Part shown: in pieces, positions 1-64,000 of the stretch
Layout of the letters: each line of letters opens with the position of its first letter
Numbering within the stretch: the first letter of the stretch is position 1
Source of the DNA: Nostoc sp. FACHB-973
GTDB taxonomy: Bacteria > Cyanobacteriota > Cyanobacteriia > Cyanobacteriales > Nostocaceae
Assembly (NCBI RefSeq): GCF_014698115.1
Contig: NZ_JACJSJ010000008.1
Coordinates: 1 to 64,000 of the forward strand
Direction: 5' to 3'
DNA length: 64,000 nt
Position numbers and translations under genes: made by a program
Notes under the pieces: model-generated
The model's database searches: none
What the model saw: only the letters and a program-made list of their open reading frames with translations
What the model was told of the DNA's origin: nothing

Positions 1-335
1 TTTTTTGAAGATGTGCTGCAACTATTTTTTCTCGAAGATCGACAGAGTAGGATTTCATTTAAAGGTATTTATATTTTAATTTATTGTACCTCATAACAGA
101 CGCAAGTGCTGTATTAATAATATAAGACTCCTATAGCGGTTCCCATTCATATGCGGTACAACACTATATCCCCAGGTGTAGGGGCACGGCAGTGCCGTGC
201 CCCTACAGGTGTATCTCAGTAGGTCGGGAAACCCCATAAATGATCTCTAAATTTGCGAGTTTGGAGTAACATGAAACTCATAACTCCCCATTATCTATTC
301 CCCACTCCCCATTCCCCATTCAGCACTCAGCACTG
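1..335. other. Left-edge intergenic region with repeats
   Basis: I see no gene here. The stretch holds a repeat beginning TATAGCGGTT (from 132), a strong 29-base hairpin at 178-206, and C-rich heptanucleotide repeats (CCCCATT/CCCCACT type, about 287-325) running up to the start of the first gene. Confidence 0.6.
178..206. repeat. Dispersed GTAGGGGC palindrome, copy 1
   Basis: Perfect inverted repeat with 13-bp arms (GTAGGGGCACGGC and its complement) around a 3-nt loop. Related copies lie at 3148, 15329 and, degenerate, 16783. Like the 3148 and 16783 copies, this one is preceded by a TATAGCGGTT motif, so the unit is a MITE-like repeat rather than a terminator of one gene. Confidence 0.7.
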
Positions 336-1925
336 ATGTCAGATAGGCAAGAACAAATCTCACAAGTAGTAGTAACTGCTGAGCAAATGCGCGATATTGA
401 AGCGCGGATCTTTGCAGCAGGAATGCCTGTAGTAGCTCTGATGGAAAAGGTGGCGGGCTTAATTGCCCGTCGCATTCAAAATATTTACCCAAACCTCAAA
501 CAAACGCAAAAATTTACCCCCTCATCTCCCTCCTCAAATCTCCGTGTCGGTATTCTCGTCGGCCCCGGTCATAATGGGGGAGATGCTTTGGTTGTAGCCC
601 GTGAATTACATTTTCGCGGCTATGAAATTTGGATTTATTCTCCTTTCTCTAAACTCAAGGAATTAACTTCCCAGCACTTGCAATATGCTCAAAGTTTGGG
701 TATCCCAATTTATCAAGAAATTGAGCAATTGCCGAATTCTAATTTATTGATTGATGGGTTATTTGGATTTGGTTTAGAAAGAAATCTCACCGATCCCATT
801 GCTTCTGCAATTAATCAGTTAAATGAATTGTCTGTGCCAATTTTGAGTATTGATTTACCTTCGGGATTGCACACTGACACAGGGGAAGTATTGGGGACTG
901 CCATTCGCGCTACTCACACGTTTTGCTTGGGTTTATGGAAGTTGGCTTTCTTGCAAGACCAGGCGCTAGAATATCTGGGCAAAGTTGAGTTGATAGATTT
1001 TGATATTCCTTTGGCTGATGTGCAAGCCGTTCTCTTAAATGCACCCAGGATTAAACGCATTACGCCAGCAACCGCACTTTCAACTTTACCTTTACCCCGT
1101 CCACCAGTTACCCACAAATATAAGGAAGGACATTTACTGCTGATTTGTGGTTCGCGGCGTTATGCAGGTGGAGCAATTTTAACTGGTTTGGGTGCGCGGG
1201 GTAGTGGTGTGGGGATGCTTTCCGTTGCTGTACCCGAATCGCTGAAATCTCTTTTGGTGTCGCATTTGCCAGAAGCGCTGATTGTTGGTTGTCCAGAGAC
1301 GGAAACCGGAGCGATCGCGCAATTGCAACTACCTGCAAAAACTAATCTGAGTTCTTTTAGTGCGATCGCTTGTGGTCCCGGTTTAACAACAGATGCCTCT
1401 CCAGTTGTCCAAGAGGTCATAGAAAGCGATGTTCCTTTGGTTCTCGATGCCGATGGTTTAAATATACTTGCCCAAATGGGAACCATCCCCACCTTACAAA
1501 AACGCCAAGCAGTCACCATACTCACACCCCACGCAGGCGAATTCCAGCGATTGTTTCCCCATGTCGCCGATGCTAAACATGATAGGGTGAAAGCAGTACG
1601 AGAAGCAGCAGCGCAAAGTGGGGCAGTAGTATTGTTAAAAGGTGCGAGAACTGCCGTAGCTAACCCCCAAAGTGAAGTTTGGATTGTTCCAGAAAGTACA
1701 CCCGCCTTAGCGCGTGGCGGTAGCGGTGATGTGTTAACCGGGCTACTCGGTGGATTGTTAGCACAAGGGTTGACTAAACAGATTCCTGTAGAAGATATTA
1801 CTGCAACTGCTGCTTGGTGGCATTCCCAAGCGGCTATTTTAGCAACTCAAGAGCGTACAGAGTTGGGTGTAGATGCATTTACTTTGACACAATATTTAAT
1901 CAAAACTCTCAGTAATTGTTACTAG
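336..1925 (+). CDS. nnr: Bifunctional NAD(P)H-hydrate epimerase / ADP-dependent dehydratase
   Basis: Repairs hydrated NADH and NADPH. The N-terminal half is a YjeF_N-type epimerase (GPGHNGGDALVVAREL near residue 77, then DGLFGFGL and IDLPSGLHTDTG). The C-terminal half is a ribokinase-fold dehydratase with the nucleotide-binding pattern GGSGDVLTGLLGGLLAQG near residue 465. At 529 aa it is full length for the fused bacterial enzyme. The ATG at 336 directly follows STRR repeats. It stands alone on the plus strand and is followed by a hairpin at 1961. The two-domain assignment is secure by motif. Confidence 0.93.
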   Translation: MSDRQEQISQVVVTAEQMRDIEARIFAAGMPVVALMEKVAGLIARRIQNIYPNLKQTQKFTPSSPSSNLRVGILVGPGHNGGDALVVARELHFRGYEIWIYSPFSKLKELTSQHLQYAQSLGIPIYQEIEQLPNSNLLIDGLFGFGLERNLTDPIASAINQLNELSVPILSIDLPSGLHTDTGEVLGTAIRATHTFCLGLWKLAFLQDQALEYLGKVELIDFDIPLADVQAVLLNAPRIKRITPATALSTLPLPRPPVTHKYKEGHLLLICGSRRYAGGAILTGLGARGSGVGMLSVAVPESLKSLLVSHLPEALIVGCPETETGAIAQLQLPAKTNLSSFSAIACGPGLTTDASPVVQEVIESDVPLVLDADGLNILAQMGTIPTLQKRQAVTILTPHAGEFQRLFPHVADAKHDRVKAVREAAAQSGAVVLLKGARTAVANPQSEVWIVPESTPALARGGSGDVLTGLLGGLLAQGLTKQIPVEDITATAAWWHSQAAILATQERTELGVDAFTLTQYLIKTLSNCY

Positions 1926-1960
1926 TTTTAAATTAGGCGATCGCCTTGTTCCAAGGCACA

Positions 1961-1993
1961 AGATCCCCGACTTCTTTAATAAGTCGGGGATCT
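1961..1993. repeat. AGATCCCCGACTT inverted repeat, copy 1
   Basis: Two 13-bp perfect arms (AGATCCCCGACTT and complement) flank a 7-nt loop. An identical arm pair occurs at 11334-11366. The position 35 bp after the nnr stop would suit a terminator, but there is no U-run, and the second copy marks it as a dispersed repeat. Confidence 0.75.
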
Positions 1994-2184
1994 GAAAGTT
2001 TTCTTATAACTTTAGTTATATTTCTATTGATTATCTTTAGTGTTCAATTTGAGTTTTGCCGTCATAAAGTATGAGCTATAGACCATGAAATTTCACAATT
2101 TAATTCAGTCGCCAGCAGGAGGAGATTCAGTACTGTATTTTTTAGACTAGTCAATAAAGATTCTAAAGAATTTGGAAATAGCAT

Positions 2185-3021
2185 ATGCCCCTTCATAAAC
2201 TTGAACATTTTGATCCGAATTATCGAGACACTTTTGGTGGAGATGACGTTAAAGCTCTGGATGTCTATACTCAAGGGGGAGAGAGAGTTGGCTCAGTTAT
2301 AGATGTTTTAGTTGATGACGATGGACGTTTCAGGTATTTAATTATTGACACAAACGTAGATTATGTTAATAAAAAAATATTAGTACCAGTTGGTCTTTCC
2401 CGTATCAATTATCCTGCAAGACGTGTCTTTGTCGATGGGTTGAACATACGGCAAATAGAAAGTCTACCTGAGTACCAAGAAATCACAAATGTTGATAATG
2501 ATTACGAAGAAAAAGTACGTAGTGTATTTCGTTCTTCAACCAGTGGCGTGACTTATAATGATACATACAGTTACCAGAAAGAACCAGCTTTATACGAGTT
2601 GAATGAGCAATATCATCAAACTTTTAGACTCTACGAAGAACGATTGGTTGCCAATAAACACCGGATCAAAACTGGGGAAGTAGCTGTTGGTAAACATATT
2701 GAAACAGAAACCGCACGTGTCACAGTACCTATTCAAAAAGAACGAGTTTTGATTGAGCGAGTTATACCAACAGAAATAGGAACCGTTGACACCAAAGAAC
2801 TTAAGTTTCAAGAAGGAGAAGTAGCACGCATAGAAGTCTACGAAGAAACACCGGAAATACGCAAAGAAGCGTTTGTGCGTGAAGAAGTCCGAGTTAAGAA
2901 GGTAATAGAACGAGACACTGTAGAAGCACAAGATACAATTCGTCGAGAAGAGTTAGATGTTGATACTGCCGGCGAGTTACATGTGCATGAAACTGATACT
3001 ACTACACATGAAACCATTTAA
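2185..3021 (+). CDS. PRC-barrel / DUF2382 protein (first of three in tandem)
   Basis: Soluble protein of 278 aa. Residues about 1-95 form a PRC-barrel-like domain (VYTQGGERVGSVIDVLVDDD, then FRYLIID and KKILVPVG). Residues about 145-265 match DUF2382, with the charged pattern LYEERLVANKHRIKTGEV, IETETARVTVPIQKERVLIE and EEVRVKKV. Such proteins are common in cyanobacteria and Deinococcus-type bacteria and are usually linked to stress, but no reaction is known. Two paralogs follow at 3406 and 4426. The ATG lies in an AT-rich leader. Confidence 0.85.
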   Translation: MPLHKLEHFDPNYRDTFGGDDVKALDVYTQGGERVGSVIDVLVDDDGRFRYLIIDTNVDYVNKKILVPVGLSRINYPARRVFVDGLNIRQIESLPEYQEITNVDNDYEEKVRSVFRSSTSGVTYNDTYSYQKEPALYELNEQYHQTFRLYEERLVANKHRIKTGEVAVGKHIETETARVTVPIQKERVLIERVIPTEIGTVDTKELKFQEGEVARIEVYEETPEIRKEAFVREEVRVKKVIERDTVEAQDTIRREELDVDTAGELHVHETDTTTHETI

Positions 3022-3147
3022 AATTGGACAGTTATCAGTTAAAAATAGTGTCTACTAACTGTTAACTATTTATGGTGTAAGTAGCCGTTTAATACACTTG
3101 TTGGATAGATTTATAGCGGTTGCCAATTACATGAGGTACAAAAATTT

Positions 3148-3175
3148 GTAGGGGCGCATAGCTATGCGCCCCTAC
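3148..3175. repeat. Dispersed GTAGGGGCGC palindrome, copy 2
   Basis: A 28-bp perfect palindrome (arm GTAGGGGCGCATAG) nested inside outer arms CATGAGGTA and TACCTCATG, preceded by TATAGCGGTT-like sequence at 3113. It occupies the spacer of about 380 bp between the first two PRC-barrel genes. The rest of the spacer is AT-rich with no gene seen. Confidence 0.7.
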
Positions 3176-3405
3176 CTCATACCTCATGAAAGCGAGATGC
3201 TATATATTCACAAATCATAACAGGCACAGTTAGTTTTTATCTTTGCCTGTGTTTTTATTTTTATAATTATAGTTAATATAAAATAGCTATGACTTTTGAT
3301 AATTAACGCTTAATAAAGTTACTTCGACAGAAAGAGGTAAATAAGTAAATAAATGTCTACCTTAGTAATAAGCAAATGTAAATTAAATTTTTGAGGTTAA
3401 ATAGA

Positions 3406-4314
3406 ATGGTTCTTTATAAATTAGAAGATTTTGAGCCTAGTTACCGCGATAGCTTTGAAGGTCATGATATTAAGGGACTTGGGGTCTATACACAAGGAAC
3501 TGATGAAAAAATTGGTACTGTCAGCGATGTTTTAGTTGATGACGAAGGTCATTTCCGCTATCTAGTTGTTGACTTAGGTTTCTGGATTTTTGGTAAAAAA
3601 GTATTACTACCAATTGGTCGCGCCCGTATCGACTATAACACCGATCGCGTATACACCATTGGCTTGACTAGAGAGCAAGCAGAAGATTTACCAGAGTTCA
3701 ATGAACGCCTAGCGCTTGACTACGACTATGAAGAACGGGTGCGTGGAGTATATCGCCGACCCGGAGCCGGAGACTACACCCCTCCTGTAGAAGCATCAGC
3801 ACCTCTAGAAGCATCAGCACCTCTAGAAGCATCAGCACCTTTAGACACAACTTATCCCACTCCTACTTACAACCGTGATAGTTACACATACGAACACGAG
3901 CCTTCTTTATACAATTTAAATGAACAAGATCATCAAACTTTGAGATTGTATGAAGAACGACTAATCGCCAGTAAACAACGTCGCAAAACTGGAGAAGTCG
4001 CAATTGGTAAACACGTTGAAACTGAAACTGCACGAGTTGCAGTACCAGTGGAAAAAGAGAGAGTTGTAATTGAACGTGTAACTCCTGCGGATGCGGGTAG
4101 AGCTGTTTCTGCACGTGAAGCAGACTTTCGTGAAGGTGAAGTTGCTCGCGTAGAACTCCATGAAGAAACTCCTGAAATTCGCAAAGAAGCATTTCTGCGC
4201 GAAGAAGTCAGAGTTAGAAAAGTGGTAGATCAAGACACAGTTGAAGCTCAAGAAACTGTACGTCGTGAAGAATTAGACGTGAATGCTCCTAACCTTCCCG
4301 TTGAAGAACGTTAA
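3406..4314 (+). CDS. PRC-barrel / DUF2382 protein with APLEAS repeats
   Basis: Paralog of the preceding gene with the same PRC-barrel (VYTQGTDEKIGTVSDVLVDD) and DUF2382 (LYEERLIASKQRRKTGEV, EEVRVRKVVDQDTVEAQ) blocks. The linker carries three to four tandem copies of a six-residue APLEAS unit (about residues 130-150), encoded by 18-bp direct repeats at 3790-3842. I start at ATG 3406 because it aligns with the M(V/P)LxKLExF start of the paralog; a TTG at 3391 would add five residues. Role unknown, probably stress related by family. Confidence 0.85.
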   Translation: MVLYKLEDFEPSYRDSFEGHDIKGLGVYTQGTDEKIGTVSDVLVDDEGHFRYLVVDLGFWIFGKKVLLPIGRARIDYNTDRVYTIGLTREQAEDLPEFNERLALDYDYEERVRGVYRRPGAGDYTPPVEASAPLEASAPLEASAPLDTTYPTPTYNRDSYTYEHEPSLYNLNEQDHQTLRLYEERLIASKQRRKTGEVAIGKHVETETARVAVPVEKERVVIERVTPADAGRAVSAREADFREGEVARVELHEETPEIRKEAFLREEVRVRKVVDQDTVEAQETVRREELDVNAPNLPVEER

Positions 4315-4317
4315 CGG

Positions 4318-4408
4318 AAAATGGGGACTAGGGACTGGGGAATAGGGACTGGGAATTGTTTTCCTAATACCCAATACCCAGTACCCAATACCCAATACCC
4401 AGTCCCTT
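4318..4408. repeat. STRR heptamers arranged as G-rich then C-rich arms
   Basis: Heptamer-like runs of GGGACTG/GGGGAAT are followed, after a short spacer, by runs of CCCAATA/CCCAGTA. The two halves are roughly self-complementary, so transcripts could fold into a long imperfect hairpin between the second and third PRC-barrel genes. Confidence 0.7.
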
Positions 4409-4425
4409 TTACTAATAGCTAACCG

Positions 4426-5328
4426 ATGGCAAAAAACATTGGACAGGCAAACTCGAACACTAGCACTAACACCTTACTAGCAAATTTAAAAAAGAAGGTG
4501 AATAATTTCGTTGTCTTCGATAATCAAGGTGAGCTAGTAGGAAAGGTTCAGGATTTAATTGTGGATGCTAATCATCGGCTAAATTTAGTTATATCTAACC
4601 AGGTAAATCAACCAATTCTAGAATCTGGTCAGCATTTAGCCGATAAACATACTTCTTTATTCCGAGTGCAGAGCCAGAGAATCAAAAAAATCGACAACCC
4701 GACTAAATCTGTTTTCATAGACCTAGACAAATCAGAAATAGAGTATATGCCTGAATATTTAGAAACAGAAACACCAGGCGAGCGCAAACTCTCAGAAATA
4801 TCAGAAAACTCAACTAACCAACTAGCTTATAATCAAATCACAAATAACTTTATTGAATCAACAAATTTAGAAGATATTAGTGAAGAAAAAATTATTCGCT
4901 TACTAGAAGAACGACTAGTTGTTGAAAGCAAAAAGCGTAGAATTGGTGAAGTAATTGTTCGCAAGGAAATCGAAACCCGGATGGTACAAGTTCCTGTCCG
5001 GCGTGAGAAGTTAATTGTCGAACAAGTCAGTCCAGAATACAAACAACTCGCAGAAATTGATTTAAGTCAAGGCGAAATTTCTGGAGTGGAGTTGACTGAA
5101 CTAGAAAGACTTGAACTTACACATTTTGACGGCGATTTCACAGTGAGCGGCGAATTGAGTTCACCTAAAATTGCTAGTTTATTATTGAATGCGATCGCAC
5201 TTGAGAAAAATCACGGATGTAAGCAGGTGCGAGTTACAATTTCTGTTGAAGATGAATCACATCAAAAAAAATACCAGGAGTGGTTTGACCGCTGTTCTAA
5301 AGGTCAGCAACCAAAACCTGAAAAATAA
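4426..5328 (+). CDS. Divergent PRC-barrel / DUF2382-like protein
   Basis: Third tandem member, 300 aa. The N-terminus has a recognisable PRC-like strand pattern (FVVFDNQGELVGKVQDLIVD). The middle has the DUF2382 signature (RLLEERLVVESKKRRIGEVIVRKEIETRMVQVP, about residues 163-195). The C-terminus is not shared with the paralogs. It lies about 110 bp after the second gene, across an STRR block, and is followed by a good intrinsic terminator at 5353, so the three may be read together. No enzymatic motif is visible. Confidence 0.75.
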   Translation: MAKNIGQANSNTSTNTLLANLKKKVNNFVVFDNQGELVGKVQDLIVDANHRLNLVISNQVNQPILESGQHLADKHTSLFRVQSQRIKKIDNPTKSVFIDLDKSEIEYMPEYLETETPGERKLSEISENSTNQLAYNQITNNFIESTNLEDISEEKIIRLLEERLVVESKKRRIGEVIVRKEIETRMVQVPVRREKLIVEQVSPEYKQLAEIDLSQGEISGVELTELERLELTHFDGDFTVSGELSSPKIASLLLNAIALEKNHGCKQVRVTISVEDESHQKKYQEWFDRCSKGQQPKPEK

Positions 5329-5352
5329 ATAAGTTTCTAGCAGATAAATTAG

Positions 5353-5382
5353 TAGGGTGTGCAATGCTCACCCTATTTTTTT
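5353..5382 (+). terminator. Intrinsic terminator after the PRC-barrel trio
   Basis: Stem TAGGGTG/CACCCTA (5353-5359 with 5369-5375) is followed directly by seven T residues. It lies 25 bp after the stop of the third gene. Confidence 0.8.
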
Positions 5383-5392
5383 GCTCAGACAA

Positions 5393-5490
5393 AGAGACGC
5401 GATTTATCGCCGTCTCTACAAAAGGTTGTGATTTATGCAACATATTGTAGAGACGCGATAAATCGCGTCTTTTGATTTATCGGGTCTCAA
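5393..5490. repeat. GACGCGAT(A/T)AATCGC repeat cluster
   Basis: Several copies of a short repeat (GAGACGCGATTTATCGC and its complement) in both orientations, which can pair with each other. The same repeat occurs in frame inside the thiO-thiG gene at about 39224-39283. Confidence 0.7.
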
Positions 5491-5499
5491 ACAGAATTA

Positions 5500-6681
5500 T
5501 CAATTACTTTGAGGCGTGTATCTTTTGCGAGTAACTATTGCCAAAAACAATATTAAAAAAGTAAATGTTCCAGCTAAATATAATGGATAGCCATAGGTTT
5601 CTGGGTTAGATTGATGAATTAGCATTCCTGCAATCACAGGGCCAATACCATTGGAAATACTTAAATAAGATGCGTTCAATCCCATCGCAGTCCCTTGATC
5701 CTCTGCTTTCGTATTCAGAGAAATTAGCGTGCTGATCATGGGTTGAACTAAAGAATTGAATAGCGAAAAAACTATACTGACTGCCACAAAATAAACAATG
5801 CTAGGAAAAACAGGCATTAATACAAATGAAAAACTCCGGAAAAATAAACCTAAAAATAATATATTAACTACATTAATTTTTTTGCTGAGAATTGAGACTC
5901 CCCACGTTTGCATGATTACACCTAACACTCCAAATCCCAAAAACAGGAGCGTTAAAGACTGGCTATTTTGGCCTAAAACATTAATATAATAAGGTTGAAA
6001 AGCATAAGTAAAAATAGTAAAAGTTGTGCCAATACAAAAGTTGATAATTAGAAGTATGCCAACTTTAGGCATAGCTAAACCTCTAACTAAATTTCCTAAA
6101 CCTAAATCAAAAATATTTTGTGGTTTATCAGCTTTTTTTGGCAGAGTTTCTGGTAATAAGAAAATTGTAATTAACAAAGCTACAAATGCAACTGCACCGG
6201 AAACTATAAATCCAAATCCCAAAGAAATCTGCTGTGCCAACAAGCTGGTAGCTGGGCCGAGTACAAAGCCTAGTCCTAATGCGGCTCCATAAATTCCAAA
6301 ACCCTGGGCACGCTTTTCGGGAATGGTAATATCTGAAATAATTGCTTGGGCTACCGAAGCATTTCCGCCTGTGATTCCATCTAAAAGTCGAGCGAGAAAA
6401 AGAATAACTGCTGTTGTTGCTGTTCCAGCTATCAAGTTAGCGATCGCAGTTCCGGCTAAACTGATAATTAGTAAAGGTTTGCGTCCAAAGCGATCGGATA
6501 GTTTACCAATCACCGGAGTTGCAAAAAACTGAGCTATGGAATAAATCGAAAATAACAAACTCGTCTGAAAATCACTGAGACCAAATTGTTTGCCATAAAG
6601 ATAGATAATGGGAATTAAAACTGTAAAACTGAGGGAATTAATAAAAGCAATTAAAGCGGTAATCCAGAAATTTCGATTCAT
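5500..6681 (-). CDS. MFS transporter, drug/metabolite exporter type
   Basis: About 393 aa with roughly twelve hydrophobic segments. The loop motif between helices 2 and 3 is clear (GKLSDRFGRKPLL), as is the helix-5 region (GAALGLGFVLGPA), as in the DHA1/TetA-like group. The substrate cannot be told. I prefer the ATG at 6681 (MNRNFWITALIAF) because the first helix starts there; an ATG at 6747 would add 22 polar residues and nearly abut the divergent channel gene. Confidence 0.85.
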   Translation of the reverse strand: MNRNFWITALIAFINSLSFTVLIPIIYLYGKQFGLSDFQTSLLFSIYSIAQFFATPVIGKLSDRFGRKPLLIISLAGTAIANLIAGTATTAVILFLARLLDGITGGNASVAQAIISDITIPEKRAQGFGIYGAALGLGFVLGPATSLLAQQISLGFGFIVSGAVAFVALLITIFLLPETLPKKADKPQNIFDLGLGNLVRGLAMPKVGILLIINFCIGTTFTIFTYAFQPYYINVLGQNSQSLTLLFLGFGVLGVIMQTWGVSILSKKINVVNILFLGLFFRSFSFVLMPVFPSIVYFVAVSIVFSLFNSLVQPMISTLISLNTKAEDQGTAMGLNASYLSISNGIGPVIAGMLIHQSNPETYGYPLYLAGTFTFLILFLAIVTRKRYTPQSN

Positions 6682-6780
6682 CACAACCTGGTTGTTACTT
6701 TGCAACTGCACTGTAACTGAAAACAGCGACTTTTCAACCCTTGTCATACTGCCTACTTGTCGTTCTTTTGGCTACCCCAG

Positions 6781-7704
6781 ATGAAATTTCGAGTGAAGCG
6801 ACTTTCACGCAAGCAACAACAGCGCTTGATCCCACGTATTCACATTCAAGTTCGAGATGGAAAGTTTGAAATTATGGGTATGGGTGCATGGTATTCCTAC
6901 TGGCGCGATCCCTACCATCTGCTGCTGACGATTTCCTGGACTGGGTTTTTGATCCTAATTTGTGTATTTTATGTAACTATTAATGCTCTGTTCGCCCTAG
7001 CTTACTTGGTAGGAGGAGATTGTATTGCTAACGCGCGACCAGGTTCTTTTTTAGATGTTTTTTTCTTTAGCGTCCAAACCCTAGCATCCATCGGCTACGG
7101 TGCGATGTATCCTAAAACCACTTACGCCAATATCATTGTTACCATTGAAGCGATGATCGGTTTGGTCGGAATTGCTGTGATGACCGGACTAGCCTTTGCC
7201 CGGTTCTCTCGACCAACTGCCCGCGTCATGTTTAGCCGTGTAGCGGTGATTACAGTTCATGATGCCAAGCCGACTTTGATGTTTCGCAGCGCTAATCAGC
7301 GCCGCAACACGATTTTGGAAGCGCAGATGCGAGTATATTTGATGCGCGACGAAGTAACGCTAGAAGGACAGTTTATGCGGCGAATCTACGATTTGAAACT
7401 GCTGCGGAACCAAACACCTAGCTTTTCCTTAAGCTGGTCAGTGGTACATATCATTGATGAGTTTAGTCCTTTATATGGGATGACGGCAGAATCACTAATT
7501 CAGACAAATTCGATGTTGATCATTTCTTTGAGTGGTATTGATGAAACGGTTTCACAAGTCGTCCATGCTCGTCATAGTTATAGTGCTAAGGAAATTTTGT
7601 GGAATAATCGCTTTGTCGATATCTTCCACGAAACAGCCGATGGACATCGCTACATTGACTACAACCGCTTTCACGATGTCTTGCCTTTAGATGAAATGGG
7701 GTAA
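6781..7704 (+). CDS. Inward-rectifier (KirBac-type) potassium channel
   Basis: Inner-membrane K+ channel. The amphipathic N-terminus leads into two membrane helices (about residues 42-68 and 116-140) around a pore loop with selectivity filter TLASIGYGAMYP. A long cytoplasmic beta-rich domain follows (about residues 145-300), as in Kir/KirBac channels (FSRVAVIT, SWSVVHIIDEFSPLYG). I start at ATG 6781; a TTG at 6757 is possible. It is divergent from the MFS gene, sharing an intergenic region of about 100 bp. Confidence 0.9.
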   Translation: MKFRVKRLSRKQQQRLIPRIHIQVRDGKFEIMGMGAWYSYWRDPYHLLLTISWTGFLILICVFYVTINALFALAYLVGGDCIANARPGSFLDVFFFSVQTLASIGYGAMYPKTTYANIIVTIEAMIGLVGIAVMTGLAFARFSRPTARVMFSRVAVITVHDAKPTLMFRSANQRRNTILEAQMRVYLMRDEVTLEGQFMRRIYDLKLLRNQTPSFSLSWSVVHIIDEFSPLYGMTAESLIQTNSMLIISLSGIDETVSQVVHARHSYSAKEILWNNRFVDIFHETADGHRYIDYNRFHDVLPLDEMG

Positions 7705-7705
7705 G

Positions 7706-7765
7706 AATTCAGAAGTCAGAAGTCAGAAGTCAGAATTCAGAATTCAGAATTCAGAATTCAGAAGT
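7706..7765. repeat. Tandem heptamer tract (TCAGAAG / TCAGAAT)
   Basis: About eight near-perfect 7-bp repeats directly after the channel gene stop. Period 7 matches the STRR class of heterocystous cyanobacteria, though the sequence differs from the C/G-rich type seen elsewhere in the window. Confidence 0.8.
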
Positions 7766-7809
7766 CAGAAGATTATTTTTAAATCTCTTTGCGTCCCCGC
7801 GTAAGAGCG

Positions 7810-7992
7810 TCAGTCCTTTGGTGGTTGTGAAGGCTTAACCACAACCCGACCATTTTCAACCACAGTACAATTCTCACCAGTATTCTTGCTGTGGTTAACT
7901 GGCGCATCGTGGCATTGCTTTTGGTGGGAGATATTTTGCTCCTCTTGTTGATTAAGGATGACAACACAAGAGGAACAGGAAGGGAAAGACAT
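7810..7992 (-). CDS. Possible small Cys-containing protein
   Basis: A 60-aa reading frame with four Cys (two in CSSC near the start) and a basic, Pro-ending tail (ENGRVVVKPSQPPKD). I do not recognise it. It has no clear ribosome binding site and a second frame overlaps it. I list it because the composition is protein-like and it fills a gap of about 490 bp; it may be spurious. Confidence 0.3.
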   Translation of the reverse strand: MSFPSCSSCVVILNQQEEQNISHQKQCHDAPVNHSKNTGENCTVVENGRVVVKPSQPPKD

Positions 7993-8198
7993 ATAAAGTA
8001 TTTTGATCTCTATAATCTATTATCGCTCTATTAAATGCTGTTTGGCTGAAAAATTTACTACTTACAGCGATTTTAACTGGGTAAAATACAGACCATAGAA
8101 CTTATAACAGTTTTTTCAGCACGTCTTTATGGCTCTAGAAGCAAGAAAAACAAAAAATTAATTGATGGTATGACACAGGTTGTCAAGGAGGTTTCGTA

Positions 8199-9284
8199 GT
8201 GCTGTTAGGCTTCAAGACAGAATTGAAACTGAATAATCAACAGCGCATGGCGTTAATAAAGCATTGCGGTGTAGCCCGTCATGCTTGGAATTGGGGACTG
8301 GCTCTCACCAAACAAATACTTGACCACAACAAAATCAATCCCGATTCAAAGATAAAATTTCCTAGTGCTATTGACCTACATAAATGGCTAGTAGCATTAG
8401 TGAAATCTGAAAACGAGTGGTACTATGAATGCTCTAAAAGTACTCCACAACAGGCATTAATGGCGTTACGAGAATCTTGGAAACGTTGCTTCAATAAAAC
8501 TGCTGGTGTGCCCAAATTCAAAAAAAAAGGCAGACATGACTCTTTCACGCTTGAAGGTACAGTGAAAATCTTGAGCAACAACAAGATTCAAGTGCCTGTG
8601 ATTGGTGTTCTCAAAACTTATGAACGATTACCACAAGTAATAACTAAATCTTGCACTATTTCTCGTCAAGCTGATAGATGGTTCATCAGCTTCCGGTTTG
8701 AGGTAGAAACCCAAGACTCAGAACTTACAAACGTTGTAGGCGTTGATCTTGGTGTTAATAACTTGGCAACTCTTAGTACTGGCGAGATAGTTAATGGTGC
8801 AAAGTCTTACAAAAAATATGAAGCGAAACTTTCTAATATGCAATGGTTACATCGCCATAAAATTATCGGTTCAACTAACTGGAAGAAAGCACAGTTACAG
8901 ATTGCCAAACTGCATAGAAAAATAGCCAACATCCGCTCATGCACATTGCATAAACTAACAACATTACTAGCCAAGAACCACGGTGTAGTAGTAATTGAAA
9001 ACCTCAATGTGTCAGGCATGATGGCTAATCATAAGCTGGCTAAATCTATCGCTGATATGGGTTTTTATGAATTCCGTCGCCAGTTAACTTACAAGTGTGA
9101 ACTGTACGGTTCCAAGCTGGTTGTCGTAGATAGGTGGTTCCCATCCAGCAAAACCTGTTCTAATTGCGGAACTAAAAAAGAAACACTCACCTTAAATGAG
9201 CGAGTGTTTGAATGTGGTCACTGTGATTTCACAATTGACCGCGATTTGAACGCCGCAATTAATTTGTCAAAAGCTGTCAGTTAG
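8199..9284 (+). CDS. tnpB: TnpB, RNA-guided nuclease of an IS200/IS605 element
   Basis: Protein of 361 aa, the compact TnpB size. It has an N-terminal helix-turn-helix/WED region, then the split RuvC nuclease with all acidic residues present: D183 in GVDLGVNN, E267 in IENLNV and D347/D349 in IDRDLNAA. Between the last two is a four-Cys zinc knuckle (C320, C323, C339, C342). GTG start at 8199 after a strong AAGGAGG. No TnpA gene is nearby. TTGAT lies 33 bp upstream and a structured tail follows. Known TnpB proteins use an RNA from the element's right end to cut beside a short TAM; the catalytic set here looks intact. Confidence 0.93.
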   Translation: MLLGFKTELKLNNQQRMALIKHCGVARHAWNWGLALTKQILDHNKINPDSKIKFPSAIDLHKWLVALVKSENEWYYECSKSTPQQALMALRESWKRCFNKTAGVPKFKKKGRHDSFTLEGTVKILSNNKIQVPVIGVLKTYERLPQVITKSCTISRQADRWFISFRFEVETQDSELTNVVGVDLGVNNLATLSTGEIVNGAKSYKKYEAKLSNMQWLHRHKIIGSTNWKKAQLQIAKLHRKIANIRSCTLHKLTTLLAKNHGVVVIENLNVSGMMANHKLAKSIADMGFYEFRRQLTYKCELYGSKLVVVDRWFPSSKTCSNCGTKKETLTLNERVFECGHCDFTIDRDLNAAINLSKAVS

Positions 9285-9355
9285 ACAGTGTTAGCCTGTG
9301 GACTGGTTAACGCCGACGTTGCCAGGATGAAGCAAGGAAGTAAGCGAAGTTCAAC
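9200..9355 (+). ncRNA. Putative omega (reRNA) guide-scaffold region of TnpB
   Basis: In this family the guide scaffold overlaps the tnpB 3' end and its right flank. The 70 bases after the stop are far more GC-rich than the surroundings and contain pairable segments (for example AACGCCGACGTT). The guide would be the genomic sequence just past the element's right end. Limits are inferred. Confidence 0.4.
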
Positions 9356-9452
9356 GCTAAACACAATAGTTCCAGTTATCTTGTATAGAAAAGAGTATTG
9401 TTGAGTAGCTTTGAATAGGATTTATGTAACGGTTAGACAATGGGTTTTTCTG

Positions 9453-11156
9453 ATGAAAAAATTTTGGCGATACCTGGGTTTAAGTTTCGTATCTACCTTT
9501 TTGACTGCTACTCCTGGATGGGGAGCGGAGCGCATTAGCTTTTATTACCCTCCCTTCGGCGAATTCTCTTTGTCTGTGGACTCGCTGGAAACTTTTGCGA
9601 AAACTGGCAAAATCGATGAAGACTTTTCCTTTTATGCCAGCCGCGCCACTCCCGAACAACTCGCCCAACTGCGGGATCTACTGCGGCAGCGCTTCAATAT
9701 TACTCCTACTTTGGTATCTCAGGTTACCTACTCACCCATAGGTGAGAAGGTGATGCAACGTATGGGAGAATTACTCCTCACTGAGTCTCGACAAAACGGT
9801 TTCTACGCCATACGTGCGGCTTTCATTTTAGCTGCTGCCGATCGCCAAGGCTTGACTGTTTTGAATTTGCTGCGGAGATTTCCTAGTCAGACTATCAGGC
9901 TGAATTATTCAGAAGGACTAAGGATAGTCGATAACTTGTCACAACTGCTGGAAAAAAAGGACGAAGTTGTGGCTTTTCTGCAACAAGAAGCGATCGCTCA
10001 AGCAGCCAATTCAACCGTTGATTTCTCACAACAACCAGATTTGCGATCGCCAGGGAAATTCACTTGGCAGAAAAAAAGCCTGGAACTAAATGACTTTTCT
10101 CGCAATCGCCGTCTCCCAGTAGATATTTATTTACCCGAAGGCAATTCTCAAACCGAAGCAAAACCGCCGTATCCCCTAATCGTAATTTCTCATGGCATCG
10201 CTTCCGATCGCTCTACCTTTGCTTACCTAGCTCAACATCTCACATCCTATGGTTTTGCGGTTGCGGTACTGGAACACCCTGGTAGCAATGCTGAACGCTT
10301 TCAGCTATATTTTGCAGGTTTAGCAGGACCACCGGAACCAGCAGAATTTATCAACCGACCTTTGGATATCAAGTATTTACTCAATGAACTTGAACGTTTG
10401 GACAAATCCGATCCCTCCCTGAAGGGAAAACTTAATTTTCAGCAAATTGGGGCGATCGGTCAGTCTTTTGGTGGTTATACTGTTTTGACTCTCGCAGGAG
10501 CAACGATTAACTTTAACCAACTTTACCAAGACTGTAATCCCAACAATTCATACTTTAATTTGTCGCTGTTGTTGCAGTGCCAAGCTGCTGAGTTATCCCC
10601 AAAAAATTACGAACTCAAAGACGATCGCATTAAGGTCGTTATGGCGATTAATCCCATTGACAGCTCAGTTTTGGGTCAGGGTGGCATCAGTCAAATTAAA
10701 ATTCCGGTAATGTTGGTAGCTGGTAGTCAGGATATTTTTGCCCCACCAGTATTTGAGCAGATTCTCCCCTTTACTTGGCTGACTGACTCCAATAAGTACC
10801 TTGCTTTAATTGAAAACGCTACCCACTTTTCGGCGATCGCCGAACCCACTCCTGAGAACAGTGTATTACCTGTGCCGCCTGCGTTACTAGGCCCCAAACC
10901 TACTCCTGTTTATTCCTATCTCAACGCCTTAAGCGTAGCTTTTTTGTCAACCCATCTCCTCAACCGCCCTGAATATCGCTCCTATTTACAGCCGTCTTAC
11001 GCGCAGTTCATCAGTCAAGAGTCTCTAAAGCTCAGTCTTTTACAGTCCTTGACACCAGATCAATTTAGTCAAGTCTGGAATGGCTCAATTCCTCAGTCAT
11101 TCCGACCATCAAATCCTCAACCTACGACTTCTCAGGGACAAGAACTAAAACAATAA
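9453..11156 (+). CDS. Secreted alpha/beta hydrolase with cyanobacterial N-terminal domain
   Basis: From ATG 9453 the protein (567 aa) begins with a signal peptide (MKKFWRYLGLSFVSTFLTA, cleavage near TPGWGA). Next is a domain of about 150 aa resembling DUF1400, which often precedes cyanobacterial lipase-like hydrolases. The hydrolase part has the nucleophile elbow GQSFGGY, a likely acid in AGSQDIFAP, and His in ENATHFSA. It resembles the PAF-acetylhydrolase/dienelactone hydrolase-like group. Substrate unknown; probably periplasmic. Confidence 0.85.
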   Translation: MKKFWRYLGLSFVSTFLTATPGWGAERISFYYPPFGEFSLSVDSLETFAKTGKIDEDFSFYASRATPEQLAQLRDLLRQRFNITPTLVSQVTYSPIGEKVMQRMGELLLTESRQNGFYAIRAAFILAAADRQGLTVLNLLRRFPSQTIRLNYSEGLRIVDNLSQLLEKKDEVVAFLQQEAIAQAANSTVDFSQQPDLRSPGKFTWQKKSLELNDFSRNRRLPVDIYLPEGNSQTEAKPPYPLIVISHGIASDRSTFAYLAQHLTSYGFAVAVLEHPGSNAERFQLYFAGLAGPPEPAEFINRPLDIKYLLNELERLDKSDPSLKGKLNFQQIGAIGQSFGGYTVLTLAGATINFNQLYQDCNPNNSYFNLSLLLQCQAAELSPKNYELKDDRIKVVMAINPIDSSVLGQGGISQIKIPVMLVAGSQDIFAPPVFEQILPFTWLTDSNKYLALIENATHFSAIAEPTPENSVLPVPPALLGPKPTPVYSYLNALSVAFLSTHLLNRPEYRSYLQPSYAQFISQESLKLSLLQSLTPDQFSQVWNGSIPQSFRPSNPQPTTSQGQELKQ

Positions 11157-11333
11157 CTTTGAAGAAATATGGGGAGTGGGGAGTAGGGAGTAGGGAGTGT
11201 GCCGTCAGTGCGCCTGCTCCTAAGGGACTAAACGCCCCTTACCGCTAACAGCAGTCGTGAATAATTACGTATATACACTTAAGGTAGCTTTCAAAGAGTA
11301 TTAGTAATTATGAATTATGTTGACTTAAGGTTT

Positions 11334-11366
11334 AGATCCCCGACTTCTTAGACAAGTCGGGGATCT
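11334..11366. repeat. AGATCCCCGACTT inverted repeat, copy 2
   Basis: Same 13-bp arms as at 1961-1993, with a different 7-nt loop. Conserved arms and a free loop suggest selection on, or spread as, a hairpin. Confidence 0.75.
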
Positions 11367-11646
11367 TCTTATTCGGCAATGATTGAGGATTGACATAAAC
11401 AAGGCAACTCTCAAGCATTCCTATGATAATCTCAAAGCTAAACCCAAACAAATTACCATTTGTATTAAATTTTTGGTACACAAATATGCTGTCGTAATTT
11501 CTATTTTAGATAAGTATATAACCTTGTTTTCTTATGAAAAAAATAACAGCCACAAACCTTTACTTTGAATAAATCAGTAAATATGCTGATAGTAGTACGC
11601 AAATTTGTAATAAAATATAATTATTACAATCATAAGAAAAATGAGA

Positions 11647-11744
11647 TAGCAATCTTAAATAATGCGTGACAAACAAGGTACTACAATTCTTTGATAAGTT
11701 GGCATCTGCGGCTGGAAATTCTTACACATTAAATAGGATTGCTA
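11647..11744. mobile_element. MITE-like element with TAGCAATC ends
   Basis: A 98-bp unit bounded by 18-bp imperfect inverted repeats (TAGCAATCTTAAATAATG; about 15 of 18 pair). It has no coding capacity. The call is from end symmetry only. Confidence 0.45.
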
Positions 11745-12133
11745 AATATGTCTTTTTTATTTCTAAGCTGTGACTTAGATATAACAATTTCGCAAAACAG
11801 AAATTAATTGTCAGGGCTTTGAGATATTTGTACTTAGGTATTCATAAAAACTTATTTCATAAAATCTTTTGTATATATATACTTGTGTTAACAAGTATTA
11901 AGAAATTCTTATTAAAAGATGTTGCAATGACTTGATTTAATTGCTAACGTGTGTTTGTAAACGATGCTGATGAACGCTCAAATCGAGGAGAAATAAAATC
12001 TATGAGCTATGTAGATTCAGCCCAGTGTGTTAGTAATTAACGAGTCAAAAACGAGAAATTTCTGCCTCGTATAGACAATTACGAAGGATTGCAGATTAAC
12101 CAAGAAATATCTCGTTGCTAAAGGGTTTTCAAG

Positions 12134-12262
12134 TGACTAGGGATTGGGAGCTGGGAACTAGGGAGTGGGAATTAGCGACTGGTGGGATGAGGGGCAGGCA
12201 AGAATAATTAATAACCAATGCCCCATAGCCAACGCCCAATGCCCTTTTTGCCCAATCCCTAA
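12134..12262. repeat. STRR block before the SDR gene
   Basis: G-rich heptamer-like runs (GGGAGTG, GGGAACT) are followed by C-rich runs (CCAATGCCC, CCCAATCCC). This is the self-complementary arrangement seen elsewhere in the window, ending about 25 bp before the SDR start codon. Confidence 0.65.
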
Positions 12263-12285
12263 TTAGATTTTGGAGGATAAAATCA

Positions 12286-13161
12286 ATGGAGATTCAAGGT
12301 AAAGTAGCCCTAATTACAGGGGCTTCTCGTGGTATTGGTAAGGCGATCGCTCTGGAACTAGCCAAACAAGGCATCAAGCGGCTGATATTGGTAGCACGCG
12401 ATCGCCACAAGTTAGTTGAGGTGGCGAACAAAATCGAGGCGATGGGTGTGGAGACTGCGATCGTTGCCTTAGATTTGACTCAGGTAATTGATGTGAATGT
12501 CACCATTGCTCAAGTTTGGCGCAACTATGGCCCGATTCATCTGCTGGTTAATTGTGCAGGAGTCGCATATCAAAGCTCGTTTTTGCAATCTAAACTCCCT
12601 CAAGTTCAAGAAGAGCTTTCTGTAAACCTATTGGGAATGTACAACCTCACGAGTCTGATAGCTCGACGTATGGCCAGCCAAAGACAAGGGACAATCGTCA
12701 ATGTATCGAGTCTGATGGGGAAAATTGCAGCACCGACGATGGCGACTTACTCGGCTACCAAATTTGCCATCTTAGGATTTACCCAAGCGTTGCGTCGGGA
12801 ACTCGCCCAACACAATATCCGAGTGATTGCATTACTGCCTTCCCTCACAGACACAGACATGGTGCGGGACTTAAAATTATTTCGCTGGGTGATCCCCATG
12901 ACTCCCCAGCAAGTGGCTCAAGCACTCGTCGCTGGAATGCAAAATGATTCAGCAGAAATTTTAGTCGGATGGCAAAGTCATCTAGCTGTGTGGTGCCAAC
13001 GCCTCGCCCCTTGGTTGCTAGAACTGATTTTACAAATAGCGACTCCGCCAGCACCAAGAAGACGACAGCCTGAACAAAAACTGAGCTTTTTAACCAAAAT
13101 CCAGCGTTTTGGTGATTTGCTCTGGTTTAGAAAAAATCAATGTCAACCCAAGTCGCTGTAA
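12286..13161 (+). CDS. Short-chain dehydrogenase/reductase
   Basis: Classical NAD(P)-dependent SDR of 291 aa: cofactor motif TGASRGIG near residue 13, NCAG (residues 93-96) and the catalytic S...YSATK set (VNVSSLMG, then YSATKFA near residue 162). Good ribosome binding site (GGAGG) before ATG 12286. It is the first gene of a same-strand run with a tyrosine phosphatase and a GH57 enzyme. The family includes HetN, but the RGSGR peptide of HetN is absent (the equivalent place reads SQRQGT), so I do not call it hetN. Confidence 0.9.
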   Translation: MEIQGKVALITGASRGIGKAIALELAKQGIKRLILVARDRHKLVEVANKIEAMGVETAIVALDLTQVIDVNVTIAQVWRNYGPIHLLVNCAGVAYQSSFLQSKLPQVQEELSVNLLGMYNLTSLIARRMASQRQGTIVNVSSLMGKIAAPTMATYSATKFAILGFTQALRRELAQHNIRVIALLPSLTDTDMVRDLKLFRWVIPMTPQQVAQALVAGMQNDSAEILVGWQSHLAVWCQRLAPWLLELILQIATPPAPRRRQPEQKLSFLTKIQRFGDLLWFRKNQCQPKSL

Positions 13162-13201
13162 CTATCCGTATAATGAACACAACCCACAGCCATCAGAACA
13201 T

Positions 13202-13756
13202 ATGACTAGAGGTACATACAAATTTGCTGCTGCTTGGGAGGGTGAGCTGATTGTATTTGGCGCTTGTAGGCCAGGCCACTCGAATCAACAGGTATCTGAT
13301 TGGGTTGAGTTCATGAAACAGCAAAATATCAAACGAGTTTGCTGTCTTCTGACGGAAAAGCAACTAGCTCCTTACTCTAATCTTTTAGGCATATATGAAC
13401 AAGAATTTGGTAGTCAACAAGTTTGCTGGGCACCGATTAGAGATTTTCATTTCTCTAGTTTAGAAACACTCACACAGAAAATACTTCCTTTTTTAGTAGC
13501 AGCAGACAAACAAAGTGAAAAAGTAGTTGTACACTGTTCTGGTGGTATTGGTCGCACTGGTCATGTGTTAGCTGCATGGTTAGTTAGTATTCGTGAATTC
13601 TCTAATCAAGATGCGATCGCTGGCGTTAAAAAGACAGGCAGAAATCCTTATGAAGCTGCGATCGCATCTGTGTTCAGAGGAAAAAATCCCTTTCAAGTTG
13701 TAAAGGAACTTGATGTACTTTTAAATAGTTGCCGTCTAGCAATGCGCGATCGGTAG
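13202..13756 (+). CDS. Dual-specificity/tyrosine protein phosphatase-like protein
   Basis: About 184 aa. The PTP signature Cx5R is intact (HCSGGIGRTGHVLA), with an acid loop candidate upstream (PIRDFHF) and an LLTEKQL region as in CDKN3-like phosphatases. I choose ATG 13202 (MTRGTYKFAAAW); the longer frame overlaps the SDR gene. It sits 40 bp after the SDR stop and 55 bp before the GH57 gene, so the three may be co-transcribed. The target protein is unknown. Confidence 0.85.
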   Translation: MTRGTYKFAAAWEGELIVFGACRPGHSNQQVSDWVEFMKQQNIKRVCCLLTEKQLAPYSNLLGIYEQEFGSQQVCWAPIRDFHFSSLETLTQKILPFLVAADKQSEKVVVHCSGGIGRTGHVLAAWLVSIREFSNQDAIAGVKKTGRNPYEAAIASVFRGKNPFQVVKELDVLLNSCRLAMRDR

Positions 13757-13811
13757 TATCGTCCAAGTGGGATCGCATAACTAGATATACCTTGTTTCGG
13801 AGCAACCAGAA

Positions 13812-15299
13812 ATGCAGACACTACCTACCAATCTCTCTTTTTTGCCCGAAATCATTGATGGCTTACCGAACATTTCTGGTTGGGAAACAGAGGTTCTCTC
13901 TGTAGTTAACCATGATGCACCTGTATTTTTACCAACAACGAATATTAAGTTAGATGAGATAAATGCTGTATTTGCGATCGCCTTACATATGCACCAGCCC
14001 ACGATCCCTGCTGGATCTGGTGGTACATTCATCAGCCATCTGCAATACATGTTTGAACATTCCAACGAAGGAGATAACCATAATGCAGCGCCTTTTGCTT
14101 ATTGTTACAGCCGCATGGGAGATTTCATTCCCGAACTTGTAAATCAAGGTTGTAATCCCCGCGTGATGTTGGATTACTCAGGTAATCTGTTGTGGGGACT
14201 GCGGCAAATGGGGCGCGATGATATTCTTGATAACTTGAAACGGATTACTTGCGATCGTACTTATCAACCTTATGTAGAATGGCTGGGTACAATGTGGAGT
14301 CATGCTGTTATTCCTTCCACTCCCATAGCAGATATTAAATTACATATAATTGCATGGCAACATAACTTTGCCGCAATTTTTGGTTGGGAAGCATTAGCAC
14401 GAGTCAAAGGATTTTCACCTCCAGAAATGCATCTACCAAATCACCCTGATGCTCTCTTTGAATTTGTGAAAGCGCTCAAAGAATGTGGATATCGTTGGCT
14501 ACTCGTTCAAGAACATTCTGTAGAAACAATTAGCGGTGAATCTCTCACCCATAAACATTTACCACACCGTCTAGTTGCCCGCAATTCTCAAGGGGAAACA
14601 ATCAGTATTACAGCTTTAATTAAAACTCAAGGTTCCGATACTAAATTAGTTGCTCAAATGCAGCCTTATTATGAAGCAAAAACCTTATCTAAACAACAAC
14701 TAGGAAGCGTATTTGTGCCGCCAATAGTTAGTCAAATTGGAGATGGTGAAAATGGTGGTGTCATGATGAATGAATTTCCTAGCGCTTTTAAACAAGCTTG
14801 GTGGGATATGGTAAATCATGGTGGCGGAAAATCAGGCGTTGTTGGTGTGTGTGGCACAGAATATTTAGAATTAATAGAAGCTGCTGGATGCAAACCTGAA
14901 GATTACCCAACTTGTCAGCCAGTGGGACAACATCAGATTTGGCAGCGAATTTCACCAGAAAATTCCCAACCTGAAGCTGTGGAGAATGCCATTCAACAAT
15001 TAAAACAAATCAACCCTAATTTTCATATGGATGGAGCCTCATGGACAAATCATATTAGCTGGGTAAAAGGCTATGAAAATGTCTTGTCTCCCATGTATCA
15101 ATTAAGCAGTTTATTTCATCAAAAATTTGATTCATTACAGCAAATTGATTCAGTAGAACCTGTTACCAAACAATCTCAATACCGCAATATTCTTCTACAT
15201 AACCTTTTACTGCAAACTAGTTGTTTTCGTTATTGGGGACAAGGTGCTTGGACTGATTATGCAGGGGAAATTTATCAACGAGGTAAAAGCTTGTTGTAA
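13812..15299 (+). CDS. Glycoside hydrolase family 57 protein
   Basis: Protein of 495 aa starting at ATG 13812. The GH57 first motif is visible (ALHMHQPTIPAG), followed by the family's (beta/alpha)7-barrel style sequence with LDYSGNLLWGL and WLGTMWSHAVIP. Members act on alpha-glucans (amylase, branching enzyme, amylopullulanase). The exact activity cannot be assigned by eye; a link to glycogen metabolism is the natural inference. Confidence 0.85.
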   Translation: MQTLPTNLSFLPEIIDGLPNISGWETEVLSVVNHDAPVFLPTTNIKLDEINAVFAIALHMHQPTIPAGSGGTFISHLQYMFEHSNEGDNHNAAPFAYCYSRMGDFIPELVNQGCNPRVMLDYSGNLLWGLRQMGRDDILDNLKRITCDRTYQPYVEWLGTMWSHAVIPSTPIADIKLHIIAWQHNFAAIFGWEALARVKGFSPPEMHLPNHPDALFEFVKALKECGYRWLLVQEHSVETISGESLTHKHLPHRLVARNSQGETISITALIKTQGSDTKLVAQMQPYYEAKTLSKQQLGSVFVPPIVSQIGDGENGGVMMNEFPSAFKQAWWDMVNHGGGKSGVVGVCGTEYLELIEAAGCKPEDYPTCQPVGQHQIWQRISPENSQPEAVENAIQQLKQINPNFHMDGASWTNHISWVKGYENVLSPMYQLSSLFHQKFDSLQQIDSVEPVTKQSQYRNILLHNLLLQTSCFRYWGQGAWTDYAGEIYQRGKSLL

Positions 15300-15642
15300 A
15301 AGACATTCTTGATACATATACATTTATCGTAGGGGCGCACAGCTGTGCGCCCCTACCAAGTTATTTGTATCAACCTTAAAGCGAAACGGTATGAAATACG
15401 CTGTATCTTTTGAAAAATAAAACCGGATTTCTATACTCTCTAATAGTTATCAATTCTTACAGCCTGAGGCAAATATAATATACTTAAGATATTACACCTG
15501 GAAAAATACACGCACCCTAGAATAAGTTATTGACGAAATATATTCAAGTTTTACTGTAAGCGATATCTGACGACAAACCGCTTTGCGTCTACGCCATTAT
15601 AGCTTCTGAACTATTTACTCAATAATCATCCCTGTATCTATT
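15300..15642. other. Intergenic region with one palindrome
   Basis: No gene seen. It holds palindrome copy 3 at 15329-15356 (perfect 28 bp, arm GTAGGGGCGCACAG) just after the GH57 stop. The rest is AT-rich leader of the Uma2 gene. Confidence 0.6.
15329..15356. repeat. Dispersed GTAGGGGCGC palindrome, copy 3
   Basis: 28-bp perfect palindrome of the same family as 178 and 3148, here without the TATAGCGGTT lead-in. A degenerate fourth copy lies at about 16783-16810. Confidence 0.7.
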
Positions 15643-16236
15643 ATGACTTCACAAATTTTAGATAAATTTACCACCCTCGAAGAACAGCGGTTTCTGTTAC
15701 CTGGCCATTACACTTGGGAAGAATTTGAGAAACTTGAGGCTTTAACAGCAAATGCGCCAGGTTTGCGGATAACTTATCTTGATGGGTGTGTAGAATTTAT
15801 GACTCTTGGTGAACAACACGAGCTTATCAAAAGTATTCTGGCTATATTCCTAGAAACATACTTTTTTGAAATAGGCATAAATTTTATCCCTGTAGGTAGG
15901 GCTACCCGTCGAGGAAAAGAACAAGGTACTTCTTTTGAGCCTGATGAATCTTATTATCTAGGAGAAAAGAAAGAAAATCCTGATTTAGCAATTGAAATAA
16001 ATATTACTAGTGGCAGTATAGATAAATTAGAAAAGTACAAGCGGTTTAAAATTCCTGAAGTTTGGTTTTGGGAAAATAATCAGTTATCTTTATATCACCT
16101 CACTAATGATAACTATGAAGAAATTGCTCAAAGTAAATTATTACCAGAGTTGGATATCAATTTGTTAGTCCGTTGTGTTTTAATGCCTTCGATACTTGAA
16201 GCTAGGAAAGAATTTATCAAAAGCATTCGGCGGTAA
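15643..16236 (+). CDS. Uma2-family (DUF820) putative endonuclease
   Basis: Protein of 197 aa with the PD-(D/E)XK-like arrangement of the Uma2 family: PDLAIEI near residue 112, then KLEKYKRFKIPEVWFWEN. The family is greatly expanded in cyanobacteria; biological role unknown, with a restriction-like or mobile-element link often suggested. Two small genes follow closely (16261, 16494). A second Uma2 gene is at 59999. Confidence 0.85.
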   Translation: MTSQILDKFTTLEEQRFLLPGHYTWEEFEKLEALTANAPGLRITYLDGCVEFMTLGEQHELIKSILAIFLETYFFEIGINFIPVGRATRRGKEQGTSFEPDESYYLGEKKENPDLAIEINITSGSIDKLEKYKRFKIPEVWFWENNQLSLYHLTNDNYEEIAQSKLLPELDINLLVRCVLMPSILEARKEFIKSIRR

Positions 16237-16260
16237 TATCTTAATGCAAATAGTTGACAA

Positions 16261-16488
16261 ATGACTGTACAAATAAAAAATGAGCGCATTCAAATAAATT
16301 TAGATTTATCGCCTGAGTTTTATGAGACAATAAGCAATCTCGCGCAACATATTCATGGAGATAATGCTGAGGTGCTGTTAAAGGCGATCGCACTTCTAGA
16401 AGTTGCGGTAGAAGCCAAGCAAAAAGGCAAGCATATCTGGATTGTAGATGAAAACCAAAACCTAGAAACTGAAGTTATTGGTATCTAA
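16261..16488 (+). CDS. Small conserved-type hypothetical protein
   Basis: 75 aa, mostly helical in appearance (LSPEFYETISNLAQHIHGDNAEVLLKAIALLEVAVEAK), ending with a strand-like IWIVDENQNLETEVIGI. The pattern resembles small regulatory or antitoxin-like cyanobacterial proteins, but I cannot name it. It starts 25 bp after the Uma2 stop and 5 bp before the next gene, suggesting an operon. Confidence 0.7.
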   Translation: MTVQIKNERIQINLDLSPEFYETISNLAQHIHGDNAEVLLKAIALLEVAVEAKQKGKHIWIVDENQNLETEVIGI

Positions 16489-16493
16489 AGAGC

Positions 16494-16745
16494 ATGACAG
16501 ATATAAAAGATTTATCAAAAATCATTGCCAGCAAGGGTAACAAGCCGCTGATTCTATCAATAGGGAACTTAGAGTCACAAGAAGATGTAGAACTTGAGCG
16601 CAAGCTACGAGAACTCAAGTTTAAACAAGAACTTAGGAAAGATTGGATTTTATTTATTGTTAGGGATGTAGTATTTTTTTCTGCTGCTATCCTCTTTATT
16701 TTTGCTGTCAGCGGTTATTCGTTATTTATTCAGATTCATAGGTAA
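16494..16745 (+). CDS. Small membrane protein with charged N-terminus
   Basis: 83 aa: a polar, charged half (DVELERKLRELKFKQELRKDW, probably helical) followed by one or two hydrophobic segments (ILFIVRDVVFFSAAILFIFAVSGYSLF). Not recognised. It is separated by 5 bp from the gene before, so the two are very likely translated from one mRNA. Confidence 0.65.
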   Translation: MTDIKDLSKIIASKGNKPLILSIGNLESQEDVELERKLRELKFKQELRKDWILFIVRDVVFFSAAILFIFAVSGYSLFIQIHR

Positions 16746-16985
16746 TTTATCTGCATTGGATTTATAGCGGTTTGCAATTACGTGGAGGGGCGCACAGCTG
16801 TGCTACCCTACTCTGTGATTATTGAAAAATAATACAACTAATCTAGCTCAGTAAACTTGCGTAATTAATTTTACAGACGACGAAGCCAACTTGTTACAAG
16901 TAAACTCATTGTCATATCCAGCTATTTCGATTATTCCATCAAAATAGTTGAAATTTTCTTCTGCAAGTTTTATGGATTGAAATTT

Positions 16986-17582
16986 ATGAGTACCATTGGA
17001 GTTTTCATATTTTCTGTGGCTTTAGTTGCCATTGTTGCTCTCATTCTAATTAATGGCTACAACGATTTAGTAAAGTATCGCAACCGCTACAAAAATGCTT
17101 ACTCTCAAATCGATGTTCAATTACAGCGCCGTTATGATTTAATTCCTAATTTGGTGGAAACTGCCAAAGGATACATGAAACATGAACGGGAAACTTTAGA
17201 AGCGGTGATTGCAGCTCGAAATTCTGCAATGAATGCTAACAGTCGCGCCGTCCAAAATCCCGGCGATCCCCAAGCGATGCAGCAGTTGGGTAATGCGGAA
17301 GCAGCGCTGACGGGTGCGTTAAGTCGGTTCATGGTACTTTCAGAATCTTATCCAGAATTGAAAGCCGATCGCACTATCAGTCAAGTGATGGAAGAATTAT
17401 CTTCCACAGAAAACCGCATTGCTTTTGCCCGTCAAGCTTTTAATGATGCTGTAACACTTTACAACACCAAAAGCGAATCTTTCCCCAGCAACCTTGTAGC
17501 AAACACTTTTAATTTTACTGTTGCAGAATTGCTCCCCGAAGCAAATCCAGAAGTGAGAAATGCTCCCCGTGTGTCTTTTTAG
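16986..17582 (+). CDS. lemA: LemA-family membrane-anchored protein
   Basis: About 198 aa with an N-terminal membrane anchor (VFIFSVALVAIVALILINGYN) followed by the LemA helical core (YNDLVKYRNRYKNAYSQIDVQLQRRYDLIPNLV; RIAFARQAFNDAV; FPSNLVA). ATG 16986 is preferred over the TTG at 16977. The following M48 protease starts within 10 bp, a common pairing for LemA. Its molecular function is unsettled. Confidence 0.92.
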   Translation: MSTIGVFIFSVALVAIVALILINGYNDLVKYRNRYKNAYSQIDVQLQRRYDLIPNLVETAKGYMKHERETLEAVIAARNSAMNANSRAVQNPGDPQAMQQLGNAEAALTGALSRFMVLSESYPELKADRTISQVMEELSSTENRIAFARQAFNDAVTLYNTKSESFPSNLVANTFNFTVAELLPEANPEVRNAPRVSF

Positions 17583-17588
17583 GTGTCT

Positions 17589-19487
17589 ATGAATTTCTTT
17601 GAACATCAGGATCGGGCACGCCAAAATACGCAAAAATTAATCGGTTTGTTTTCTCTATCCATCGCAGTCATGATTGTGGCGATTTACGTTGCCACTTTAT
17701 TTCTGTTTCGGATGGCTCCTCGTATTTGGTGGCATTCAGGATTATTTCTCTATGTGGCTGGGATTACAATAATTGCGATCGCTCTTGGAAGCTTATACAA
17801 AATTGCCTGTCTCCGTGAGGGAGGAAGCGTAATTGCCCAGGAGTTGGGAGGCAGACTCCTACTACCAGAAACCGCCGACGAACAAGGACGACAACTATTA
17901 AATATTGTCGAGGAAATGGCGATCGCTTCTGGTATTTCTGTGCCAGAAGTTTATCTCCTCGACAGAGAAACCAGCATAAATGCTTTTGCTGCGGGCTTTA
18001 CGCCCAATGATGCCGTCATTGGAGTCACCCGTGGGAGTTTGCAACATCTGAACCGAGATGAGTTGCAAGGAGTCATCGGCCATGAATTCAGTCACATTCT
18101 CAATGGAGATATGCGGCTGAATTTGCGTTTGGTGGGACTGCTACACGGAATTTTATTCATTTATTTAACTGGGGAATTGCTGTGGCGCCTTCGTGCTGGT
18201 TCCCGCGAAGATAAGGGTTTGCCTTTGTGGGCGTTTGGTTTAGCACTAATGGCAATTGGCGGTATCGGCTTATTTTGTGGACGCTTGATTAAAGCCGCCG
18301 TCTCTCGCCAACGGGAATTTCTCGCCGATGCTTCCGCTGTACAGTTCACTCGCAACCCCAATGGACTGACTGGAGTCTTCCAAAAACTCCAGCATATGGA
18401 TTCACGTTTGATTTCACCGAGTGCAGAAGCCGCCAGCCACATGTTTTTTGGCAATGCCCTCAACCCTTCTTTTTGGGAAGACATGCTTTCTACCCACCCA
18501 CCTTTAGCAGAACGTATCCGCCGCGTTGGGGGTGTGAACATCAGCAACTTACCTCCTATCCGCGATCGCACCCGTTCCCAGGAATCCCTAGCAATGGGTT
18601 TCGCGGGTGGTGTCAACGCCGCGCCAGAACAAATAGTCAACCAGGTGGGAACCGTTGCACCAGAGCATTTTGCCCATGCTCAAGCGCTGTTGTCGCAGTT
18701 GCCAGAATCTTTGCGCTTGGGTGTGCGACAGCAGGAAAGTGCAATGGCGATCGCTTTTGCGCTAGCGTTAGATACAGAAAATATCGAAGTACAAGAACGC
18801 CAAATCGCCTGGTTACGCGAAGTGCAGCCCGGAGATTTAGTAGAAAAAACTCTGGAAATGAGTAGCGAAATTAGGCAGTTAGATCCCAGCATTCGTTTGC
18901 CACTTGTAGATTTGACAGTACCCGCATTGCGCCAAAATTCCGCAAAAGAATGCCAAAGGCTCTGCAAATGCGTCCACGGTTTAGTTAAAGCCAGCGGCAA
19001 TTTATCACTTTGGGATTTTGTGTTGCAGTTAATACTATGGCATCGTCTCCAACCTTGTATCAATCCTACGTCCTCAACAACGGTAGAATTCACCACCATT
19101 GAACAAATTTGGCCAGATAGCATCTTAATACTATCGGCACTCGCACGCGTCGGACATTCCGAACCCGATGCCATCGCTTATGCTTTTCGTTCTGGAGTTT
19201 TTCGACTTCCCAAAGCCGGAGAACAAGAAAAACCAGATACACCAGTTCCTTGTAATTTTTCTGATATTAAGAAAAGTATCGAACGCCTTCAGCTTGCTAG
19301 TCCCAAACTCAAGCAAGCTATTATTGATGCCTGTGCCCATACGGTACTCTTAGATAACAAAGTTACTCCAAAAGAAGCAGATTTATTAAGAGCGATCGCT
19401 ATGACATTAGACTGTCCCATCCCGCCATTTTTAAATTCTCAACGTGGCGTTTTAAAACAAAAACAATCTTCTCCAAATGTCAGTTAA
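17589..19487 (+). CDS. M48-family (HtpX-like) membrane zinc metalloprotease
   Basis: Two N-terminal membrane helices, then an M48 catalytic domain with zinc motif GHEFSHILNGD and the third ligand region REFLADASAVQF, flanked by further hydrophobic segments. A long C-terminal extension of about 330 aa (to 632 aa total) is not part of the protease core. A GTG at 17583 is an alternative start. It forms an operon with lemA. Probably involved in quality control of membrane proteins. Confidence 0.9.
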   Translation: MNFFEHQDRARQNTQKLIGLFSLSIAVMIVAIYVATLFLFRMAPRIWWHSGLFLYVAGITIIAIALGSLYKIACLREGGSVIAQELGGRLLLPETADEQGRQLLNIVEEMAIASGISVPEVYLLDRETSINAFAAGFTPNDAVIGVTRGSLQHLNRDELQGVIGHEFSHILNGDMRLNLRLVGLLHGILFIYLTGELLWRLRAGSREDKGLPLWAFGLALMAIGGIGLFCGRLIKAAVSRQREFLADASAVQFTRNPNGLTGVFQKLQHMDSRLISPSAEAASHMFFGNALNPSFWEDMLSTHPPLAERIRRVGGVNISNLPPIRDRTRSQESLAMGFAGGVNAAPEQIVNQVGTVAPEHFAHAQALLSQLPESLRLGVRQQESAMAIAFALALDTENIEVQERQIAWLREVQPGDLVEKTLEMSSEIRQLDPSIRLPLVDLTVPALRQNSAKECQRLCKCVHGLVKASGNLSLWDFVLQLILWHRLQPCINPTSSTTVEFTTIEQIWPDSILILSALARVGHSEPDAIAYAFRSGVFRLPKAGEQEKPDTPVPCNFSDIKKSIERLQLASPKLKQAIIDACAHTVLLDNKVTPKEADLLRAIAMTLDCPIPPFLNSQRGVLKQKQSSPNVS

Positions 19488-19620
19488 AGCACAATTAATT
19501 TATTTACTTATCCCGTCTAAATAGTATCATATTGTACAAAAAAATTGTTACTTACATATAAGTATTAATTTACTTAAAAAGTTTGGACAAAATACCCACT
19601 TCCTTAGCAATTTCATAAAT

Positions 19621-20469
19621 TTGATTGCTATAGTAGATTACAGCGCTTTTCAAGGAATTGAACTACACCACTCCCCATTACCTCTCTCAATCGTGGTCAA
19701 ATACCTGAAAATTGCTGTAAATAACTATTCTTGCAAGGATTTGAAAGTTGTGCGGGATGATTTACAGGGCTTGGAAATTAGTCATAATGAACTACAAAAG
19801 CTGACTAATTTACCTGTCAATGAGGAGTTGTTAATTATTACAAATATCTTGTTAAACTTCGGAAAAATATATATACAAAAACTCAAAGGTTCCGAAGGAG
19901 CAACTGTAATATTTATTGGATTTTCTACGTTCGTTTTTAGTTATATTTTATTTGACTTAATCCTGAAAATATTTGTTTCATGGATAACAATACCATCCTG
20001 GATATTCTTAATTATCTTAGGGCTTTGGGTTGGTGGGGTGACGCAAATTATACTGTATATGCTATGGAAAAGGAGAAACAAATTTGTCAAACTAAACATG
20101 AATAATTCTCTACAAATCCTCTTAAATGATGTTAGTAGATATAATGCTATTATTAAAGTAATAGATATTAATGACCAAATAGAAGAAGCTGGTAACCCAG
20201 AAGTGGTTATCAAAGAAAGGGAGAGTGTGATCGCAGCGCTTAAACTCACAAAAGCTGATTTAGTTCGCGCTTTGAAGACAGAAAGGATTTTGAGGGAGAA
20301 TAAAAACTTTATTCTTAGTAATACAGAACTATTCATCAACAATTTAGCAACTTTAACAGCCATGCAAGTACACGAACAGGCTACTGAGCATGGAAGGTTA
20401 CTCAACGAAGCATTACAAATTGCATTAGATGTACAACATGAAATGAAAAAATTACAGAGTCAGCCTTAA
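19621..20469 (+). CDS. Hypothetical protein with two membrane helices
   Basis: 282 aa from a TTG start; no upstream ATG or GTG serves. Two hydrophobic helices lie near residues 98-120 and 122-147 between polar, helical flanks. The C-terminal half is coiled-coil-like (KERESVIAALKLTKADLVRALKTERILREN). Not recognised. The first residues are uncertain because the start codon is weak. Confidence 0.55.
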   Translation: MIAIVDYSAFQGIELHHSPLPLSIVVKYLKIAVNNYSCKDLKVVRDDLQGLEISHNELQKLTNLPVNEELLIITNILLNFGKIYIQKLKGSEGATVIFIGFSTFVFSYILFDLILKIFVSWITIPSWIFLIILGLWVGGVTQIILYMLWKRRNKFVKLNMNNSLQILLNDVSRYNAIIKVIDINDQIEEAGNPEVVIKERESVIAALKLTKADLVRALKTERILRENKNFILSNTELFINNLATLTAMQVHEQATEHGRLLNEALQIALDVQHEMKKLQSQP

Positions 20470-20470
20470 A

Positions 20471-20620
20471 AAGAAGAATGGGGAGCAGGGGGAGCAGGGG
20501 AGGCAGGGGGAGAGAAAGAAATAAGTGTATTTATGGGTATAACAGTCGTAAAAAATACTAAAATTTTCTCTTCACTCCCCCTGCTCCCCCTGCCTCCCCT
20601 GCTCTCTTCACCACGATCTT
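20471..20620. repeat. Composite STRR element, copy 1
   Basis: A G-rich arm (GGGGAGCAGG repeats), then GGGGGAGAGAAAGAAATAAG, an AT spacer, TTTTCTCTTCACTCCCC, and a C-rich arm (CCCCCTGCTCCCCCTGCC), ending near CACGATC. A very similar unit lies at 37469-37612, so this is a mobile or copied unit, not chance low complexity. Confidence 0.65.
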
Positions 20621-20672
20621 TTCTATAATCCTTCCCAGGACTGCGATCCCCGGTCTAACATAAATATTATTC

Positions 20673-21461
20673 ATGAAGCGATCGCTTATCCACATGGACT
20701 GGAAAGAAATTAGAGGTAACTGGGTAGTCATTCCCCGAAATCCCATAGGTATCATCCATTTCTTGGGAGGTGCTTTCGTTGCCACTGCACCCCACCTGAC
20801 TTATGGCTGGCTACTTGAACAAATGGCAAGTAAAGGTTACGTTGTAATTGCTACACCTTTCGTAAATACTTTGGATCATACTGCGATCGCCAAATCCGTG
20901 CTGCTCAACTTTGACCGCACCCTCGAACGCTTACATGATTCTGGGGTATTACGCAAGCTTTATTTCCCCATTTATGGCGTTGGACACAGTATGGGCTGTA
21001 AACTTCACTTATTAATTGGTAGCCTTTTTCAAGTAGAACGCGCAGGTAATATTTTAATATCCTTCAACAACTACGCCGCTAAAGAAGCTATTCCCCTAGT
21101 AGAACAATTCAATTCTACTTTGAAAATCGAGTTTACTCCCTCACCATTGGAAACCAACAGACTTGTCCTAGAACGATACAATATTCGGCGCAATTTATTA
21201 ATAAAATTTAGCAATGACACCATTGACCAATCGGCAGCTTTAACCAAAATCTTGGAACAACGCTTTGGTGAGATGGTGACAGCACAAACGTTAACAGGAA
21301 CTCACACAACACCTCTAGGTCAAGACATCAAATGGCAAACTGGAACATCTTTCACTCCCTTTGATGCCTTAGGACAATGGTTCAAGCAAGAAGCATACCG
21401 CGACTTGAATCAGCTAAAAAGCGCCATTCTCTTGTGGCTAAATCCGCTTGCAGCTCCATAA
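20673..21461 (+). CDS. DUF1350-family protein (alpha/beta hydrolase-like fold)
   Basis: About 262 aa. GIIHFLGGAFVATAPHLTYGWLLEQMA is the family's N-terminal signature, and GVGHSMGCKLHLL is a nucleophile-elbow-like turn (GHSMG). Members are found in cyanobacteria and chloroplasts; function unknown. ATG 20694 (MDWKEIRGNWVVIPR) is an alternative start. Confidence 0.85.
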   Translation: MKRSLIHMDWKEIRGNWVVIPRNPIGIIHFLGGAFVATAPHLTYGWLLEQMASKGYVVIATPFVNTLDHTAIAKSVLLNFDRTLERLHDSGVLRKLYFPIYGVGHSMGCKLHLLIGSLFQVERAGNILISFNNYAAKEAIPLVEQFNSTLKIEFTPSPLETNRLVLERYNIRRNLLIKFSNDTIDQSAALTKILEQRFGEMVTAQTLTGTHTTPLGQDIKWQTGTSFTPFDALGQWFKQEAYRDLNQLKSAILLWLNPLAAP

Positions 21462-21758
21462 TGTTTTATGACTGTCAAAAAGTCATAAATTCGACGGAAA
21501 AAGAAAAATATGTTAGTACTATGAATACAATAATACTACTAACATATTACTTAATTGCGATCGTCATATTACCTGTTACTTTGCCTTGTTTACGACAGCA
21601 GTCGTTCATTTGAAAGATAAAAAAGACCGTACTGCCTCTTTTTTGCAGTTAATTTAAAAAAATTAAGTATTTTTTTAGCGGTAAGGGAGTAGTCCATATC
21701 ATATTTTATTTTTCTATGTTTACAGCAAATTATTAATTAGTGGTTCCTGCAACGTTCT

Positions 21759-22895
21759 ATGTATCAAATACTAATAATTGATGACGACCATTCAATCAAA
21801 ATACTCCTGAAAAGGATGTTGGAAAAACAGGGATATGAGGTCATTGCTGCCAGTAGCGGCGAGGAGGGAATAGAAAAGGCACTCGCTTGTCGTCCAGCAC
21901 TAATTATTTGTGATTGGATTATGCCGGGGTTGAATGGTCTGGAAGTCTGCCACCGCATAAAAACAGACCCAAAATTTTCCACCACATTTTTTATTTTATT
22001 AACATCCTTAGATTCCGTTGCCGATTGTGTTAAGGGGCTAGATGCTGGCGCTGATGATTTTATCTCCAAACCGATTGAGCATAATGAATTACAAGCACGA
22101 GTAAGAGCAGGATTACGCCTGCATCAATTAAGTAGGGATTTGCAGACTCAAAAGTTGCTTTTAGAATCAGAAATGTCAGAAGCCGCAGAATATGTGCGAT
22201 CGCTCCTGCCTTTTCCCATGACTGAACCGTTCAACATCAATTTTCGATTCATTCCCTCACGACAACTCGGCGGTGACTGTTTCGATTATTACTGGCTTGA
22301 TGCCGATTATTTGGCAATTTACTTGTTGGATACTGCTGGACACGGACTCAAAGCCACTCTTCCCTCTGTTTCAGTGATGAATTTGCTTCGTTCTCGTGCC
22401 CTCAAAAGTCTGAATTACTATCAACCTAGTGATGTCTTAAAGGCTTTGAATGATACCTTTCAGATGAATTATCAAAACGACAAGTACTTTACAATTTGGT
22501 ACGGCGTTTACAACCGAATCAATCGCCAGTTAATTTATGCTAGTGCAGGTCATCCACCTGCAATTTTAATTACCGGCACATCTCCCAGAAAAGCCGAAGT
22601 TAAATTCTTGAAAACCCCAGGAATGCCAGTTGGGATGTTTCCAGAAGCAAAATATATTGATGGATTTTGCAATATTGGAAAATTCAGTACCCTTTACATT
22701 TTTAGTGATGGTGCTTATGAAATTACTAAATCAGATGGCACACTTTGGAGTTTAGATGCTTTTATTCAGCTACTACTTAGCTTACAAAATTCTGTTGATA
22801 GCCAACTCGATCGGGTACTGAGTTATTTAATCGCTCTCAACTCCAAAGATAGTTTTGATGATGATTTATCTATCTTGCAAATTAAATTTGATTAA
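21759..22895 (+). CDS. Response regulator with PP2C/SpoIIE-type phosphatase output
   Basis: 378 aa. A receiver domain (residues 1-125) has the acidic pair IIDDDHS, phospho-acceptor in LIICDWIMPG, switch Thr in LLTSLD, and Lys in ISKPIE. A short linker leads into a PPM/SpoIIE phosphatase (residues about 160-375) with GGDCFDYYWL, DTAGHGLKATLPSV, ASAGHPPAI, FSDGAYE and DDDLSILQIKF. Such RsbU-like proteins dephosphorylate STAS anti-anti-sigma factors. A STAS gene ends one base away on the opposite strand. Confidence 0.9.
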   Translation: MYQILIIDDDHSIKILLKRMLEKQGYEVIAASSGEEGIEKALACRPALIICDWIMPGLNGLEVCHRIKTDPKFSTTFFILLTSLDSVADCVKGLDAGADDFISKPIEHNELQARVRAGLRLHQLSRDLQTQKLLLESEMSEAAEYVRSLLPFPMTEPFNINFRFIPSRQLGGDCFDYYWLDADYLAIYLLDTAGHGLKATLPSVSVMNLLRSRALKSLNYYQPSDVLKALNDTFQMNYQNDKYFTIWYGVYNRINRQLIYASAGHPPAILITGTSPRKAEVKFLKTPGMPVGMFPEAKYIDGFCNIGKFSTLYIFSDGAYEITKSDGTLWSLDAFIQLLLSLQNSVDSQLDRVLSYLIALNSKDSFDDDLSILQIKFD

Positions 22896-23222
22896 TTAAG
22901 TTTTGGACAATAAAACCTGATTAAATGCTTCTTGGTTAGGAAATATTTCAAATATTTTATCCATATTAGTCAGTTCAAATAATATCCTGACCTGCTCATT
23001 AATTGAACAGATAACAAGCTTAATATCCGCTGCTCTCAAGGTTTTGAAAGCTAACACCAAAGCTCCCAAACCTGAACTATCCATAAAAGTTACATCCTGA
23101 AAATCAAGTAAGACAATTTTCACACCAACTTCGAGAATTTTAGTAATACTTTGTCGAAATTCTTGTGAAGTTGTGGCGTTCAGATTACCACTGAGTTTAA
23201 TAACTTTGACTTCTTCTCTCAT
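22896..23222 (-). CDS. STAS-domain anti-sigma factor antagonist
   Basis: 108 aa, a single STAS domain. The phosphorylatable Ser lies in FMDSSGLGAL (residues 46-55), as in SpoIIAA/RsbV. The stop codon abuts that of the REC-phosphatase gene, so the two genes are tail to tail with no space. The natural reading is a partner-switching pair, but no RsbW-like kinase is visible nearby. Confidence 0.9.
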   Translation of the reverse strand: MREEVKVIKLSGNLNATTSQEFRQSITKILEVGVKIVLLDFQDVTFMDSSGLGALVLAFKTLRAADIKLVICSINEQVRILFELTNMDKIFEIFPNQEAFNQVLLSKT

Positions 23223-23584
23223 AATTATTTCACGCTGATTTGTGTAAATGTTGTTCTGATTTTGCTATTATATACCGTTAGTAGAATTTTTGAATGATCA
23301 AAAAATAAAAAATCAAATTCATTCTTGATAAGTTCATGCTATCTACCAGTAAAAATATCCCAAAAAAAATTTAAATAATCAGTATTTAAAATCACAATTA
23401 TTTTTAAATTTCACAATATTAAATAATGACAATAGTTAGCATTTAAATTTATTTATAGTTAATAACTTACATAAATTAAAGGATTCAGCACTAAATTTGA
23501 AAAACTAGAGCCAAAAATTTTAATTTTGACTGCGCCAATCTCGAATCTAAAAATTAAATCTGTTTGTAGCATAAAAATAATAAT
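23223..23584. other. Very AT-rich intergenic region, no gene seen
   Basis: About 360 bp between the STAS gene and the histidine kinase, rich in A/T runs with no repeat or reading frame I can support. It must hold the promoter of the STAS gene. Confidence 0.6.
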
Positions 23585-25642
23585 TTATTTTTGATTAAGA
23601 GGAATAGTAATCACAAATTCAGCCCCACTTCCTCGCTGGGAAATACATTCCAAGCTGCCACCATGCTTTTGTGAAATAATTTGGTAACTAATAGATAAAC
23701 CCATGCCAGTACCTTTACCAATGGGCTTAGTACTAAAGAACGGGTCAAAAAGTCGCTGCTTTACTTCCTTCGATATTCCTAATCCATTGTCAGCAATGCG
23801 AATAACTACTTGTTTTTCGCTAGTGAGTTCAGTATGAATGCGAATCTGAGGAGAAGTCATTTGTTCTTGGTCATTTGTCATTTGTCCTCTCTTAGTAAGT
23901 TGAGCCACTGCGTTAGACGGATCTTTGGGCTTAGAGGAAGTGCTATCTGAGCGGAGCTTTCCTGCATTCGGACTTTGGGCTTTGTCATTTGTCATTTGCG
24001 ATTCGTTTGATACCAATGACCAATGACCAATTACAAATGACTCTTCAATCGCATCGATCGCATTTGCCAAAATATTCATAAATACCTGATTGAGTTGTCC
24101 TGCATAACATTCCACTACAGGTAAGTTACTGTATTGTTTGATCACCTGAATGGCAGGGCGGTCAGGTGTGGCCTTGATGCGATGTTCGAGAATCATTAGA
24201 GTACTATCGATTCCCTCATGGATATCTACCTCTTTCATATCAGCTTCATCCATACGAGAGAAATTGCGTAAGGATAAAACAATTTCTCGAATTCGCTGTG
24301 CCCCAACTTTCATTGAGTTGAGGAGTTTGGGCAAGTCCTCTATCAAAAATTCTAGGTCAATCTCTGCTGCTAATTTTTCAATTTCAGAGATGGGATGGGG
24401 ATGGAGTTGCTGATAGAGTCGAACAAATCCCACTAGGTCTTGAATGTAGTCGTTGGCGTGGGTGAGATTGCCGTAAATGAAATTCACAGGGTTATTGATT
24501 TCGTGAGCAACACCAGCCACCAATTGTCCCAAACCTGACATTTTCTCACTTTGGACAAGCTGCATTTGAGTTTGCTGGAGTTCCTCAACGGCTTTTTCTA
24601 AATCTTTTGTCCGCTGCTTTAACTGAGTTTCTGCCCGTACACGCTCAGTAATTTGAAATGTTGTTCCTACCAACCGATAGATTCTACCTTCACTGTCTTT
24701 GAGGGGATTAATTGTAGTTAGTGACCAAATTTCCTCACCTTGGAAAGTCAAGCATTCTTCGTAGGTCATGGGCACACCTGCTTCTACGCAGTTTACATAT
24801 CTCTGACGGACTGCTGCACCCTCCACAACACCAGACACATCTTCTGGTGTTTTACCAATTACTTCTGTGCTACTGATACCAGAGACACGTTCTGTAGCTG
24901 GATTCCAACCCGTGAAGCGAAAGTCCCCATCTTCTAGAACATCCACTGCAAATATCAAATGTTCAGATCCCTCATAGACAGTCCGAAGGAATTGCTCTTT
25001 CTGTTGGAGTTGGACTTGTGCTAGTTTACGCTCCGTGATGTCAGTAACAGCACCAACAAAACCAACGTTCTGGCCTGTGGAATCTTTCAGAGAATAAGAC
25101 CTGAGGAAAGTCTGCATAATCCGACCACTAGCAGACTGTTGCTCAACCTCACCTACCCAGGACTGACCCGAAATAGTAGCTTGCCATATCTCCTTGGCAA
25201 TTGCCGAGTTAGTAAACACAGCAGAAAAGCCTCCAAATTTCGTGAAGTCCTGCACAGTTTTACATTCATACAATTTGGAAAATGCCGAATTTTGGTAGAT
25301 ATGATTACCCGCAGCATCTGCTATGCCAATAGCATCACTGGAGCTTTCTACCGCTTGCTTGTAAAGCATTAATTCTGCTTGTGCCTGTTGCCGTTGAGCA
25401 ATCTCAGCTTGTAGTGCCTCGTTACTTTTGATTAATTCTTTAGTCTGTTCTTCTACTTGTCTTTGGAGTTCTGCATAAGCTTGCTGGAGTGCCTCGTGGG
25501 TTTGTTGATGCTCCTTCATATCGTTAATAATCTGCAATAGAAAGGCAATAGAAACATTTTCCTGTTGGTTTATAAGTGGACAAGTACTGGCGAGTTCCCT
25601 TAGGTGATTGCAGGACTCATTTATTTTGTTGTCCTTTTGCAT
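23585..25642 (-). CDS. PAS-containing sensor histidine kinase
   Basis: 685 aa, no membrane helix. Order: N-terminal coiled coil (about residues 38-92), two PAS domains with PAC-like ends (GFVGAVTDITERK; YRLVGTTFQITERV), a second coiled coil, an H-box (GVAHEINNPVNFIYGN) and an HATPase domain with N-box NILANAIDA, G1 IADNGLGI and G2 GTGMGLSISY. Between N-box and G1 sits a low-complexity insert of about 60 aa (MTNDKAQSPN and QMTNDQEQMTS), encoded by heptamer repeats at 23856-24041. Apart from that insert the kinase looks intact. Signal unknown. Confidence 0.9.
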   Translation of the reverse strand: MQKDNKINESCNHLRELASTCPLINQQENVSIAFLLQIINDMKEHQQTHEALQQAYAELQRQVEEQTKELIKSNEALQAEIAQRQQAQAELMLYKQAVESSSDAIGIADAAGNHIYQNSAFSKLYECKTVQDFTKFGGFSAVFTNSAIAKEIWQATISGQSWVGEVEQQSASGRIMQTFLRSYSLKDSTGQNVGFVGAVTDITERKLAQVQLQQKEQFLRTVYEGSEHLIFAVDVLEDGDFRFTGWNPATERVSGISSTEVIGKTPEDVSGVVEGAAVRQRYVNCVEAGVPMTYEECLTFQGEEIWSLTTINPLKDSEGRIYRLVGTTFQITERVRAETQLKQRTKDLEKAVEELQQTQMQLVQSEKMSGLGQLVAGVAHEINNPVNFIYGNLTHANDYIQDLVGFVRLYQQLHPHPISEIEKLAAEIDLEFLIEDLPKLLNSMKVGAQRIREIVLSLRNFSRMDEADMKEVDIHEGIDSTLMILEHRIKATPDRPAIQVIKQYSNLPVVECYAGQLNQVFMNILANAIDAIEESFVIGHWSLVSNESQMTNDKAQSPNAGKLRSDSTSSKPKDPSNAVAQLTKRGQMTNDQEQMTSPQIRIHTELTSEKQVVIRIADNGLGISKEVKQRLFDPFFSTKPIGKGTGMGLSISYQIISQKHGGSLECISQRGSGAEFVITIPLNQK

Positions 25643-25824
25643 ACTCGAAGTCCTGTTTGTAACTGGAGTTGAAATGCACTTTCGTTCTCAAAGAAGTTCT
25701 CTGAGGCATTGCTTCTGCTGTTTTAGTATTCCCTGTGTCTGTTATTTCTCAACAGACAATACTAAAAGTGAGAAGTTATGATTTATAACTTCTCACCCTT
25801 AACTTCTAATTCCTGACTTTCTCA

Positions 25825-25930
25825 ATAGATCCCAGGGATTGGGGACTGGGGATTGGGGACTGGGAAGCTTTTTTATAATCTCCCCAGACTCCCCCATTCC
25901 CTACTCCCTATTCCCCATTCCCCATTCCCT
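25825..25930. repeat. STRR block
   Basis: Runs of GGGGATTGGGGACT followed by CCCCATTCCCTACTCCC-type heptamers, directly after the stop of the coiled-coil regulator gene on the minus strand. Arms are roughly complementary. Confidence 0.65.
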
Positions 25931-25931
25931 T

Positions 25932-26585
25932 TTACACAGGACTGACTTTAGCTCTATAAAGCAGCTTGTCACCTTGAAGGTAACCAGTGTACCGCACCTT
26001 GACTATTTCTCCAGGTTGTGCAGTTCCCTCCATCAATTGGTGTAGTTGGGGATCGTAGGGTACTTCTGCTCCCACAAATGCGATCGCTTCCACTCCCCAC
26101 CCTTGTAAAAGTTTTTCTAGGGGTTTCTGTACCAACGGCACTATTTTGACTGCTGCTAGCTGTGGATTTTCCTGGGCTTTTTGTGCTGCTGTTGGCCATT
26201 GCAACAACAAAGGCTCCAGCAGTTGTAAAGTTGACTGCTGGAGTTCTTGTAGTAATATTTCTCGCTGCTGTTGTAGTTGAAACTGCAAGCGATCGTACTC
26301 TTTTTTTAAATTTGCAATTTCTTGTAATAATTCTTGATTATTAGCTGCTGTATTTTGTAATAATTCTACATTTGAAAAAGTTGTGACTAATTCACTCAAT
26401 GACATCTGTAGCACTGGCGACAGCTTCAGCAGCACATCTACCCGCATCTGCTCTAGTTTTCCTTGCCGTAACCGCAAAATTTGACCCTCTGAGACACCAG
26501 CAGCACGGCTGAGCGCTTTAAAACTAGAAATACCCACTCGTTGCATTAAATTTTGTAACTTTTGGGTGAAATCAATATTGGGCAT
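25932..26585 (-). CDS. HTH domain plus coiled coil protein, GrpE-like C-terminal region
   Basis: 217 aa from ATG 26585 (MPNIDFTQKLQNLMQRVGIS). The N-terminus looks like a Cro/C1-type helix-turn-helix (FKALSRAAGVSEGQILRLRQGKLEQM). A coiled coil follows (about residues 75-130), then a beta-rich end that reads like the GrpE head (EAIAFVGAEVPYDPQLHQLMEG). The longer frame upstream is only translated STRR repeat, so I reject it. Family members occur in cyanobacteria without a firm function. Confidence 0.75.
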   Translation of the reverse strand: MPNIDFTQKLQNLMQRVGISSFKALSRAAGVSEGQILRLRQGKLEQMRVDVLLKLSPVLQMSLSELVTTFSNVELLQNTAANNQELLQEIANLKKEYDRLQFQLQQQREILLQELQQSTLQLLEPLLLQWPTAAQKAQENPQLAAVKIVPLVQKPLEKLLQGWGVEAIAFVGAEVPYDPQLHQLMEGTAQPGEIVKVRYTGYLQGDKLLYRAKVSPV

Positions 26586-26708
26586 TGGGAGTGGGGAGTG
26601 GGGAGTAGGGAGTAGGGAGTGGAGGAGGGGTGGGATGGTGCGGTAGTGGAGTGAAATTCTCTGCTCATCTCCCCATCTCCCCATCTCCCCATTCCCTACT
26701 CCCCATTC
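26586..26708. repeat. STRR block between regulator and dps
   Basis: GGGGAGTGGGGAGTAGGGAG heptamers, then CCCCATCTCCCCATCTCCCC heptamers, filling the whole space between the dps stop and the start of the HTH gene. Translated, it adds a false N-terminus to the HTH gene. Confidence 0.7.
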
Positions 26709-27200
26709 CTATTCTTCCAGCAAACTTCTCAACATCCAAGCTGTCTTTTCGTGTACTTGCATCCGCTGAGTCAATAAATCGGCGGTAGGTTCGTCGTTAA
26801 CTTCGTCCACTACGGGGAAAATAGACCGTGCAGTTCTGACTACGGCTTCTTGTCCTTGTACTAGTAACTGGATCATTTCCACAGCTTTAGGGACTCCGGG
26901 AGTTTCTGGAATCGAACTTAATTTGGCATATTCGCTGTAGGTTCCTGGTGCAGGATAGCCAAGCGCTCTAATTCTCTCGGCAATTAAATCAACTGCTAGC
27001 GCTAATTCTGTATACTGGGTCTCAAACATCAGGTGCAGCGTTTGGAACATCGGCCCAGTGACATTCCAATGGAAATTATGAGTTTTCAGATACAGTGTGT
27101 AGGTGTCAGCCAACAGCCGAGATAATCCCTCGGCAATTTTCGCCCTACTCGCCTCGTCAATGCCGATATTTACGTTTTTGACTGTTACTTGTGATGACAT
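26709..27200 (-). CDS. dps: Dps-family ferritin-like DNA protection protein
   Basis: 163 aa, typical Dps size. The ferroxidase region is visible: [26 protein letters not shown], with His/Asp/Glu ligands spread over the two-fold interface as in the family, and [14 protein letters not shown] after it. Dps dodecamers store iron using peroxide and shield DNA. A sulfiredoxin gene lies upstream on the same strand, pointing to a peroxide-response locus. Confidence 0.93.
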
Positions 27201-27228
27201 AATTTTCTCCTAATTAGGTTATATGTAA

Positions 27229-27343
27229 TTGGGGAGTGGGGAGTAGGGAGTGGGGAGTAGGAATTGGTTATTAATTATTCTCCCTCATCTCCCTCATCTC
27301 CCCCATCTCCCCCATCTCCCCCACTCCCCACTCCCCATTCTCT
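27229..27343. repeat. STRR block between dps and srx
   Basis: GGGGAGTGGGGAGTAGGGAG heptamers and then many CCCCATCT units. It separates the dps leader from the sulfiredoxin stop and overlaps the last codon of the latter. Confidence 0.65.
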
Positions 27344-27605
27344 ATGCCAAGTGCATCTTCAAAACGCTACGGGGTGCTTTACGGACTCTGGCTAAAACGG
27401 TTTCTTTGCCTAAACGTTGGCAAGCTTCATACCGATGGCAACCAGAAAAGCCATAATATTGTCCATCTACTTCTAGAACATCTATCGGTTCTTGCTGCCC
27501 AATCTGGGCAATCGATTCCATTAAGGCTTGTACTTTATTTGGATCGTTTGCACGGGGCAACGGGCGTTTAATCTGATTTAATGGAATTTCTTGGACTCTA
27601 ACCAT
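27342..27605 (-). CDS. srx: Sulfiredoxin
   Basis: 87 aa ParB-like fold. The diagnostic motif FSGCHR is present (GFSGCHRYEAC), whose Cys reduces over-oxidised (sulfinic) 2-Cys peroxiredoxins using ATP. The N-terminal pattern IPLNQIKRPLPR is also typical. It is upstream of dps on the same strand, with an STRR block between; co-regulation under peroxide stress is likely but not shown. Confidence 0.92.
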   Translation of the reverse strand: MVRVQEIPLNQIKRPLPRANDPNKVQALMESIAQIGQQEPIDVLEVDGQYYGFSGCHRYEACQRLGKETVLARVRKAPRSVLKMHLA

Positions 27606-27831
27606 AAGGAGTTTATCAATTAGTTCTGTCTTGTGCCTTTAAATAAATCATAATCGTTATGACTTTGTTTTGCAAGTAGTGTTTATTTGGGGCAAAACTG
27701 GTAATGGTATCATTGGAGCACTCATGCGACAAAAAGACCGCGCTACAAAGCAATTAGAAAATCAGCTCCAACGCCGCATTCAGGGGCAAAAGACGCTCAA
27801 GTACTCGCTATCGCTTTGCTATCAGGTAGCC

Positions 27832-29421
27832 ATGAAATTTTCCTTTTGGCGTTTTTCGTACACTGTGATGGCGACATTTAGCCTATTGGGACTGACTGCG
27901 GCATCGGGGCCTGAGAGCAATATTCAGGATGTAGAACTGAAAATTGGGATTGTGCAGCGATTTGGCGCCGAAGCCACAGCGAAACTGCAACTGGAACCGA
28001 CAAAGGGCGATCGCTTAAAGCTAAAATTTCAAACGGGTAACAAGCAGCAAGTTGTGGTTACCAATAAGCCTGTGAAGCTGGAAACAGTTATGCAAGCTTT
28101 ACCCCAGCCAGCAGTTGAAGAAGTGGTAATCTTGGGTACGTACCGCACGTTTGAAACTGCGGAAGACAGTGCAAAAAAATGGCGTTCTCAGGGAATGGAA
28201 GTGGAAATAGCCCAGCCAGAACGCTGGCAGGTTTGGGCGAAACGCGACGTTTACAGCACTCCTTTACTGCGACGCTTGTTGTTGCAGAACATCCAAGCTA
28301 CTAACCAAGAAAAAGTATATCTTGATACTAAGATTACCAAACAAGTACCGCGAGTGAGTTGGGTGGTGGATGGTAAGCGCTACAGTCTAAATCAGTTGGA
28401 AGTCACCACTGATAAAAACTTGATTCGGGTGAATAAAAGCGATAAACCAGAAAATGCTCGTTTGTATGCAGGGCGGCTAAATTTACAGCCAAATGCTTAC
28501 GGTACATATACTTTAGTTAATGAAGTGCCCTTAGAAACTTATTTGCGTGGGGTTGTGCCTTATGAAATAGGCATTGATGCACCAACTACGGCGCTAGAAG
28601 CCCAAGCAATTCTGGCTCGCACTTATGCCTTGAGAAATTTACGTAGATTTGCCGCAGATAACTATCAGTTGTGTGCTGATACTCACTGTCAAGTTTATTA
28701 TGGATTGAATGGAGCAGCTCTTAAAACAGATAAAGCGATCGCTGCAACTAGGGGTAAGGTACTAACTTATAAAAACGAACTAGTAGACGCCTTGTATTCT
28801 TCCACCACTGGTGGCGTCACCGCCTCCTTCAGCGATGTCTGGAATGGTGAAGATCGTCCTTATCTGCGCCCTGTAATCGATGCTGCTACTAATCTTTGGA
28901 ACTTGTCGAAGCAAAGTTTAGCCGATGAAAAGAACTTCCAAAAGTTTATTAATATGCAACAAGGTTTTAATGAAAGTAAGTGGAATATGTTTCGTTGGCG
29001 GAGGGAAACTGGTTTAGAGGATATTATCAAGGATTTACAGAAATTTTTGCTTTCTAAAAATAGCCCTCATGCCAAATTTAAGACAATTCAGGCTATGGCT
29101 GTGGTGAAGCGAAGCCAGAGTGGACGCATCCTCGAACTCGCTGTCAAAACTGATAAAAGCACATTTATTCTCCACAAAGACGAAGTTCGCAGTGCTTTTG
29201 CCGCTCCCACAAGTACACTTTTTTACATAGAACCCTTGAATAAAGGTAAACCAGAACTGTGGGGATACGCCTTTATTGGTGGTGGATTAGGACATGGAGT
29301 CGGCTTGAGTCAAACTGGCGCTCAAAATTTAGCTAAACTTGGTTGGTCGAGTCAGAAAATTCTGCAATTCTACTATCCTGATACTGAGATTAAAATTCTC
29401 AGTCAAGAGATTAAGCTTTAA
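27832..29421 (+). CDS. SpoIID/LytB-domain protein, probably periplasmic
   Basis: From ATG 27832 (529 aa) it opens with a signal-like sequence (MKFSFWRFSYTVMATFSLLG). A SPOR-like stretch follows (about residues 60-130), then the SpoIID domain: VPLETYLRGVVPYEI, ALEAQAILARTYALRN and the C-terminal GHGVGLSQTGAQNLAKLGWSSQKILQFYYP. SpoIID proteins are lytic transglycosylases in sporulators; cyanobacterial members are likely peptidoglycan enzymes. Earlier starts at 27724 and 27670 would put a basic segment before the signal. Confidence 0.88.
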   Translation: MKFSFWRFSYTVMATFSLLGLTAASGPESNIQDVELKIGIVQRFGAEATAKLQLEPTKGDRLKLKFQTGNKQQVVVTNKPVKLETVMQALPQPAVEEVVILGTYRTFETAEDSAKKWRSQGMEVEIAQPERWQVWAKRDVYSTPLLRRLLLQNIQATNQEKVYLDTKITKQVPRVSWVVDGKRYSLNQLEVTTDKNLIRVNKSDKPENARLYAGRLNLQPNAYGTYTLVNEVPLETYLRGVVPYEIGIDAPTTALEAQAILARTYALRNLRRFAADNYQLCADTHCQVYYGLNGAALKTDKAIAATRGKVLTYKNELVDALYSSTTGGVTASFSDVWNGEDRPYLRPVIDAATNLWNLSKQSLADEKNFQKFINMQQGFNESKWNMFRWRRETGLEDIIKDLQKFLLSKNSPHAKFKTIQAMAVVKRSQSGRILELAVKTDKSTFILHKDEVRSAFAAPTSTLFYIEPLNKGKPELWGYAFIGGGLGHGVGLSQTGAQNLAKLGWSSQKILQFYYPDTEIKILSQEIKL

Positions 29422-29590
29422 AGCTAATTAGCACAGCAACTTTAGTCATGAACAAAAAAATCGAGTTGTAAGTTCGCTAATTTATATCCATAAAAACACT
29501 GGCAACGCTTGTTTCAAGGGCAGTTTTAACCGATAAATAAAGTTAGGGAATTAAACTTTTTTATACCCTAACTTCATAAATATGTGAATA

Positions 29591-29628
29591 AAGCAGGAAC
29601 ACAATGAATTTTATGTTCCTGCTTTGTT
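29591..29628 (+). terminator. Intrinsic terminator after the SpoIID gene
   Basis: Stem AAGCAGGAACA / TGTTCCTGCTT with a 12-nt loop, then a T-rich tract. A second, weaker hairpin (AGTTAGGG/CCCTAACT) lies just upstream at about 29540-29573. Confidence 0.7.
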
Positions 29629-29675
29629 ATAAAATTAGGCTTTTTGTCAAACTATGATGAGAAAAGATACATACC

Positions 29676-29990
29676 ATTAGGAGAATATTTCTCGTGAAGT
29701 ACCTATACTGTAGCTTCGGTACAGTATAAGCTTCCTGTGTCACTTGCTGTTGCCATGTTGGGGATATCACAGGGATATTCGGAACTTAACCCGATGATGG
29801 ATTTACACAGCATTTCTGGTCTTTCGACGTTTATCTTCTCAGTGGAAGAACCCAGGCAGGCGGCCGCCTCCCGCAGGCAGTTTAATTGTTTTACGCACAA
29901 CGTCACTTGGGATTTCAGCAATGGCTTACCAGCGGATGACGTTGTGAACATCAGTAACTCTTGCAAGAGATTTTATTGTTGAGAGGCCTA
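29676..29990 (+). ncRNA. Candidate structured RNA region, unrecognised
   Basis: This gap of about 300 bp is GC-richer than its flanks and has strong local pairing: ATACTGTA / TACAGTAT (29705-29712 with 29720-29727) closed by a cUUCGg tetraloop, enclosed by GAAG/CTTC. A palindromic block around GGCGGCCGCC lies at about 29857-29880. The cUUCGg orientation favours the plus strand. Frames on both strands are open but unlike any protein I know. A weak TTGTCA/GATACA promoter pair precedes it (29644-29671). It matches neither tmRNA, RNase P nor SRP RNA that I can see. Confidence 0.3.
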
Positions 29991-29994
29991 ACTT

Positions 29995-30638
<644 letters not shown>

Positions 30639-30647
30639 GTGAGGATC

Positions 30648-31676
30648 ATGTATAATTCAGAGGCAGCTTTGGAAAAAGCAAAAGTGCGTGTAGGTTTGGT
30701 AGGTACTGGATATGCGGCAAAGTTTCGGGCTGAGGCGTTGCTGAATGATGGGCGAATGGGAGAAGGGCAAGCTGCGCGATCGCACTTAGTCGCAGTTGTT
30801 GGTCATACCCCAGAAAAAACCCAATCCTTTGCCGAAGAGTACGAAATTGAAGCGTTAAGTTCTTGGCAACAGCTAGTAGAACGCCGAGATATAGATTTGG
30901 TGGTGATTTCCACTGTGAATCGAGATCATGGGGCGATCGCTCGTGCAGCCCTTACCAACGGCAAACATGTGATTGTCGAGTATCCGCTTTCCTTGGATGT
31001 GACAGAAGCTGAGGAACTCATCGCCTTGGCTAAAGCACAACAAAAACTCTTACACGTTGAACACCTGGAACTTTTAGGTGGTCTGCATCAAGCTTTGAAA
31101 CAAAACTTAGCCAAAATTGGTGAAGTATTTTATGTCCGCTACAGCACCATCAATCCCCAGAATCCTGCACCCCGCAAATGGACTTACAACCACGATCTGT
31201 TCGGTTTTCCGTTAATTGGTGCCCTGTCGCGCCTACATCGTCTCACTGATTTATTTGGTACAGTATTTACTGTTAACTGTCACCAGCGATATTGGGAAAC
31301 AGAATCAGAATATTACCAAAGTTGTTTATGCACTAGTCAAATCTGCTTTAACAGTGGACTTTTAGCCCAAGTAGTCTATGGTAAAGGCGAAACTATTTGG
31401 CAGTCAGAACGTAAGTTTGAAGTTCATGGTGAAAAGGGCGGTTTAATTTTTGATGGCGATACAGGATTTTTCATCCAGCCAGGGGAAACAACATCTATAG
31501 AGATTGGCCCTCGGCAGGGTTTGTTCGCCAAAGACACGATTATGGTATTAGACCATCTTTTTAACGGCACTCCTTTGTATGTTACCCCAGAGGAGAGTTT
31601 GTATACCCTAAAGGTTGCTGATGCTGCCCAAAGAGCAGCACAAACAGGGTTAACTATATTTATGAAAGATATCTAG
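30648..31676 (+). CDS. bvdR: Biliverdin reductase (Gfo/Idh/MocA fold)
   Basis: About 342 aa. N-terminal Rossmann motif VRVGLVGTGYAAKFRAEAL, then the family stretches HVEHLELLGG and EVFYVRYSTI followed by NPAPRKWTY, which match cyanobacterial BvdR as I remember it. It reduces biliverdin IXalpha to bilirubin with NAD(P)H and affects phycobilisome pigment supply. I favour ATG 30648 because it leaves a tail of about 12 residues before the Rossmann strand; GTG 30639 is possible. The map gene follows after 10 bp. Confidence 0.9.
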   Translation: MYNSEAALEKAKVRVGLVGTGYAAKFRAEALLNDGRMGEGQAARSHLVAVVGHTPEKTQSFAEEYEIEALSSWQQLVERRDIDLVVISTVNRDHGAIARAALTNGKHVIVEYPLSLDVTEAEELIALAKAQQKLLHVEHLELLGGLHQALKQNLAKIGEVFYVRYSTINPQNPAPRKWTYNHDLFGFPLIGALSRLHRLTDLFGTVFTVNCHQRYWETESEYYQSCLCTSQICFNSGLLAQVVYGKGETIWQSERKFEVHGEKGGLIFDGDTGFFIQPGETTSIEIGPRQGLFAKDTIMVLDHLFNGTPLYVTPEESLYTLKVADAAQRAAQTGLTIFMKDI

Positions 31677-31686
31677 ACAAAAATTG

Positions 31687-32472
31687 ATGAGAACCGAACT
31701 AATTGTTATTTTATCCCAACGAGAATTAGACAAAATGCGTCAAGCTGGGCGCTTGGCGGCCAAACTTCTACAGCACCTAGAACCAATGGTAAAGCCAGGG
31801 GTTAGCACTCTGGAAATCAATGATGAAGCTGAACGTTGGACACAAGCGCATGGAGCAAAAAGCGCACCCCTTGGTTATAAAGGTTACCCCAAGTCCATTT
31901 GCACCAGTGTAAATGAGGTAATCTGTCACGGCATTCCGAACGCCAAGCAAATCCTCAAGGAAGGTGACATTATTAATATTGATGTGACGCCGATTGTTGA
32001 AGGTTACCACGGCGATACATCTAAAACATTCATTGTGGGTACTCCATCTCCAAAGACGAAAAAGCTGGTGGAGGTGACAGAGGAGTGTTTGCGCTTGGGT
32101 ATTGCTGAAGTCAAACCAGGGGCACGCATTGGTGACATTGGTGCAGCCATTCAAGAATATGCTGAAGGACAAGGCTTTTCTGTGGTGCGAGATTTCGTGG
32201 GACACGGCATCAGTAACATTTTTCACACCGCGCCGGATATTCCCCACTATGGCACACGCGGTAAAGGTAAGCGCCTCAGACCAGGAATGGTTTTTACCAT
32301 CGAGCCAATGATTAACGAAGGAACTTACGAAGTTGAGGTTCTCAGCGATAAATGGACTGCTGTAACTCGCGATCGCAAGCTTTCTGCCCAATTTGAGCAT
32401 ACCTTAGCTGTGACTGAAGATGGCGTTGAAATTCTCACCCTAGCTGAAGGCGAGAATTACTGGGGTGTATGA
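31687..32472 (+). CDS. map: Methionine aminopeptidase, type I
   Basis: About 261 aa, removes N-terminal Met. Metal ligands are visible in order: IDVTPIVEGYHGDTSKTF (two Asp), GHGIS (His), FTIEPM (Glu) and QFEHT (Glu). It lies 10 bp after bvdR, so likely in one transcript. TTG 31684 immediately precedes the ATG. Confidence 0.95.
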   Translation: MRTELIVILSQRELDKMRQAGRLAAKLLQHLEPMVKPGVSTLEINDEAERWTQAHGAKSAPLGYKGYPKSICTSVNEVICHGIPNAKQILKEGDIINIDVTPIVEGYHGDTSKTFIVGTPSPKTKKLVEVTEECLRLGIAEVKPGARIGDIGAAIQEYAEGQGFSVVRDFVGHGISNIFHTAPDIPHYGTRGKGKRLRPGMVFTIEPMINEGTYEVEVLSDKWTAVTRDRKLSAQFEHTLAVTEDGVEILTLAEGENYWGV

Positions 32473-32528
32473 AAAAATTCCTTTCGTTTGGGAGTCTTTG
32501 CTTTTGCTCCTGATTTCTTAGCTGATAA

Positions 32529-33881
32529 CTATCGTCCCAACTTATTAGGAATACCTTCACAACCACCAGGAATAGTATTTCTAGTTTTTTCGCCACCCCA
32601 AGCACAACAGTAGTAACGTGTAGACTCAGACATCCGTTGCACGTTAGTAAAATCAGCTTTTTCCACTACAGCGCCAGTTTGTTCGCCGGTTTGATAATCT
32701 GGTGGTTCGGTGCGACTGCGGGGTGATGCTTTATCCACCACACCGTAGAACAGGCGAACTCCGTTGAGGTCAGCAGCAGTGAGATTGGCATCATATAAAA
32801 TAGTGCGGGAAAGGTTGGCTTTTACTAAGTCACAGCCGGCCAAATTAGCGCGGACAAGATTAGCTTCGCTGAGGTCAGTCCAACGTAAATCAGTACCAGA
32901 AAGGTCTGCTGCTGCCAGTATTACGCCTAAATCGATGACGCGCACACCTTCGAGGCGGTCTTCTGCATATCCGCCAGTACCGTCGAGAATGGCTCTACCT
33001 AATAGACGATCGCGTTTTAGAGGTGACAGCAACTTAGAACGTGAAAGAAAGCGGAGAATTTTGGCTTTACCACTACCATCGACACTGCTTAAAATTGCCG
33101 CAGTGCGTCCTTCAGCGATCGCTCTTTCTTGGGGCCAATCTTCTAATAATCCTTCTTCATCTAATACTAAGTCGGAAACGCCTTGAAAATAGGAATCAAT
33201 TGTTTGCTGCTGGGTGATAATATTTTGCTGAACTGTTAGCATATTTTGCTGAATTGTCAAGTCTTTGGAAATCACGTATTGCCGCCAAGCTACGTAAACA
33301 GCGATGATGGCGATGAGAATTTGTCCCAAAGCGCCAAACCATTCGGCTAGGCTACCAGCAGTTTCCCAGTTAATTTGGCGTCCTAAAGCAAGCAAGCGAT
33401 CGCCTACGCCTGTAAACCGGATCAAGCCGATGATGGCGATTATGAATCCGAAAAAGCCAACAAACAGCGTCCGTTCTTGGGGTGAAAACCACTCGTCAAA
33501 AACTTCTAGGAACCAAGGCAATAATATTGCTAGGGATAACAGTAAAGTCACCAGTGTTCCGACAACGCCGACGATCCAGTTATTCAGGATAACTCCAGTA
33601 AGAGTGGTGGCGATGGCAACAAAGATCAGCAGCAATGCCCTGGGCTTGACTGTGAATTGGTTGCTAATAGTTTGTCTGAAGCCAGAACGAGCTTGTTTGA
33701 GAGCAGTTGTATTTTGGGAAGATTGCAAAGACGAAATAGTTGCTAGGGCTTGTTGTGTCGCTAGTGCTTCTGAGGTGAGATGATTCTCAGTTGCGCCACC
33801 GTCAAAGTCATCTGGTTGCAAGTCGTGTTCTGGGATAGGTTCTGGGGTTGGTAGATTTGAGGAATTGGATTCAATCGTCAT
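32529..33881 (-). CDS. Membrane protein with pentapeptide repeats
   Basis: 450 aa. Three to four hydrophobic segments lie between residues about 80 and 200 (LLLIFVAIATTLTGVILNNWIVGVVGTL and others), then a linker. The C-terminal pentapeptide-repeat domain follows (ADLSGTDLRWTDLSEANLVRANLAGCDLVKANL; A(D/N)LxX pattern, about residues 325-375). The Pro/Thr-rich N-terminus is probably cytoplasmic. Function unknown; these repeats form a beta-helix. Confidence 0.85.
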   Translation of the reverse strand: MTIESNSSNLPTPEPIPEHDLQPDDFDGGATENHLTSEALATQQALATISSLQSSQNTTALKQARSGFRQTISNQFTVKPRALLLIFVAIATTLTGVILNNWIVGVVGTLVTLLLSLAILLPWFLEVFDEWFSPQERTLFVGFFGFIIAIIGLIRFTGVGDRLLALGRQINWETAGSLAEWFGALGQILIAIIAVYVAWRQYVISKDLTIQQNMLTVQQNIITQQQTIDSYFQGVSDLVLDEEGLLEDWPQERAIAEGRTAAILSSVDGSGKAKILRFLSRSKLLSPLKRDRLLGRAILDGTGGYAEDRLEGVRVIDLGVILAAADLSGTDLRWTDLSEANLVRANLAGCDLVKANLSRTILYDANLTAADLNGVRLFYGVVDKASPRSRTEPPDYQTGEQTGAVVEKADFTNVQRMSESTRYYCCAWGGEKTRNTIPGGCEGIPNKLGR

Positions 33882-34180
33882 GTTTTCTATTTTCCCCCAG
33901 CAGACTCAGTTCAACATCTGTTTTATCAGAAATTGTCCGGAGTTCTAGTCAGTGGTGTCAAGTTTATATTTGGTCGCAGAGTTGATTGGCGATCGCTTCA
34001 GCATTAAGTTGGTAAATAAATTGACAATACTGCCTTTCCGGAAAAATCTTTGGCCACAGCGGTCTGGGGATGTTGCAGCGTTATCTGGAGGTTATGCTAG
34101 AGCAGAAGAGAAAAGCAGTTTCTGTAATTGGGTTTTAGTTTTGTTTCGTCCAGCAAATCTTTATAAAAATTATTAGTTAA

Positions 34181-34984
34181 ATGGCGAATCTATCGAGTCT
34201 TGAAAAAGCTAAACTAGAACGTATTTTGGGAATGGCATCAGGTTATGTACTTCGTTATTCTGATAATACGTTCAAAAATCTTATTATTGAAACTACAAAT
34301 ATAGATATATATGAAAATGATAAATATACTACTTTTGGAACTTCCAAAGCAAAGCGACTTAGGTCATTTTGGGATCAAGAATCTAATCATATTGTTGGAA
34401 GACTATTATTAGCTCTTCTGGAACAATATAAGTTTGAAAACAGTCAGAATAGTTTTTATACAAAAACAGAAGACGAACAATCTTTATTTGATCAATGTCT
34501 GAAAATATCTTATAGATTAATGAATGATACAGATATTGAAGACAGTATTAATCAAAACATAGATATTTGTTTTGAAAAAATTCAAAATAGTATAATTGCA
34601 CAAATTGAGCAAGCTAAATTTACAATTTGGATTGCTGTTGCTTGGTTTACAGATAAACAAATATTTGAAAAATTAATTCTTAAAAGAAATGAGGGCTTAA
34701 ATATACAGTTAATTATTTCTAGTGATGAAATAAACGAAAAATCTGGTTTAAATTATATGGAGTTTGAAACTTATAAATTACCAAAAATTGGTAAATATGA
34801 AAATATAATGCACAATAAGTTTTGTATTATAGATTTAAATAAAGTAATTCATGGTTCGTATAACTGGACTAATAAAGCAAAATTTAATTTTGAAACAATT
34901 ACTATTTTATATGGGCGTCAAGAAGCTGAAAAATTTGCAGAACAATTTATTAAATTAAAAATAATCGCTTTGGATTATTCATAA
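34181..34984 (+). CDS. PLD-family nuclease-like protein with possible AbiJ-type N-terminal domain
   Basis: 267 aa, strikingly AT-rich compared with neighbours. The C-terminal half carries one phospholipase D HKD motif (MHNKFCIID, then VIHGSYNWTNKAKFN), as in single-HKD nucleases that act as dimers. The N-terminal part (about 80 aa; LERILGMASGYVLRYSDNTFKNLI, TFGTSKAKRLRSFWDQES) resembles a sensor-like domain I associate with abortive-infection (AbiJ-type) proteins; this is from memory and not confirmed. A stand-alone phage-defence effector is a reasonable guess. The gene stands by itself. Confidence 0.7.
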   Translation: MANLSSLEKAKLERILGMASGYVLRYSDNTFKNLIIETTNIDIYENDKYTTFGTSKAKRLRSFWDQESNHIVGRLLLALLEQYKFENSQNSFYTKTEDEQSLFDQCLKISYRLMNDTDIEDSINQNIDICFEKIQNSIIAQIEQAKFTIWIAVAWFTDKQIFEKLILKRNEGLNIQLIISSDEINEKSGLNYMEFETYKLPKIGKYENIMHNKFCIIDLNKVIHGSYNWTNKAKFNFETITILYGRQEAEKFAEQFIKLKIIALDYS

Positions 34985-35138
34985 AAACCTCTATCTAGCT
35001 TTTGATGTATATAAAAACCTGAATTGAAACATGAGAAAATAAAATGATAAAAACTAGGTATTTATAAGCTTTTTAACCATTTTATATATCACAACTAATT
35101 TAATATTCCTGTATCTGTGAAACTCATTTTTGACTCAA

Positions 35139-37352
35139 CTACAATTTTGACAAAATTTCTGGCAACAACTGACTTGGAACTTTCGATAAAGCTAGATTTT
35201 GTCCCTGTATCCCTAATTCATTATGAAAAGCACGAATAGTTTTCACTAAATAACTAAAGGTTGTTTGATAAGCTTCTGGTTGTTTACCTAATCCATTTAG
35301 AGCTTGTAAATGATGATCTAATGCTACTTCTAGATGTTGGGAACGTGTTGTTTTATCCCCATTAAAAGATTTATCTATTACTAACTGATAATGTGCCAGT
35401 CCCAAGTTATTATGAGAGGCAAGCAAATCAAAACTTAAAGGATTACCGCTCAGGGAATGAGCCAGAGCTATAGCTTCTTCGTAAGCATTAATGCATAATT
35501 GTAGGTATTTTTGTCGTGCTTCTTTAGTTGTTTGAGATAAATTTGCTAAATGCCAATAGGCAGTACCCAAATTATTTTGTGTAGCGGCGCAGGCACTAGG
35601 AACATTAGCTGGGGTACGATATTTTAGAGCTTCGGTATAAACATCAATAGCTAGTTGTAAATTTTCGGCGGGTTGTTCGTATTGTGCCAGATTCCAATAG
35701 GCAGTACCGATGTTGTTTTGAATCATGCCATATTTGAGCGGTTCCTCTTGGGGGTTGTAGTGTACAAGTGCTTGGTTGTAAGCTGCGATCGCCTTCTTTA
35801 AATGCACAATCGGTTGATTATATTGCCCTAAATGCCAGTAAGCAGTACCCAAGTTATTTTGGCAAGCAGCATACTTTAATGAATCCATATCCGCTGTACG
35901 GTAGCTGAGTGCTTCGCTGTAAGCTAAAACTGCTTGTTGCCAATTCTCCGACGGGTGAGAAAAACGAGCTAAATCACCATAAGCAGTCCCTAAATTATTT
36001 TGCACACGGGCGTAAGTTTCTGGATGTGTCTGGGGTGAGATTGTATTTAACGCCAACTGATAAAATTCTATTGCTTGTTCTATATAAGTTTGTCCCTCTT
36101 GAGAATTAGGTGGCGTCCGGGATAACATCCAATAAAGTGTACCCAAATCATTCAAAATATCTGGGATTTGCGGCGAAGTTTCGTCATAGCTAATTGCCTC
36201 TTGATAGGCAATAATTGCCACCATCAAATTTTCTAAAGTTGACTCTCCTTGCTCAATGCGAAGGCGATATAAGTTGCCTAAGCGATGATAAGCTTCTGCT
36301 AGTACTTCCCCAGGAAGTTCCTGTAAATGTAATTCTTCAATCTCCAATAAAATTTGCTGCGGTTGCCAGTAATCTTCTGTATCTTGAATAATCTTGGTGT
36401 TGATTGATGCTAATACTAATTCCGTTAATTCACTGCTAATATGAGATAAAGAAGATAGTAATTGCTGATCGTTTCCACTACCAGATCTAATAGTAGATTC
36501 CTGCTTTTGTGGCAAAGTCTTCGATAAATCTATGATTGGTGCCACAATTTCCTGGGTTTTATCTACGCTATTTGCTTGTGTCTGTGCAGGAAAAGCAGAA
36601 TTATTCTCAAATTTTAATTCGCTAACTGTTGTTTTGAGTTCTGCTTGGCTAACAGATTCATCTAAAATAGAATGCTCAAGATTTCCCACATCCAAACTTC
36701 TGGAATTAGAAAAACGTTCTGGATATCCCGAATTTTGATTTGCTGGTGTGGGTTCTCCGGCAAACACAAATACGCCAGTACGGCAACGCCAAAACTGTGG
36801 TGCTGATTGTTGGATAGCAGACAGCCAAGGACGCGGTATCCACAACAGCAAGTTAGATTCTAAAAATCGACTGGATTCCTGGGTAGAAAAATATTGCTCG
36901 CTCAACCGAAGATAATGCAAAAATAAACGCTGCGTTGCTACTGGTTCCTTGGTTAGCTGCTCCACGCCTACAATCTGAAATGCAGGTATTGGAGAAGGCC
37001 TTCCTGGAGTATCTTTTGATGCCCCAACAATTGGCGGTGGATAATTAGCCAACCATTGATTAATCTGAATTATGGGATTGGGATCGTTTAAATTCAAACG
37101 TAACGTGACTAATCGCGGATAAGCTGGAGTGCTATTTTCTTGGGTATTTGATGGCTGATATAGCACTTGTCCCACAGGATAAGCCAATGTAGAATGCAAA
37201 CGGGCTGCTACTTGGTTTCTCAAGTGTAAATCATCACATACTGCCAAGAAAAGCTGTCGCCGTAAACCAAGACTTAAGGCAAGTTTTAAGCGTTGGTATA
37301 CTTGCCGATTCCAAGTAGAATTGTCGTTGTGTGGAGTATCATTCACGCTCAT
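35139..37352 (-). CDS. Large tetratricopeptide-repeat protein
   Basis: 737 aa. Residues about 1-210 form a domain reminiscent of a degenerate NTPase (LRRQLFLAVCDDLHLRNQVAARL) with no clear P-loop. A disordered stretch follows (about 210-300). From about residue 340 on there are many TPR-like units with the repeated phrase NNLGTAYWHL/NNIGTAYWNL and YxEALxYRT. Likely a scaffold; the partner is unknown. Confidence 0.85.
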   Translation of the reverse strand: MSVNDTPHNDNSTWNRQVYQRLKLALSLGLRRQLFLAVCDDLHLRNQVAARLHSTLAYPVGQVLYQPSNTQENSTPAYPRLVTLRLNLNDPNPIIQINQWLANYPPPIVGASKDTPGRPSPIPAFQIVGVEQLTKEPVATQRLFLHYLRLSEQYFSTQESSRFLESNLLLWIPRPWLSAIQQSAPQFWRCRTGVFVFAGEPTPANQNSGYPERFSNSRSLDVGNLEHSILDESVSQAELKTTVSELKFENNSAFPAQTQANSVDKTQEIVAPIIDLSKTLPQKQESTIRSGSGNDQQLLSSLSHISSELTELVLASINTKIIQDTEDYWQPQQILLEIEELHLQELPGEVLAEAYHRLGNLYRLRIEQGESTLENLMVAIIAYQEAISYDETSPQIPDILNDLGTLYWMLSRTPPNSQEGQTYIEQAIEFYQLALNTISPQTHPETYARVQNNLGTAYGDLARFSHPSENWQQAVLAYSEALSYRTADMDSLKYAACQNNLGTAYWHLGQYNQPIVHLKKAIAAYNQALVHYNPQEEPLKYGMIQNNIGTAYWNLAQYEQPAENLQLAIDVYTEALKYRTPANVPSACAATQNNLGTAYWHLANLSQTTKEARQKYLQLCINAYEEAIALAHSLSGNPLSFDLLASHNNLGLAHYQLVIDKSFNGDKTTRSQHLEVALDHHLQALNGLGKQPEAYQTTFSYLVKTIRAFHNELGIQGQNLALSKVPSQLLPEILSKL

Positions 37353-37468
37353 GGCGGCTAAAGAGCCAAAACACAGTATATATCACCTTTGTGGGTGCAT
37401 CGAAGTCAGCTAAGGGAACTCCAAGAAATAAATTATCCAATTTTGTGGGGGAGCAATGCGATTTTGTG

Positions 37469-37612
37469 AGATGGGGAGGCAGGGGAGGCAGGGGAGGCAG
37501 GGGGAGAGAAAGAAATAAGTGTATTTTGGGATATTTTAGTATAAACAAACAAGATTTTCTCTTCACTCCCCCTGCTCCCCCTGCCTAAGAAAGCTCTTTT
37601 CACGATGATCTC
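37469..37612. repeat. Composite STRR element, copy 2
   Basis: Same order as at 20471-20620: GGGGAGGCAG repeats, GGGGGAGAGAAAGAAATAAG, AT spacer, TTTTCTCTTCACTCCCC, C-rich arm, then TTTTCACGATGATCTC. The middle differs by small indels. It lies just upstream of the TPR gene. Confidence 0.65.
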
Positions 37613-37634
37613 ACTTTTTCGCCTTGCTCTCCTA

Positions 37635-37694
37635 TTGTGGGGTGGGCATCCTGCCCGCCCAGTCCATAGGGCAGGCGAGACGCCCACCCCACAA
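37635..37694. repeat. TTGTGGGGTGGGC palindromic repeat
   Basis: 60-bp imperfect palindrome with perfect 13-bp ends (TTGTGGGGTGGGC and complement) and inner pairable blocks (CCTGCCCGCCC with GGGCAGGCGAGA-like sequence). It is noncoding and typical of small cyanobacterial repeats. Confidence 0.65.
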
Positions 37695-38003
37695 GAGTTA
37701 ATTGGATATTTTTTTTTGGAAGTCCCTAAAAATTTGATTATGAAAATGATTTGGAAGTAGATGTTGTGCTGCTAAGGATAATAGCAATTTTGGATTTTGG
37801 ATTAAAAGTCCTGATTAGAAAGCTGTCCGGTGGAACTCCAAACAAGACTATTTATCCCAGTTTGGTAGAATAATAAAGTATGTAATTATACTTAATTACT
37901 AACTCAATTTTAACAAAAAATAAAAAAGCAGGTTCCTCCTGAAATCGGAACCTGAAAAACTACAAAAATGAAATTTTATTAAAATGTTTTACGCTCAACC
38001 GTT

Positions 38004-38174
38004 TTAGGAAACAAAGAAGGCAACTACAATTAAGCCACCAACCAAAGCTGTAGCGGCGATTCCTAGTATGATATAGGTTCGCTTTTGCCCTTCCGTAGGA
38101 GGTTCTGCTTGATAAACCTTTGGTTCCTTGGCAAAATTGTTCAGGCGACCGCCTTCTTCGGTTGTATAAGGCAT
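38004..38174 (-). CDS. ssl1498-type small light-harvesting-like membrane protein
   Basis: 56 aa: MPYTTEEGGRLNNFAKEPKV leads into one membrane helix (TYIILGIAATALVGGLIVVAFFV). The N-terminal phrase and layout match the small proteins named after Synechocystis ssl1498, which are annotated as light-harvesting-like though their function is unproved. It stands alone and is followed by a large noncoding region. Confidence 0.85.
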   Translation of the reverse strand: MPYTTEEGGRLNNFAKEPKVYQAEPPTEGQKRTYIILGIAATALVGGLIVVAFFVS

Positions 38175-38265
38175 GAATTAATTCCTTTATCTTTATTCTT
38201 CATTTAATGTTACATAAAATGGTAGATCGGCTCTGAAAGTGGTAGACAAATCGTTACATTGAAGA

Positions 38266-38420
38266 ATGGGGAGTAGGGAGTGGGGAGTGGGTAGATGAGG
38301 GAGATGAGGGAGATGAGGGAGAGGGGGGAGACAAGGGAGACAAGGGAGAAAAATTGCTACCATGTCCGCCTTGTTCCCCTTGTCCTCTTCTCATGCCCAA
38401 TGCCCAATGCCCAATGCCTA
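38266..38420. repeat. STRR block upstream of the thiO-thiG stop
   Basis: GGGAGATGAGGGAGATGAGG units, then CCTTGTCCTCTTC and CCCAATGCCCAATGCC heptamers, filling most of the gap between the small ssl1498-type gene and thiO-thiG. Confidence 0.65.
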
Positions 38421-38432
38421 ATGCCTCATTTC

Positions 38433-40493
38433 CTAACCACTAATCGTCCCAGTCAGAGGTGAACTAGCACTGGCGTAGTCTTTGATGGGCATTCTACCTG
38501 CAAGGTATGCTAGACGACCGGCAACTGTTGCTAAATTCATGGCACGAGCCATTGCTGGGGGATTTTGAGAAAGAGCGATCGCACTATTAATCAACAAGGC
38601 ATCTGCTCCCAATTCCATCGCCTGGGCGGCTTCTGAGGGGGAACCAATCCCAGCATCTACCACCACTGGTATACTCGCATTTTCGATGATGATTTGGATA
38701 TTGGCGGTTGTTTTCAGCCCTTGTCCAGAACCAATGGGCGACGCTAAGGGCATCACTGTAGCACAGCCTACATCTTCCAATCGCTTGGCTAACATGGGGT
38801 CAGCATTAATATAGGGCAATACTGCAAAACCTTCTTTAACTAGTTGTTCTGCTGCTTGGAGTGTCCCAATAGGATCAGGTAGTAAATACTTAGGATCGGG
38901 TATTACTTCTAACTTGATAAAATTATTGTCTTCCTGTCCCAACAATTTCGCCATTTCTCGCCCCAAACGTGCCACCCGAATGGCTTCTTCCGCAGTTTGA
39001 CAACCTGCGGTATTAGGCAACATCCAGATTTTTGTCCAATCCAAGGCTTCAGCTAAACCTTCGTGTCCAGGTGCCTTGGTTTGTACTCGTCGCACCGCTA
39101 CGGTAACAATTTCGCAATCACTGGCAGCGATACTTTGCTGCATTTCTTCAATGTTGCGATACTTACCAGTTCCAGTCATCAACCGGGATTGGAAGGTTTT
39201 TCCCGCAATAATCAGTGGGGAACTTGTAGAGACGCGATTCATCGCGTCTAGATTCATCGCGTCTGCATTTATCGCGTCTGCGGTACGGTGTCCGTTGGAG
39301 AAATTGGCGGAGTGAGTCAGCATTGGAGTGCGGGTAGATGGCTTGGACTGGAAGCGCGAGTAATGGAAATCAGCAAGTAAAGGGTCAGATTTTTGTTCTA
39401 AGATGAAATCGGCTATCAATGCTGCTGTGACGGGCGCAAGCAGAATCCCGTTGCGGTAATGACCAGTAGCAAGGGTTAAATTTTGACAATGGCTGGTGCC
39501 CAGGATGGGTAATTCATCGGGGGTAGCTGGGCGAAATCCCCACCAAAATTCTTTAATGGGATAATGCTTTAATTGCGGATACAGCCGGATGGCAGCTTGT
39601 AGTAATGTTTGAATACCATCTGGGGTGTTGTGGGGTGTAAAACCAACATCTTCGCTTGTTGCCCCAATAATTAAGGAGCGATCGCGTCTCGGTACAATGT
39701 AAGTATTTTGCCCAAACAAAATCCGCTTCAAGGGCAATTCTGGTACAAATTCCGGTACTTTCACACTCAGCATTTGCCCTTTTCGGGGATGCACGGGTAG
39801 CGGTAACAACTCATTTGACCAAGCACCGGAGGCTAAAACATAGTGGGCGGCGCGAATTACCCCAGCATTGGTTTGCACGCCAACAACTTGTCCCTGTTGC
39901 TGTAAAAATCCTTCTACTGTAATGCCGTCTTTGAGTTCAACACCAATAGACTCGGCCGCTGTCCACAGTACTTGAGCTAGAGCCTTATTATCAACTTGTG
40001 CATCTTCAGGATACCACCAGCCACCGACTACTTCTGCTCCCAATCCTGGCTGATATTGATTGATTGCTTCTTTGTCTAACCAGTAAGCGGGGGATGAGGG
40101 GGATGAGGGGGATGAGGGGGATGAGGAGGATGAAAAGAATATTACTTCCTCATCTCCCCCTACTCCCTCATCTCCCTCATCTCCCCCCTCTCCTGCTTCT
40201 TCAAAAACGGGTGTGAGGATACCACAAGGCCAATAGTTGGTATTTAAGCCGGTCAATTCTTCTAGTTTACGCGTCCAGTCGGCATATAAAGCACGCGATC
40301 GCCAACACAAGGAACGCATCGCCCCATCCGGGATTTTTTCGGCATCTGGTGCCAACATCCCGGCGGCGGCGTGGGTAGCAGCAGCCTGGAAATCACGACA
40401 AAGCACGGTGACATGTGTCCCGCGCAGTTTTAGTTCAATGGCGATCGCTAAACCAATAACGCCGCCACCAATAATTACAATTTCACTAGTCAT
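38433..40493 (-). CDS. thiO-thiG: Bifunctional glycine oxidase ThiO / thiazole synthase ThiG
   Basis: 686 aa. Residues 1-375 are a glycine/D-amino-acid oxidase-type FAD enzyme ([42 protein letters not shown]). Residues about 428-686 are ThiG ([69 protein letters not shown]). ThiO makes the imine that ThiG uses to build the thiamin thiazole. The fusion is known in Nostoc-type cyanobacteria. Oddities: an in-frame STRR insert in ThiO ([12 protein letters not shown] then [12 protein letters not shown] 40088-40195), and a linker made of GACGCGAT repeats ([15 protein letters not shown]). Confidence 0.93.
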
Positions 40494-40585
40494 TAGTCAT
40501 TTAGTCATTGCTCATTAGCCATTGATCATTAGTGCATGACTAATAAATCATAACTAATAAAGGAATAACTAAAGACTAACAACCT

Positions 40586-40987
40586 TTACCACAAAGCTCG
40601 AATTGGTTCGCTGCTGGAATTGCTTGATGGCGTGTCTGTTCCAGAAGTGTCTGTATTAGAGTCTGTATTAGAGTCTGTTGTACTGTCAGGAGATGAGTTT
40701 GAATCGGAAGGATTCTGAGCAACGTTGCTTCTGTTATCAGGTCTTGGCGCTACAATGGAGCGCTGATTTGGATTTGTTTGGGTTGTTTCAGTTTCTTCAG
40801 TTGCAGTTTCATTGTTCTGGCTGCCAGCACTGCTATTAACATTAATATTAGCTGGCAGAACTTTCGCTGCTTTGCCGCCAGGATTGTTAGCAGTTTGTAC
40901 GCCCATAGGAAAGTTGATGCCTAGTAATGTACCAAGCAAAATGGCTAGACCTCCAGCCATTAATATTAGGGGTGTCCATCTACCCAT
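40586..40987 (-). CDS. Small anchored protein with disordered tail
   Basis: 133 aa: one N-terminal membrane helix (PLILMAGGLAILLGTLLGI), then a tail very rich in Asn, Ser, Thr and Asp. Not recognised. It ends 90 bp before the thiO start and begins 17 bp after the stop of the 2Fe-2S gene, so it is probably co-transcribed with that gene. Confidence 0.65.
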   Translation of the reverse strand: MGRWTPLILMAGGLAILLGTLLGINFPMGVQTANNPGGKAAKVLPANINVNSSAGSQNNETATEETETTQTNPNQRSIVAPRPDNRSNVAQNPSDSNSSPDSTTDSNTDSNTDTSGTDTPSSNSSSEPIRALW

Positions 40988-41003
40988 CTTGTTTTACTCC
41001 TTT

Positions 41004-41342
41004 TTAACCTTTTGGTGTCCACACTATTCGAGAACCTTGTCCCCAAAATCCATCAAATTTTGTCACATTCACATCGCCTAAAATCTGCGTTTGGCAAGCT
41101 AAACGCAGGTTTGTTGTAGGAGAATGGGGAGGAAGCGAACGCCGTGTGCGATCGCGCCAATTCGCTACTGATACTTCGCCCTCTACCTTAACCGCGCAGG
41201 TACCACAACTGCCAATACCTCGACAGTTTATTACCTTAGCACCGTCATTGTAGAGGTCAATACCATTTTGCAGCAAAATTGTGCGGAGATTGCTTCCTTG
41301 CTCACACTCAATTGTTTTACCTTGAGCTAGTACCTTAGGCAT
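41004..41342 (-). CDS. [2Fe-2S] ferredoxin-like protein
   Basis: 112 aa. Cluster ligands CRGIGSCGTC and a later LACQTQ. The sequence differs clearly from photosynthetic ferredoxin, with a long insert (RDRTRRSLPPHSPT) before the last Cys and the tail FDGFWGQGSRIVWTPKG. Partner unknown. It is divergent from cimA with about 75 bp between start codons. Confidence 0.88.
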   Translation of the reverse strand: MPKVLAQGKTIECEQGSNLRTILLQNGIDLYNDGAKVINCRGIGSCGTCAVKVEGEVSVANWRDRTRRSLPPHSPTTNLRLACQTQILGDVNVTKFDGFWGQGSRIVWTPKG

Positions 41343-41418
41343 TTTTTAAATTGCCAAACTGGCTTTTTGTTGTATATTGACATATCGCCTCGAAAGTTGT
41401 CTCGTCGGTCCGAGTTTT

Positions 41419-43116
41419 ATGACCACAATTTCTTCACCTCAACTTTGGCTCTATGACACTACACTACGGGATGGCACTCAGCGCGAGGGGCTATCTGTAT
41501 CGATAGAAGATAAGTTACGCATTGCCAAAAGACTCGATCAACTGGGAATCCCCTTTATTGAAGGCGGTTGGCCTGGTGCTAATCCCAAGGATGTACAATT
41601 TTTCTGGCAACTCCAAGAAGATCCGCTCAAACATTCAGAAGTTGTTGCTTTTTGTTCGACTCGACGCCCCAACACCTGTGCGGCAGAAGAACCGATGCTA
41701 CAAGCGATTTTAGCTGCGGGAACTCGCTGGGTGACGATTTTTGGCAAGTCTTGGGATTTACATGTCACAACCGGACTCAAGACGACATTGGAAGAAAATT
41801 TAGCAATGATTCGTGACACTATTGAGTACCTCCGTTCTCAAGGGCGTCGCGTGATCTACGATGCTGAACATTGGTTTGATGGCTATAAGCACAATCGAGA
41901 TTATGCTTTACAGACATTACAGGCAGCGATCGCATCTGGTGCCGAGTGGCTAGTCCTGTGTGATACCAATGGCGGCACTTTACCCCATGAAGTTAGCCAA
42001 ATTGTCCAAGATGTGGTAAAGGTGACTGGGGACTGGGTATCGGGGACTGGGGACTGGGGACTAGGAAATAGGAAAGAATCTTCCCAGTCCCCAATCCCTA
42101 ATCCCCAATCCCCAATGCCCCAAATTGGAATTCACACTCATAACGATTCGGAAATGGCGGTTGCTAACGCAATAGCCGCCGTTATGGCAGGGGCAAAGAT
42201 GGTACAAGGCACAATTAACGGTTACGGTGAACGTTGTGGGAATGCTAACCTCTGTTCGTTAATTCCCAATTTACAACTTAAACTGGGTTACAGTTGTATC
42301 TCAGGAGACCAGCTAACACAACTTACAGAAGCGAGTCGTTTTGTGAGTGAGGTGGTTAATCTTGCTCCTGATGAACATGCGCCCTTTGTTGGACGTTCGG
42401 CTTTTGCACACAAAGGTGGTATTCATGTATCCGCTGTGGAACGTAATCCCCTGACTTACGAACACATGCAACCGGAACAAGTGGGGAATCGTCGCCGCAT
42501 CGTCATTTCGGAACAGTCGGGACTGAGCAATGTTTTAGCCAAAGCCCGCAGTTTTGGTATTGAATTGGATCAATTAAAGGCAGAAGCGAAGCAAATTCTC
42601 CAGCGCCTCAAAGATTTGGAGAGTGAAGGATTTCAATTTGAAGCCGCAGAAGCCAGTTTTGCACTGTTGATGCATGAAGCTTTGGGAGGACGGCAAAAGT
42701 TTTTTGAAGTCAAGGGTTTTCAAGTCCACTGTGATTTGATTGAGGGAAAAGAAACTAGCAACGCTTTAGCCACAATCAAAGTCGCTGTTGAGGGTAAAAA
42801 TATTCTAGAGGCGGCGGAAGGTAACGGCCCGGTTGCAGCTTTGGATGCAGCTTTACGCAAGGCTTTGGTGAACTTTTATCCCCAAATTGCAACTTTTGAT
42901 TTGACGGATTACAAGGTGCGGATTCTCAACGGACATACGGGCACTGCGGCGAAAACCCGTGTGTTGGTAGAATCGGGCAATGGTTATCAACGCTGGACAA
43001 CGGTAGGAGTTTCTACCAACATTTTGGAAGCTTCCTATCAAGCGGTGGTGGAAGGCTTGGAATATGGTTTGTTGTTGCACTCCCAAGCTGAAGCAGCAGT
43101 GAAAGCTTCTAGTTGA
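41419..43116 (+). CDS. cimA: (R)-citramalate synthase-type enzyme
   Basis: 565 aa. DRE-TIM metallolyase with LYDTTLRDGTQREGLSVS and the citramalate-type phrases IYDAEHWFDGYKHNRDYAL and CDTNGGTLPHEV. HTHNDSEMAVANA carries metal-binding His. A C-terminal regulatory domain follows (about residues 405-560). It condenses pyruvate and acetyl-CoA toward 2-oxobutyrate and isoleucine. Just before the metal site is an in-frame STRR insert (GDWVSGTGDWGLGN to PNPQSPMP; DNA 42023-42119). I start at ATG 41419. Confidence 0.88.
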   Translation: MTTISSPQLWLYDTTLRDGTQREGLSVSIEDKLRIAKRLDQLGIPFIEGGWPGANPKDVQFFWQLQEDPLKHSEVVAFCSTRRPNTCAAEEPMLQAILAAGTRWVTIFGKSWDLHVTTGLKTTLEENLAMIRDTIEYLRSQGRRVIYDAEHWFDGYKHNRDYALQTLQAAIASGAEWLVLCDTNGGTLPHEVSQIVQDVVKVTGDWVSGTGDWGLGNRKESSQSPIPNPQSPMPQIGIHTHNDSEMAVANAIAAVMAGAKMVQGTINGYGERCGNANLCSLIPNLQLKLGYSCISGDQLTQLTEASRFVSEVVNLAPDEHAPFVGRSAFAHKGGIHVSAVERNPLTYEHMQPEQVGNRRRIVISEQSGLSNVLAKARSFGIELDQLKAEAKQILQRLKDLESEGFQFEAAEASFALLMHEALGGRQKFFEVKGFQVHCDLIEGKETSNALATIKVAVEGKNILEAAEGNGPVAALDAALRKALVNFYPQIATFDLTDYKVRILNGHTGTAAKTRVLVESGNGYQRWTTVGVSTNILEASYQAVVEGLEYGLLLHSQAEAAVKASS

Positions 43117-43162
43117 CAAATATGACTTTGTAGTGTAATGACTTTTTACACTATTTAATGAG

Positions 43163-43189
43163 AATGAGAGGCGATCGCCTCTCATTTTT
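43163..43189 (+). terminator. HIP1-centred intrinsic terminator of cimA
   Basis: 24-bp perfect palindrome, AATGAGAGGCGA and complement, whose centre is the HIP1 octamer GCGATCGC, followed by a T tract. It lies 47 bp after the cimA stop. Confidence 0.75.
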
Positions 43190-43254
43190 GTGCAATGCTT
43201 TTGTGCGTAGCTGAAGTTCAATTAACGCACTCGCTCGCCCCTACTGTCTACTTA

Positions 43255-43737
43255 CTAGAGAGCGTTAATTAGGTAGTCGAAATAAGTACCAACTTCGCCA
43301 ACATCTTCTCCAGACAACATCGAGATAGCGATGTTCTTCATAGCACGGACACTTTCAGCAACGGCCTCAATTGGGGTGCCGAGGGATTTGTACATTTGGC
43401 GAACACCAATGACTCCGATTTCTTCAATTGGTGTAGCATCTCCAACGGCAACGCTGTAAGTAATCAAGCGCAGGTAGTAATCCATATCCCGCAGGCAGGT
43501 GGCAGTCATATCTTTGCCGTAGGCATTACCACCCGGAGAAACAAGGGTTGGACGCTTTTGGAAAAGTTCGTTTGCAGCTTGCTTAATAATGCGATCGCGG
43601 CTTAAAGTTAAAGCTTGCACAAGGCGTAGACGGCGCTCACTACTGGTAATAAACATCTTGATCTGGTCAAGTTCTCCAGGGCTGAGATAACGAACCTCGG
43701 CATCTGCATTTAAAATAATTTTCGTAATAACACTCAT
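43255..43737 (-). CDS. apcA2: Allophycocyanin alpha-subunit paralog
   Basis: 160 aa phycobiliprotein. It matches ApcA more than ApcD ([42 protein letters not shown]). The bilin-binding Cys is at residue 81 exactly, so it should bind phycocyanobilin. Helices A-B differ markedly from housekeeping ApcA ([21 protein letters not shown]). There is no apcB next to it. A paralog named apcA2 exists in Nostoc PCC 7120; equivalence is inferred. It starts a minus-strand photoprotection gene set and has a conserved upstream block at 43915. Confidence 0.88.
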
Positions 43738-44075
43738 TAGTTAACTCCTGAAAGATTTAAATTAGGTCTATCTGAAACGGTTAAATTATTTACACCTTGA
43801 ACCTGCGAGAGCAAACTGTGCAAGTTCTCACCCTCAATCACTTTTGTTTCTAAGAGTTGAGTAGTGTGATGCCTCCAGAATGAACAAAGCACAAGGTGAT
43901 AATTTACTATTTCCTTCCCTACAGCATCACAGGGTACTGTTTTATTTGTGGGGTTATTTGATTAACTACGTCATAAAAGTTAAGACAAGCATCTCGAACT
44001 CAAAGCTCAAAATGAAGTTTAGATTAACTTCTTAGCTATCGAGCAGCCTATATTGGTTAAACTGCAACTGCTGAC
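43738..44075. other. Leader of the ApcA paralog
   Basis: 338 bp without a gene. The notable content is the conserved block at 43915-43989. The part between it and the start codon would be the promoter-proximal leader. Confidence 0.6.
43915..43989 (-). promoter_or_regulatory. Conserved upstream block shared with the response regulator gene
   Basis: Read on the minus strand: CTTGTCTTAACTTTTAT, then GTAGTTAATCAAATAACCC, then ACCCTGTGATGCTGTAGGG. A matching block of the same length and order lies before the response regulator gene at 47175-47249. TTGTCT followed at promoter spacing by TTAATC could be -35/-10, and CCCT...AGGG may be a dyad operator. The function is inferred from conservation within this window. 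Confidence 0.6.
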
Positions 44076-44255
44076 CTACAAAATATTCCAGAAGTGAAGC
44101 AAGCCTTGACCAGAAAAAATTTCAATGAGGACGGCGGATATGAAGCCAATCATCGCAAAACGACCGTTCCAGACTTCAGTCTGAGGTGTAAAGCCCCAAA
44201 GCCAAGCATTGCGCTGATTGTTCATTGAAGAGGCGATGTTTGTGTTAGCTGACAT
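44076..44255 (-). CDS. hli: High-light-inducible (CAB/ELIP/HLIP) protein
   Basis: 59 aa. Single-helix HLIP with the chlorophyll-binding motif [13 protein letters not shown] followed by a hydrophobic helix ([15 protein letters not shown]). The N-terminus [10 protein letters not shown] is typical. HLIPs bind chlorophyll and carotenoid, quench excess energy and protect photosystem assembly. It sits between the ApcA paralog and nblA on the same strand. Confidence 0.92.
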
Positions 44256-44326
44256 AGTTCATACTCCAAATTTTGTGACTGTAAGGAATTACTCAGTTGT
44301 GGAAAGTCAGGATTGCTTCGGTGGTT

Positions 44327-44512
44327 TTAGAGAGAGGCAAAATCCAGATCTAATTTCCACTGTTGTTTCAGAATGTCCTGATATATCGTTTCCCGAATCA
44401 TCATCTGCTGATGCTGCAAAATCAGGAATTCTTGAGCTTGTTCGCGGGACATTTGCTGCACCTGATCGGTAAAGCTTCTGAGGCTAAATTCTTGCTCTAA
44501 AGTTAGTTCCAT
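44327..44512 (-). CDS. nblA: NblA phycobilisome degradation adaptor
   Basis: 61 aa, the usual size. LTLEQEFSLRSFTDQVQQMSREQAQEFL and IRETIYQDILKQQW are the family's hallmark. NblA links phycobiliproteins to a Clp protease during nutrient stress and triggers bleaching. Good ribosome binding site (AGGAGG). It lies 71 bp upstream of the hli gene on the minus strand. Confidence 0.93.
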   Translation of the reverse strand: MELTLEQEFSLRSFTDQVQQMSREQAQEFLILQHQQMMIRETIYQDILKQQWKLDLDFASL

Positions 44513-44574
44513 AAATGCCTCCTGTAACTCAATTAGGGTGAAAACTGTGAGTTCGATGTTGCACTAGCTATGTT

Positions 44575-44712
44575 TTAGAGTTCATTTGAACTCTTTGTTA
44601 TGCGTGTTGCAGGTCCATCATGTCTGTTGGGGTCTTTCTTTTGCTTTTTAGTACCATCAGATTTCTTTTTGGCTTTTTTGGCTTCTTTGTTGCCTTTTTT
44701 CTCTTTCGACAT
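44575..44712 (-). CDS. Tiny Lys-rich basic protein
   Basis: 45 aa: MSKEKKGNKEAKKAKKKSDG then a KKQKKDPNRHDGPATRITKSS tail. The ATG at 44712 has a well-placed GGAG. I do not recognise it, but the clean start signal and its place between nblA and a membrane protein gene, on the same strand, support a real gene. The plus-strand frame over it is a hydrophobic shadow. Confidence 0.6.
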   Translation of the reverse strand: MSKEKKGNKEAKKAKKKSDGTKKQKKDPNRHDGPATRITKSSNEL

Positions 44713-44798
44713 AATGATTCTCCAATGGAGGTTACTTTAATGCGATCTTTGATTTCTCAGTCGTTGGCGTTAGTGCCTGATTTCGTATTCACCCTCGT

Positions 44799-45029
44799 TT
44801 AGAAAGGTCTGAACAAGAAAATCCAAAGAATACTTGCAATAGCGAGCAAGCTGAAGTTGAAAAAACGGCCTACTGTGGGGCTAAGTCCAAGTGCCTGATC
44901 TCCTCTACCACCAGTGAAAAATAGTGACCAGGCTTGAGTTGCGTTGATTTTCTCAAAGTGATTGAAACCGAGTCCGAAGACAACGGGACTAAACAGAGAA
45001 GGATTAGTTAAGGCAACATTAGTTCTCAT
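44799..45029 (-). CDS. Small membrane protein in the photoprotection cluster
   Basis: 76 aa from ATG 45029 (MRTNVALTNPSLFSPVVFGLG). The middle (HFEKINATQAWSLFFTGGRGDQALGLSPT) is followed by one C-terminal membrane helix (FNFSLLAIASILWIFLF). Not recognised. The longer frame from 45110 adds a basic, unlikely N-terminus. Its place between OCP and NblA suggests a thylakoid role. Confidence 0.6.
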   Translation of the reverse strand: MRTNVALTNPSLFSPVVFGLGFNHFEKINATQAWSLFFTGGRGDQALGLSPTVGRFFNFSLLAIASILWIFLFRPF

Positions 45030-45473
45030 TGGTTTTATCCTTAATATTTTGGAAAAGTGCTTAGGATATATGGTGAAGTTCAATTTCCTACAAGCCAGTG
45101 AACAGATCAATCACACCTAGTCCGGCTTGCTAGGGCTAAGAGCAAAAAGTTTTTGCTCGTTTTTCTGGATACCGAGTAAAGCTAAACTGAGGCTCATACA
45201 TCACTTACTTTCAAAGATTCGATGGCGTAGTCGTTCAGCCTACCGAATTCTTAAATCACTAAACCGCTTTTTATAAGTTTTACTTTTTGGTTTTGTGATG
45301 TTTTATAAATTAAATCTAACACTTTTGTTACAAAACTGCAATGTTTATTGCCAAATAAAATAAATAGTGATATGTTTCGCTTCCGTGCCAGAGGCTATAC
45401 GCCCGATCATGCATAGTCAGTTGAATGTCTAGGCTTTGCCAAAGCACAAGGTAAACCAGCATTTTGAGGATGA
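45030..45473. other. Intergenic region between OCP and the small membrane protein gene
   Basis: AT-rich region of about 440 bp with no supported gene. A 103-codon minus-strand frame that overlaps the OCP 3' end is likely a shadow. The OCP terminator lies at its right edge. Confidence 0.5.
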
Positions 45474-45505
45474 TTTTCAGCCTGAGCGATCGCTCAGGCT
45501 GAAAA
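45474..45505 (-). terminator. HIP1-centred terminator after OCP
   Basis: 32-bp perfect palindrome, TTTTCAGCCTGAGCGA and complement, again centred on GCGATCGC, ending in TTTT/AAAA on each side. It lies 34 bp downstream of the OCP stop on the minus strand. Confidence 0.75.
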
Positions 45506-45539
45506 CACACAGTTGATCGCTCATCATTCTCAAGCTCTT

Positions 45540-46499
45540 CTACCTTACGAAGCCCAGGTTCAGTAGTTCTTGGGGAGATGCCAGCAAATCGATCGCCACA
45601 AAGAAAATCTTGTCTTGGGGATTGAGTAAGAACCGCCATGCTAGATTTATGCCAACACTTTCACCAAACCAGGGAGTTTGCACTTTACCCGTCACTTTAA
45701 TCCGGGTGAACTCTGCTTCTGCTGGTTCAGACACTCCTGTTTCCGGAATCAGCTTGAGTCCATAGCATTCTTCACGCATATATGTAAGGATCGACTCATG
45801 ACCAATAACCGGTTCTTGGAAAGGAGGTTGCAAGGCACCATCTTCAGCAAATAAAGCCACAGCCGCCTCGAAGTCAAAGGCGTTCATATTCTCCATGTAG
45901 CTTAGGACTGTCAAGTTGTCGATGCCCTTAATGTTGACCTGAGGTCGTGGTGCGATATCTTTAGGTGCAACAACAGGTTCTTTGACTTTTTGAGTGCCAA
46001 CCGTTGGGACATACCCCATGTTAACGACAATATCCTGTAATATGCTGAGTTGCTGGCCTCCTTCAAGTTGACGGATAGCTTGGAGGACATCTGATGCCTG
46101 GGTAGAAAGTTTATAACCTTTTGGAATGGGAGCAACGATTCCTTGTTTCATCCACTCGCCTAACTCATACCAGAAGCCCAACTTGACATTTGTGCCGAAA
46201 GATGAGTATGTACGGCAGATGTCCGTATCAGTATGGTTAACCAGATCGCACATAACTTGCGTTTGCTCTCCGGTAGACATCTGCTTGATTTGAGTTAGGG
46301 TTTTTTCTGCAAAGACCATGTTGACTACCTGCATAGCAGCGGGAGTGATTGTAACTCCCATCTCAGTATAGGCAAACCAAAGTAAAGCCAACTGATCCTC
46401 AGCACTGAGTTGATTGAATGATTCAACGGTAACTGGAATCGCATTAGCAACTTGAGTGTCAGGAAAAATGGAGCGTGCAGATTCGATAGTAAATGACAT
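45540..46499 (-). CDS. ocp: Orange carotenoid protein paralog
   Basis: 319 aa with both OCP halves: helical carotenoid domain (WFAYTEMG, CRTYSSFG, LGFWYELGEWMKQG) and NTF2-like C-terminal domain (TVLSYMENMNAFDF, LQPPFQEPVIG, KVQTPWFGESVGINLAWRFLLNPQ). Counting with Synechocystis OCP, Tyr44, Trp110, Tyr201 and the C-terminal carotenoid-contact Trp are kept. Position 155, an Arg needed for phycobilisome docking in Synechocystis, is Gln (LSILQDIVVN). It may be OCP2/OCPX-like or functionally altered. No FRP gene is nearby. Confidence 0.92.
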   Translation of the reverse strand: MSFTIESARSIFPDTQVANAIPVTVESFNQLSAEDQLALLWFAYTEMGVTITPAAMQVVNMVFAEKTLTQIKQMSTGEQTQVMCDLVNHTDTDICRTYSSFGTNVKLGFWYELGEWMKQGIVAPIPKGYKLSTQASDVLQAIRQLEGGQQLSILQDIVVNMGYVPTVGTQKVKEPVVAPKDIAPRPQVNIKGIDNLTVLSYMENMNAFDFEAAVALFAEDGALQPPFQEPVIGHESILTYMREECYGLKLIPETGVSEPAEAEFTRIKVTGKVQTPWFGESVGINLAWRFLLNPQDKIFFVAIDLLASPQELLNLGFVR

Positions 46500-46560
46500 T
46501 TTTCAAAATCTCCAAAACGAAATTACATTAATTTATTGATATGGTTCAAAAATGGTAATG

Positions 46561-47091
46561 CTAACTTGGAAATACCAAATCTAACTGCTTTTCAAGACTT
46601 AGATGATCGTGTCTAGGAATATGACCCAAAATTCGTTGAGCGATAGTGTATGAGGACTGTTGACAAATTGCTAAACAGGCAAGCACAGCAAGAAACTCAT
46701 TAAAATCCAGGGGTTTTGTGAACAACATGTCAAACCCAACATACAGAGGACTTTGAAGTATCTTTTTATTGGCATAGCCCGTCACAGCAATGATTAGCAC
46801 CGCTTCCCCTCGCTCTCCCGCCTGAGTTCTCACTTGTTGAATCAGGGGATAGCCACCCTCTTTTGACAAGGCAATGTCACTCACGAGGACATCAGGTTGC
46901 CATTGGACAAATATTTCCAAAGCTTGCTGAGTTAAAGATGCTGTTTGCACCTCCACACCATAGGGTTGCAGCAGCAGGGCGATCGAATCGGAGAAATCGC
47001 CATTACGATCTACAACGAGTACTCGCAGCCCTTGGAGGCATTGAAGATTAGTCGGAAATCTATTATTTGGATACATCCCAGCCCCAATCAT
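46561..47091 (-). CDS. Single-domain response regulator
   Basis: 176 aa, receiver domain only: LRVLVVDRNGDF, phospho-acceptor in VLVSDIALSKEGGYPL, switch region IAVTGYAN, Lys in LFTKPLDFNEF. The tail of about 40 aa (YTIAQRILGHIPRHDHLSLEKQL) has no known output domain. It is 60 bp upstream of OCP on the same strand and shares an upstream block with the ApcA paralog. ATG 47076 is a second possible start. Confidence 0.85.
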   Translation of the reverse strand: MIGAGMYPNNRFPTNLQCLQGLRVLVVDRNGDFSDSIALLLQPYGVEVQTASLTQQALEIFVQWQPDVLVSDIALSKEGGYPLIQQVRTQAGERGEAVLIIAVTGYANKKILQSPLYVGFDMLFTKPLDFNEFLAVLACLAICQQSSYTIAQRILGHIPRHDHLSLEKQLDLVFPS

Positions 47092-47174
47092 GATTTCACA
47101 TGCAACAGTGCTAAAAACCTGGTAACTCTTGACAGGAGTTAACCGGGTGTCGGGTGACTGATGTCTTATTGATT

Positions 47175-47249
47175 TCCCTACACCATGACAGGGTGATGTT
47201 TCATTTCTAGGGTTATTTGTTTAACTACAATATAAAAATTAAGAAAAGT
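47175..47249 (-). promoter_or_regulatory. Conserved upstream block before the response regulator
   Basis: Minus-strand reading: CTTTTCTTAATTTTTAT, then GTAGTTAAACAAATAACCC, then CACCCTGTCATGGTGTAGGG. It lines up with 43915-43989 over about 75 bp. It ends 84 bp before the first ATG. Confidence 0.6.
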
Positions 47250-47332
47250 GTCAAATCTGAATTCCTTTTTTCCATCTGGTTTTTTAAACTGGCGTTTTGA
47301 GAAAGAGCTGGCGAAGCTACGTCTGCTGCTAC

Positions 47333-47370
47333 TAGAAAAAAAAGACCTCTGGTGCAAACCAGAAGTCTTT
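47333..47370 (-). terminator. Strong intrinsic terminator, minus strand
   Basis: On the minus strand AAAGACTTCTGGT pairs with ACCAGAGGTCTTT (one mismatch) around TTGC, followed by a run of eight T. It is about 370 bp past the only upstream minus gene (47739-47972). It therefore ends either a long 3' UTR or an unannotated RNA. Confidence 0.7.
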
Positions 47371-47738
47371 CCAATACTGCGTAGGTTTTGGAATTTCTTG
47401 GTTGAGGCAAGCTGTTCAATAGCCGGGGGAGAAATGGAGGCTGGCGCCCTTGTTTTTGCCTCCCCTGCTTCCCCTGCTTCCCCTGCCTCCCCTGCTTATT
47501 CGAGCAGTATTGGAAGTCTTTCCCCTTAAAAACCTTTAAAAGCGTTGTAGAATTCCTTAGCAACATCAAACGCTGATATGGTTAATTTAGTTGCTTGTCA
47601 GCCGTGAATCCAAAATTGCCAGCAAATCCAGACAGATAATCATTCTCATTGAGTAGCCAAGATGCGTAGGCGCAGCCCAACCCAGGCATCGCTAATATTT
47701 CAATATTTTTAGATATTCAATTGCGGTTCGCTTTCATT
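47371..47738. other. Intergenic region with long-range inverted repeat and STRR
   Basis: CTTTCCAATACTGC (47367-47380) can pair with GCAGTATTGGAA at 47504. The loop contains a CCCCTGCTTCCCCTGC tract. No coding gene is supported; frames here are translated repeat. Confidence 0.5.
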
Positions 47739-47972
47739 CTAAGAGAACTTTTCCCAAGATTGGGCAACTAATTGGCTCAACCAGCGACGTTGTTGCTGAT
47801 CCAACAATGGATCTTCCGCTAGCAACTGAGCGGTTAATTCTTCCAAAGATTGACCCTGAGCGCGGACAATTTTAATAACTCCAGCGATCGCACTGGCAAC
47901 TAGTTCTTCATCAATCGGCTGTTGTCGGAGAGCTACAATTTCCTGGGGGCTGTCTGGAATGGGATAATTCAT
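47739..47972 (-). CDS. Small hypothetical protein
   Basis: 77 aa: MNYPIPDSPQEIVALRQQPI then a helical body (VASAIAGVIKIVRAQGQSLEELTAQLLAEDPLLDQQQRRWLSQLVAQ). Acidic and soluble. It looks like a conserved cyanobacterial small protein, but I cannot name it. It is divergent from the flavoprotein gene at 48133. Confidence 0.7.
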   Translation of the reverse strand: MNYPIPDSPQEIVALRQQPIDEELVASAIAGVIKIVRAQGQSLEELTAQLLAEDPLLDQQQRRWLSQLVAQSWEKFS

Positions 47973-48132
47973 GGCGTGGGTTTACAGTTTTACAAAATGA
48001 ACAATAAATTTGACAAAATCTTAAAATTTCTTCACTGAATCTTTACGTAACTAATAGGGCGGAGTTTACCTTATTTTGCGCCTTGATAAAATCTGTCTTT
48101 GTGAATAGATTCATGGGAGATGTCAGGAAAAG

Positions 48133-50301
48133 ATGAAAGAAATCCTTTATTTAGAAGTTCCAACTGCGGATATCGCTGCTGTGCGTAACTGGTTGCAAAC
48201 AGATTTTCAACCGGCATATGGGGAAAAAGTGCTAACCCCGGAAGGCTTCCGTCTCAAAATCATCACCGCTACTACAACCGCTGGCGCTGCAATTTCCGAA
48301 AACTTGCCTGGAGAACTTTCTGTATTTATTTGGTCAGTGCAACGAACTACCTATCTAAAAGTGTTTCGTTGGGCAGAACAACCCTTTCCCAAAGAGAAAG
48401 AAATTCTGCAACACCTAATCAAAGAAATCAGAAGCCGTTTTCCGCATCATTATCCGGAACCGCCAGCCATCGATTTATCGGAGCAATCGATTTTTGCAGC
48501 CCTAGCCCCTCACTACCCCCTCACCGTCAAGTATTTTCAGAAAATGCCCAACGGAGAATATGACCTCAAACGCGCCTACTGGTGGGAACAGCGATGGCGC
48601 CAAGGGGTACGGAATCCGCAGCAGCCCCGGCAGGTGGTGTTTTCGAGTCAAGGTGACTGGGGAAGAGGTAGGGGAGCAGGGGGAGCAGGGGAAGCAGGGG
48701 GAGATAAGAAAATAACATCTCCCTCATCTCCTTCATCCCCCTCATCTCCCTCATCTCCCATTTACGACATCATCTACATCGGCGGCGCACTAGGCGTCAT
48801 CCATGCGGCAGTGATGGCAAAACTTGGATATAAAGTCTTGCTGCTGGAACGAATGCCCTTTGGGCGGATGAACCGGGAATGGAATATTTCCCGCGATGAG
48901 ATTCAAAGCTTACTTAACCTGGGTTTAATCACCCCCGCAGAGTTAGAAACCATCATTGCCAGAGAATACAAAGATGGATTCAATAAGTTTTTTGATGCTA
49001 ATAATCCAAGTAAACTGCGATCGCCTGTATTGCACACACCCACAGTGCTAAATTTAGGCTTAGATTCCGAAAAGTTGCTGCAACTATGTGGGCAAAAGTT
49101 GCAAGCGGCAGGCGGAGAAATTTGGGATGAAACAGAGTTTATCCGTGCAGATATAAATGAATCACAAGTTGCGATAAAAGTCAAGCATTTACCCAGTGAA
49201 ATTGAAAAACAAGTCACTGGGAGACTACTAGTAGATGCGATGGGAACAGCCTCCCCCATTGCTTGGCAATTAAATGGTGGTCGTGCCTTTGACAGCGTGT
49301 GTCCGACGGTAGGAGCGGCAATTGAGAGCGGATTTGAACCGGGGGTATGGGATTCTCAATTGGGAGACGTTCTTTACAGTCACGGGGATATTTCGCGGGG
49401 AAGACAGTTGATTTGGGAATTATTTCCCGCAGCAGGTGAAGAACTGACGATTTATTTATTTCATTACCATGAAGTCAATGCTGAAAATCCTGGTTCCTTG
49501 CTGGAGATGTACGAGGACTTTTTCACAATATTGCCAGAGTATCGCAGATGCGATATGGACAAATTGGTGTGGAAAAAGCCGACATTTGGCTATATACCGG
49601 GGCATTTTAGTGTCGGGAGTCGCGATCGCACAGTTGCCTTCGATCGCTTGATTGCCATCGGTGATGCCGCATCACTCCAATCTCCCCTGATTTTCACAGG
49701 TTTTGGTTCCTTGGTTCGTAACTTAGAGCGCTTAACAAAGCTATTGGATACCGCCCTCAAACATGACTTATTGAGTTTCCAACACTTAAACCAAATTCGC
49801 GCCTACCAAAGTAACGTTTCAGTGACTTGGCTATTTTCCAAAGGCATGATGGTACCCACAGGCAAATTTTTACCACCCCAGCGGGTTAATTCGATGCTCA
49901 ACACCTTTTTTGGGCTGTTAGCAGACGAACCTCCAGAGGTGGCAGATAATTTCATCAAAGACAGATGTGATTGGTTAACCTTTAACCGCTTAGCACTCAA
50001 AGCAGCAAAGAAAAATCCAGCCTTGCTTTTATGGATTTGGCAACTTGCTGGGCCTAAGGATTTAGTGCGATGGCTTGGCAGTTATTTTAGCTTTTCTCGC
50101 CATGCCCTGATTAGCGCTTTACTGAGTCCGTGGTTCCCACAGTTTTTGAGCCGGGTAGGTTCTTGGCTAGAACCCCGAAATCCGGCATTATGGTTGCGGC
50201 TGCTAGCGATTAATTACGCGATCGCCACAGGCAAACCGCGATCGGCTACTCAGGTAGCAAAAACTAGCCCAAAAGCCGTAATTCAGAAATTTAGTCATTA
50301 G
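48133..50301 (+). CDS. CruA/CruP-type lycopene cyclase-like flavoprotein
   Basis: 722 aa. An N-terminal region of about 170 aa precedes the FAD domain (YDIIYIGGALGVIHAAVMAKLGYKVLLLER) and the family phrase FGRMNREWNISRDEI. Later come DAMGTASPIAWQL and FDRLIAIGDAASLQSPLIFTGFGS. CruA/CruP flavoproteins act on or near carotenoid cyclisation; CruP is linked to oxidative stress in plants. I cannot decide between CruA and CruP by eye. In-frame STRR insert between the two regions (GRGRGAGGAGEAGG then [17 protein letters not shown] 48651-48760). Confidence 0.8.
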   Translation: MKEILYLEVPTADIAAVRNWLQTDFQPAYGEKVLTPEGFRLKIITATTTAGAAISENLPGELSVFIWSVQRTTYLKVFRWAEQPFPKEKEILQHLIKEIRSRFPHHYPEPPAIDLSEQSIFAALAPHYPLTVKYFQKMPNGEYDLKRAYWWEQRWRQGVRNPQQPRQVVFSSQGDWGRGRGAGGAGEAGGDKKITSPSSPSSPSSPSSPIYDIIYIGGALGVIHAAVMAKLGYKVLLLERMPFGRMNREWNISRDEIQSLLNLGLITPAELETIIAREYKDGFNKFFDANNPSKLRSPVLHTPTVLNLGLDSEKLLQLCGQKLQAAGGEIWDETEFIRADINESQVAIKVKHLPSEIEKQVTGRLLVDAMGTASPIAWQLNGGRAFDSVCPTVGAAIESGFEPGVWDSQLGDVLYSHGDISRGRQLIWELFPAAGEELTIYLFHYHEVNAENPGSLLEMYEDFFTILPEYRRCDMDKLVWKKPTFGYIPGHFSVGSRDRTVAFDRLIAIGDAASLQSPLIFTGFGSLVRNLERLTKLLDTALKHDLLSFQHLNQIRAYQSNVSVTWLFSKGMMVPTGKFLPPQRVNSMLNTFFGLLADEPPEVADNFIKDRCDWLTFNRLALKAAKKNPALLLWIWQLAGPKDLVRWLGSYFSFSRHALISALLSPWFPQFLSRVGSWLEPRNPALWLRLLAINYAIATGKPRSATQVAKTSPKAVIQKFSH

Positions 50302-50414
50302 TTATAGGGCATGGGGCATCGGGCATCGGGCATCGGGCATGGGGCATCGGGCATTGGTTATTTCTCCCCCTGCCTCCCCTGCCTCCCCTGCCTCCCCTGC
50401 TCCTCATCCCCCCA
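50302..50414. repeat. STRR-like block (GGGCATCGGGCAT / CCCCTGCCTCCCCTGC)
   Basis: A G-rich GGGCAT repeat run followed by a C-rich run fills the space between two convergent genes. It is the same G-arm/C-arm layout seen elsewhere. Confidence 0.65.
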
Positions 50415-51899
50415 CTATTTCCCCTTGGGGCGAAAATTCGGCAGTTCCACAGATGCCAATGACTTGCGCCCTTTAGGTGGACGCTGGGGATAAACTACGG
50501 GTGAGGGTGAATTGGCATCATTGGCGTTATCACCTGATAACTCTGGAGACGATTCCAACTGTGTCAATTGTGGAACTTCTGACCAGTAGTCTTCGGCTTC
50601 TTCAACAAATATCTGAGTACCAGATGAAGTAGAGGTAGTTGTAGGTGGGTTGATTTCTGCCTCCAACTGCTCCTGTTGTGGATTTTCTACTTCCTTATCA
50701 TCTTCTAGAATTGTTGCCAAAGTTTCCCAGACAGGTGCATCACCCGCATTACTATCCACATCCGTTTTCGCCGCAGGGGGTGGTGATGTTGATGCAGGTT
50801 GAGAGGTGAAAAACATTTGGATGAGACTATCTAATTGCTGATCTAAGTTTGATGACTCCGGAGGTGAAACAGTTTCTGTTGTTTCTGGGGAATTATCAAT
50901 TTCTGGAGAAGAAGCCGGTTGCGCTGGTTTTGGCGTGTCTTCTTTAACTGACCAGTTCCAAGAAGATGAGGAAGTCGGAGTGGGTTGATTTCTTTGGAAT
51001 GGAAGTGGTGGTGACGGTTCTCCCCAAGAAGTATTTGAATTATCACTCAAGGATTCTGGTTCTGCTGACCAAGGTTTAATTGGCTGTGCATTAGGAAACA
51101 AAGACCGAGCTTTTCGAGAAAATCTTCCTTGTGAAGAGGTGATGTCTTTAGGATGTTTTGCAGTATCGTCTAAGGAATCATAGCCAGGAACAGGTGTGTC
51201 TAAACATTTCTCCAGAGCCGCCTTAAATTGCAGCGTCTGGCGTTGTTGGCGCATAAGTCTAGTGCGTAACTCGCGGCAAGCGTTTTCTGATTGCAATAAC
51301 TTCTGAGACTGTTCGTTGTTATTCGTGTGTAGCAACGTACATTCCCGTTCTAGCTGGGCAAGGCGTTGTTGACTAATTTCTAGCTGTGCTTTATTAGTTT
51401 CAATAAAAACTTCCTGGCGTTGAACAGTTTGTACAGCAGTTTCTAATTCTTGAAATAGCGACTTGATCTGTTCTTGAGCAGCAGCTAATTCCTGAGTTTG
51501 TTGGTTGAGCATCGACTCACTAACGCTAGAACGCGTTTTCTGCCACTGCAAAACCTTTTCAGACTCCGTTAGGTTGTCTTTTAGCTGCTCTACTTGTTGA
51601 TATAAGTTATTGTTAGCCGCACGTAATTCTTCGTTCAATGCCAGCAGCTTCTGAAATTCCGAGTCAATAAGTGCTTGTTTGCTGCTTTCAGGCTCTGCAA
51701 CCCAGTCCTGCTGGGTAGTATCTTCCGAAAATTGTGTATCATCAGCTGGCATGAGCAGTGGCAATTTGGAAATTGCCATATTGTCATTAGGCATAACTGA
51801 GTAAAAGGGACAATTCGCCTGCTTTGATTGTGGCGAATTAGCAGAATTTAGGGATTCCATCACAGCCCCCTTATTTGAGGTGTCAGCTTCATTCATCAC
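50415..51899 (-). CDS. Coiled-coil protein with disordered tail
   Basis: 494 aa. Residues about 75-235 form a long coiled coil (FQKLLALNEELRAANNNLYQQVEQLKDNLTESEKVL). The rest is rich in Pro, Ser, Thr and Glu, with SSPSPP-like low complexity, and a basic C-terminus (YPQRPPKGRKSLASVELPNFRPKGK). Not recognised. Likely cytoplasmic and structural. Confidence 0.7.
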   Translation of the reverse strand: MMNEADTSNKGAVMESLNSANSPQSKQANCPFYSVMPNDNMAISKLPLLMPADDTQFSEDTTQQDWVAEPESSKQALIDSEFQKLLALNEELRAANNNLYQQVEQLKDNLTESEKVLQWQKTRSSVSESMLNQQTQELAAAQEQIKSLFQELETAVQTVQRQEVFIETNKAQLEISQQRLAQLERECTLLHTNNNEQSQKLLQSENACRELRTRLMRQQRQTLQFKAALEKCLDTPVPGYDSLDDTAKHPKDITSSQGRFSRKARSLFPNAQPIKPWSAEPESLSDNSNTSWGEPSPPLPFQRNQPTPTSSSSWNWSVKEDTPKPAQPASSPEIDNSPETTETVSPPESSNLDQQLDSLIQMFFTSQPASTSPPPAAKTDVDSNAGDAPVWETLATILEDDKEVENPQQEQLEAEINPPTTTSTSSGTQIFVEEAEDYWSEVPQLTQLESSPELSGDNANDANSPSPVVYPQRPPKGRKSLASVELPNFRPKGK

Positions 51900-52476
51900 T
51901 CTTGACCCACCCGCTTAAAAATATTCAGCACTGCTGGTGTTAGCATTGCCAATTAACTATGTCCGATCAGGGTTTGCTCTAGAAGCTAAGTTTAACTCTC
52001 TCTAAGCACGAGTAATTAGTCATCAATCGGTATTACCCATTTTGTATCTAGACTGATGCCGTTATAACACTATGAGGCTCTTTCCCGTCAAGGAGAGTAG
52101 AGGTTGGGGAAGTGGGAAACATCAGCCAGAGGGGTGAAACCTCATACTTAAAAAGTAAATTATCATATTGCTTGATTTAGTTTTTCGTCCAGAAAAACTG
52201 CAAAGCTGTATATTTTGTTATTTTTAATTACATCTATCTTAAGATAGATTTAAAAATGTATTTCAGCTCACACTTTTCTGTTGATTTATTTTTTAGTTAA
52301 GATTCATGCCTGTTCAATTCAATAGTAATTTTTTAATCCTGAGCGATCGCCATTTGATGTCATTGGGGGGTTGGCTAAACGTGCGCCTGCTTCTGCATAA
52401 AGGCAGGTGTTAGAACCAAAGGAAGTAGAATATTCTCCCAACTCTCCCCACAGTCCCCACTCCCCCTCACTTTCAA
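51900..52476. other. Intergenic region, nothing recognised
   Basis: About 580 bp between two minus-strand genes, AT-rich in the middle. A CCTGCTT...AAGGCAGG hairpin lies near 52387-52409. No gene seen. Confidence 0.5.
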
Positions 52477-53982
52477 TCAAGGTAGCCATCGGGGACGAAA
52501 TCCGGCTAAGGGGAGTTGTTCTGGTCTAATTTCCACGGTTGCGGCGTCGGCGATGGGCAATAGGGGCATTAACCATAGGCTGCTAGTAGCGATCGCATCT
52601 CCGTCATCAGTTTTCAAAGTGTTTGTAGATAATGATGTCGGTGGGTTTGTCTGCGGTACTACTTGGTCAAATAACAAGCCCAAACCGTCAGCAGATAAAC
52701 TCATTTGCACATTTCGCTGTTCGGGGGGGAGTAACAACAGTGGTTTTTGTTGCCCGGTTTTCAGGTCAATTGCCACTACATAAGGTTGTTCTATGTATTG
52801 TTCCTTGGATATTAGCTGTGTCAACAAGCAGTACAGGGTGGGTGAAGCGGTGTCAAATTGGCAGCTGAGAATTGAGCCTGTTGTTTTTACTAGTTGTTTC
52901 TGTAGGCCTTGGTTTGTGACTAAAAACAAATCTCGCGTGTAATCTGTATTAAATCTTACCATTGCTGCTTGAGAACCATCTTTAGAGAAAGCCTGTACTA
53001 AACCAAACTGTGGCAGAAAATCTAGGGGTTTAGTGGCATCTCCTTGCAGTGGTAAAATCGCTGCTCCCTGTCCTTGGGCAACTGCTACGGCTTTACTATC
53101 CGGGGTAATCATAAAGTCTCCCCCTGGTTGGCTTTGCAAGCGTTTCGGGGTGGGTTTTTCTCCCCCAGCGTCAATGGTTGCTGGCATCAACCATAGTCCA
53201 AAGTCGCCGGGATTAGCTTTGTTTCCCCGCTGGATGACAATAGTTTGTCCATCGGGTGATAAATCAAATTTGAGGTTTTGATAATCTTTGCTATCTAAAA
53301 TTAAGTCAACTCTGCCTGCTGGTTCTACTTCTCGTCCAGATTTACCAGAAACGCCGGTTGTCACTGTGTACAGTTGGGCTGAAAGTAAGTCTTGGTTTTT
53401 GGTGGTGCGAGCCGAAAATAAAATTTTCTCGCCATCTGGAAATGACTCAAAGTCCATTACTATCAAGTCTTTGGGGGTCAGTACCCTTTTTTGCTCTTGG
53501 GTTAAGTTGTAAAGAATTAACCTTCCTTGTTCTTCTTGCTCGGTTCCTATGTAAAGAATGACGCGATCGCGTGTGCGGAAGCTACCGACAAAAGGCTGCA
53601 TTAGTCTGTTTTTGCCTTCTTGCTGGGCAAACTTATCTTGAGCTCCCTGCAACTTTAGTTGATAATTGGTCCCGTAGGGTGCTGGTGTCAGGAGTGTGTA
53701 CACCATCCGTCGTCCTGACCAACTCACTTTCCCCGCGAGAGGCGGATCGATCGCTTTTTTCAAATTATCCTCTACGCTTTTTGTGTCCATTGGGCGGCTA
53801 AAGGTGAGGGCAAAAGATAGATCCTCTGCCCCAATTTGTTGATTTTGCCAGGTAAATTCCCGGACACGAGCAGTTACCACATCACCTTGCAATAGAATTA
53901 ACCCAATTAGCACACTCAGCAGTAGCATCAGTGCGATCGCTATCCGATCAAGTGGTTGAATAAATGCTTTTGATTTAGTCAT
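52477..53982 (-). CDS. Membrane-anchored beta-propeller-like protein with Ig-like domain
   Basis: 501 aa. N-terminal anchor (IAIALMLLLSVLIGLILLQG), then an Ig-like segment of the SbsA type (LSFALTFSRPMDTKSVEDNL, RRMVYTLLTPAPYGTNYQL). WD40/TolB-like repeats follow (FDLSPDGQTIVIQRG, FMITPDSKAVAVAQG, QAFSKDGSQAAMVRF, MSLSADGLGLLFDQ). Probably periplasmic; function unknown. Confidence 0.8.
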   Translation of the reverse strand: MTKSKAFIQPLDRIAIALMLLLSVLIGLILLQGDVVTARVREFTWQNQQIGAEDLSFALTFSRPMDTKSVEDNLKKAIDPPLAGKVSWSGRRMVYTLLTPAPYGTNYQLKLQGAQDKFAQQEGKNRLMQPFVGSFRTRDRVILYIGTEQEEQGRLILYNLTQEQKRVLTPKDLIVMDFESFPDGEKILFSARTTKNQDLLSAQLYTVTTGVSGKSGREVEPAGRVDLILDSKDYQNLKFDLSPDGQTIVIQRGNKANPGDFGLWLMPATIDAGGEKPTPKRLQSQPGGDFMITPDSKAVAVAQGQGAAILPLQGDATKPLDFLPQFGLVQAFSKDGSQAAMVRFNTDYTRDLFLVTNQGLQKQLVKTTGSILSCQFDTASPTLYCLLTQLISKEQYIEQPYVVAIDLKTGQQKPLLLLPPEQRNVQMSLSADGLGLLFDQVVPQTNPPTSLSTNTLKTDDGDAIATSSLWLMPLLPIADAATVEIRPEQLPLAGFRPRWLP

Positions 53983-54058
53983 TGGTTATTGGGCATGGGG
54001 ATGAAGGGACGCTCTTACGCGGGGGCACAAAGAAAAACAAAAGACAAATGACAAATGA

Positions 54059-54832
54059 CTAATAACTATAAGGATTCTGCGGTTGAGGAATTTTTTTAAT
54101 AGAAGTAGCGGCAATGGTAAGTTGACGTTTGCCTGAGAGATTTTCTGTGATCATTTGTCCTTCTACTTCTAGCCAAGTATCAGCAGAGTAACGCTCTTGA
54201 TTATTTGGGAGTTTGAGGGGTAATCCCACAGGATAAGCATCTGCTGCACAGCAAGTTAAGACAAATCGTGCTAAGAACAAATATTCTTTTCCCAGATCTG
54301 GCGGATGGATGACAAATCCTTGCACCTTGGCTTTTTGTCCTGTATATGAGTCTGGTTCTGGATAGACATTTAGGGTGCGTACCCAGTCTACAAGCGATCG
54401 CTCCTCTGGACGAACAGATACCCGAAAGGCTTGGGGTTTAACGCGTGTAGTTCCCAATAAATCAGCCGTCACACCTCTTTGTAGTGCTTTGTCACTAGCA
54501 AAAACTTGGGGTGTAATGATGAAACCCAAAATTGCTGCAATCAATAACAATGTACTGCCCCAACCAGGGGGAAATAAACTAATATGCTGGGTGTTTGGTA
54601 TGACATCACGGCGGCGTTGTTGCCAAAGTTCCAGCATTTTGAAGAAACCAATAATAATGAAGCTGATACCACAGACAATCACTAACCAAAAATAATTTGG
54701 ATGAATCAATAGGTTCAGCTTGTTAGTTAGCCAATATCTCAACATCAAAATACCCCAAGCTGTAATTGCTAGGGCATCCAGCCAAGGAAGTAAGAGACTT
54801 GGAATTTTAGGTTTGGGATTTTTTTTAGCCAT
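54059..54832 (-). CDS. TIGR03943-type permease-associated protein
   Basis: 257 aa. Membrane segments near residues 15-32, 42-65 and 92-112, then an extracytoplasmic domain with VLTCCAADAYPVGLPL, characteristic of this family. The partner permease is the next gene upstream at 54944. The pair is widespread; in Bacillus the equivalent (YcgQ/YcgR) is linked to zinc limitation, which I cannot test here. Confidence 0.85.
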   Translation of the reverse strand: MAKKNPKPKIPSLLLPWLDALAITAWGILMLRYWLTNKLNLLIHPNYFWLVIVCGISFIIIGFFKMLELWQQRRRDVIPNTQHISLFPPGWGSTLLLIAAILGFIITPQVFASDKALQRGVTADLLGTTRVKPQAFRVSVRPEERSLVDWVRTLNVYPEPDSYTGQKAKVQGFVIHPPDLGKEYLFLARFVLTCCAADAYPVGLPLKLPNNQERYSADTWLEVEGQMITENLSGKRQLTIAATSIKKIPQPQNPYSY

Positions 54833-54943
54833 TAGTCATTAATCATTGGGCATGGGGCATGGGGCATGGGGCATGGGGCATTGGTCATGGGGCATTGGTT
54901 TTATACAAAGGACAACTGACAAATGACAAATGACAAATAATTT

Positions 54944-55996
54944 TTAAAAGACGTGCAAGTTGAGGAAAAGTGTGAACAAAAATGTTAATTGTCCTGCTAA
55001 AGCAAATAAATAAAAGACAGTTTTTGGCTTAAAAATGGATAACATCAAGCCAACACCTTTGATGTCAATCATGGGGCCAAATACCAGAAATGCTAGCAAT
55101 GAACCACTGCTAAAAGTTGAAGCAAAAGACAGGGCAAAGAAAGAATCAACTGTAGAACAAATTGACACTACTACTGCTAATATCAGCATGACTACAATTG
55201 AACTAATAGGGCCAGCACCCAAACTGAGAATTAATTCACGGGGGGCTAGGACTTGAATAGCGGCGGCGATCGCACTTCCTAAAACCATGACTCCGCCTAA
55301 TTCCCGCAATTCTTGAATGCTGTTATCTATCACTAGACGCAGTTTATCTGCAAGGGGTTTATTGGGAGTAGAGATGATGGTAGGCGGTACTAAATTCGCA
55401 TCTATCCGCATCGGTAAACCTGCTTTTCCTCCTAAAATATAACTCCCTGATTGCAAAATATTCGGTACTGTTGATTCCTCTTGTATTTGGTAACGCTTAC
55501 CACGCCGTTTGGTTTCAGGCGGCGCAGGAGGATTAAATTTCATATACCGAGCGATCGCAGGTTGGACTATAGGATTTAAGTCCTTTTGAAAACTGAAAAC
55601 AAAGCCGATAATTGTCGCAATTGATAGAGAAAATACAACCCGTAATACTACTATTTCTGGCTGATCTCGAAAGGCTGTCCAAGTTGCCCAAATTACAACT
55701 GGGTTAATTGTTGGCGCTGCTAGCAAAAAACCAATTGCCACTGGTGTGGGTACTCCTTGAATTAGGAACCGCCGCGCTACCGGTACATTCCCGCACTCAC
55801 ACACCGGAAATAAAAAGCCGATCATACTGCCAACTAAAGCACCCAACAGCGGATTTTTGGGCATTTTTTCGACTAATTTGCGCTCATCAACGAAAAACAG
55901 CAGCAAACTGGAGAATAAAACCCCAAGAAGCAAAAAAGGCATCGCCTCGACTAGCAGACTTAAAAATAGCGTAAAACCATTGTTGAGTTGATTCAT
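54944..55996 (-). CDS. DUF318-family permease
   Basis: About 350 aa with eight or so membrane helices. Signature stretch PVCECGNVPVARRFLIQGVPTP followed by GFLLAAPTINPVVIWATW; C-terminal half FGPMIDIKGVGLMLSIF. Start at ATG 55996 (MNQLNNGFTLFLSLL); ATG 56011 adds five residues. It is transcribed ahead of the TIGR03943 gene with a gap of about 110 bp holding GGGCATG repeats. Substrate unknown (metal or small solute). Confidence 0.88.
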   Translation of the reverse strand: MNQLNNGFTLFLSLLVEAMPFLLLGVLFSSLLLFFVDERKLVEKMPKNPLLGALVGSMIGFLFPVCECGNVPVARRFLIQGVPTPVAIGFLLAAPTINPVVIWATWTAFRDQPEIVVLRVVFSLSIATIIGFVFSFQKDLNPIVQPAIARYMKFNPPAPPETKRRGKRYQIQEESTVPNILQSGSYILGGKAGLPMRIDANLVPPTIISTPNKPLADKLRLVIDNSIQELRELGGVMVLGSAIAAAIQVLAPRELILSLGAGPISSIVVMLILAVVVSICSTVDSFFALSFASTFSSGSLLAFLVFGPMIDIKGVGLMLSIFKPKTVFYLFALAGQLTFLFTLFLNLHVF

Positions 55997-56011
55997 GGGC
56001 GTCGCTGTCAA

Positions 56012-56694
56012 AAGCGGTTTTGAGTTTTTGGGTTCTGCCTAGTCATTCTATCGAAATGGGGATCAAAAGCAGTTCGGAAAAATTAAACATCATTTAAATA
56101 ACAAGCTGCTCTACGGTTTTAACTAGCGCTTAAACGCTACAAGCCTTGGATTCAAACGAGATAGTGATATTTGCCTGAGTGCATTTACTGATGATGACCA
56201 TTCCTAAGATTGTCTGAGTTCAGAAATTGTTCCGATTCTAGAGGGCAAGTAGCTGCATAGATAATTTTAAATTTCCCTATGTTTATACTTACAGTAATTT
56301 CCAGCAATCAGATATCATCTGGGCTATATTTTCATCAAGGATTTACAGTTATTCAACATTTGGGGATCGCTCTTTGTCATTTGTCATTTGTCCTTTGTCT
56401 TATACCCAATGAGCAGTAACCAATAGCTATAGCTAGTTTTGGCAAAATATCATTTGAGCTTTGGTTGAATTTTTACTACAAAAACCTTAAAAAGGCAAGA
56501 TAAAACTTTAGAAGATAGAAATAGGGCATGGGGTATTGCGAGTGTGGGTAGCTTGGAAAGCTTTTGTATAATCTCCCCACACTCCCTCATCTCCCTCATC
56601 TCCCTCATCTCCCTCATCTCCCTCATCTCCCCACTCCCCACTCCCTTTTGATTAATGACAGAGGCTAAGATATTAGCTTATTCTTGACCTGTCT
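56012..56694. other. Divergent intergenic region with STRR, no gene seen
   Basis: About 680 bp. It holds TCATTTG heptamers near 56377-56396 and a CCCTCATCTCCCTCATCTCC tract at 56575-56650, with a G-rich counterpart near 56521-56550. Promoters for the DUF318 gene and the CBS kinase gene should be here. Confidence 0.55.
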
Positions 56695-58074
56695 TTGTCA
56701 AAATCAGGGTGTCTAGTGCCAGAAGAATTCAGTTGTCAAATCTCACCGCCATTTTTGTCTGAGGGTAGCGATCGCAATCTCAGTTTAGATTCAACCCTCC
56801 AAGAACTACCAATGTACAACTTCCAGGTGGAAATTAACTGTACTGGTAGGGAAGTAGCTAGTTTTTTAGAAAAATATCCCCTGCTACCAGGAGTAATTTT
56901 GCTAGAACAGGGAAAGTTCGTGGGAATGATTTCGCGGCGACGACTGTTAGAATTTTTAATTCGCCCCTATGGACAAGAGTTGTTTTTTCAGCAACCATTA
57001 GGCGTTCTCTACGGCTATGCACGGACACCGATTTTGCTGCTTGGTGAGACGACATTGATTTTAAGTGCGATGCAACTGAGCTTAAAGCGATCGCCAGAAT
57101 TATTATCAGAGCCAATTGTAGTGCAAACTGCTGCTGGTGATTACAGATTATTAGATGTGCAGGAATTAAATTTTATTTCTTGGCAAATTCGCGGTATCAA
57201 AAATTTCGTGCGATACGAACGCAGCCAAGCCCAAATGATTCAAAATGATAAAATGGCGAGTTTGGGGCGTTTGGTCGATGGGGTAGTACACGAAATTTTA
57301 GACCCCGTGGGTTTTATTTGGGGTAACATAACTTACGTCTCAAACTACAGCCAAGATTTACTTAAGTTAATAGCGGCTTACGACAAAGAATTACCGTCTG
57401 CGTCCGAGACAATTAACCAAATCAAAGAAGAAATTGAATTTGATTTTTTAGAACAAGATTTATTGCGATCGCTTGCTAGTATCCGCACTGGAGCCGAAAG
57501 ATTAAAAAGACTTGTCACCAGTTTGCAAAATTTCTGTCATCTCGATGAACTTTATCCCAAACCTGTAGATTTACATTCCTGTATCGATAATCTTATTTTA
57601 TTAATTAATAGCCGGATTCAAGGAGAAATTGAAATCATAAAATCTTACGGACAACTGCCACCAGTGTATTGTTTTATGGGGCAGTTAAATCAGGTTTTAA
57701 TAAATATTTTAAGCGAAGCTGTAGATACTTTACTCAATGAAGCAGCGCGACAGCAGTTTTATCTAGAAGATACAAAGACTATTCAAAAACCCAGAATCAA
57801 GATTAGTACAGAAGTTATTTCACAGAAACCTAGTAAACCAAATGCACCAGATTCCCGCTGGATCTTAATTCGCATTACTGACAATGGTCCTGGAATGTCA
57901 CAAGAATTACTACAGCAAATTATGGAGTCTTTTTCTTTGGAAACAAAAAATGGTAAAGAGACTAGCTTAGCTGTCAGTTATCGAATTATAACTGTGAAAC
58001 ATGGTGGTAAATTCAATTTACGTTCCCAACCAGGTATGGGGACTGAATTTGAAATTATGTTGCCTTTGGTTTGA
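56695..58074 (+). CDS. CBS-histidine kinase-like protein with degenerate ATPase (probable pseudokinase)
   Basis: 459 aa. Residues about 45-165 look like a CBS pair (LLPGVILLEQGKFVGMISRRRLLEFLIRPYGQELF). The H-box is present (His199 in GVVHEILDPVGF). In the HATPase domain the N-box reads NILSEAVDT, with Glu341 where Asn is expected, and the G2 loop reads KETSLAVSY in place of GTGMGLSISY. G1 (ITDNGPGM) is kept. It resembles the intact kinase at 23585. The start is TTG 56695; an internal ATG at codon 40 would cut little known sequence. Confidence 0.8.
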   Translation: MSKSGCLVPEEFSCQISPPFLSEGSDRNLSLDSTLQELPMYNFQVEINCTGREVASFLEKYPLLPGVILLEQGKFVGMISRRRLLEFLIRPYGQELFFQQPLGVLYGYARTPILLLGETTLILSAMQLSLKRSPELLSEPIVVQTAAGDYRLLDVQELNFISWQIRGIKNFVRYERSQAQMIQNDKMASLGRLVDGVVHEILDPVGFIWGNITYVSNYSQDLLKLIAAYDKELPSASETINQIKEEIEFDFLEQDLLRSLASIRTGAERLKRLVTSLQNFCHLDELYPKPVDLHSCIDNLILLINSRIQGEIEIIKSYGQLPPVYCFMGQLNQVLINILSEAVDTLLNEAARQQFYLEDTKTIQKPRIKISTEVISQKPSKPNAPDSRWILIRITDNGPGMSQELLQQIMESFSLETKNGKETSLAVSYRIITVKHGGKFNLRSQPGMGTEFEIMLPLV

Positions 58075-58094
58075 TTTAACTTTAGCGAGTACAC

Positions 58095-58218
58095 TAGACC
58101 TCTTGCATAAATCAAAAATAAAGAACCCCACCCCGCATTTGAGTAAAGCAAACGCTCCCCTCCCCGCAAGCGGGGAGGGGTTGGGGGTGGGGTGTTAGGG
58201 ACTTTTGCAAGGGGTCTA
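58095..58218. mobile_element. MITE-like element with TAGACCTCTTGCA ends
   Basis: 124-bp unit with 13-bp terminal inverted repeats (12 of 13 pair) and an internal C-rich/G-rich palindrome (CTCCCCTCCCCGC pairing with GCGGGGAGGGG). Noncoding. It lies between the convergent pseudokinase and psbA genes. Confidence 0.6.
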
Positions 58219-58352
58219 CTATGGTTTCACTCCTGAATTATGACTTCTGAATTCTGCTCTAACTGAGATAAGAAAAACCTGCCCATAATATTGATTCATC
58301 CCAGAATTACAGACAGGTTGAAAACAACTAGAAAAATCCAAAAATGCAATCT

Positions 58353-59423
58353 TTAACTAACTGGAATAGGTTGACCACTAGACAGAACCAAAGGAAAATT
58401 ATGGACATTAGGAGCGTGCATTGCACTGATACCAAGATTGGCACGGTTCAGTATATCAGCGTCGGTTCTAATAACTTCACCCCGACTATCTAAGATGGAA
58501 TGATTAAAGTTCAAGCCATTGAGATTAAATGCCATCGAACATACACCCATTGCTGCGAACCAAATACCTATAGTTGGGAATGCTGCTAATAAAAAATGCA
58601 AAGCACGATGATTCTTGCTAGCAAAGGTAGGAATCAACAACCGTCCCAAGAAGCCATAGTGTCCTGCCAAGTAATTGTAGGTGAATTTCTGCTGACTCAA
58701 CTTATATCCGGTATTAATTGATTCATTTTCATCGGTATTCCGAATTAGCGTTGAAGTCACCAAAGAACCATGCAAAGAACTCAACAGTGCGCCGCCGAAT
58801 ATACCTGCTACACCCAACATATGGAACGGGTGCATGAGGATATTATGATCGCCTTGGAAAGCCAACATAAACTGGAAAGTCCCAGTAATTCCCAAAGGTA
58901 AACCATCAGAAAAACTACCTTGACCAATGGGATAAACTAGCAAAACAGAAGTAGCGGCGATGACGGGTGCAGAATAGGCAATTGCTGTCCAAGGTCGCAT
59001 TCCCAAACGATAGCTCAATTCCCAAAATCGCCCTAACAAGCACCAAATACCAATGAGAAAATGCAGCACAATCAACTGATATGGCCCACCATTGTAGAGC
59101 CATTCATCCATCGATGCAGCTTCCCAAATAGGATAAAAGTGCAAACCAATAGCAGCGGAAGTCGGCACAACTGCGGCTGTAATTAAGTTATTACCATCCA
59201 TCAGCGAACCCATGATTGGCTCACGTATGCCATCCATATCTACGCTGGGAGCGGCAATCAAAGCCAAAATAAAACACGTGGTGGCAGCTAGCAAGGTGGG
59301 AATCATCAACACACCAAACCAGCCGATGTAAATCCGATTTTCTGTGCTAGTAATCCAGCGACAAAAACTATCCCAGAAATCAGAAAAATTAAATTCTCTT
59401 TGAGGTTGAACAATGGTACTCAT
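58353..59423 (-). CDS. psbA: Divergent photosystem II D1 protein (sentinel/rogue D1)
   Basis: 356 aa. D1 fold with P680 His (MHPFHML, His201), non-haem iron His218 and His276, and TyrZ (Tyr164). Compared with standard D1, Mn-cluster ligands are partly gone: Asp170 and His332/His337 equivalents stay (173, 336, 341), but Glu189 is Asp192, Glu333 is Ala337, Asp342 is Val346 and the C-terminal Ala344 is Ser348. Residue 130 (pheophytin contact) is Phe133, and Ser264 of the QB site is Ala268. This fits the class called rogue or sentinel D1, thought to make PSII without oxygen evolution. A MITE lies 38 bp upstream. Confidence 0.9.
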
Positions 59424-59460
59424 GATCTGTAGCTCCTAAGTAATTCCAAGTTCAAATTTT

Positions 59461-59553
59461 GGTGTTGCTGAATCTGAGTATGAATTAAAATTTTTCGATA
59501 TGCGCCTAAAGGCAAATGTGTGAGACTAATTCATACTTTAAATTAGCAACGCC
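59461..59553. mobile_element. MITE in the psbA leader
   Basis: 93 bp bounded by 27-bp inverted repeats (GGTGTTGCTGAATCTGAG and TTTAAATTAGCAACGCC ends; about 22 of 27 pair). It sits 38 bp upstream of the psbA ATG, so it either lies in the 5' UTR or supplies the promoter. Confidence 0.7.
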
Positions 59554-59584
59554 GTTTTCTCTTTTGATCTGACTGATTGTATAT

Positions 59585-59640
59585 GTTGTATATGAGATAT
59601 GTAGTAAAAATCCTAGTGACAATTACTACCTATATACAAC
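59585..59640. promoter_or_regulatory. Long dyad upstream of sentinel psbA
   Basis: GTTGTATAT (59585-59593) pairs with ATATACAAC (59632-59640), and inner GTAGTA with TACTAC. The spacing (about 56 bp end to end) allows a large hairpin or a double operator. It lies beyond the MITE relative to psbA. Confidence 0.4.
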
Positions 59641-59767
59641 ACGAGTACTATGAAAAGGCCGTGAATTCTCAAGCTAATTAAAGCAATAGTTGAACATCTC
59701 TAGCTTGAAGTTACAACAAGAATTTGAGGAACTTGTGAGGAAATACGGTGCTGATTAAAACTTAAAA

Positions 59768-59915
59768 CAGCATACAAGTTTGTCCCATTGGTAGAAGATA
59801 AATTACGCGATCGCCGTTAATGAATTAACGCTATAATTCCAATATTTTTACTCTAAAGTGATGGGGCGTAGGCGTAGCCAGCCGTAGGCATCGCTTTTAA
59901 CAACACCTCAGCATT
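59768..59915. repeat. DUF4926-tail repeat, copy A (degenerate)
   Basis: Resembles the DUF4926 3' end and its downstream flank at 61193-61340: CAGCATACAAG, CCCATTGGTAGAAGA, CGCGATCGCCG, then GGCGTAGGCGTAGCCAGCCG. The coding part is decayed. With copy B it flanks the Uma2/DUF6883/DUF4926 genes as direct repeats. Confidence 0.6.
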
Positions 59916-59998
59916 ATCTGCTACATAAAATCGTTAACGCCGATTAATTCTAGTACTATATATATATTTGCTGCGGGCTACCCCATTGATGAACAGCC

Positions 59999-60766
59999 AT
60001 GTCAGAAACCACCTTACCTGTACCCCTGATTGAAATTCCACCTAGCGAAGCAGAACTTCCCTATGATGATGGTGTCCCAATGGAAAGCGCACGTCACAGA
60101 GCTGCGATGAATTTGCTGATAGATGCCTTAATCCCTTGGTTGTTACAGCGAGAAGATGGGTTTGTCGGCGGCAATATGTTTGTCTACTACAGTCTGGCGC
60201 AGTTACGCAACAAAGACTTTAAAGGGCCAGACTTTTTTGTAGTGTTGGGTGTCCCAAAAGGTGAACGCAAAAGTTGGGTGGTTTGGGAAGAAGAAAAAGC
60301 CCCGGATGTTGTGATTGAGTTGCTTTCTGAAAGCACAGCCGCCGCAGACAAAAACGAGAAAAAGCTGATTTATCAAAATCAAATGCGTGTACCAGAATAT
60401 TTCTGGTATGACCCGTTTAACCCAGATGATTGGGCAGGTTTTTCTATCCAACAGAGAGTTTATCAGCCACTGGTTGCTAATGAACGAAATCAATTGGTGA
60501 GTGAATCCTTAGGGTTGGCGTTGCAGCGCTGGCAGGGAAATTATAAAGGAATTGATGCGACTTGGTTACGCTGGGCAACTTTGGAGGGACAATTACTGCC
60601 AACACCTGAAGAACAGGAACGCCAACGAGCGGACAAAGCAGAGTCGCAGTTATTACAAACGGCACGCAACTTACTGACGGGTGGGATGACGGTAGAACAG
60701 GTGGCGACAGTCACAGGTTTAGATGTGTCGGCGATTGAGCGATCGCTCTCAACATCTGAGTCATGA
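59999..60766 (+). CDS. Uma2-family (DUF820) putative endonuclease
   Basis: 255 aa. Family core with PDFFVVLGVPKGERKSW, PDVVIELLSEST and KLIYQNQMRVPEYFWYDP. The C-terminus has a coiled region and a short helix-turn-helix-like end (LLTGGMTVEQVATVTGLDVSAIERSL). Larger than the copy at 15643. It overlaps the next, broken gene by 4 bp. Confidence 0.85.
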   Translation: MSETTLPVPLIEIPPSEAELPYDDGVPMESARHRAAMNLLIDALIPWLLQREDGFVGGNMFVYYSLAQLRNKDFKGPDFFVVLGVPKGERKSWVVWEEEKAPDVVIELLSESTAAADKNEKKLIYQNQMRVPEYFWYDPFNPDDWAGFSIQQRVYQPLVANERNQLVSESLGLALQRWQGNYKGIDATWLRWATLEGQLLPTPEEQERQRADKAESQLLQTARNLLTGGMTVEQVATVTGLDVSAIERSLSTSES

Positions 60767-61032
60767 TCAAATATGGGAAATACTGACGCTTTGCGTTTGG
60801 TTTTTCAGTAGATGATTGGGAAACGCTTGCTAAAGCATTACTAAATCATGTTGCTGATAACGATGTTACAAAAATTGAAAATTCACCATTTGGAACTCGA
60901 TATGTTGTAGAAGGTATACTGGTTTCACCGGATGGCAGAAATCCTGGGATTCGTTCGGTTTGGTTTATTGAAACAGGGGAAACTATTCCTAAATTTGTTA
61001 CTTCATACCCACTAAAATGGAGAGAAGAATGA
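60763..61032 (+). pseudogene. DUF6883-like gene, truncated with in-frame stop
   Basis: The frame starts at an ATG overlapping the Uma2 stop (MIKYGKY), meets TGA at codon 8, then continues RFAFGFSVDDWETLAKALL, VVEGILVSPDG, SVWFIETGETIPKFVTSYPL. That remainder looks like the C-terminal two thirds of a DUF6883 protein, with the usual N-terminus missing. The last codons overlap the DUF4926 start (ATGA). It is likely non-functional unless the stop is read through. Confidence 0.7.
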
Positions 61033-61253
61033 TTCAAGAACTTGATAGGGTTATTCTGACTAGCGATCTGCCAGAATATAGTCTAAAAGAGGGTGATATG
61101 GGTACAGTTGTTTTAGTACATCAAGGTGGCAAAGGATATGAGGTTGAATTTGTCACATTAGATGGCGAGACTGTCGCAATTGTTTCACTCCACAGCATAC
61201 AAGTGCGTCTTATTGGTAGGAGAGAAATTGCGCGATCGCCGCTAATAAACTAA
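61029..61253 (+). CDS. DUF4926-family small protein
   Basis: About 74 aa from ATG 61029 (MIQELDRVILTSDLPEYSL). Core EGDMGTVVLVHQGGKGYEVEFVTLDG fits DUF4926, an SH3-like small fold. DUF4926 genes are often next to DUF6883 genes; a toxin/immunity-like pairing is suspected but unproven. It overlaps its broken partner by 4 bp. Confidence 0.75.
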   Translation: MIQELDRVILTSDLPEYSLKEGDMGTVVLVHQGGKGYEVEFVTLDGETVAIVSLHSIQVRLIGRREIARSPLIN

Positions 61254-61340
61254 CGCGATAATTGCAATCTATTTACTCTAAGAAAATGGGGTGTAGGCGT
61301 AGCCAGCCGTAGGCATCGCTTTTAGCAGCACATCAGCATG
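61193..61340. repeat. DUF4926-tail repeat, copy B (intact gene end plus flank)
   Basis: 3' end of the intact DUF4926 gene and flank with GGTGTAGGCGTAGCCAGCCG, matching copy A, and in its coding part copy C. The repeats suggest the module was copied and lost several times. Confidence 0.6.
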
Positions 61341-61394
61341 ATTTCCATTATTGCGTCACATTCTTTATAGATATTAGGCTAATGCACATGTAAA

Positions 61395-61808
61395 TCAAAC
61401 AAATGGATTGACGATTCTTACTTTGTTATCTATTAACTGATTGTGTTGCATATCTTCCGAGTAAATTATAGAACATTTACCTAGTAAAGCTGTAGCTATA
61501 ATTAGACTATCCCAATAAGAGTAGTTATATTGTGCATTAATTTCCAATGCTTGTATAACTTCTGTTGTGCTAATAGCTTGAACAGGGAAGGTGTTGATTA
61601 TATCTGATATAATTGTAATTGCATCTGTTTTTGATGTAAAATTTTTTCGAGTTAAAACATGAAATAACTCACCCAAAACCTGAGTGCTAATTAAAAGCAA
61701 TGATGAATTATTTTTGATGATTTCTGCAACTTTTTGATATTTTTCAGGTGGATTTTTGGCGTAGAGATAAATCCAGAGATTGGTATCGAGAAAAATATTA
61801 TTGCTCAT
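61395..61808 (-). CDS. PIN-domain toxin (VapC-like)
   Basis: 137 aa. PIN nuclease acids are in place: FLDTNLWIYLY (Asp8), VLGELFHVLT (Glu), YSYWDSLIIATALL (Asp) and IIYSEDMQH (Asp). Such toxins cleave RNA. The antitoxin gene directly upstream overlaps it by 11 bp, the usual arrangement. Confidence 0.88.
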   Translation of the reverse strand: MSNNIFLDTNLWIYLYAKNPPEKYQKVAEIIKNNSSLLLISTQVLGELFHVLTRKNFTSKTDAITIISDIINTFPVQAISTTEVIQALEINAQYNYSYWDSLIIATALLGKCSIIYSEDMQHNQLIDNKVRIVNPFV

Positions 61809-62034
61809 ATATTTCTTCTCGATTAAATTTATAATCGGGAGGAAGTGGGAAAGAGTAGTTATTTACTTGGGCTAAAAAATGGTCAATTTTTGATTCTCCA
61901 TAATCAATTGTTTGAGTAGATTGACTTGGTTCCAAAATCACGACTTGTATAGTTCTACCTTCTAATTCAGGGCTAAGCTTTTCATTCAGAACAAGTTCGC
62001 CGTTAGTACAGGTTGCTTGTAAAATTTTGAGCAT
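61798..62034 (-). CDS. Antitoxin partner of the PIN toxin
   Basis: 78 aa. N-terminal strand-rich DNA-binding-type segment (MLKILQATCTNGELVLNEKL, then IQVVILEP) and a C-terminal tail (FPLPPDYKFNREEIYEQ) likely to bind the toxin. The overlap with the toxin gene supports the pairing. The family is not named with certainty. Confidence 0.75.
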   Translation of the reverse strand: MLKILQATCTNGELVLNEKLSPELEGRTIQVVILEPSQSTQTIDYGESKIDHFLAQVNNYSFPLPPDYKFNREEIYEQ

Positions 62035-62096
62035 AAGATTTACTGAAGATGGAAGTTAGCTTTTTTTCAATGTAACATTGAATGGGTAAACTTTGG

Positions 62097-62168
62097 GAAT
62101 TGTTTCATTCTACAGCATACAAGTGCGTCCCATTAGTAGGAGAAAAATTGCGCGATCGCGTCTGATAA
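62097..62168. repeat. DUF4926-tail repeat, copy C (coding remnant)
   Basis: Matches the last 25 or so codons of the DUF4926 gene (GIVSFYSIQVRPISRRKIA versus AIVSLHSIQVRLIGRREIA in the intact gene). No start or upstream part remains. Confidence 0.65.
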
Positions 62169-62248
62169 ATTTATAATTTATCAAGGCATACAGTCAAATA
62201 ATCTTTTAAAATTTAAAATATATTAGTCGATATCAGAGGCTAGATCAA

Positions 62249-62485
62249 ATGAGCATTGAAGAAATTATTATAGATAAGCTAAGAATATTACCTCCTGATA
62301 AGCAACAAGAGGCATTAGATTTTGTATAATTTTTACTTGCGAAAATGCAAAAGCAAGAGTTCTCTGCTCAAGAAATAAAGTCAGGGGTTTCAGCTTTGAC
62401 TCTTGCTCAAGAATACGTTGGTTGTGTGGAAGCAGCGAGTGACTTATCTACTAATAAAGATTATATGAATGGCTCTGATTCGTGA
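62249..62485 (+). pseudogene. DUF2281-like antitoxin gene with nonsense codon
   Basis: MSIEEIIIDKLRILPPDKQQ leads to ALDFV, TAA at codon 27 (62327-62329), then FLLAKMQKQEFSAQE and on for 52 more codons in the same frame to a normal stop. Family members read FVEFL here, so GAA to TAA is the simplest explanation. No clear toxin partner follows. Confidence 0.7.
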
Positions 62486-62549
62486 TGAGATAATGTGTAT
62501 TGCTTACCCTATAGACTGTGGTAAATATGTATTATTTTGTTGCAAATGT

Positions 62550-63440
62550 TTATACAAAAATTTTTAGTGGATGATTCATGTGTGTTGTTTGATCTAACAA
62601 ATGCTCATGCTTTAGCTTCTGCATCTCTTCTGTAAGAGTTTTTTGGACTATTTTGACGATTAAAGCTTCCAAATCTGCTATTGTGAGATTACTTATAAGC
62701 TGGTCTGATGTATGTTGTAAGTTTTCCATAGAAAATATTTCTGCATCCTGATGTATTTGTGTGAGTGATGATTTTTTCTCTACTTCAGAGTAATTTAATG
62801 ATTCACTTGTAATCATATCTTCAGTTATTCTAGGATTTTTTTTATTCCAATTTGACACAATTTCAAAGTAACCTGCGGCATCTTCTAAACAATACTCAAA
62901 CATATTTAATAAAATATCTATCCAACCGCTTTTTCGGAAAAAGACTTTTCTGGGATTCTTACGAAAATAACGACCGTCAATCTTTTTATTTACTTGAATT
63001 TCAAGGTGTTCAAATAAACCATTTAAACCTTGATAGCCATATAATTGTGAATATTTTCTAAAATCAAATAATTTTATTTCATCAACGTTTGAATGTATGG
63101 CTAGAGCTTTTGATCTATTTCTCAACGTTATCAGATCACTATCTTTTATATTGAAGCCAATAAATATTTTATTTTTAAATCTTTCAATATCTTTTATAAT
63201 TTCCTCAACAAGTTGATTTTCCTCAGATTCAAATTCTAAAAACTTAATTTTTATATATTGTTGCTTACTTGTTTTGAGAAGCCGAGTAATGGTGTATCCA
63301 TATATTTTTTGTACTGCTTTTCCCTTTACCTGTAAATAATCCGGCCAAAATTCTAAGTCAAGAAAAACCAAATCATAGATAGAACCATTAGAAAAGTTAT
63401 TGATAAATTGCCCATCAATCTTGACCTCTATCTTATACAT
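62550..63440 (-). CDS. DEDDy-type 3'-5' exonuclease-like protein
   Basis: 296 aa, AT-rich. Residues about 20-195 fit an RNase H-like exonuclease: motif I FLDLEF (D28, E30), motif II IFIGFNIKDSDLITL (N97, D102), motif III YCLEDAAGY (Y183, D187; Y-x3-D spacing). The C-terminal 95 residues are polar and helical. The family is inferred from the motif order, not from any close relative I recognise. It lies next to the toxin-antitoxin patch and the repeat array. Confidence 0.55.
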   Translation of the reverse strand: MYKIEVKIDGQFINNFSNGSIYDLVFLDLEFWPDYLQVKGKAVQKIYGYTITRLLKTSKQQYIKIKFLEFESEENQLVEEIIKDIERFKNKIFIGFNIKDSDLITLRNRSKALAIHSNVDEIKLFDFRKYSQLYGYQGLNGLFEHLEIQVNKKIDGRYFRKNPRKVFFRKSGWIDILLNMFEYCLEDAAGYFEIVSNWNKKNPRITEDMITSESLNYSEVEKKSSLTQIHQDAEIFSMENLQHTSDQLISNLTIADLEALIVKIVQKTLTEEMQKLKHEHLLDQTTHMNHPLKIFV

Positions 63441-64000
63441 AAAATACTTTGGGTATTATTTACATATTAAAAATATACAAAAAAATAATTACAATCAAAA
63501 CAGAATATACACGTATTGAACCGCTAATATATTTGCGTTTATGTACGTGCATATGCGGTTAGAAATTCAGACTTTTCTAGTTACAAAACCCTACTGAATG
63601 CACTAATACGATCGCACCTTTCCTCAACCCTCCACAGTCAACCCATTTAACGCCATATTTTCCATAAAAGTATCGCCCTTTGTCCTGGCTAAATCAAGTT
63701 TTGGACTCCTAAATCAAGTTTTGGATTTCTAAATCAAGTTTTGAACTTCTAAATCAAGTTTTGGACTCCTAAATCAGGTTTTGGATTTCTAAATCAAGTT
63801 TTGAACTTCTAAATCAAGTTTTGGACTCCTAAATCAGGTTTTAAACCCAAAATAAGCAAAAAATTCTGATTAAAAAAAGAATTTCAGCTAATAGCACTGT
63901 ATTTCTCTTTCTCATGCACAAAAATTTCTCTTAAATAAAAAAACGCAAATATACGCATTCAACGCAACTTTTCAGCGTTTCTATACGTATATTCACGTTA
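63441..64000. other. Right-edge noncoding region with repeats
   Basis: No gene seen. It holds the 20-bp tandem array (63689-63848). ATATTTGCGTTT near 63529-63541 and its complement AAACGCAAATAT near 63941-63952 bracket the array. The window ends inside this region. Confidence 0.6.
63689..63848. repeat. 20-bp tandem repeat array, eight units
   Basis: Unit CTAAATCAAGTTTTGGACTC. The last five bases vary in a regular order (GACTC, GATTT, AACTT), giving a 60-bp higher-order period. Some units read CAGG for CAAG. There are no spacers, so it is not CRISPR, and stops occur in all plus-strand frames. Confidence 0.9.

Follow-up and report, generated by a model that had tools for sequence, protein, structure and literature searches.

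A shared upstream element at both ends of a Nostoc photoprotection gene set suggests an activator-dependent promoter of a cyanobacterial stress regulon

The window, the 64-kb stretch of DNA analyzed here, contains a minus-strand set of photoprotection genes with two closely similar upstream blocks, termed copy 1 and copy 2. The genes and blocks are the following:

43255..43737, minus strand: ApcA paralog, 160 aa (Pfam Phycobilisome, 7e-59), putative target of copy 1
43908..43989, minus strand: element copy 1, 82 nt, upstream of the ApcA-like gene (leave-out profile E 1e-12)
44076..44255, minus strand: ORF of 59 aa, upstream of copy 1, putatively high-light-inducible-protein-like judging by a 10-residue stretch
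44575..44712, minus strand: small lysine-rich ORF, from the ORF list
45540..46499, minus strand: orange carotenoid protein (OCP; Pfam Carot_N, 3e-64, and NTF2)
46561..47091, minus strand: stand-alone response regulator, 176 aa (Pfam Response_reg), putative target of copy 2
47167..47248, minus strand: element copy 2, 82 nt, upstream of the response-regulator gene (leave-out profile E 4.3e-12)

The ApcA paralog scores 300 bits against NCBIfam ApcA (cut-off 270), and the response regulator comprises a receiver domain only, with Response_reg spanning residues 24–137. As the first-pass annotation had stated, the genes behind the two blocks are unrelated (Phycobilisome/ApcA versus Response_reg families) and stand at opposite ends of the set, with the OCP gene and small ORFs in between. 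The OCP gene starts 61 nt past the response-regulator gene and is probably transcribed by read-through from copy 2.

Aligned without gaps, the two copies agree at 66 of 82 positions (80%), far above the best ungapped match of 42/82 (mean 33.9) obtained when the 400 nt surrounding copy 2 were shuffled 1000 times in a dinucleotide-preserving manner, bearing out the initial observation that the blocks align along their length. Of the limits initially given, 43915–43989 lies within this alignment and stands, whereas 47175–47249 extends one base beyond it. Outside the block, identity is at background with 0–7 matches per 20 nt, excepting bins that overlap the block. Using one copy as blastn query against the window returned the other at E 2.7e-17, and a leave-out profile made from 43 of 57 copies, the 14 dropped being the window copies and their close subtype, recovered both over the 64 kb, with the next-best match reaching only E 0.38.

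Searching the own genome (9.5 Mb), blastn missed copy 2 in one run and copy 1 in the next, and later searches were therefore profile-based. Profile R2, built with both copies included, found copy 1 at E 6.1e-15 and copy 2 at E 3.0e-17. The genome holds four full sites, each before an ApcA-like or a response-regulator gene; the two beyond the window stand in tandem before another response regulator. With only four full sites, the block is not a repeat scattered over many random positions, an outcome that had been named as speaking against a shared promoter. Across the Cyanobacteriales, the element was present in 74 of 388 genomes at E ≤ 1e-4. It precedes relatives of the response regulator (55–77% identical) in 7 other genomes, and in a different family three genomes have it before an ApcA paralog. 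The fetched loci, amounting to 907,556 bases, yielded 168 profile matches at E ≤ 1 that merged to 154 sites, many of them non-independent because they stem from related genomes; the reversed sequences of the same bases gave zero matches at this threshold. Microseira wollei, which has a relative of the photoprotection set, showed no match to profile R1 at E ≤ 0.01. Phage records gave only four matches, all at E 0.9, one strict pattern had no exact match in viral contigs, and our literature search found no description of the element. Several sites are located on plasmids and in gene clusters.

Consensus sequences for two boxes were taken from the copy alignments, resulting in a layout in which 19, 28 or 38 nt separate a left box TTTTRTRTCGTA from a right box AAATNAAACA, followed after 9 nt by a -10 hexamer. 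In the window these parts are:

43967..43978, minus strand: left box of copy 1, TTTTATGACGTA, fitting the consensus
43938..43947, minus strand: right box of copy 1, AAATAAAACA, 19 nt past the left box
43923..43928, minus strand: GATGCT, predicted as the -10 hexamer of copy 1, with TGT before it, 9 nt past the right box
47226..47237, minus strand: left box of copy 2, TTTTATATTGTA, fitting the consensus
47197..47206, minus strand: right box of copy 2, AAATGAAACA, fitting the consensus
47182..47187, minus strand: CATGGT, predicted as the -10 hexamer of copy 2, with TGT before it, from the -10 analysis

Transcription starts would be expected near 43916 and 47175 for copies 1 and 2, respectively. 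The gap could be measured in 145 of the 154 sites and was exactly 19, 28 or 38 nt in 119 of them, the 26 other values including variant sites and wrong box pairings. The hexamer carries A2 and T6 jointly in 120 of 130 classed sites, the remaining 24 of the 154 falling outside all three gap classes under the limit applied. Divided by gap class, the counts are 93/103 (19 nt), 13/13 (28 nt) and 14/14 (38 nt, many of these sites being paralogs within related genomes), compared with 18/103, 5/13 and 1/14 for the best alternative offset. The distance from the right box to the -10 hexamer is 9 nt in each class. There is no clear -35 box: the mean match to TTGACA was 2.75, 3.00 and 2.57 of 6 for the gap classes 19, 28 and 38, close to the shuffled values of 2.63, 2.58 and 2.56, and the promoter should thus be weak unaided. 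In the averaged profile, a direct-repeat signal rises weakly above shuffles (p 0.03–0.09; offsets 17 and 21), whereas inverted repeats do not.

Alternatively, the blocks could be a conserved RNA element or 5' leader transcribed from a different promoter further upstream. Such a reading would be suggested by a TTGACA-16-TATTGT match that overlaps the left end of copy 2, would place the block in the leader and is counter-evidence to a promoter, as well as by a short CCCUGU/GUAGGG hairpin, which both window copies could form, judging by eye. However, TTGACA is absent from the ApcA copy and most listed copies, folding z-scores of six copies (-0.19 to 0.58) were no better than shuffles, no consensus base pairs were predicted across 57 copies, and Rfam returned no family at gathering score for 43000–48500. 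A structured RNA element was rejected on folding, covariation and Rfam, and we consider the leader reading improbable.

The sites are strongly biased in placement. The next ORF is co-directional at 133 of 154 sites, compared with 2581 of 4882 random intergenic points, leaving 21 sites where it is not, and only 12 of 154 sites lie inside an ORF, versus 14,755 of 20,000 random points. This orientation and intergenic bias, together with the spacing statistics, is strong evidence against a dispersed mobile repeat that landed upstream of genes by chance. Shared flanks of the L044:12308 and L041 copies, as if co-duplicated, and the plasmid and gene-cluster locations would suit such a repeat, whereas the four full sites in 9.5 Mb, the lack of common flanks of the window copies and the absence of inverted repeats of at least 12 nt in 600 nt around either of them do not, rendering this the remotest of the explanations considered.

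The first ORFs behind the sites point to stress functions, although many are small or without assigned function. A Pfam tally of 129 of the 139 distinct first ORFs, excluding ten doubtful or near-duplicate ones, comprised 29 receiver domains, 10 CsbD, 5 E1-E2 ATPases, 4 phycobilisome, 3 ferritin-like and 3 YflT proteins; overall, the downstream ORFs encode receiver proteins, CsbD, ferritin-like proteins, cation ATPases, ApcA paralogs and DnaJ. Twenty-eight of the 29 receiver proteins are 132–217 aa long, the exception being a 260-aa NblR relative in L112 that is not the true first gene. On two Pseudanabaena plasmids the site is followed by a gene annotated as encoding a CsbD family protein. 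In L112, L114 and L124, a small lysine-rich ORF that by eye resembles that of the window starts 126 nt past the site. We rejected nblR as the target in L124, where this small ORF comes first and the start of nblR lies about 740 nt downstream.

We compared the element with known promoter systems. In E. coli, the PhoB array lies about 10 nt from the -10 region; the TTAA repeats of the pho box recur at an 11-nt step, the HLR1 consensus is (G/T)TTACAWW-NN-(G/T)TTACAWW, and the NtcA box reads GTA-N8-TAC. Class II pho box promoters of PhoB/SphR resemble the element in that a tandem direct-repeat array replaces the -35 box and ends about 10 nt from the -10 region, but the element has gap steps of 9 and 19 nt instead of a TTAA triple at 11 nt. 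For Synechocystis, PMC11126600 describes a pho box of three tandem (TTAA) repeats; this triple had 0/57 full matches (mean 7.25 of 12 versus 7.60 shuffled), and its best match in the two window copies was 7 of 12, below the shuffled mean. The RpaB/HLR1 high-light promoters likewise concern light-protection genes with a site near the core promoter (PMC6331805), whereas the HLR1 consensus occurs in the element only at shuffle level (0/57 full matches; mean 11.16 of 16 versus 11.34). SigJ J-Box promoters of Nostoc punctiforme form a class with a conserved -10 region and a weak -35 (PMC6495340), but in our element the conserved part is a 40–60 nt upstream array, and GGGaAtacT had 0/57 exact matches. 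The NtcA box was found in 0/57 copies; altogether HLR1, NtcA, pho, L-box, J-Box and FNR boxes had zero full matches in 57 copies and were rejected. The general stress regulons of sigma-B and sigma-S resemble the family in the CsbD, ferritin-like, YflT, BON and YeaQ-type genes at or near sites and differ in relying on an alternative sigma -10/-35 pair, where the element has an upstream activator-type array. Genes for CsbD, AvaK-like, BON and OCP-family proteins rise, as does SigB2, in a strain of N. punctiforme that overproduces alkanes (PMC7660261).

RpaB also illustrates how the element might act as an operator for a stress-released repressor that covers the right box to the -10 region, as at HLR1: within core promoters RpaB represses light-induced genes (PMC6331805), and a repressor bound to the right box would obstruct polymerase, because this box occupies the stretch from the -35 to the -10 position. 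Against this, the -35 match is near shuffle level, and the left box lies upstream at added steps of 9 and 19 nt, which suits an activator array. We regard repression as unlikely, albeit the most plausible of the alternatives.

The neighboring response regulator, named at first among the regulators to try in a gel shift, is probably not the protein that binds the element; having a receiver domain only, it is more likely a target than a binder. Generic single-sequence domain seeds, a weak probe, revealed no DNA-binding gene recurrent in the fetched loci beyond near-identical ones. An AraC-type gene of the G409 island was rejected, with no match in the site-bearing G160, G301, G284, G253 and G130; beyond G409, its closest relatives (64%) occur in G005, G008 and G411, where no site was found. 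In N. flagelliforme, OrrA binds the promoters of mysA and susB (PMC13131328), and N. flagelliforme FACHB-838 showed no element site at E ≤ 0.01. One sucrose synthase gene stands behind a site in L235.

Based on the sequence data, the block is best read as a promoter that depends on an activator and belongs to a stress regulon of cyanobacteria, which would provide the photoprotection set with two start points under one putative activator; we assign this reading a probability of about 0.8. The family, its promoter-like anatomy, the mostly intergenic placement, the co-directional ORFs and the recurring target links support the original proposal that the two ends of the set share a promoter and operator. 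In its sequence layout, an array at a fixed distance from the -10 hexamer with no clear -35 box, the element agrees with a class II activator-dependent promoter. The putative activator would bind the tandem array, consisting of the left box, AATCAA-n-TCATTCA-type repeats and the right box. Positioned on the right box, 9 nt before the -10 hexamer, it would recruit RNA polymerase without a clear -35, in a mode likened to PhoB-type class II activators. Two working start points, one for the response regulator and OCP and one for the ApcA paralog, would then respond together. Family, geometry, orientation, downstream gene kinds and the recurrence of both target links can be read from the DNA itself; we infer that the element serves activation and not repression, where transcription starts, that both units are co-induced and that one activator is responsible.

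To our knowledge, it is not settled whether the general stress genes of cyanobacteria share a regulator. The position of the element before light-protection and many stress genes points to a putative master regulator of stress genes, and the regulon appears far wider than the photoprotection set, with the same promoter probably driving scattered stress genes in many cyanobacteria. More tentatively, and with somewhat less than even confidence, we envisage a widespread but patchy general stress regulon, partly on plasmids and gene islands, in which one putative activator reads a modular array (gap steps 9 and 19 nt) before a -35-less promoter and the commonest target class, the stand-alone receiver protein, may feed back on the phosphorelay controlling that activator. 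One recognizable promoter element is common to OCP-linked photoprotection, CsbD, ferritin-like, chaperone and ion-pump genes, and it could serve as a short DNA bait for its binding protein and as the source of a target list. The prediction is that in element-bearing organisms light protection by OCP and the ApcA paralog would be wired into the general stress response.

The two upstream blocks paired by the first-pass annotation proved to be genuine copies of one element. Their ungapped alignment spans 82 nt with 66 identities, whereas 1000 shuffles of the surroundings of one copy gave at most 42 matches to the other, and their upstream regions showed no resemblance outside the block. Copy 1 precedes the gene of the ApcA paralog and copy 2 that of the receiver-only response regulator, with the orange carotenoid protein (OCP) gene and small ORFs located between these two genes.

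43908–43989, minus strand: element copy 1, ungapped alignment to copy 2
47167–47248, minus strand: element copy 2, ungapped alignment to copy 1
43928–43923, minus strand: predicted −10 box of copy 1, GATGCT, after TGT; predicted start near 43916
47187–47182, minus strand: predicted −10 box of copy 2, CATGGT, after TGT; predicted start near 47175
Left box, from the alignment of copies: TTTTRTRTCGTA
Right box, from the alignment of copies: AAATNAAACA

A control profile from 43 of 57 collected copies, excluding the window copies and the OCP-linked subtype, recovered the two window copies at E 1e-12 and 4.3e-12, the next match in the window being at 0.38. Both carry the AAATAACCC variant of the middle part, common to 11 copies, and in a tree of 113 copies both fall inside a clade of 13 (support 0.75), which overlaps the AAATAACCC set without identical membership. 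Just 3′ of the OCP gene lies a perfect 16-bp inverted repeat (45474–45505, arms TTTTCAGCCTGAGCGA/TCGCTCAGGCTGAAAA, ungapped), which may serve as a terminator separating the two units.

Using relatives of the response regulator as a starting point, we found the block in the equivalent position in Scytonema sp. NIES-4073, an uncultured Scytonema, an uncultured cyanobacterium and one genome of the same genus, and some genomes with such relatives held further copies elsewhere. Two sequence-only profile models were then built, R1 from 11 and R2 from 57 copies. Within the order, R1 matched in 111 of 388 genomes (E ≤ 0.01), and R2, run with stricter filters given the size of the search, yielded sites in 74 of the 388 genomes and 33 of 149 genera (E ≤ 1e-4). 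The search of genome and relatives that the earlier reading had called for uncovered a large family; within the genome that holds the window, R2 detected four full sites and a single left half (E ≤ 1e-4). This left half stands alone at G000:C187:67415–67449 (E 1.9e-6, model positions 3–37). Two of the four full sites, already found by R1, stand in tandem about 250 nt apart at G000:C90:92178–92246 and 92428–92489 (locus L130), preceding another response regulator of receiver-only size. Among 13 genomes chosen for having sites, numbers at E ≤ 0.01 reached 14 (G044), 11 (G160), 10 (G287) and 9 (G012). Six sites lie on one 121-kb contig (G409:C48, L169–L172), which also carries an alternate F1F0 ATPase operon, an MMPL exporter, an OCP gene and, judged by eye, an HdeD-like ORF.

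The distribution is patchy: R2 found no match in five of six Nostoc genomes, N. flagelliforme FACHB-838 being included in the six, and a partial one at E 0.007 in the other, and R1 gave no match in Microseira wollei at E ≤ 0.01. At L103:3984–4032, L106:2119–2200 and L109:5734–5815 only the right half is kept, joined to another common left half (TCGCTTGATTT...AAAAGGTGAG); the L109 variant is followed by a transposase-like ORF, judged by eye. About 45 nt of upstream flank is common to the response-regulator copy and to copies L044:12308–12388 and L041:1499–1551, as though an entire promoter had been copied to a position before other genes.

Both gene links of the window recur. The element precedes the response regulator in seven other genomes, with proteins 55–77% identical (L044; L045/L174/L175; L047/L170; L010/L123; L131; L134; L140), the frame being split in two in L047. 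An ApcA paralog likewise follows the element in three genomes from a different family (L107, L285, L286; 69–70% identity). Neither link is therefore a chance of the window genome.

In an alignment of 63 copies, well-conserved bases extend across 60 nt. In a hexamer 9 nt 3′ of the right box, position 2 is A and position 6 is T, as is characteristic of −10 boxes. Both bases were present in 93/103, 13/13 and 14/14 sites with gaps of 19, 28 and 38 nt between the boxes, and at other offsets from 3 to 15 in at most 18/103, 5/13 and 1/14. At −35, the mean match to TTGACA was 2.75, 3.00 and 2.57 of 6 for the same gaps, versus 2.63, 2.58 and 2.56 in shuffles. The gap itself is stepped: among 145 measured sites, 95 had 19 nt, 10 had 28, 14 had 38 (many of these being paralogs in related genomes) and 26 another value, and longer-gap sites contain an extra AATCAA-n-TCATTCA-type unit. 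With steps of 9 and 19 nt the left box stays on almost the same helix face and the right box and −10 box remain locked, an arrangement fitting the need of an activator stacking along direct repeats. In the averaged profile alone these repeats were only weakly visible.

When the full profile was run on the fetched loci (907,556 bases), it gave 168 matches at E ≤ 1, merging into 154 sites, a figure that is not a genome-wide density since the loci were selected for holding sites; the same loci reversed gave no match at E ≤ 1. By mechanically called ORFs, the next ORF was co-directional for 133/154 sites versus 2581/4882 random intergenic points, and 12/154 sites lay inside an ORF versus 14,755/20,000 random points. 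For the 99 co-directional cases in a set of 114 sites compiled earlier, the expected start lay a median of 97 nt from the ORF.

Receivers of stand-alone size were the commonest class among first ORFs: Pfam assigned 29 receiver domains among 129, 28 in proteins of 132–217 aa with little room for other domains and one in an NblR relative. The remainder included 10 CsbD, 5 E1-E2 ATPases, 4 phycobilisome proteins, 3 ferritin-like, 3 YflT, 2 DnaJ and many families occurring once or twice, such as sucrose synthase and MMPL transporter. Also encoded 3′ of a site are an alternate F1F0 ATPase beta subunit and an FtsH, the latter in L177. Taken together, the downstream genes look like a general stress regulon. 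A small lysine-rich ORF of the photoprotection set (MSKEKKGNKE..., window 44575–44712) has counterparts in L112, L114 and L124 (three genomes, all of one other genus), starting 126 nt after the site; in L124, nblR lies further downstream.

Two consensus forms searched against 72,556 plasmids matched 10 and 7 records, from the cyanobacteria Nostoc, Synechococcus PCC 7502, Pseudanabaena, Chroococcidiopsis and Kovacikia, apart from short Paracoccus and Weissella matches (E 0.4 and 0.1). No annotated gene lay beneath the listed cyanobacterial matches, their gene tables being incomplete and the Nostoc sp. UHCC 0926 and Kovacikia records lacking usable annotation. After the site, the annotated gene encodes a CsbD family protein on two Pseudanabaena plasmids and a hypothetical protein on two Nostoc plasmids. 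On the Synechococcus plasmid, BON, hemerythrin and YeaQ-type genes precede the site and an FAD-dependent oxidoreductase, rubredoxin and Dps follow; on that of Chroococcidiopsis, a radical SAM protein, desaturase, NblA and chlorophyll a/b-binding protein follow. A NACHT NTPase gene recurs beside plasmid sites (L293, L296, L298, L299), and on three annotated Nostoc plasmids (UHCC 0870, C057 and C052) the site directly follows it.

The element matched none of the HLR1, NtcA, pho box, J-Box, L-box and FNR consensus forms. Nor was a description of it found by literature searches for this gene cluster, for stress regulators of cyanobacteria or for motif strings, in a corpus with most subscription papers outside its coverage; papers containing a motif string concerned, by title, unrelated organisms. 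OrrA controls sucrose and sunscreen genes (PMC13131328, PMC12157317). The N. flagelliforme genome that was searched lacks any recognisable site, which tentatively makes OrrA an unlikely partner, yet one sucrose synthase gene elsewhere follows a site. Genes for CsbD, AvaK-like, BON and OCP-family proteins, together with SigB2, are raised in an N. punctiforme strain that overproduces alkanes (PMC7660261). The neighbouring response regulator was rejected as the DNA-binding protein; having no DNA-binding part, it is more likely a target and perhaps also a feedback element.

From the observed sequence family, geometry, placement and downstream genes, with activation, start sites and co-induction inferred, the element is most likely an activator-dependent promoter without a −35 box. 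The activator would bind the array and recruit RNA polymerase, so that stress would raise the ApcA paralog jointly with the response regulator and OCP. The earlier proposal of a common promoter plus operator holds in outline, its two start points and single regulator staying predictions. Both window blocks belong to a family of predicted stress promoters in cyanobacteria, larger than the first-pass annotation could see.
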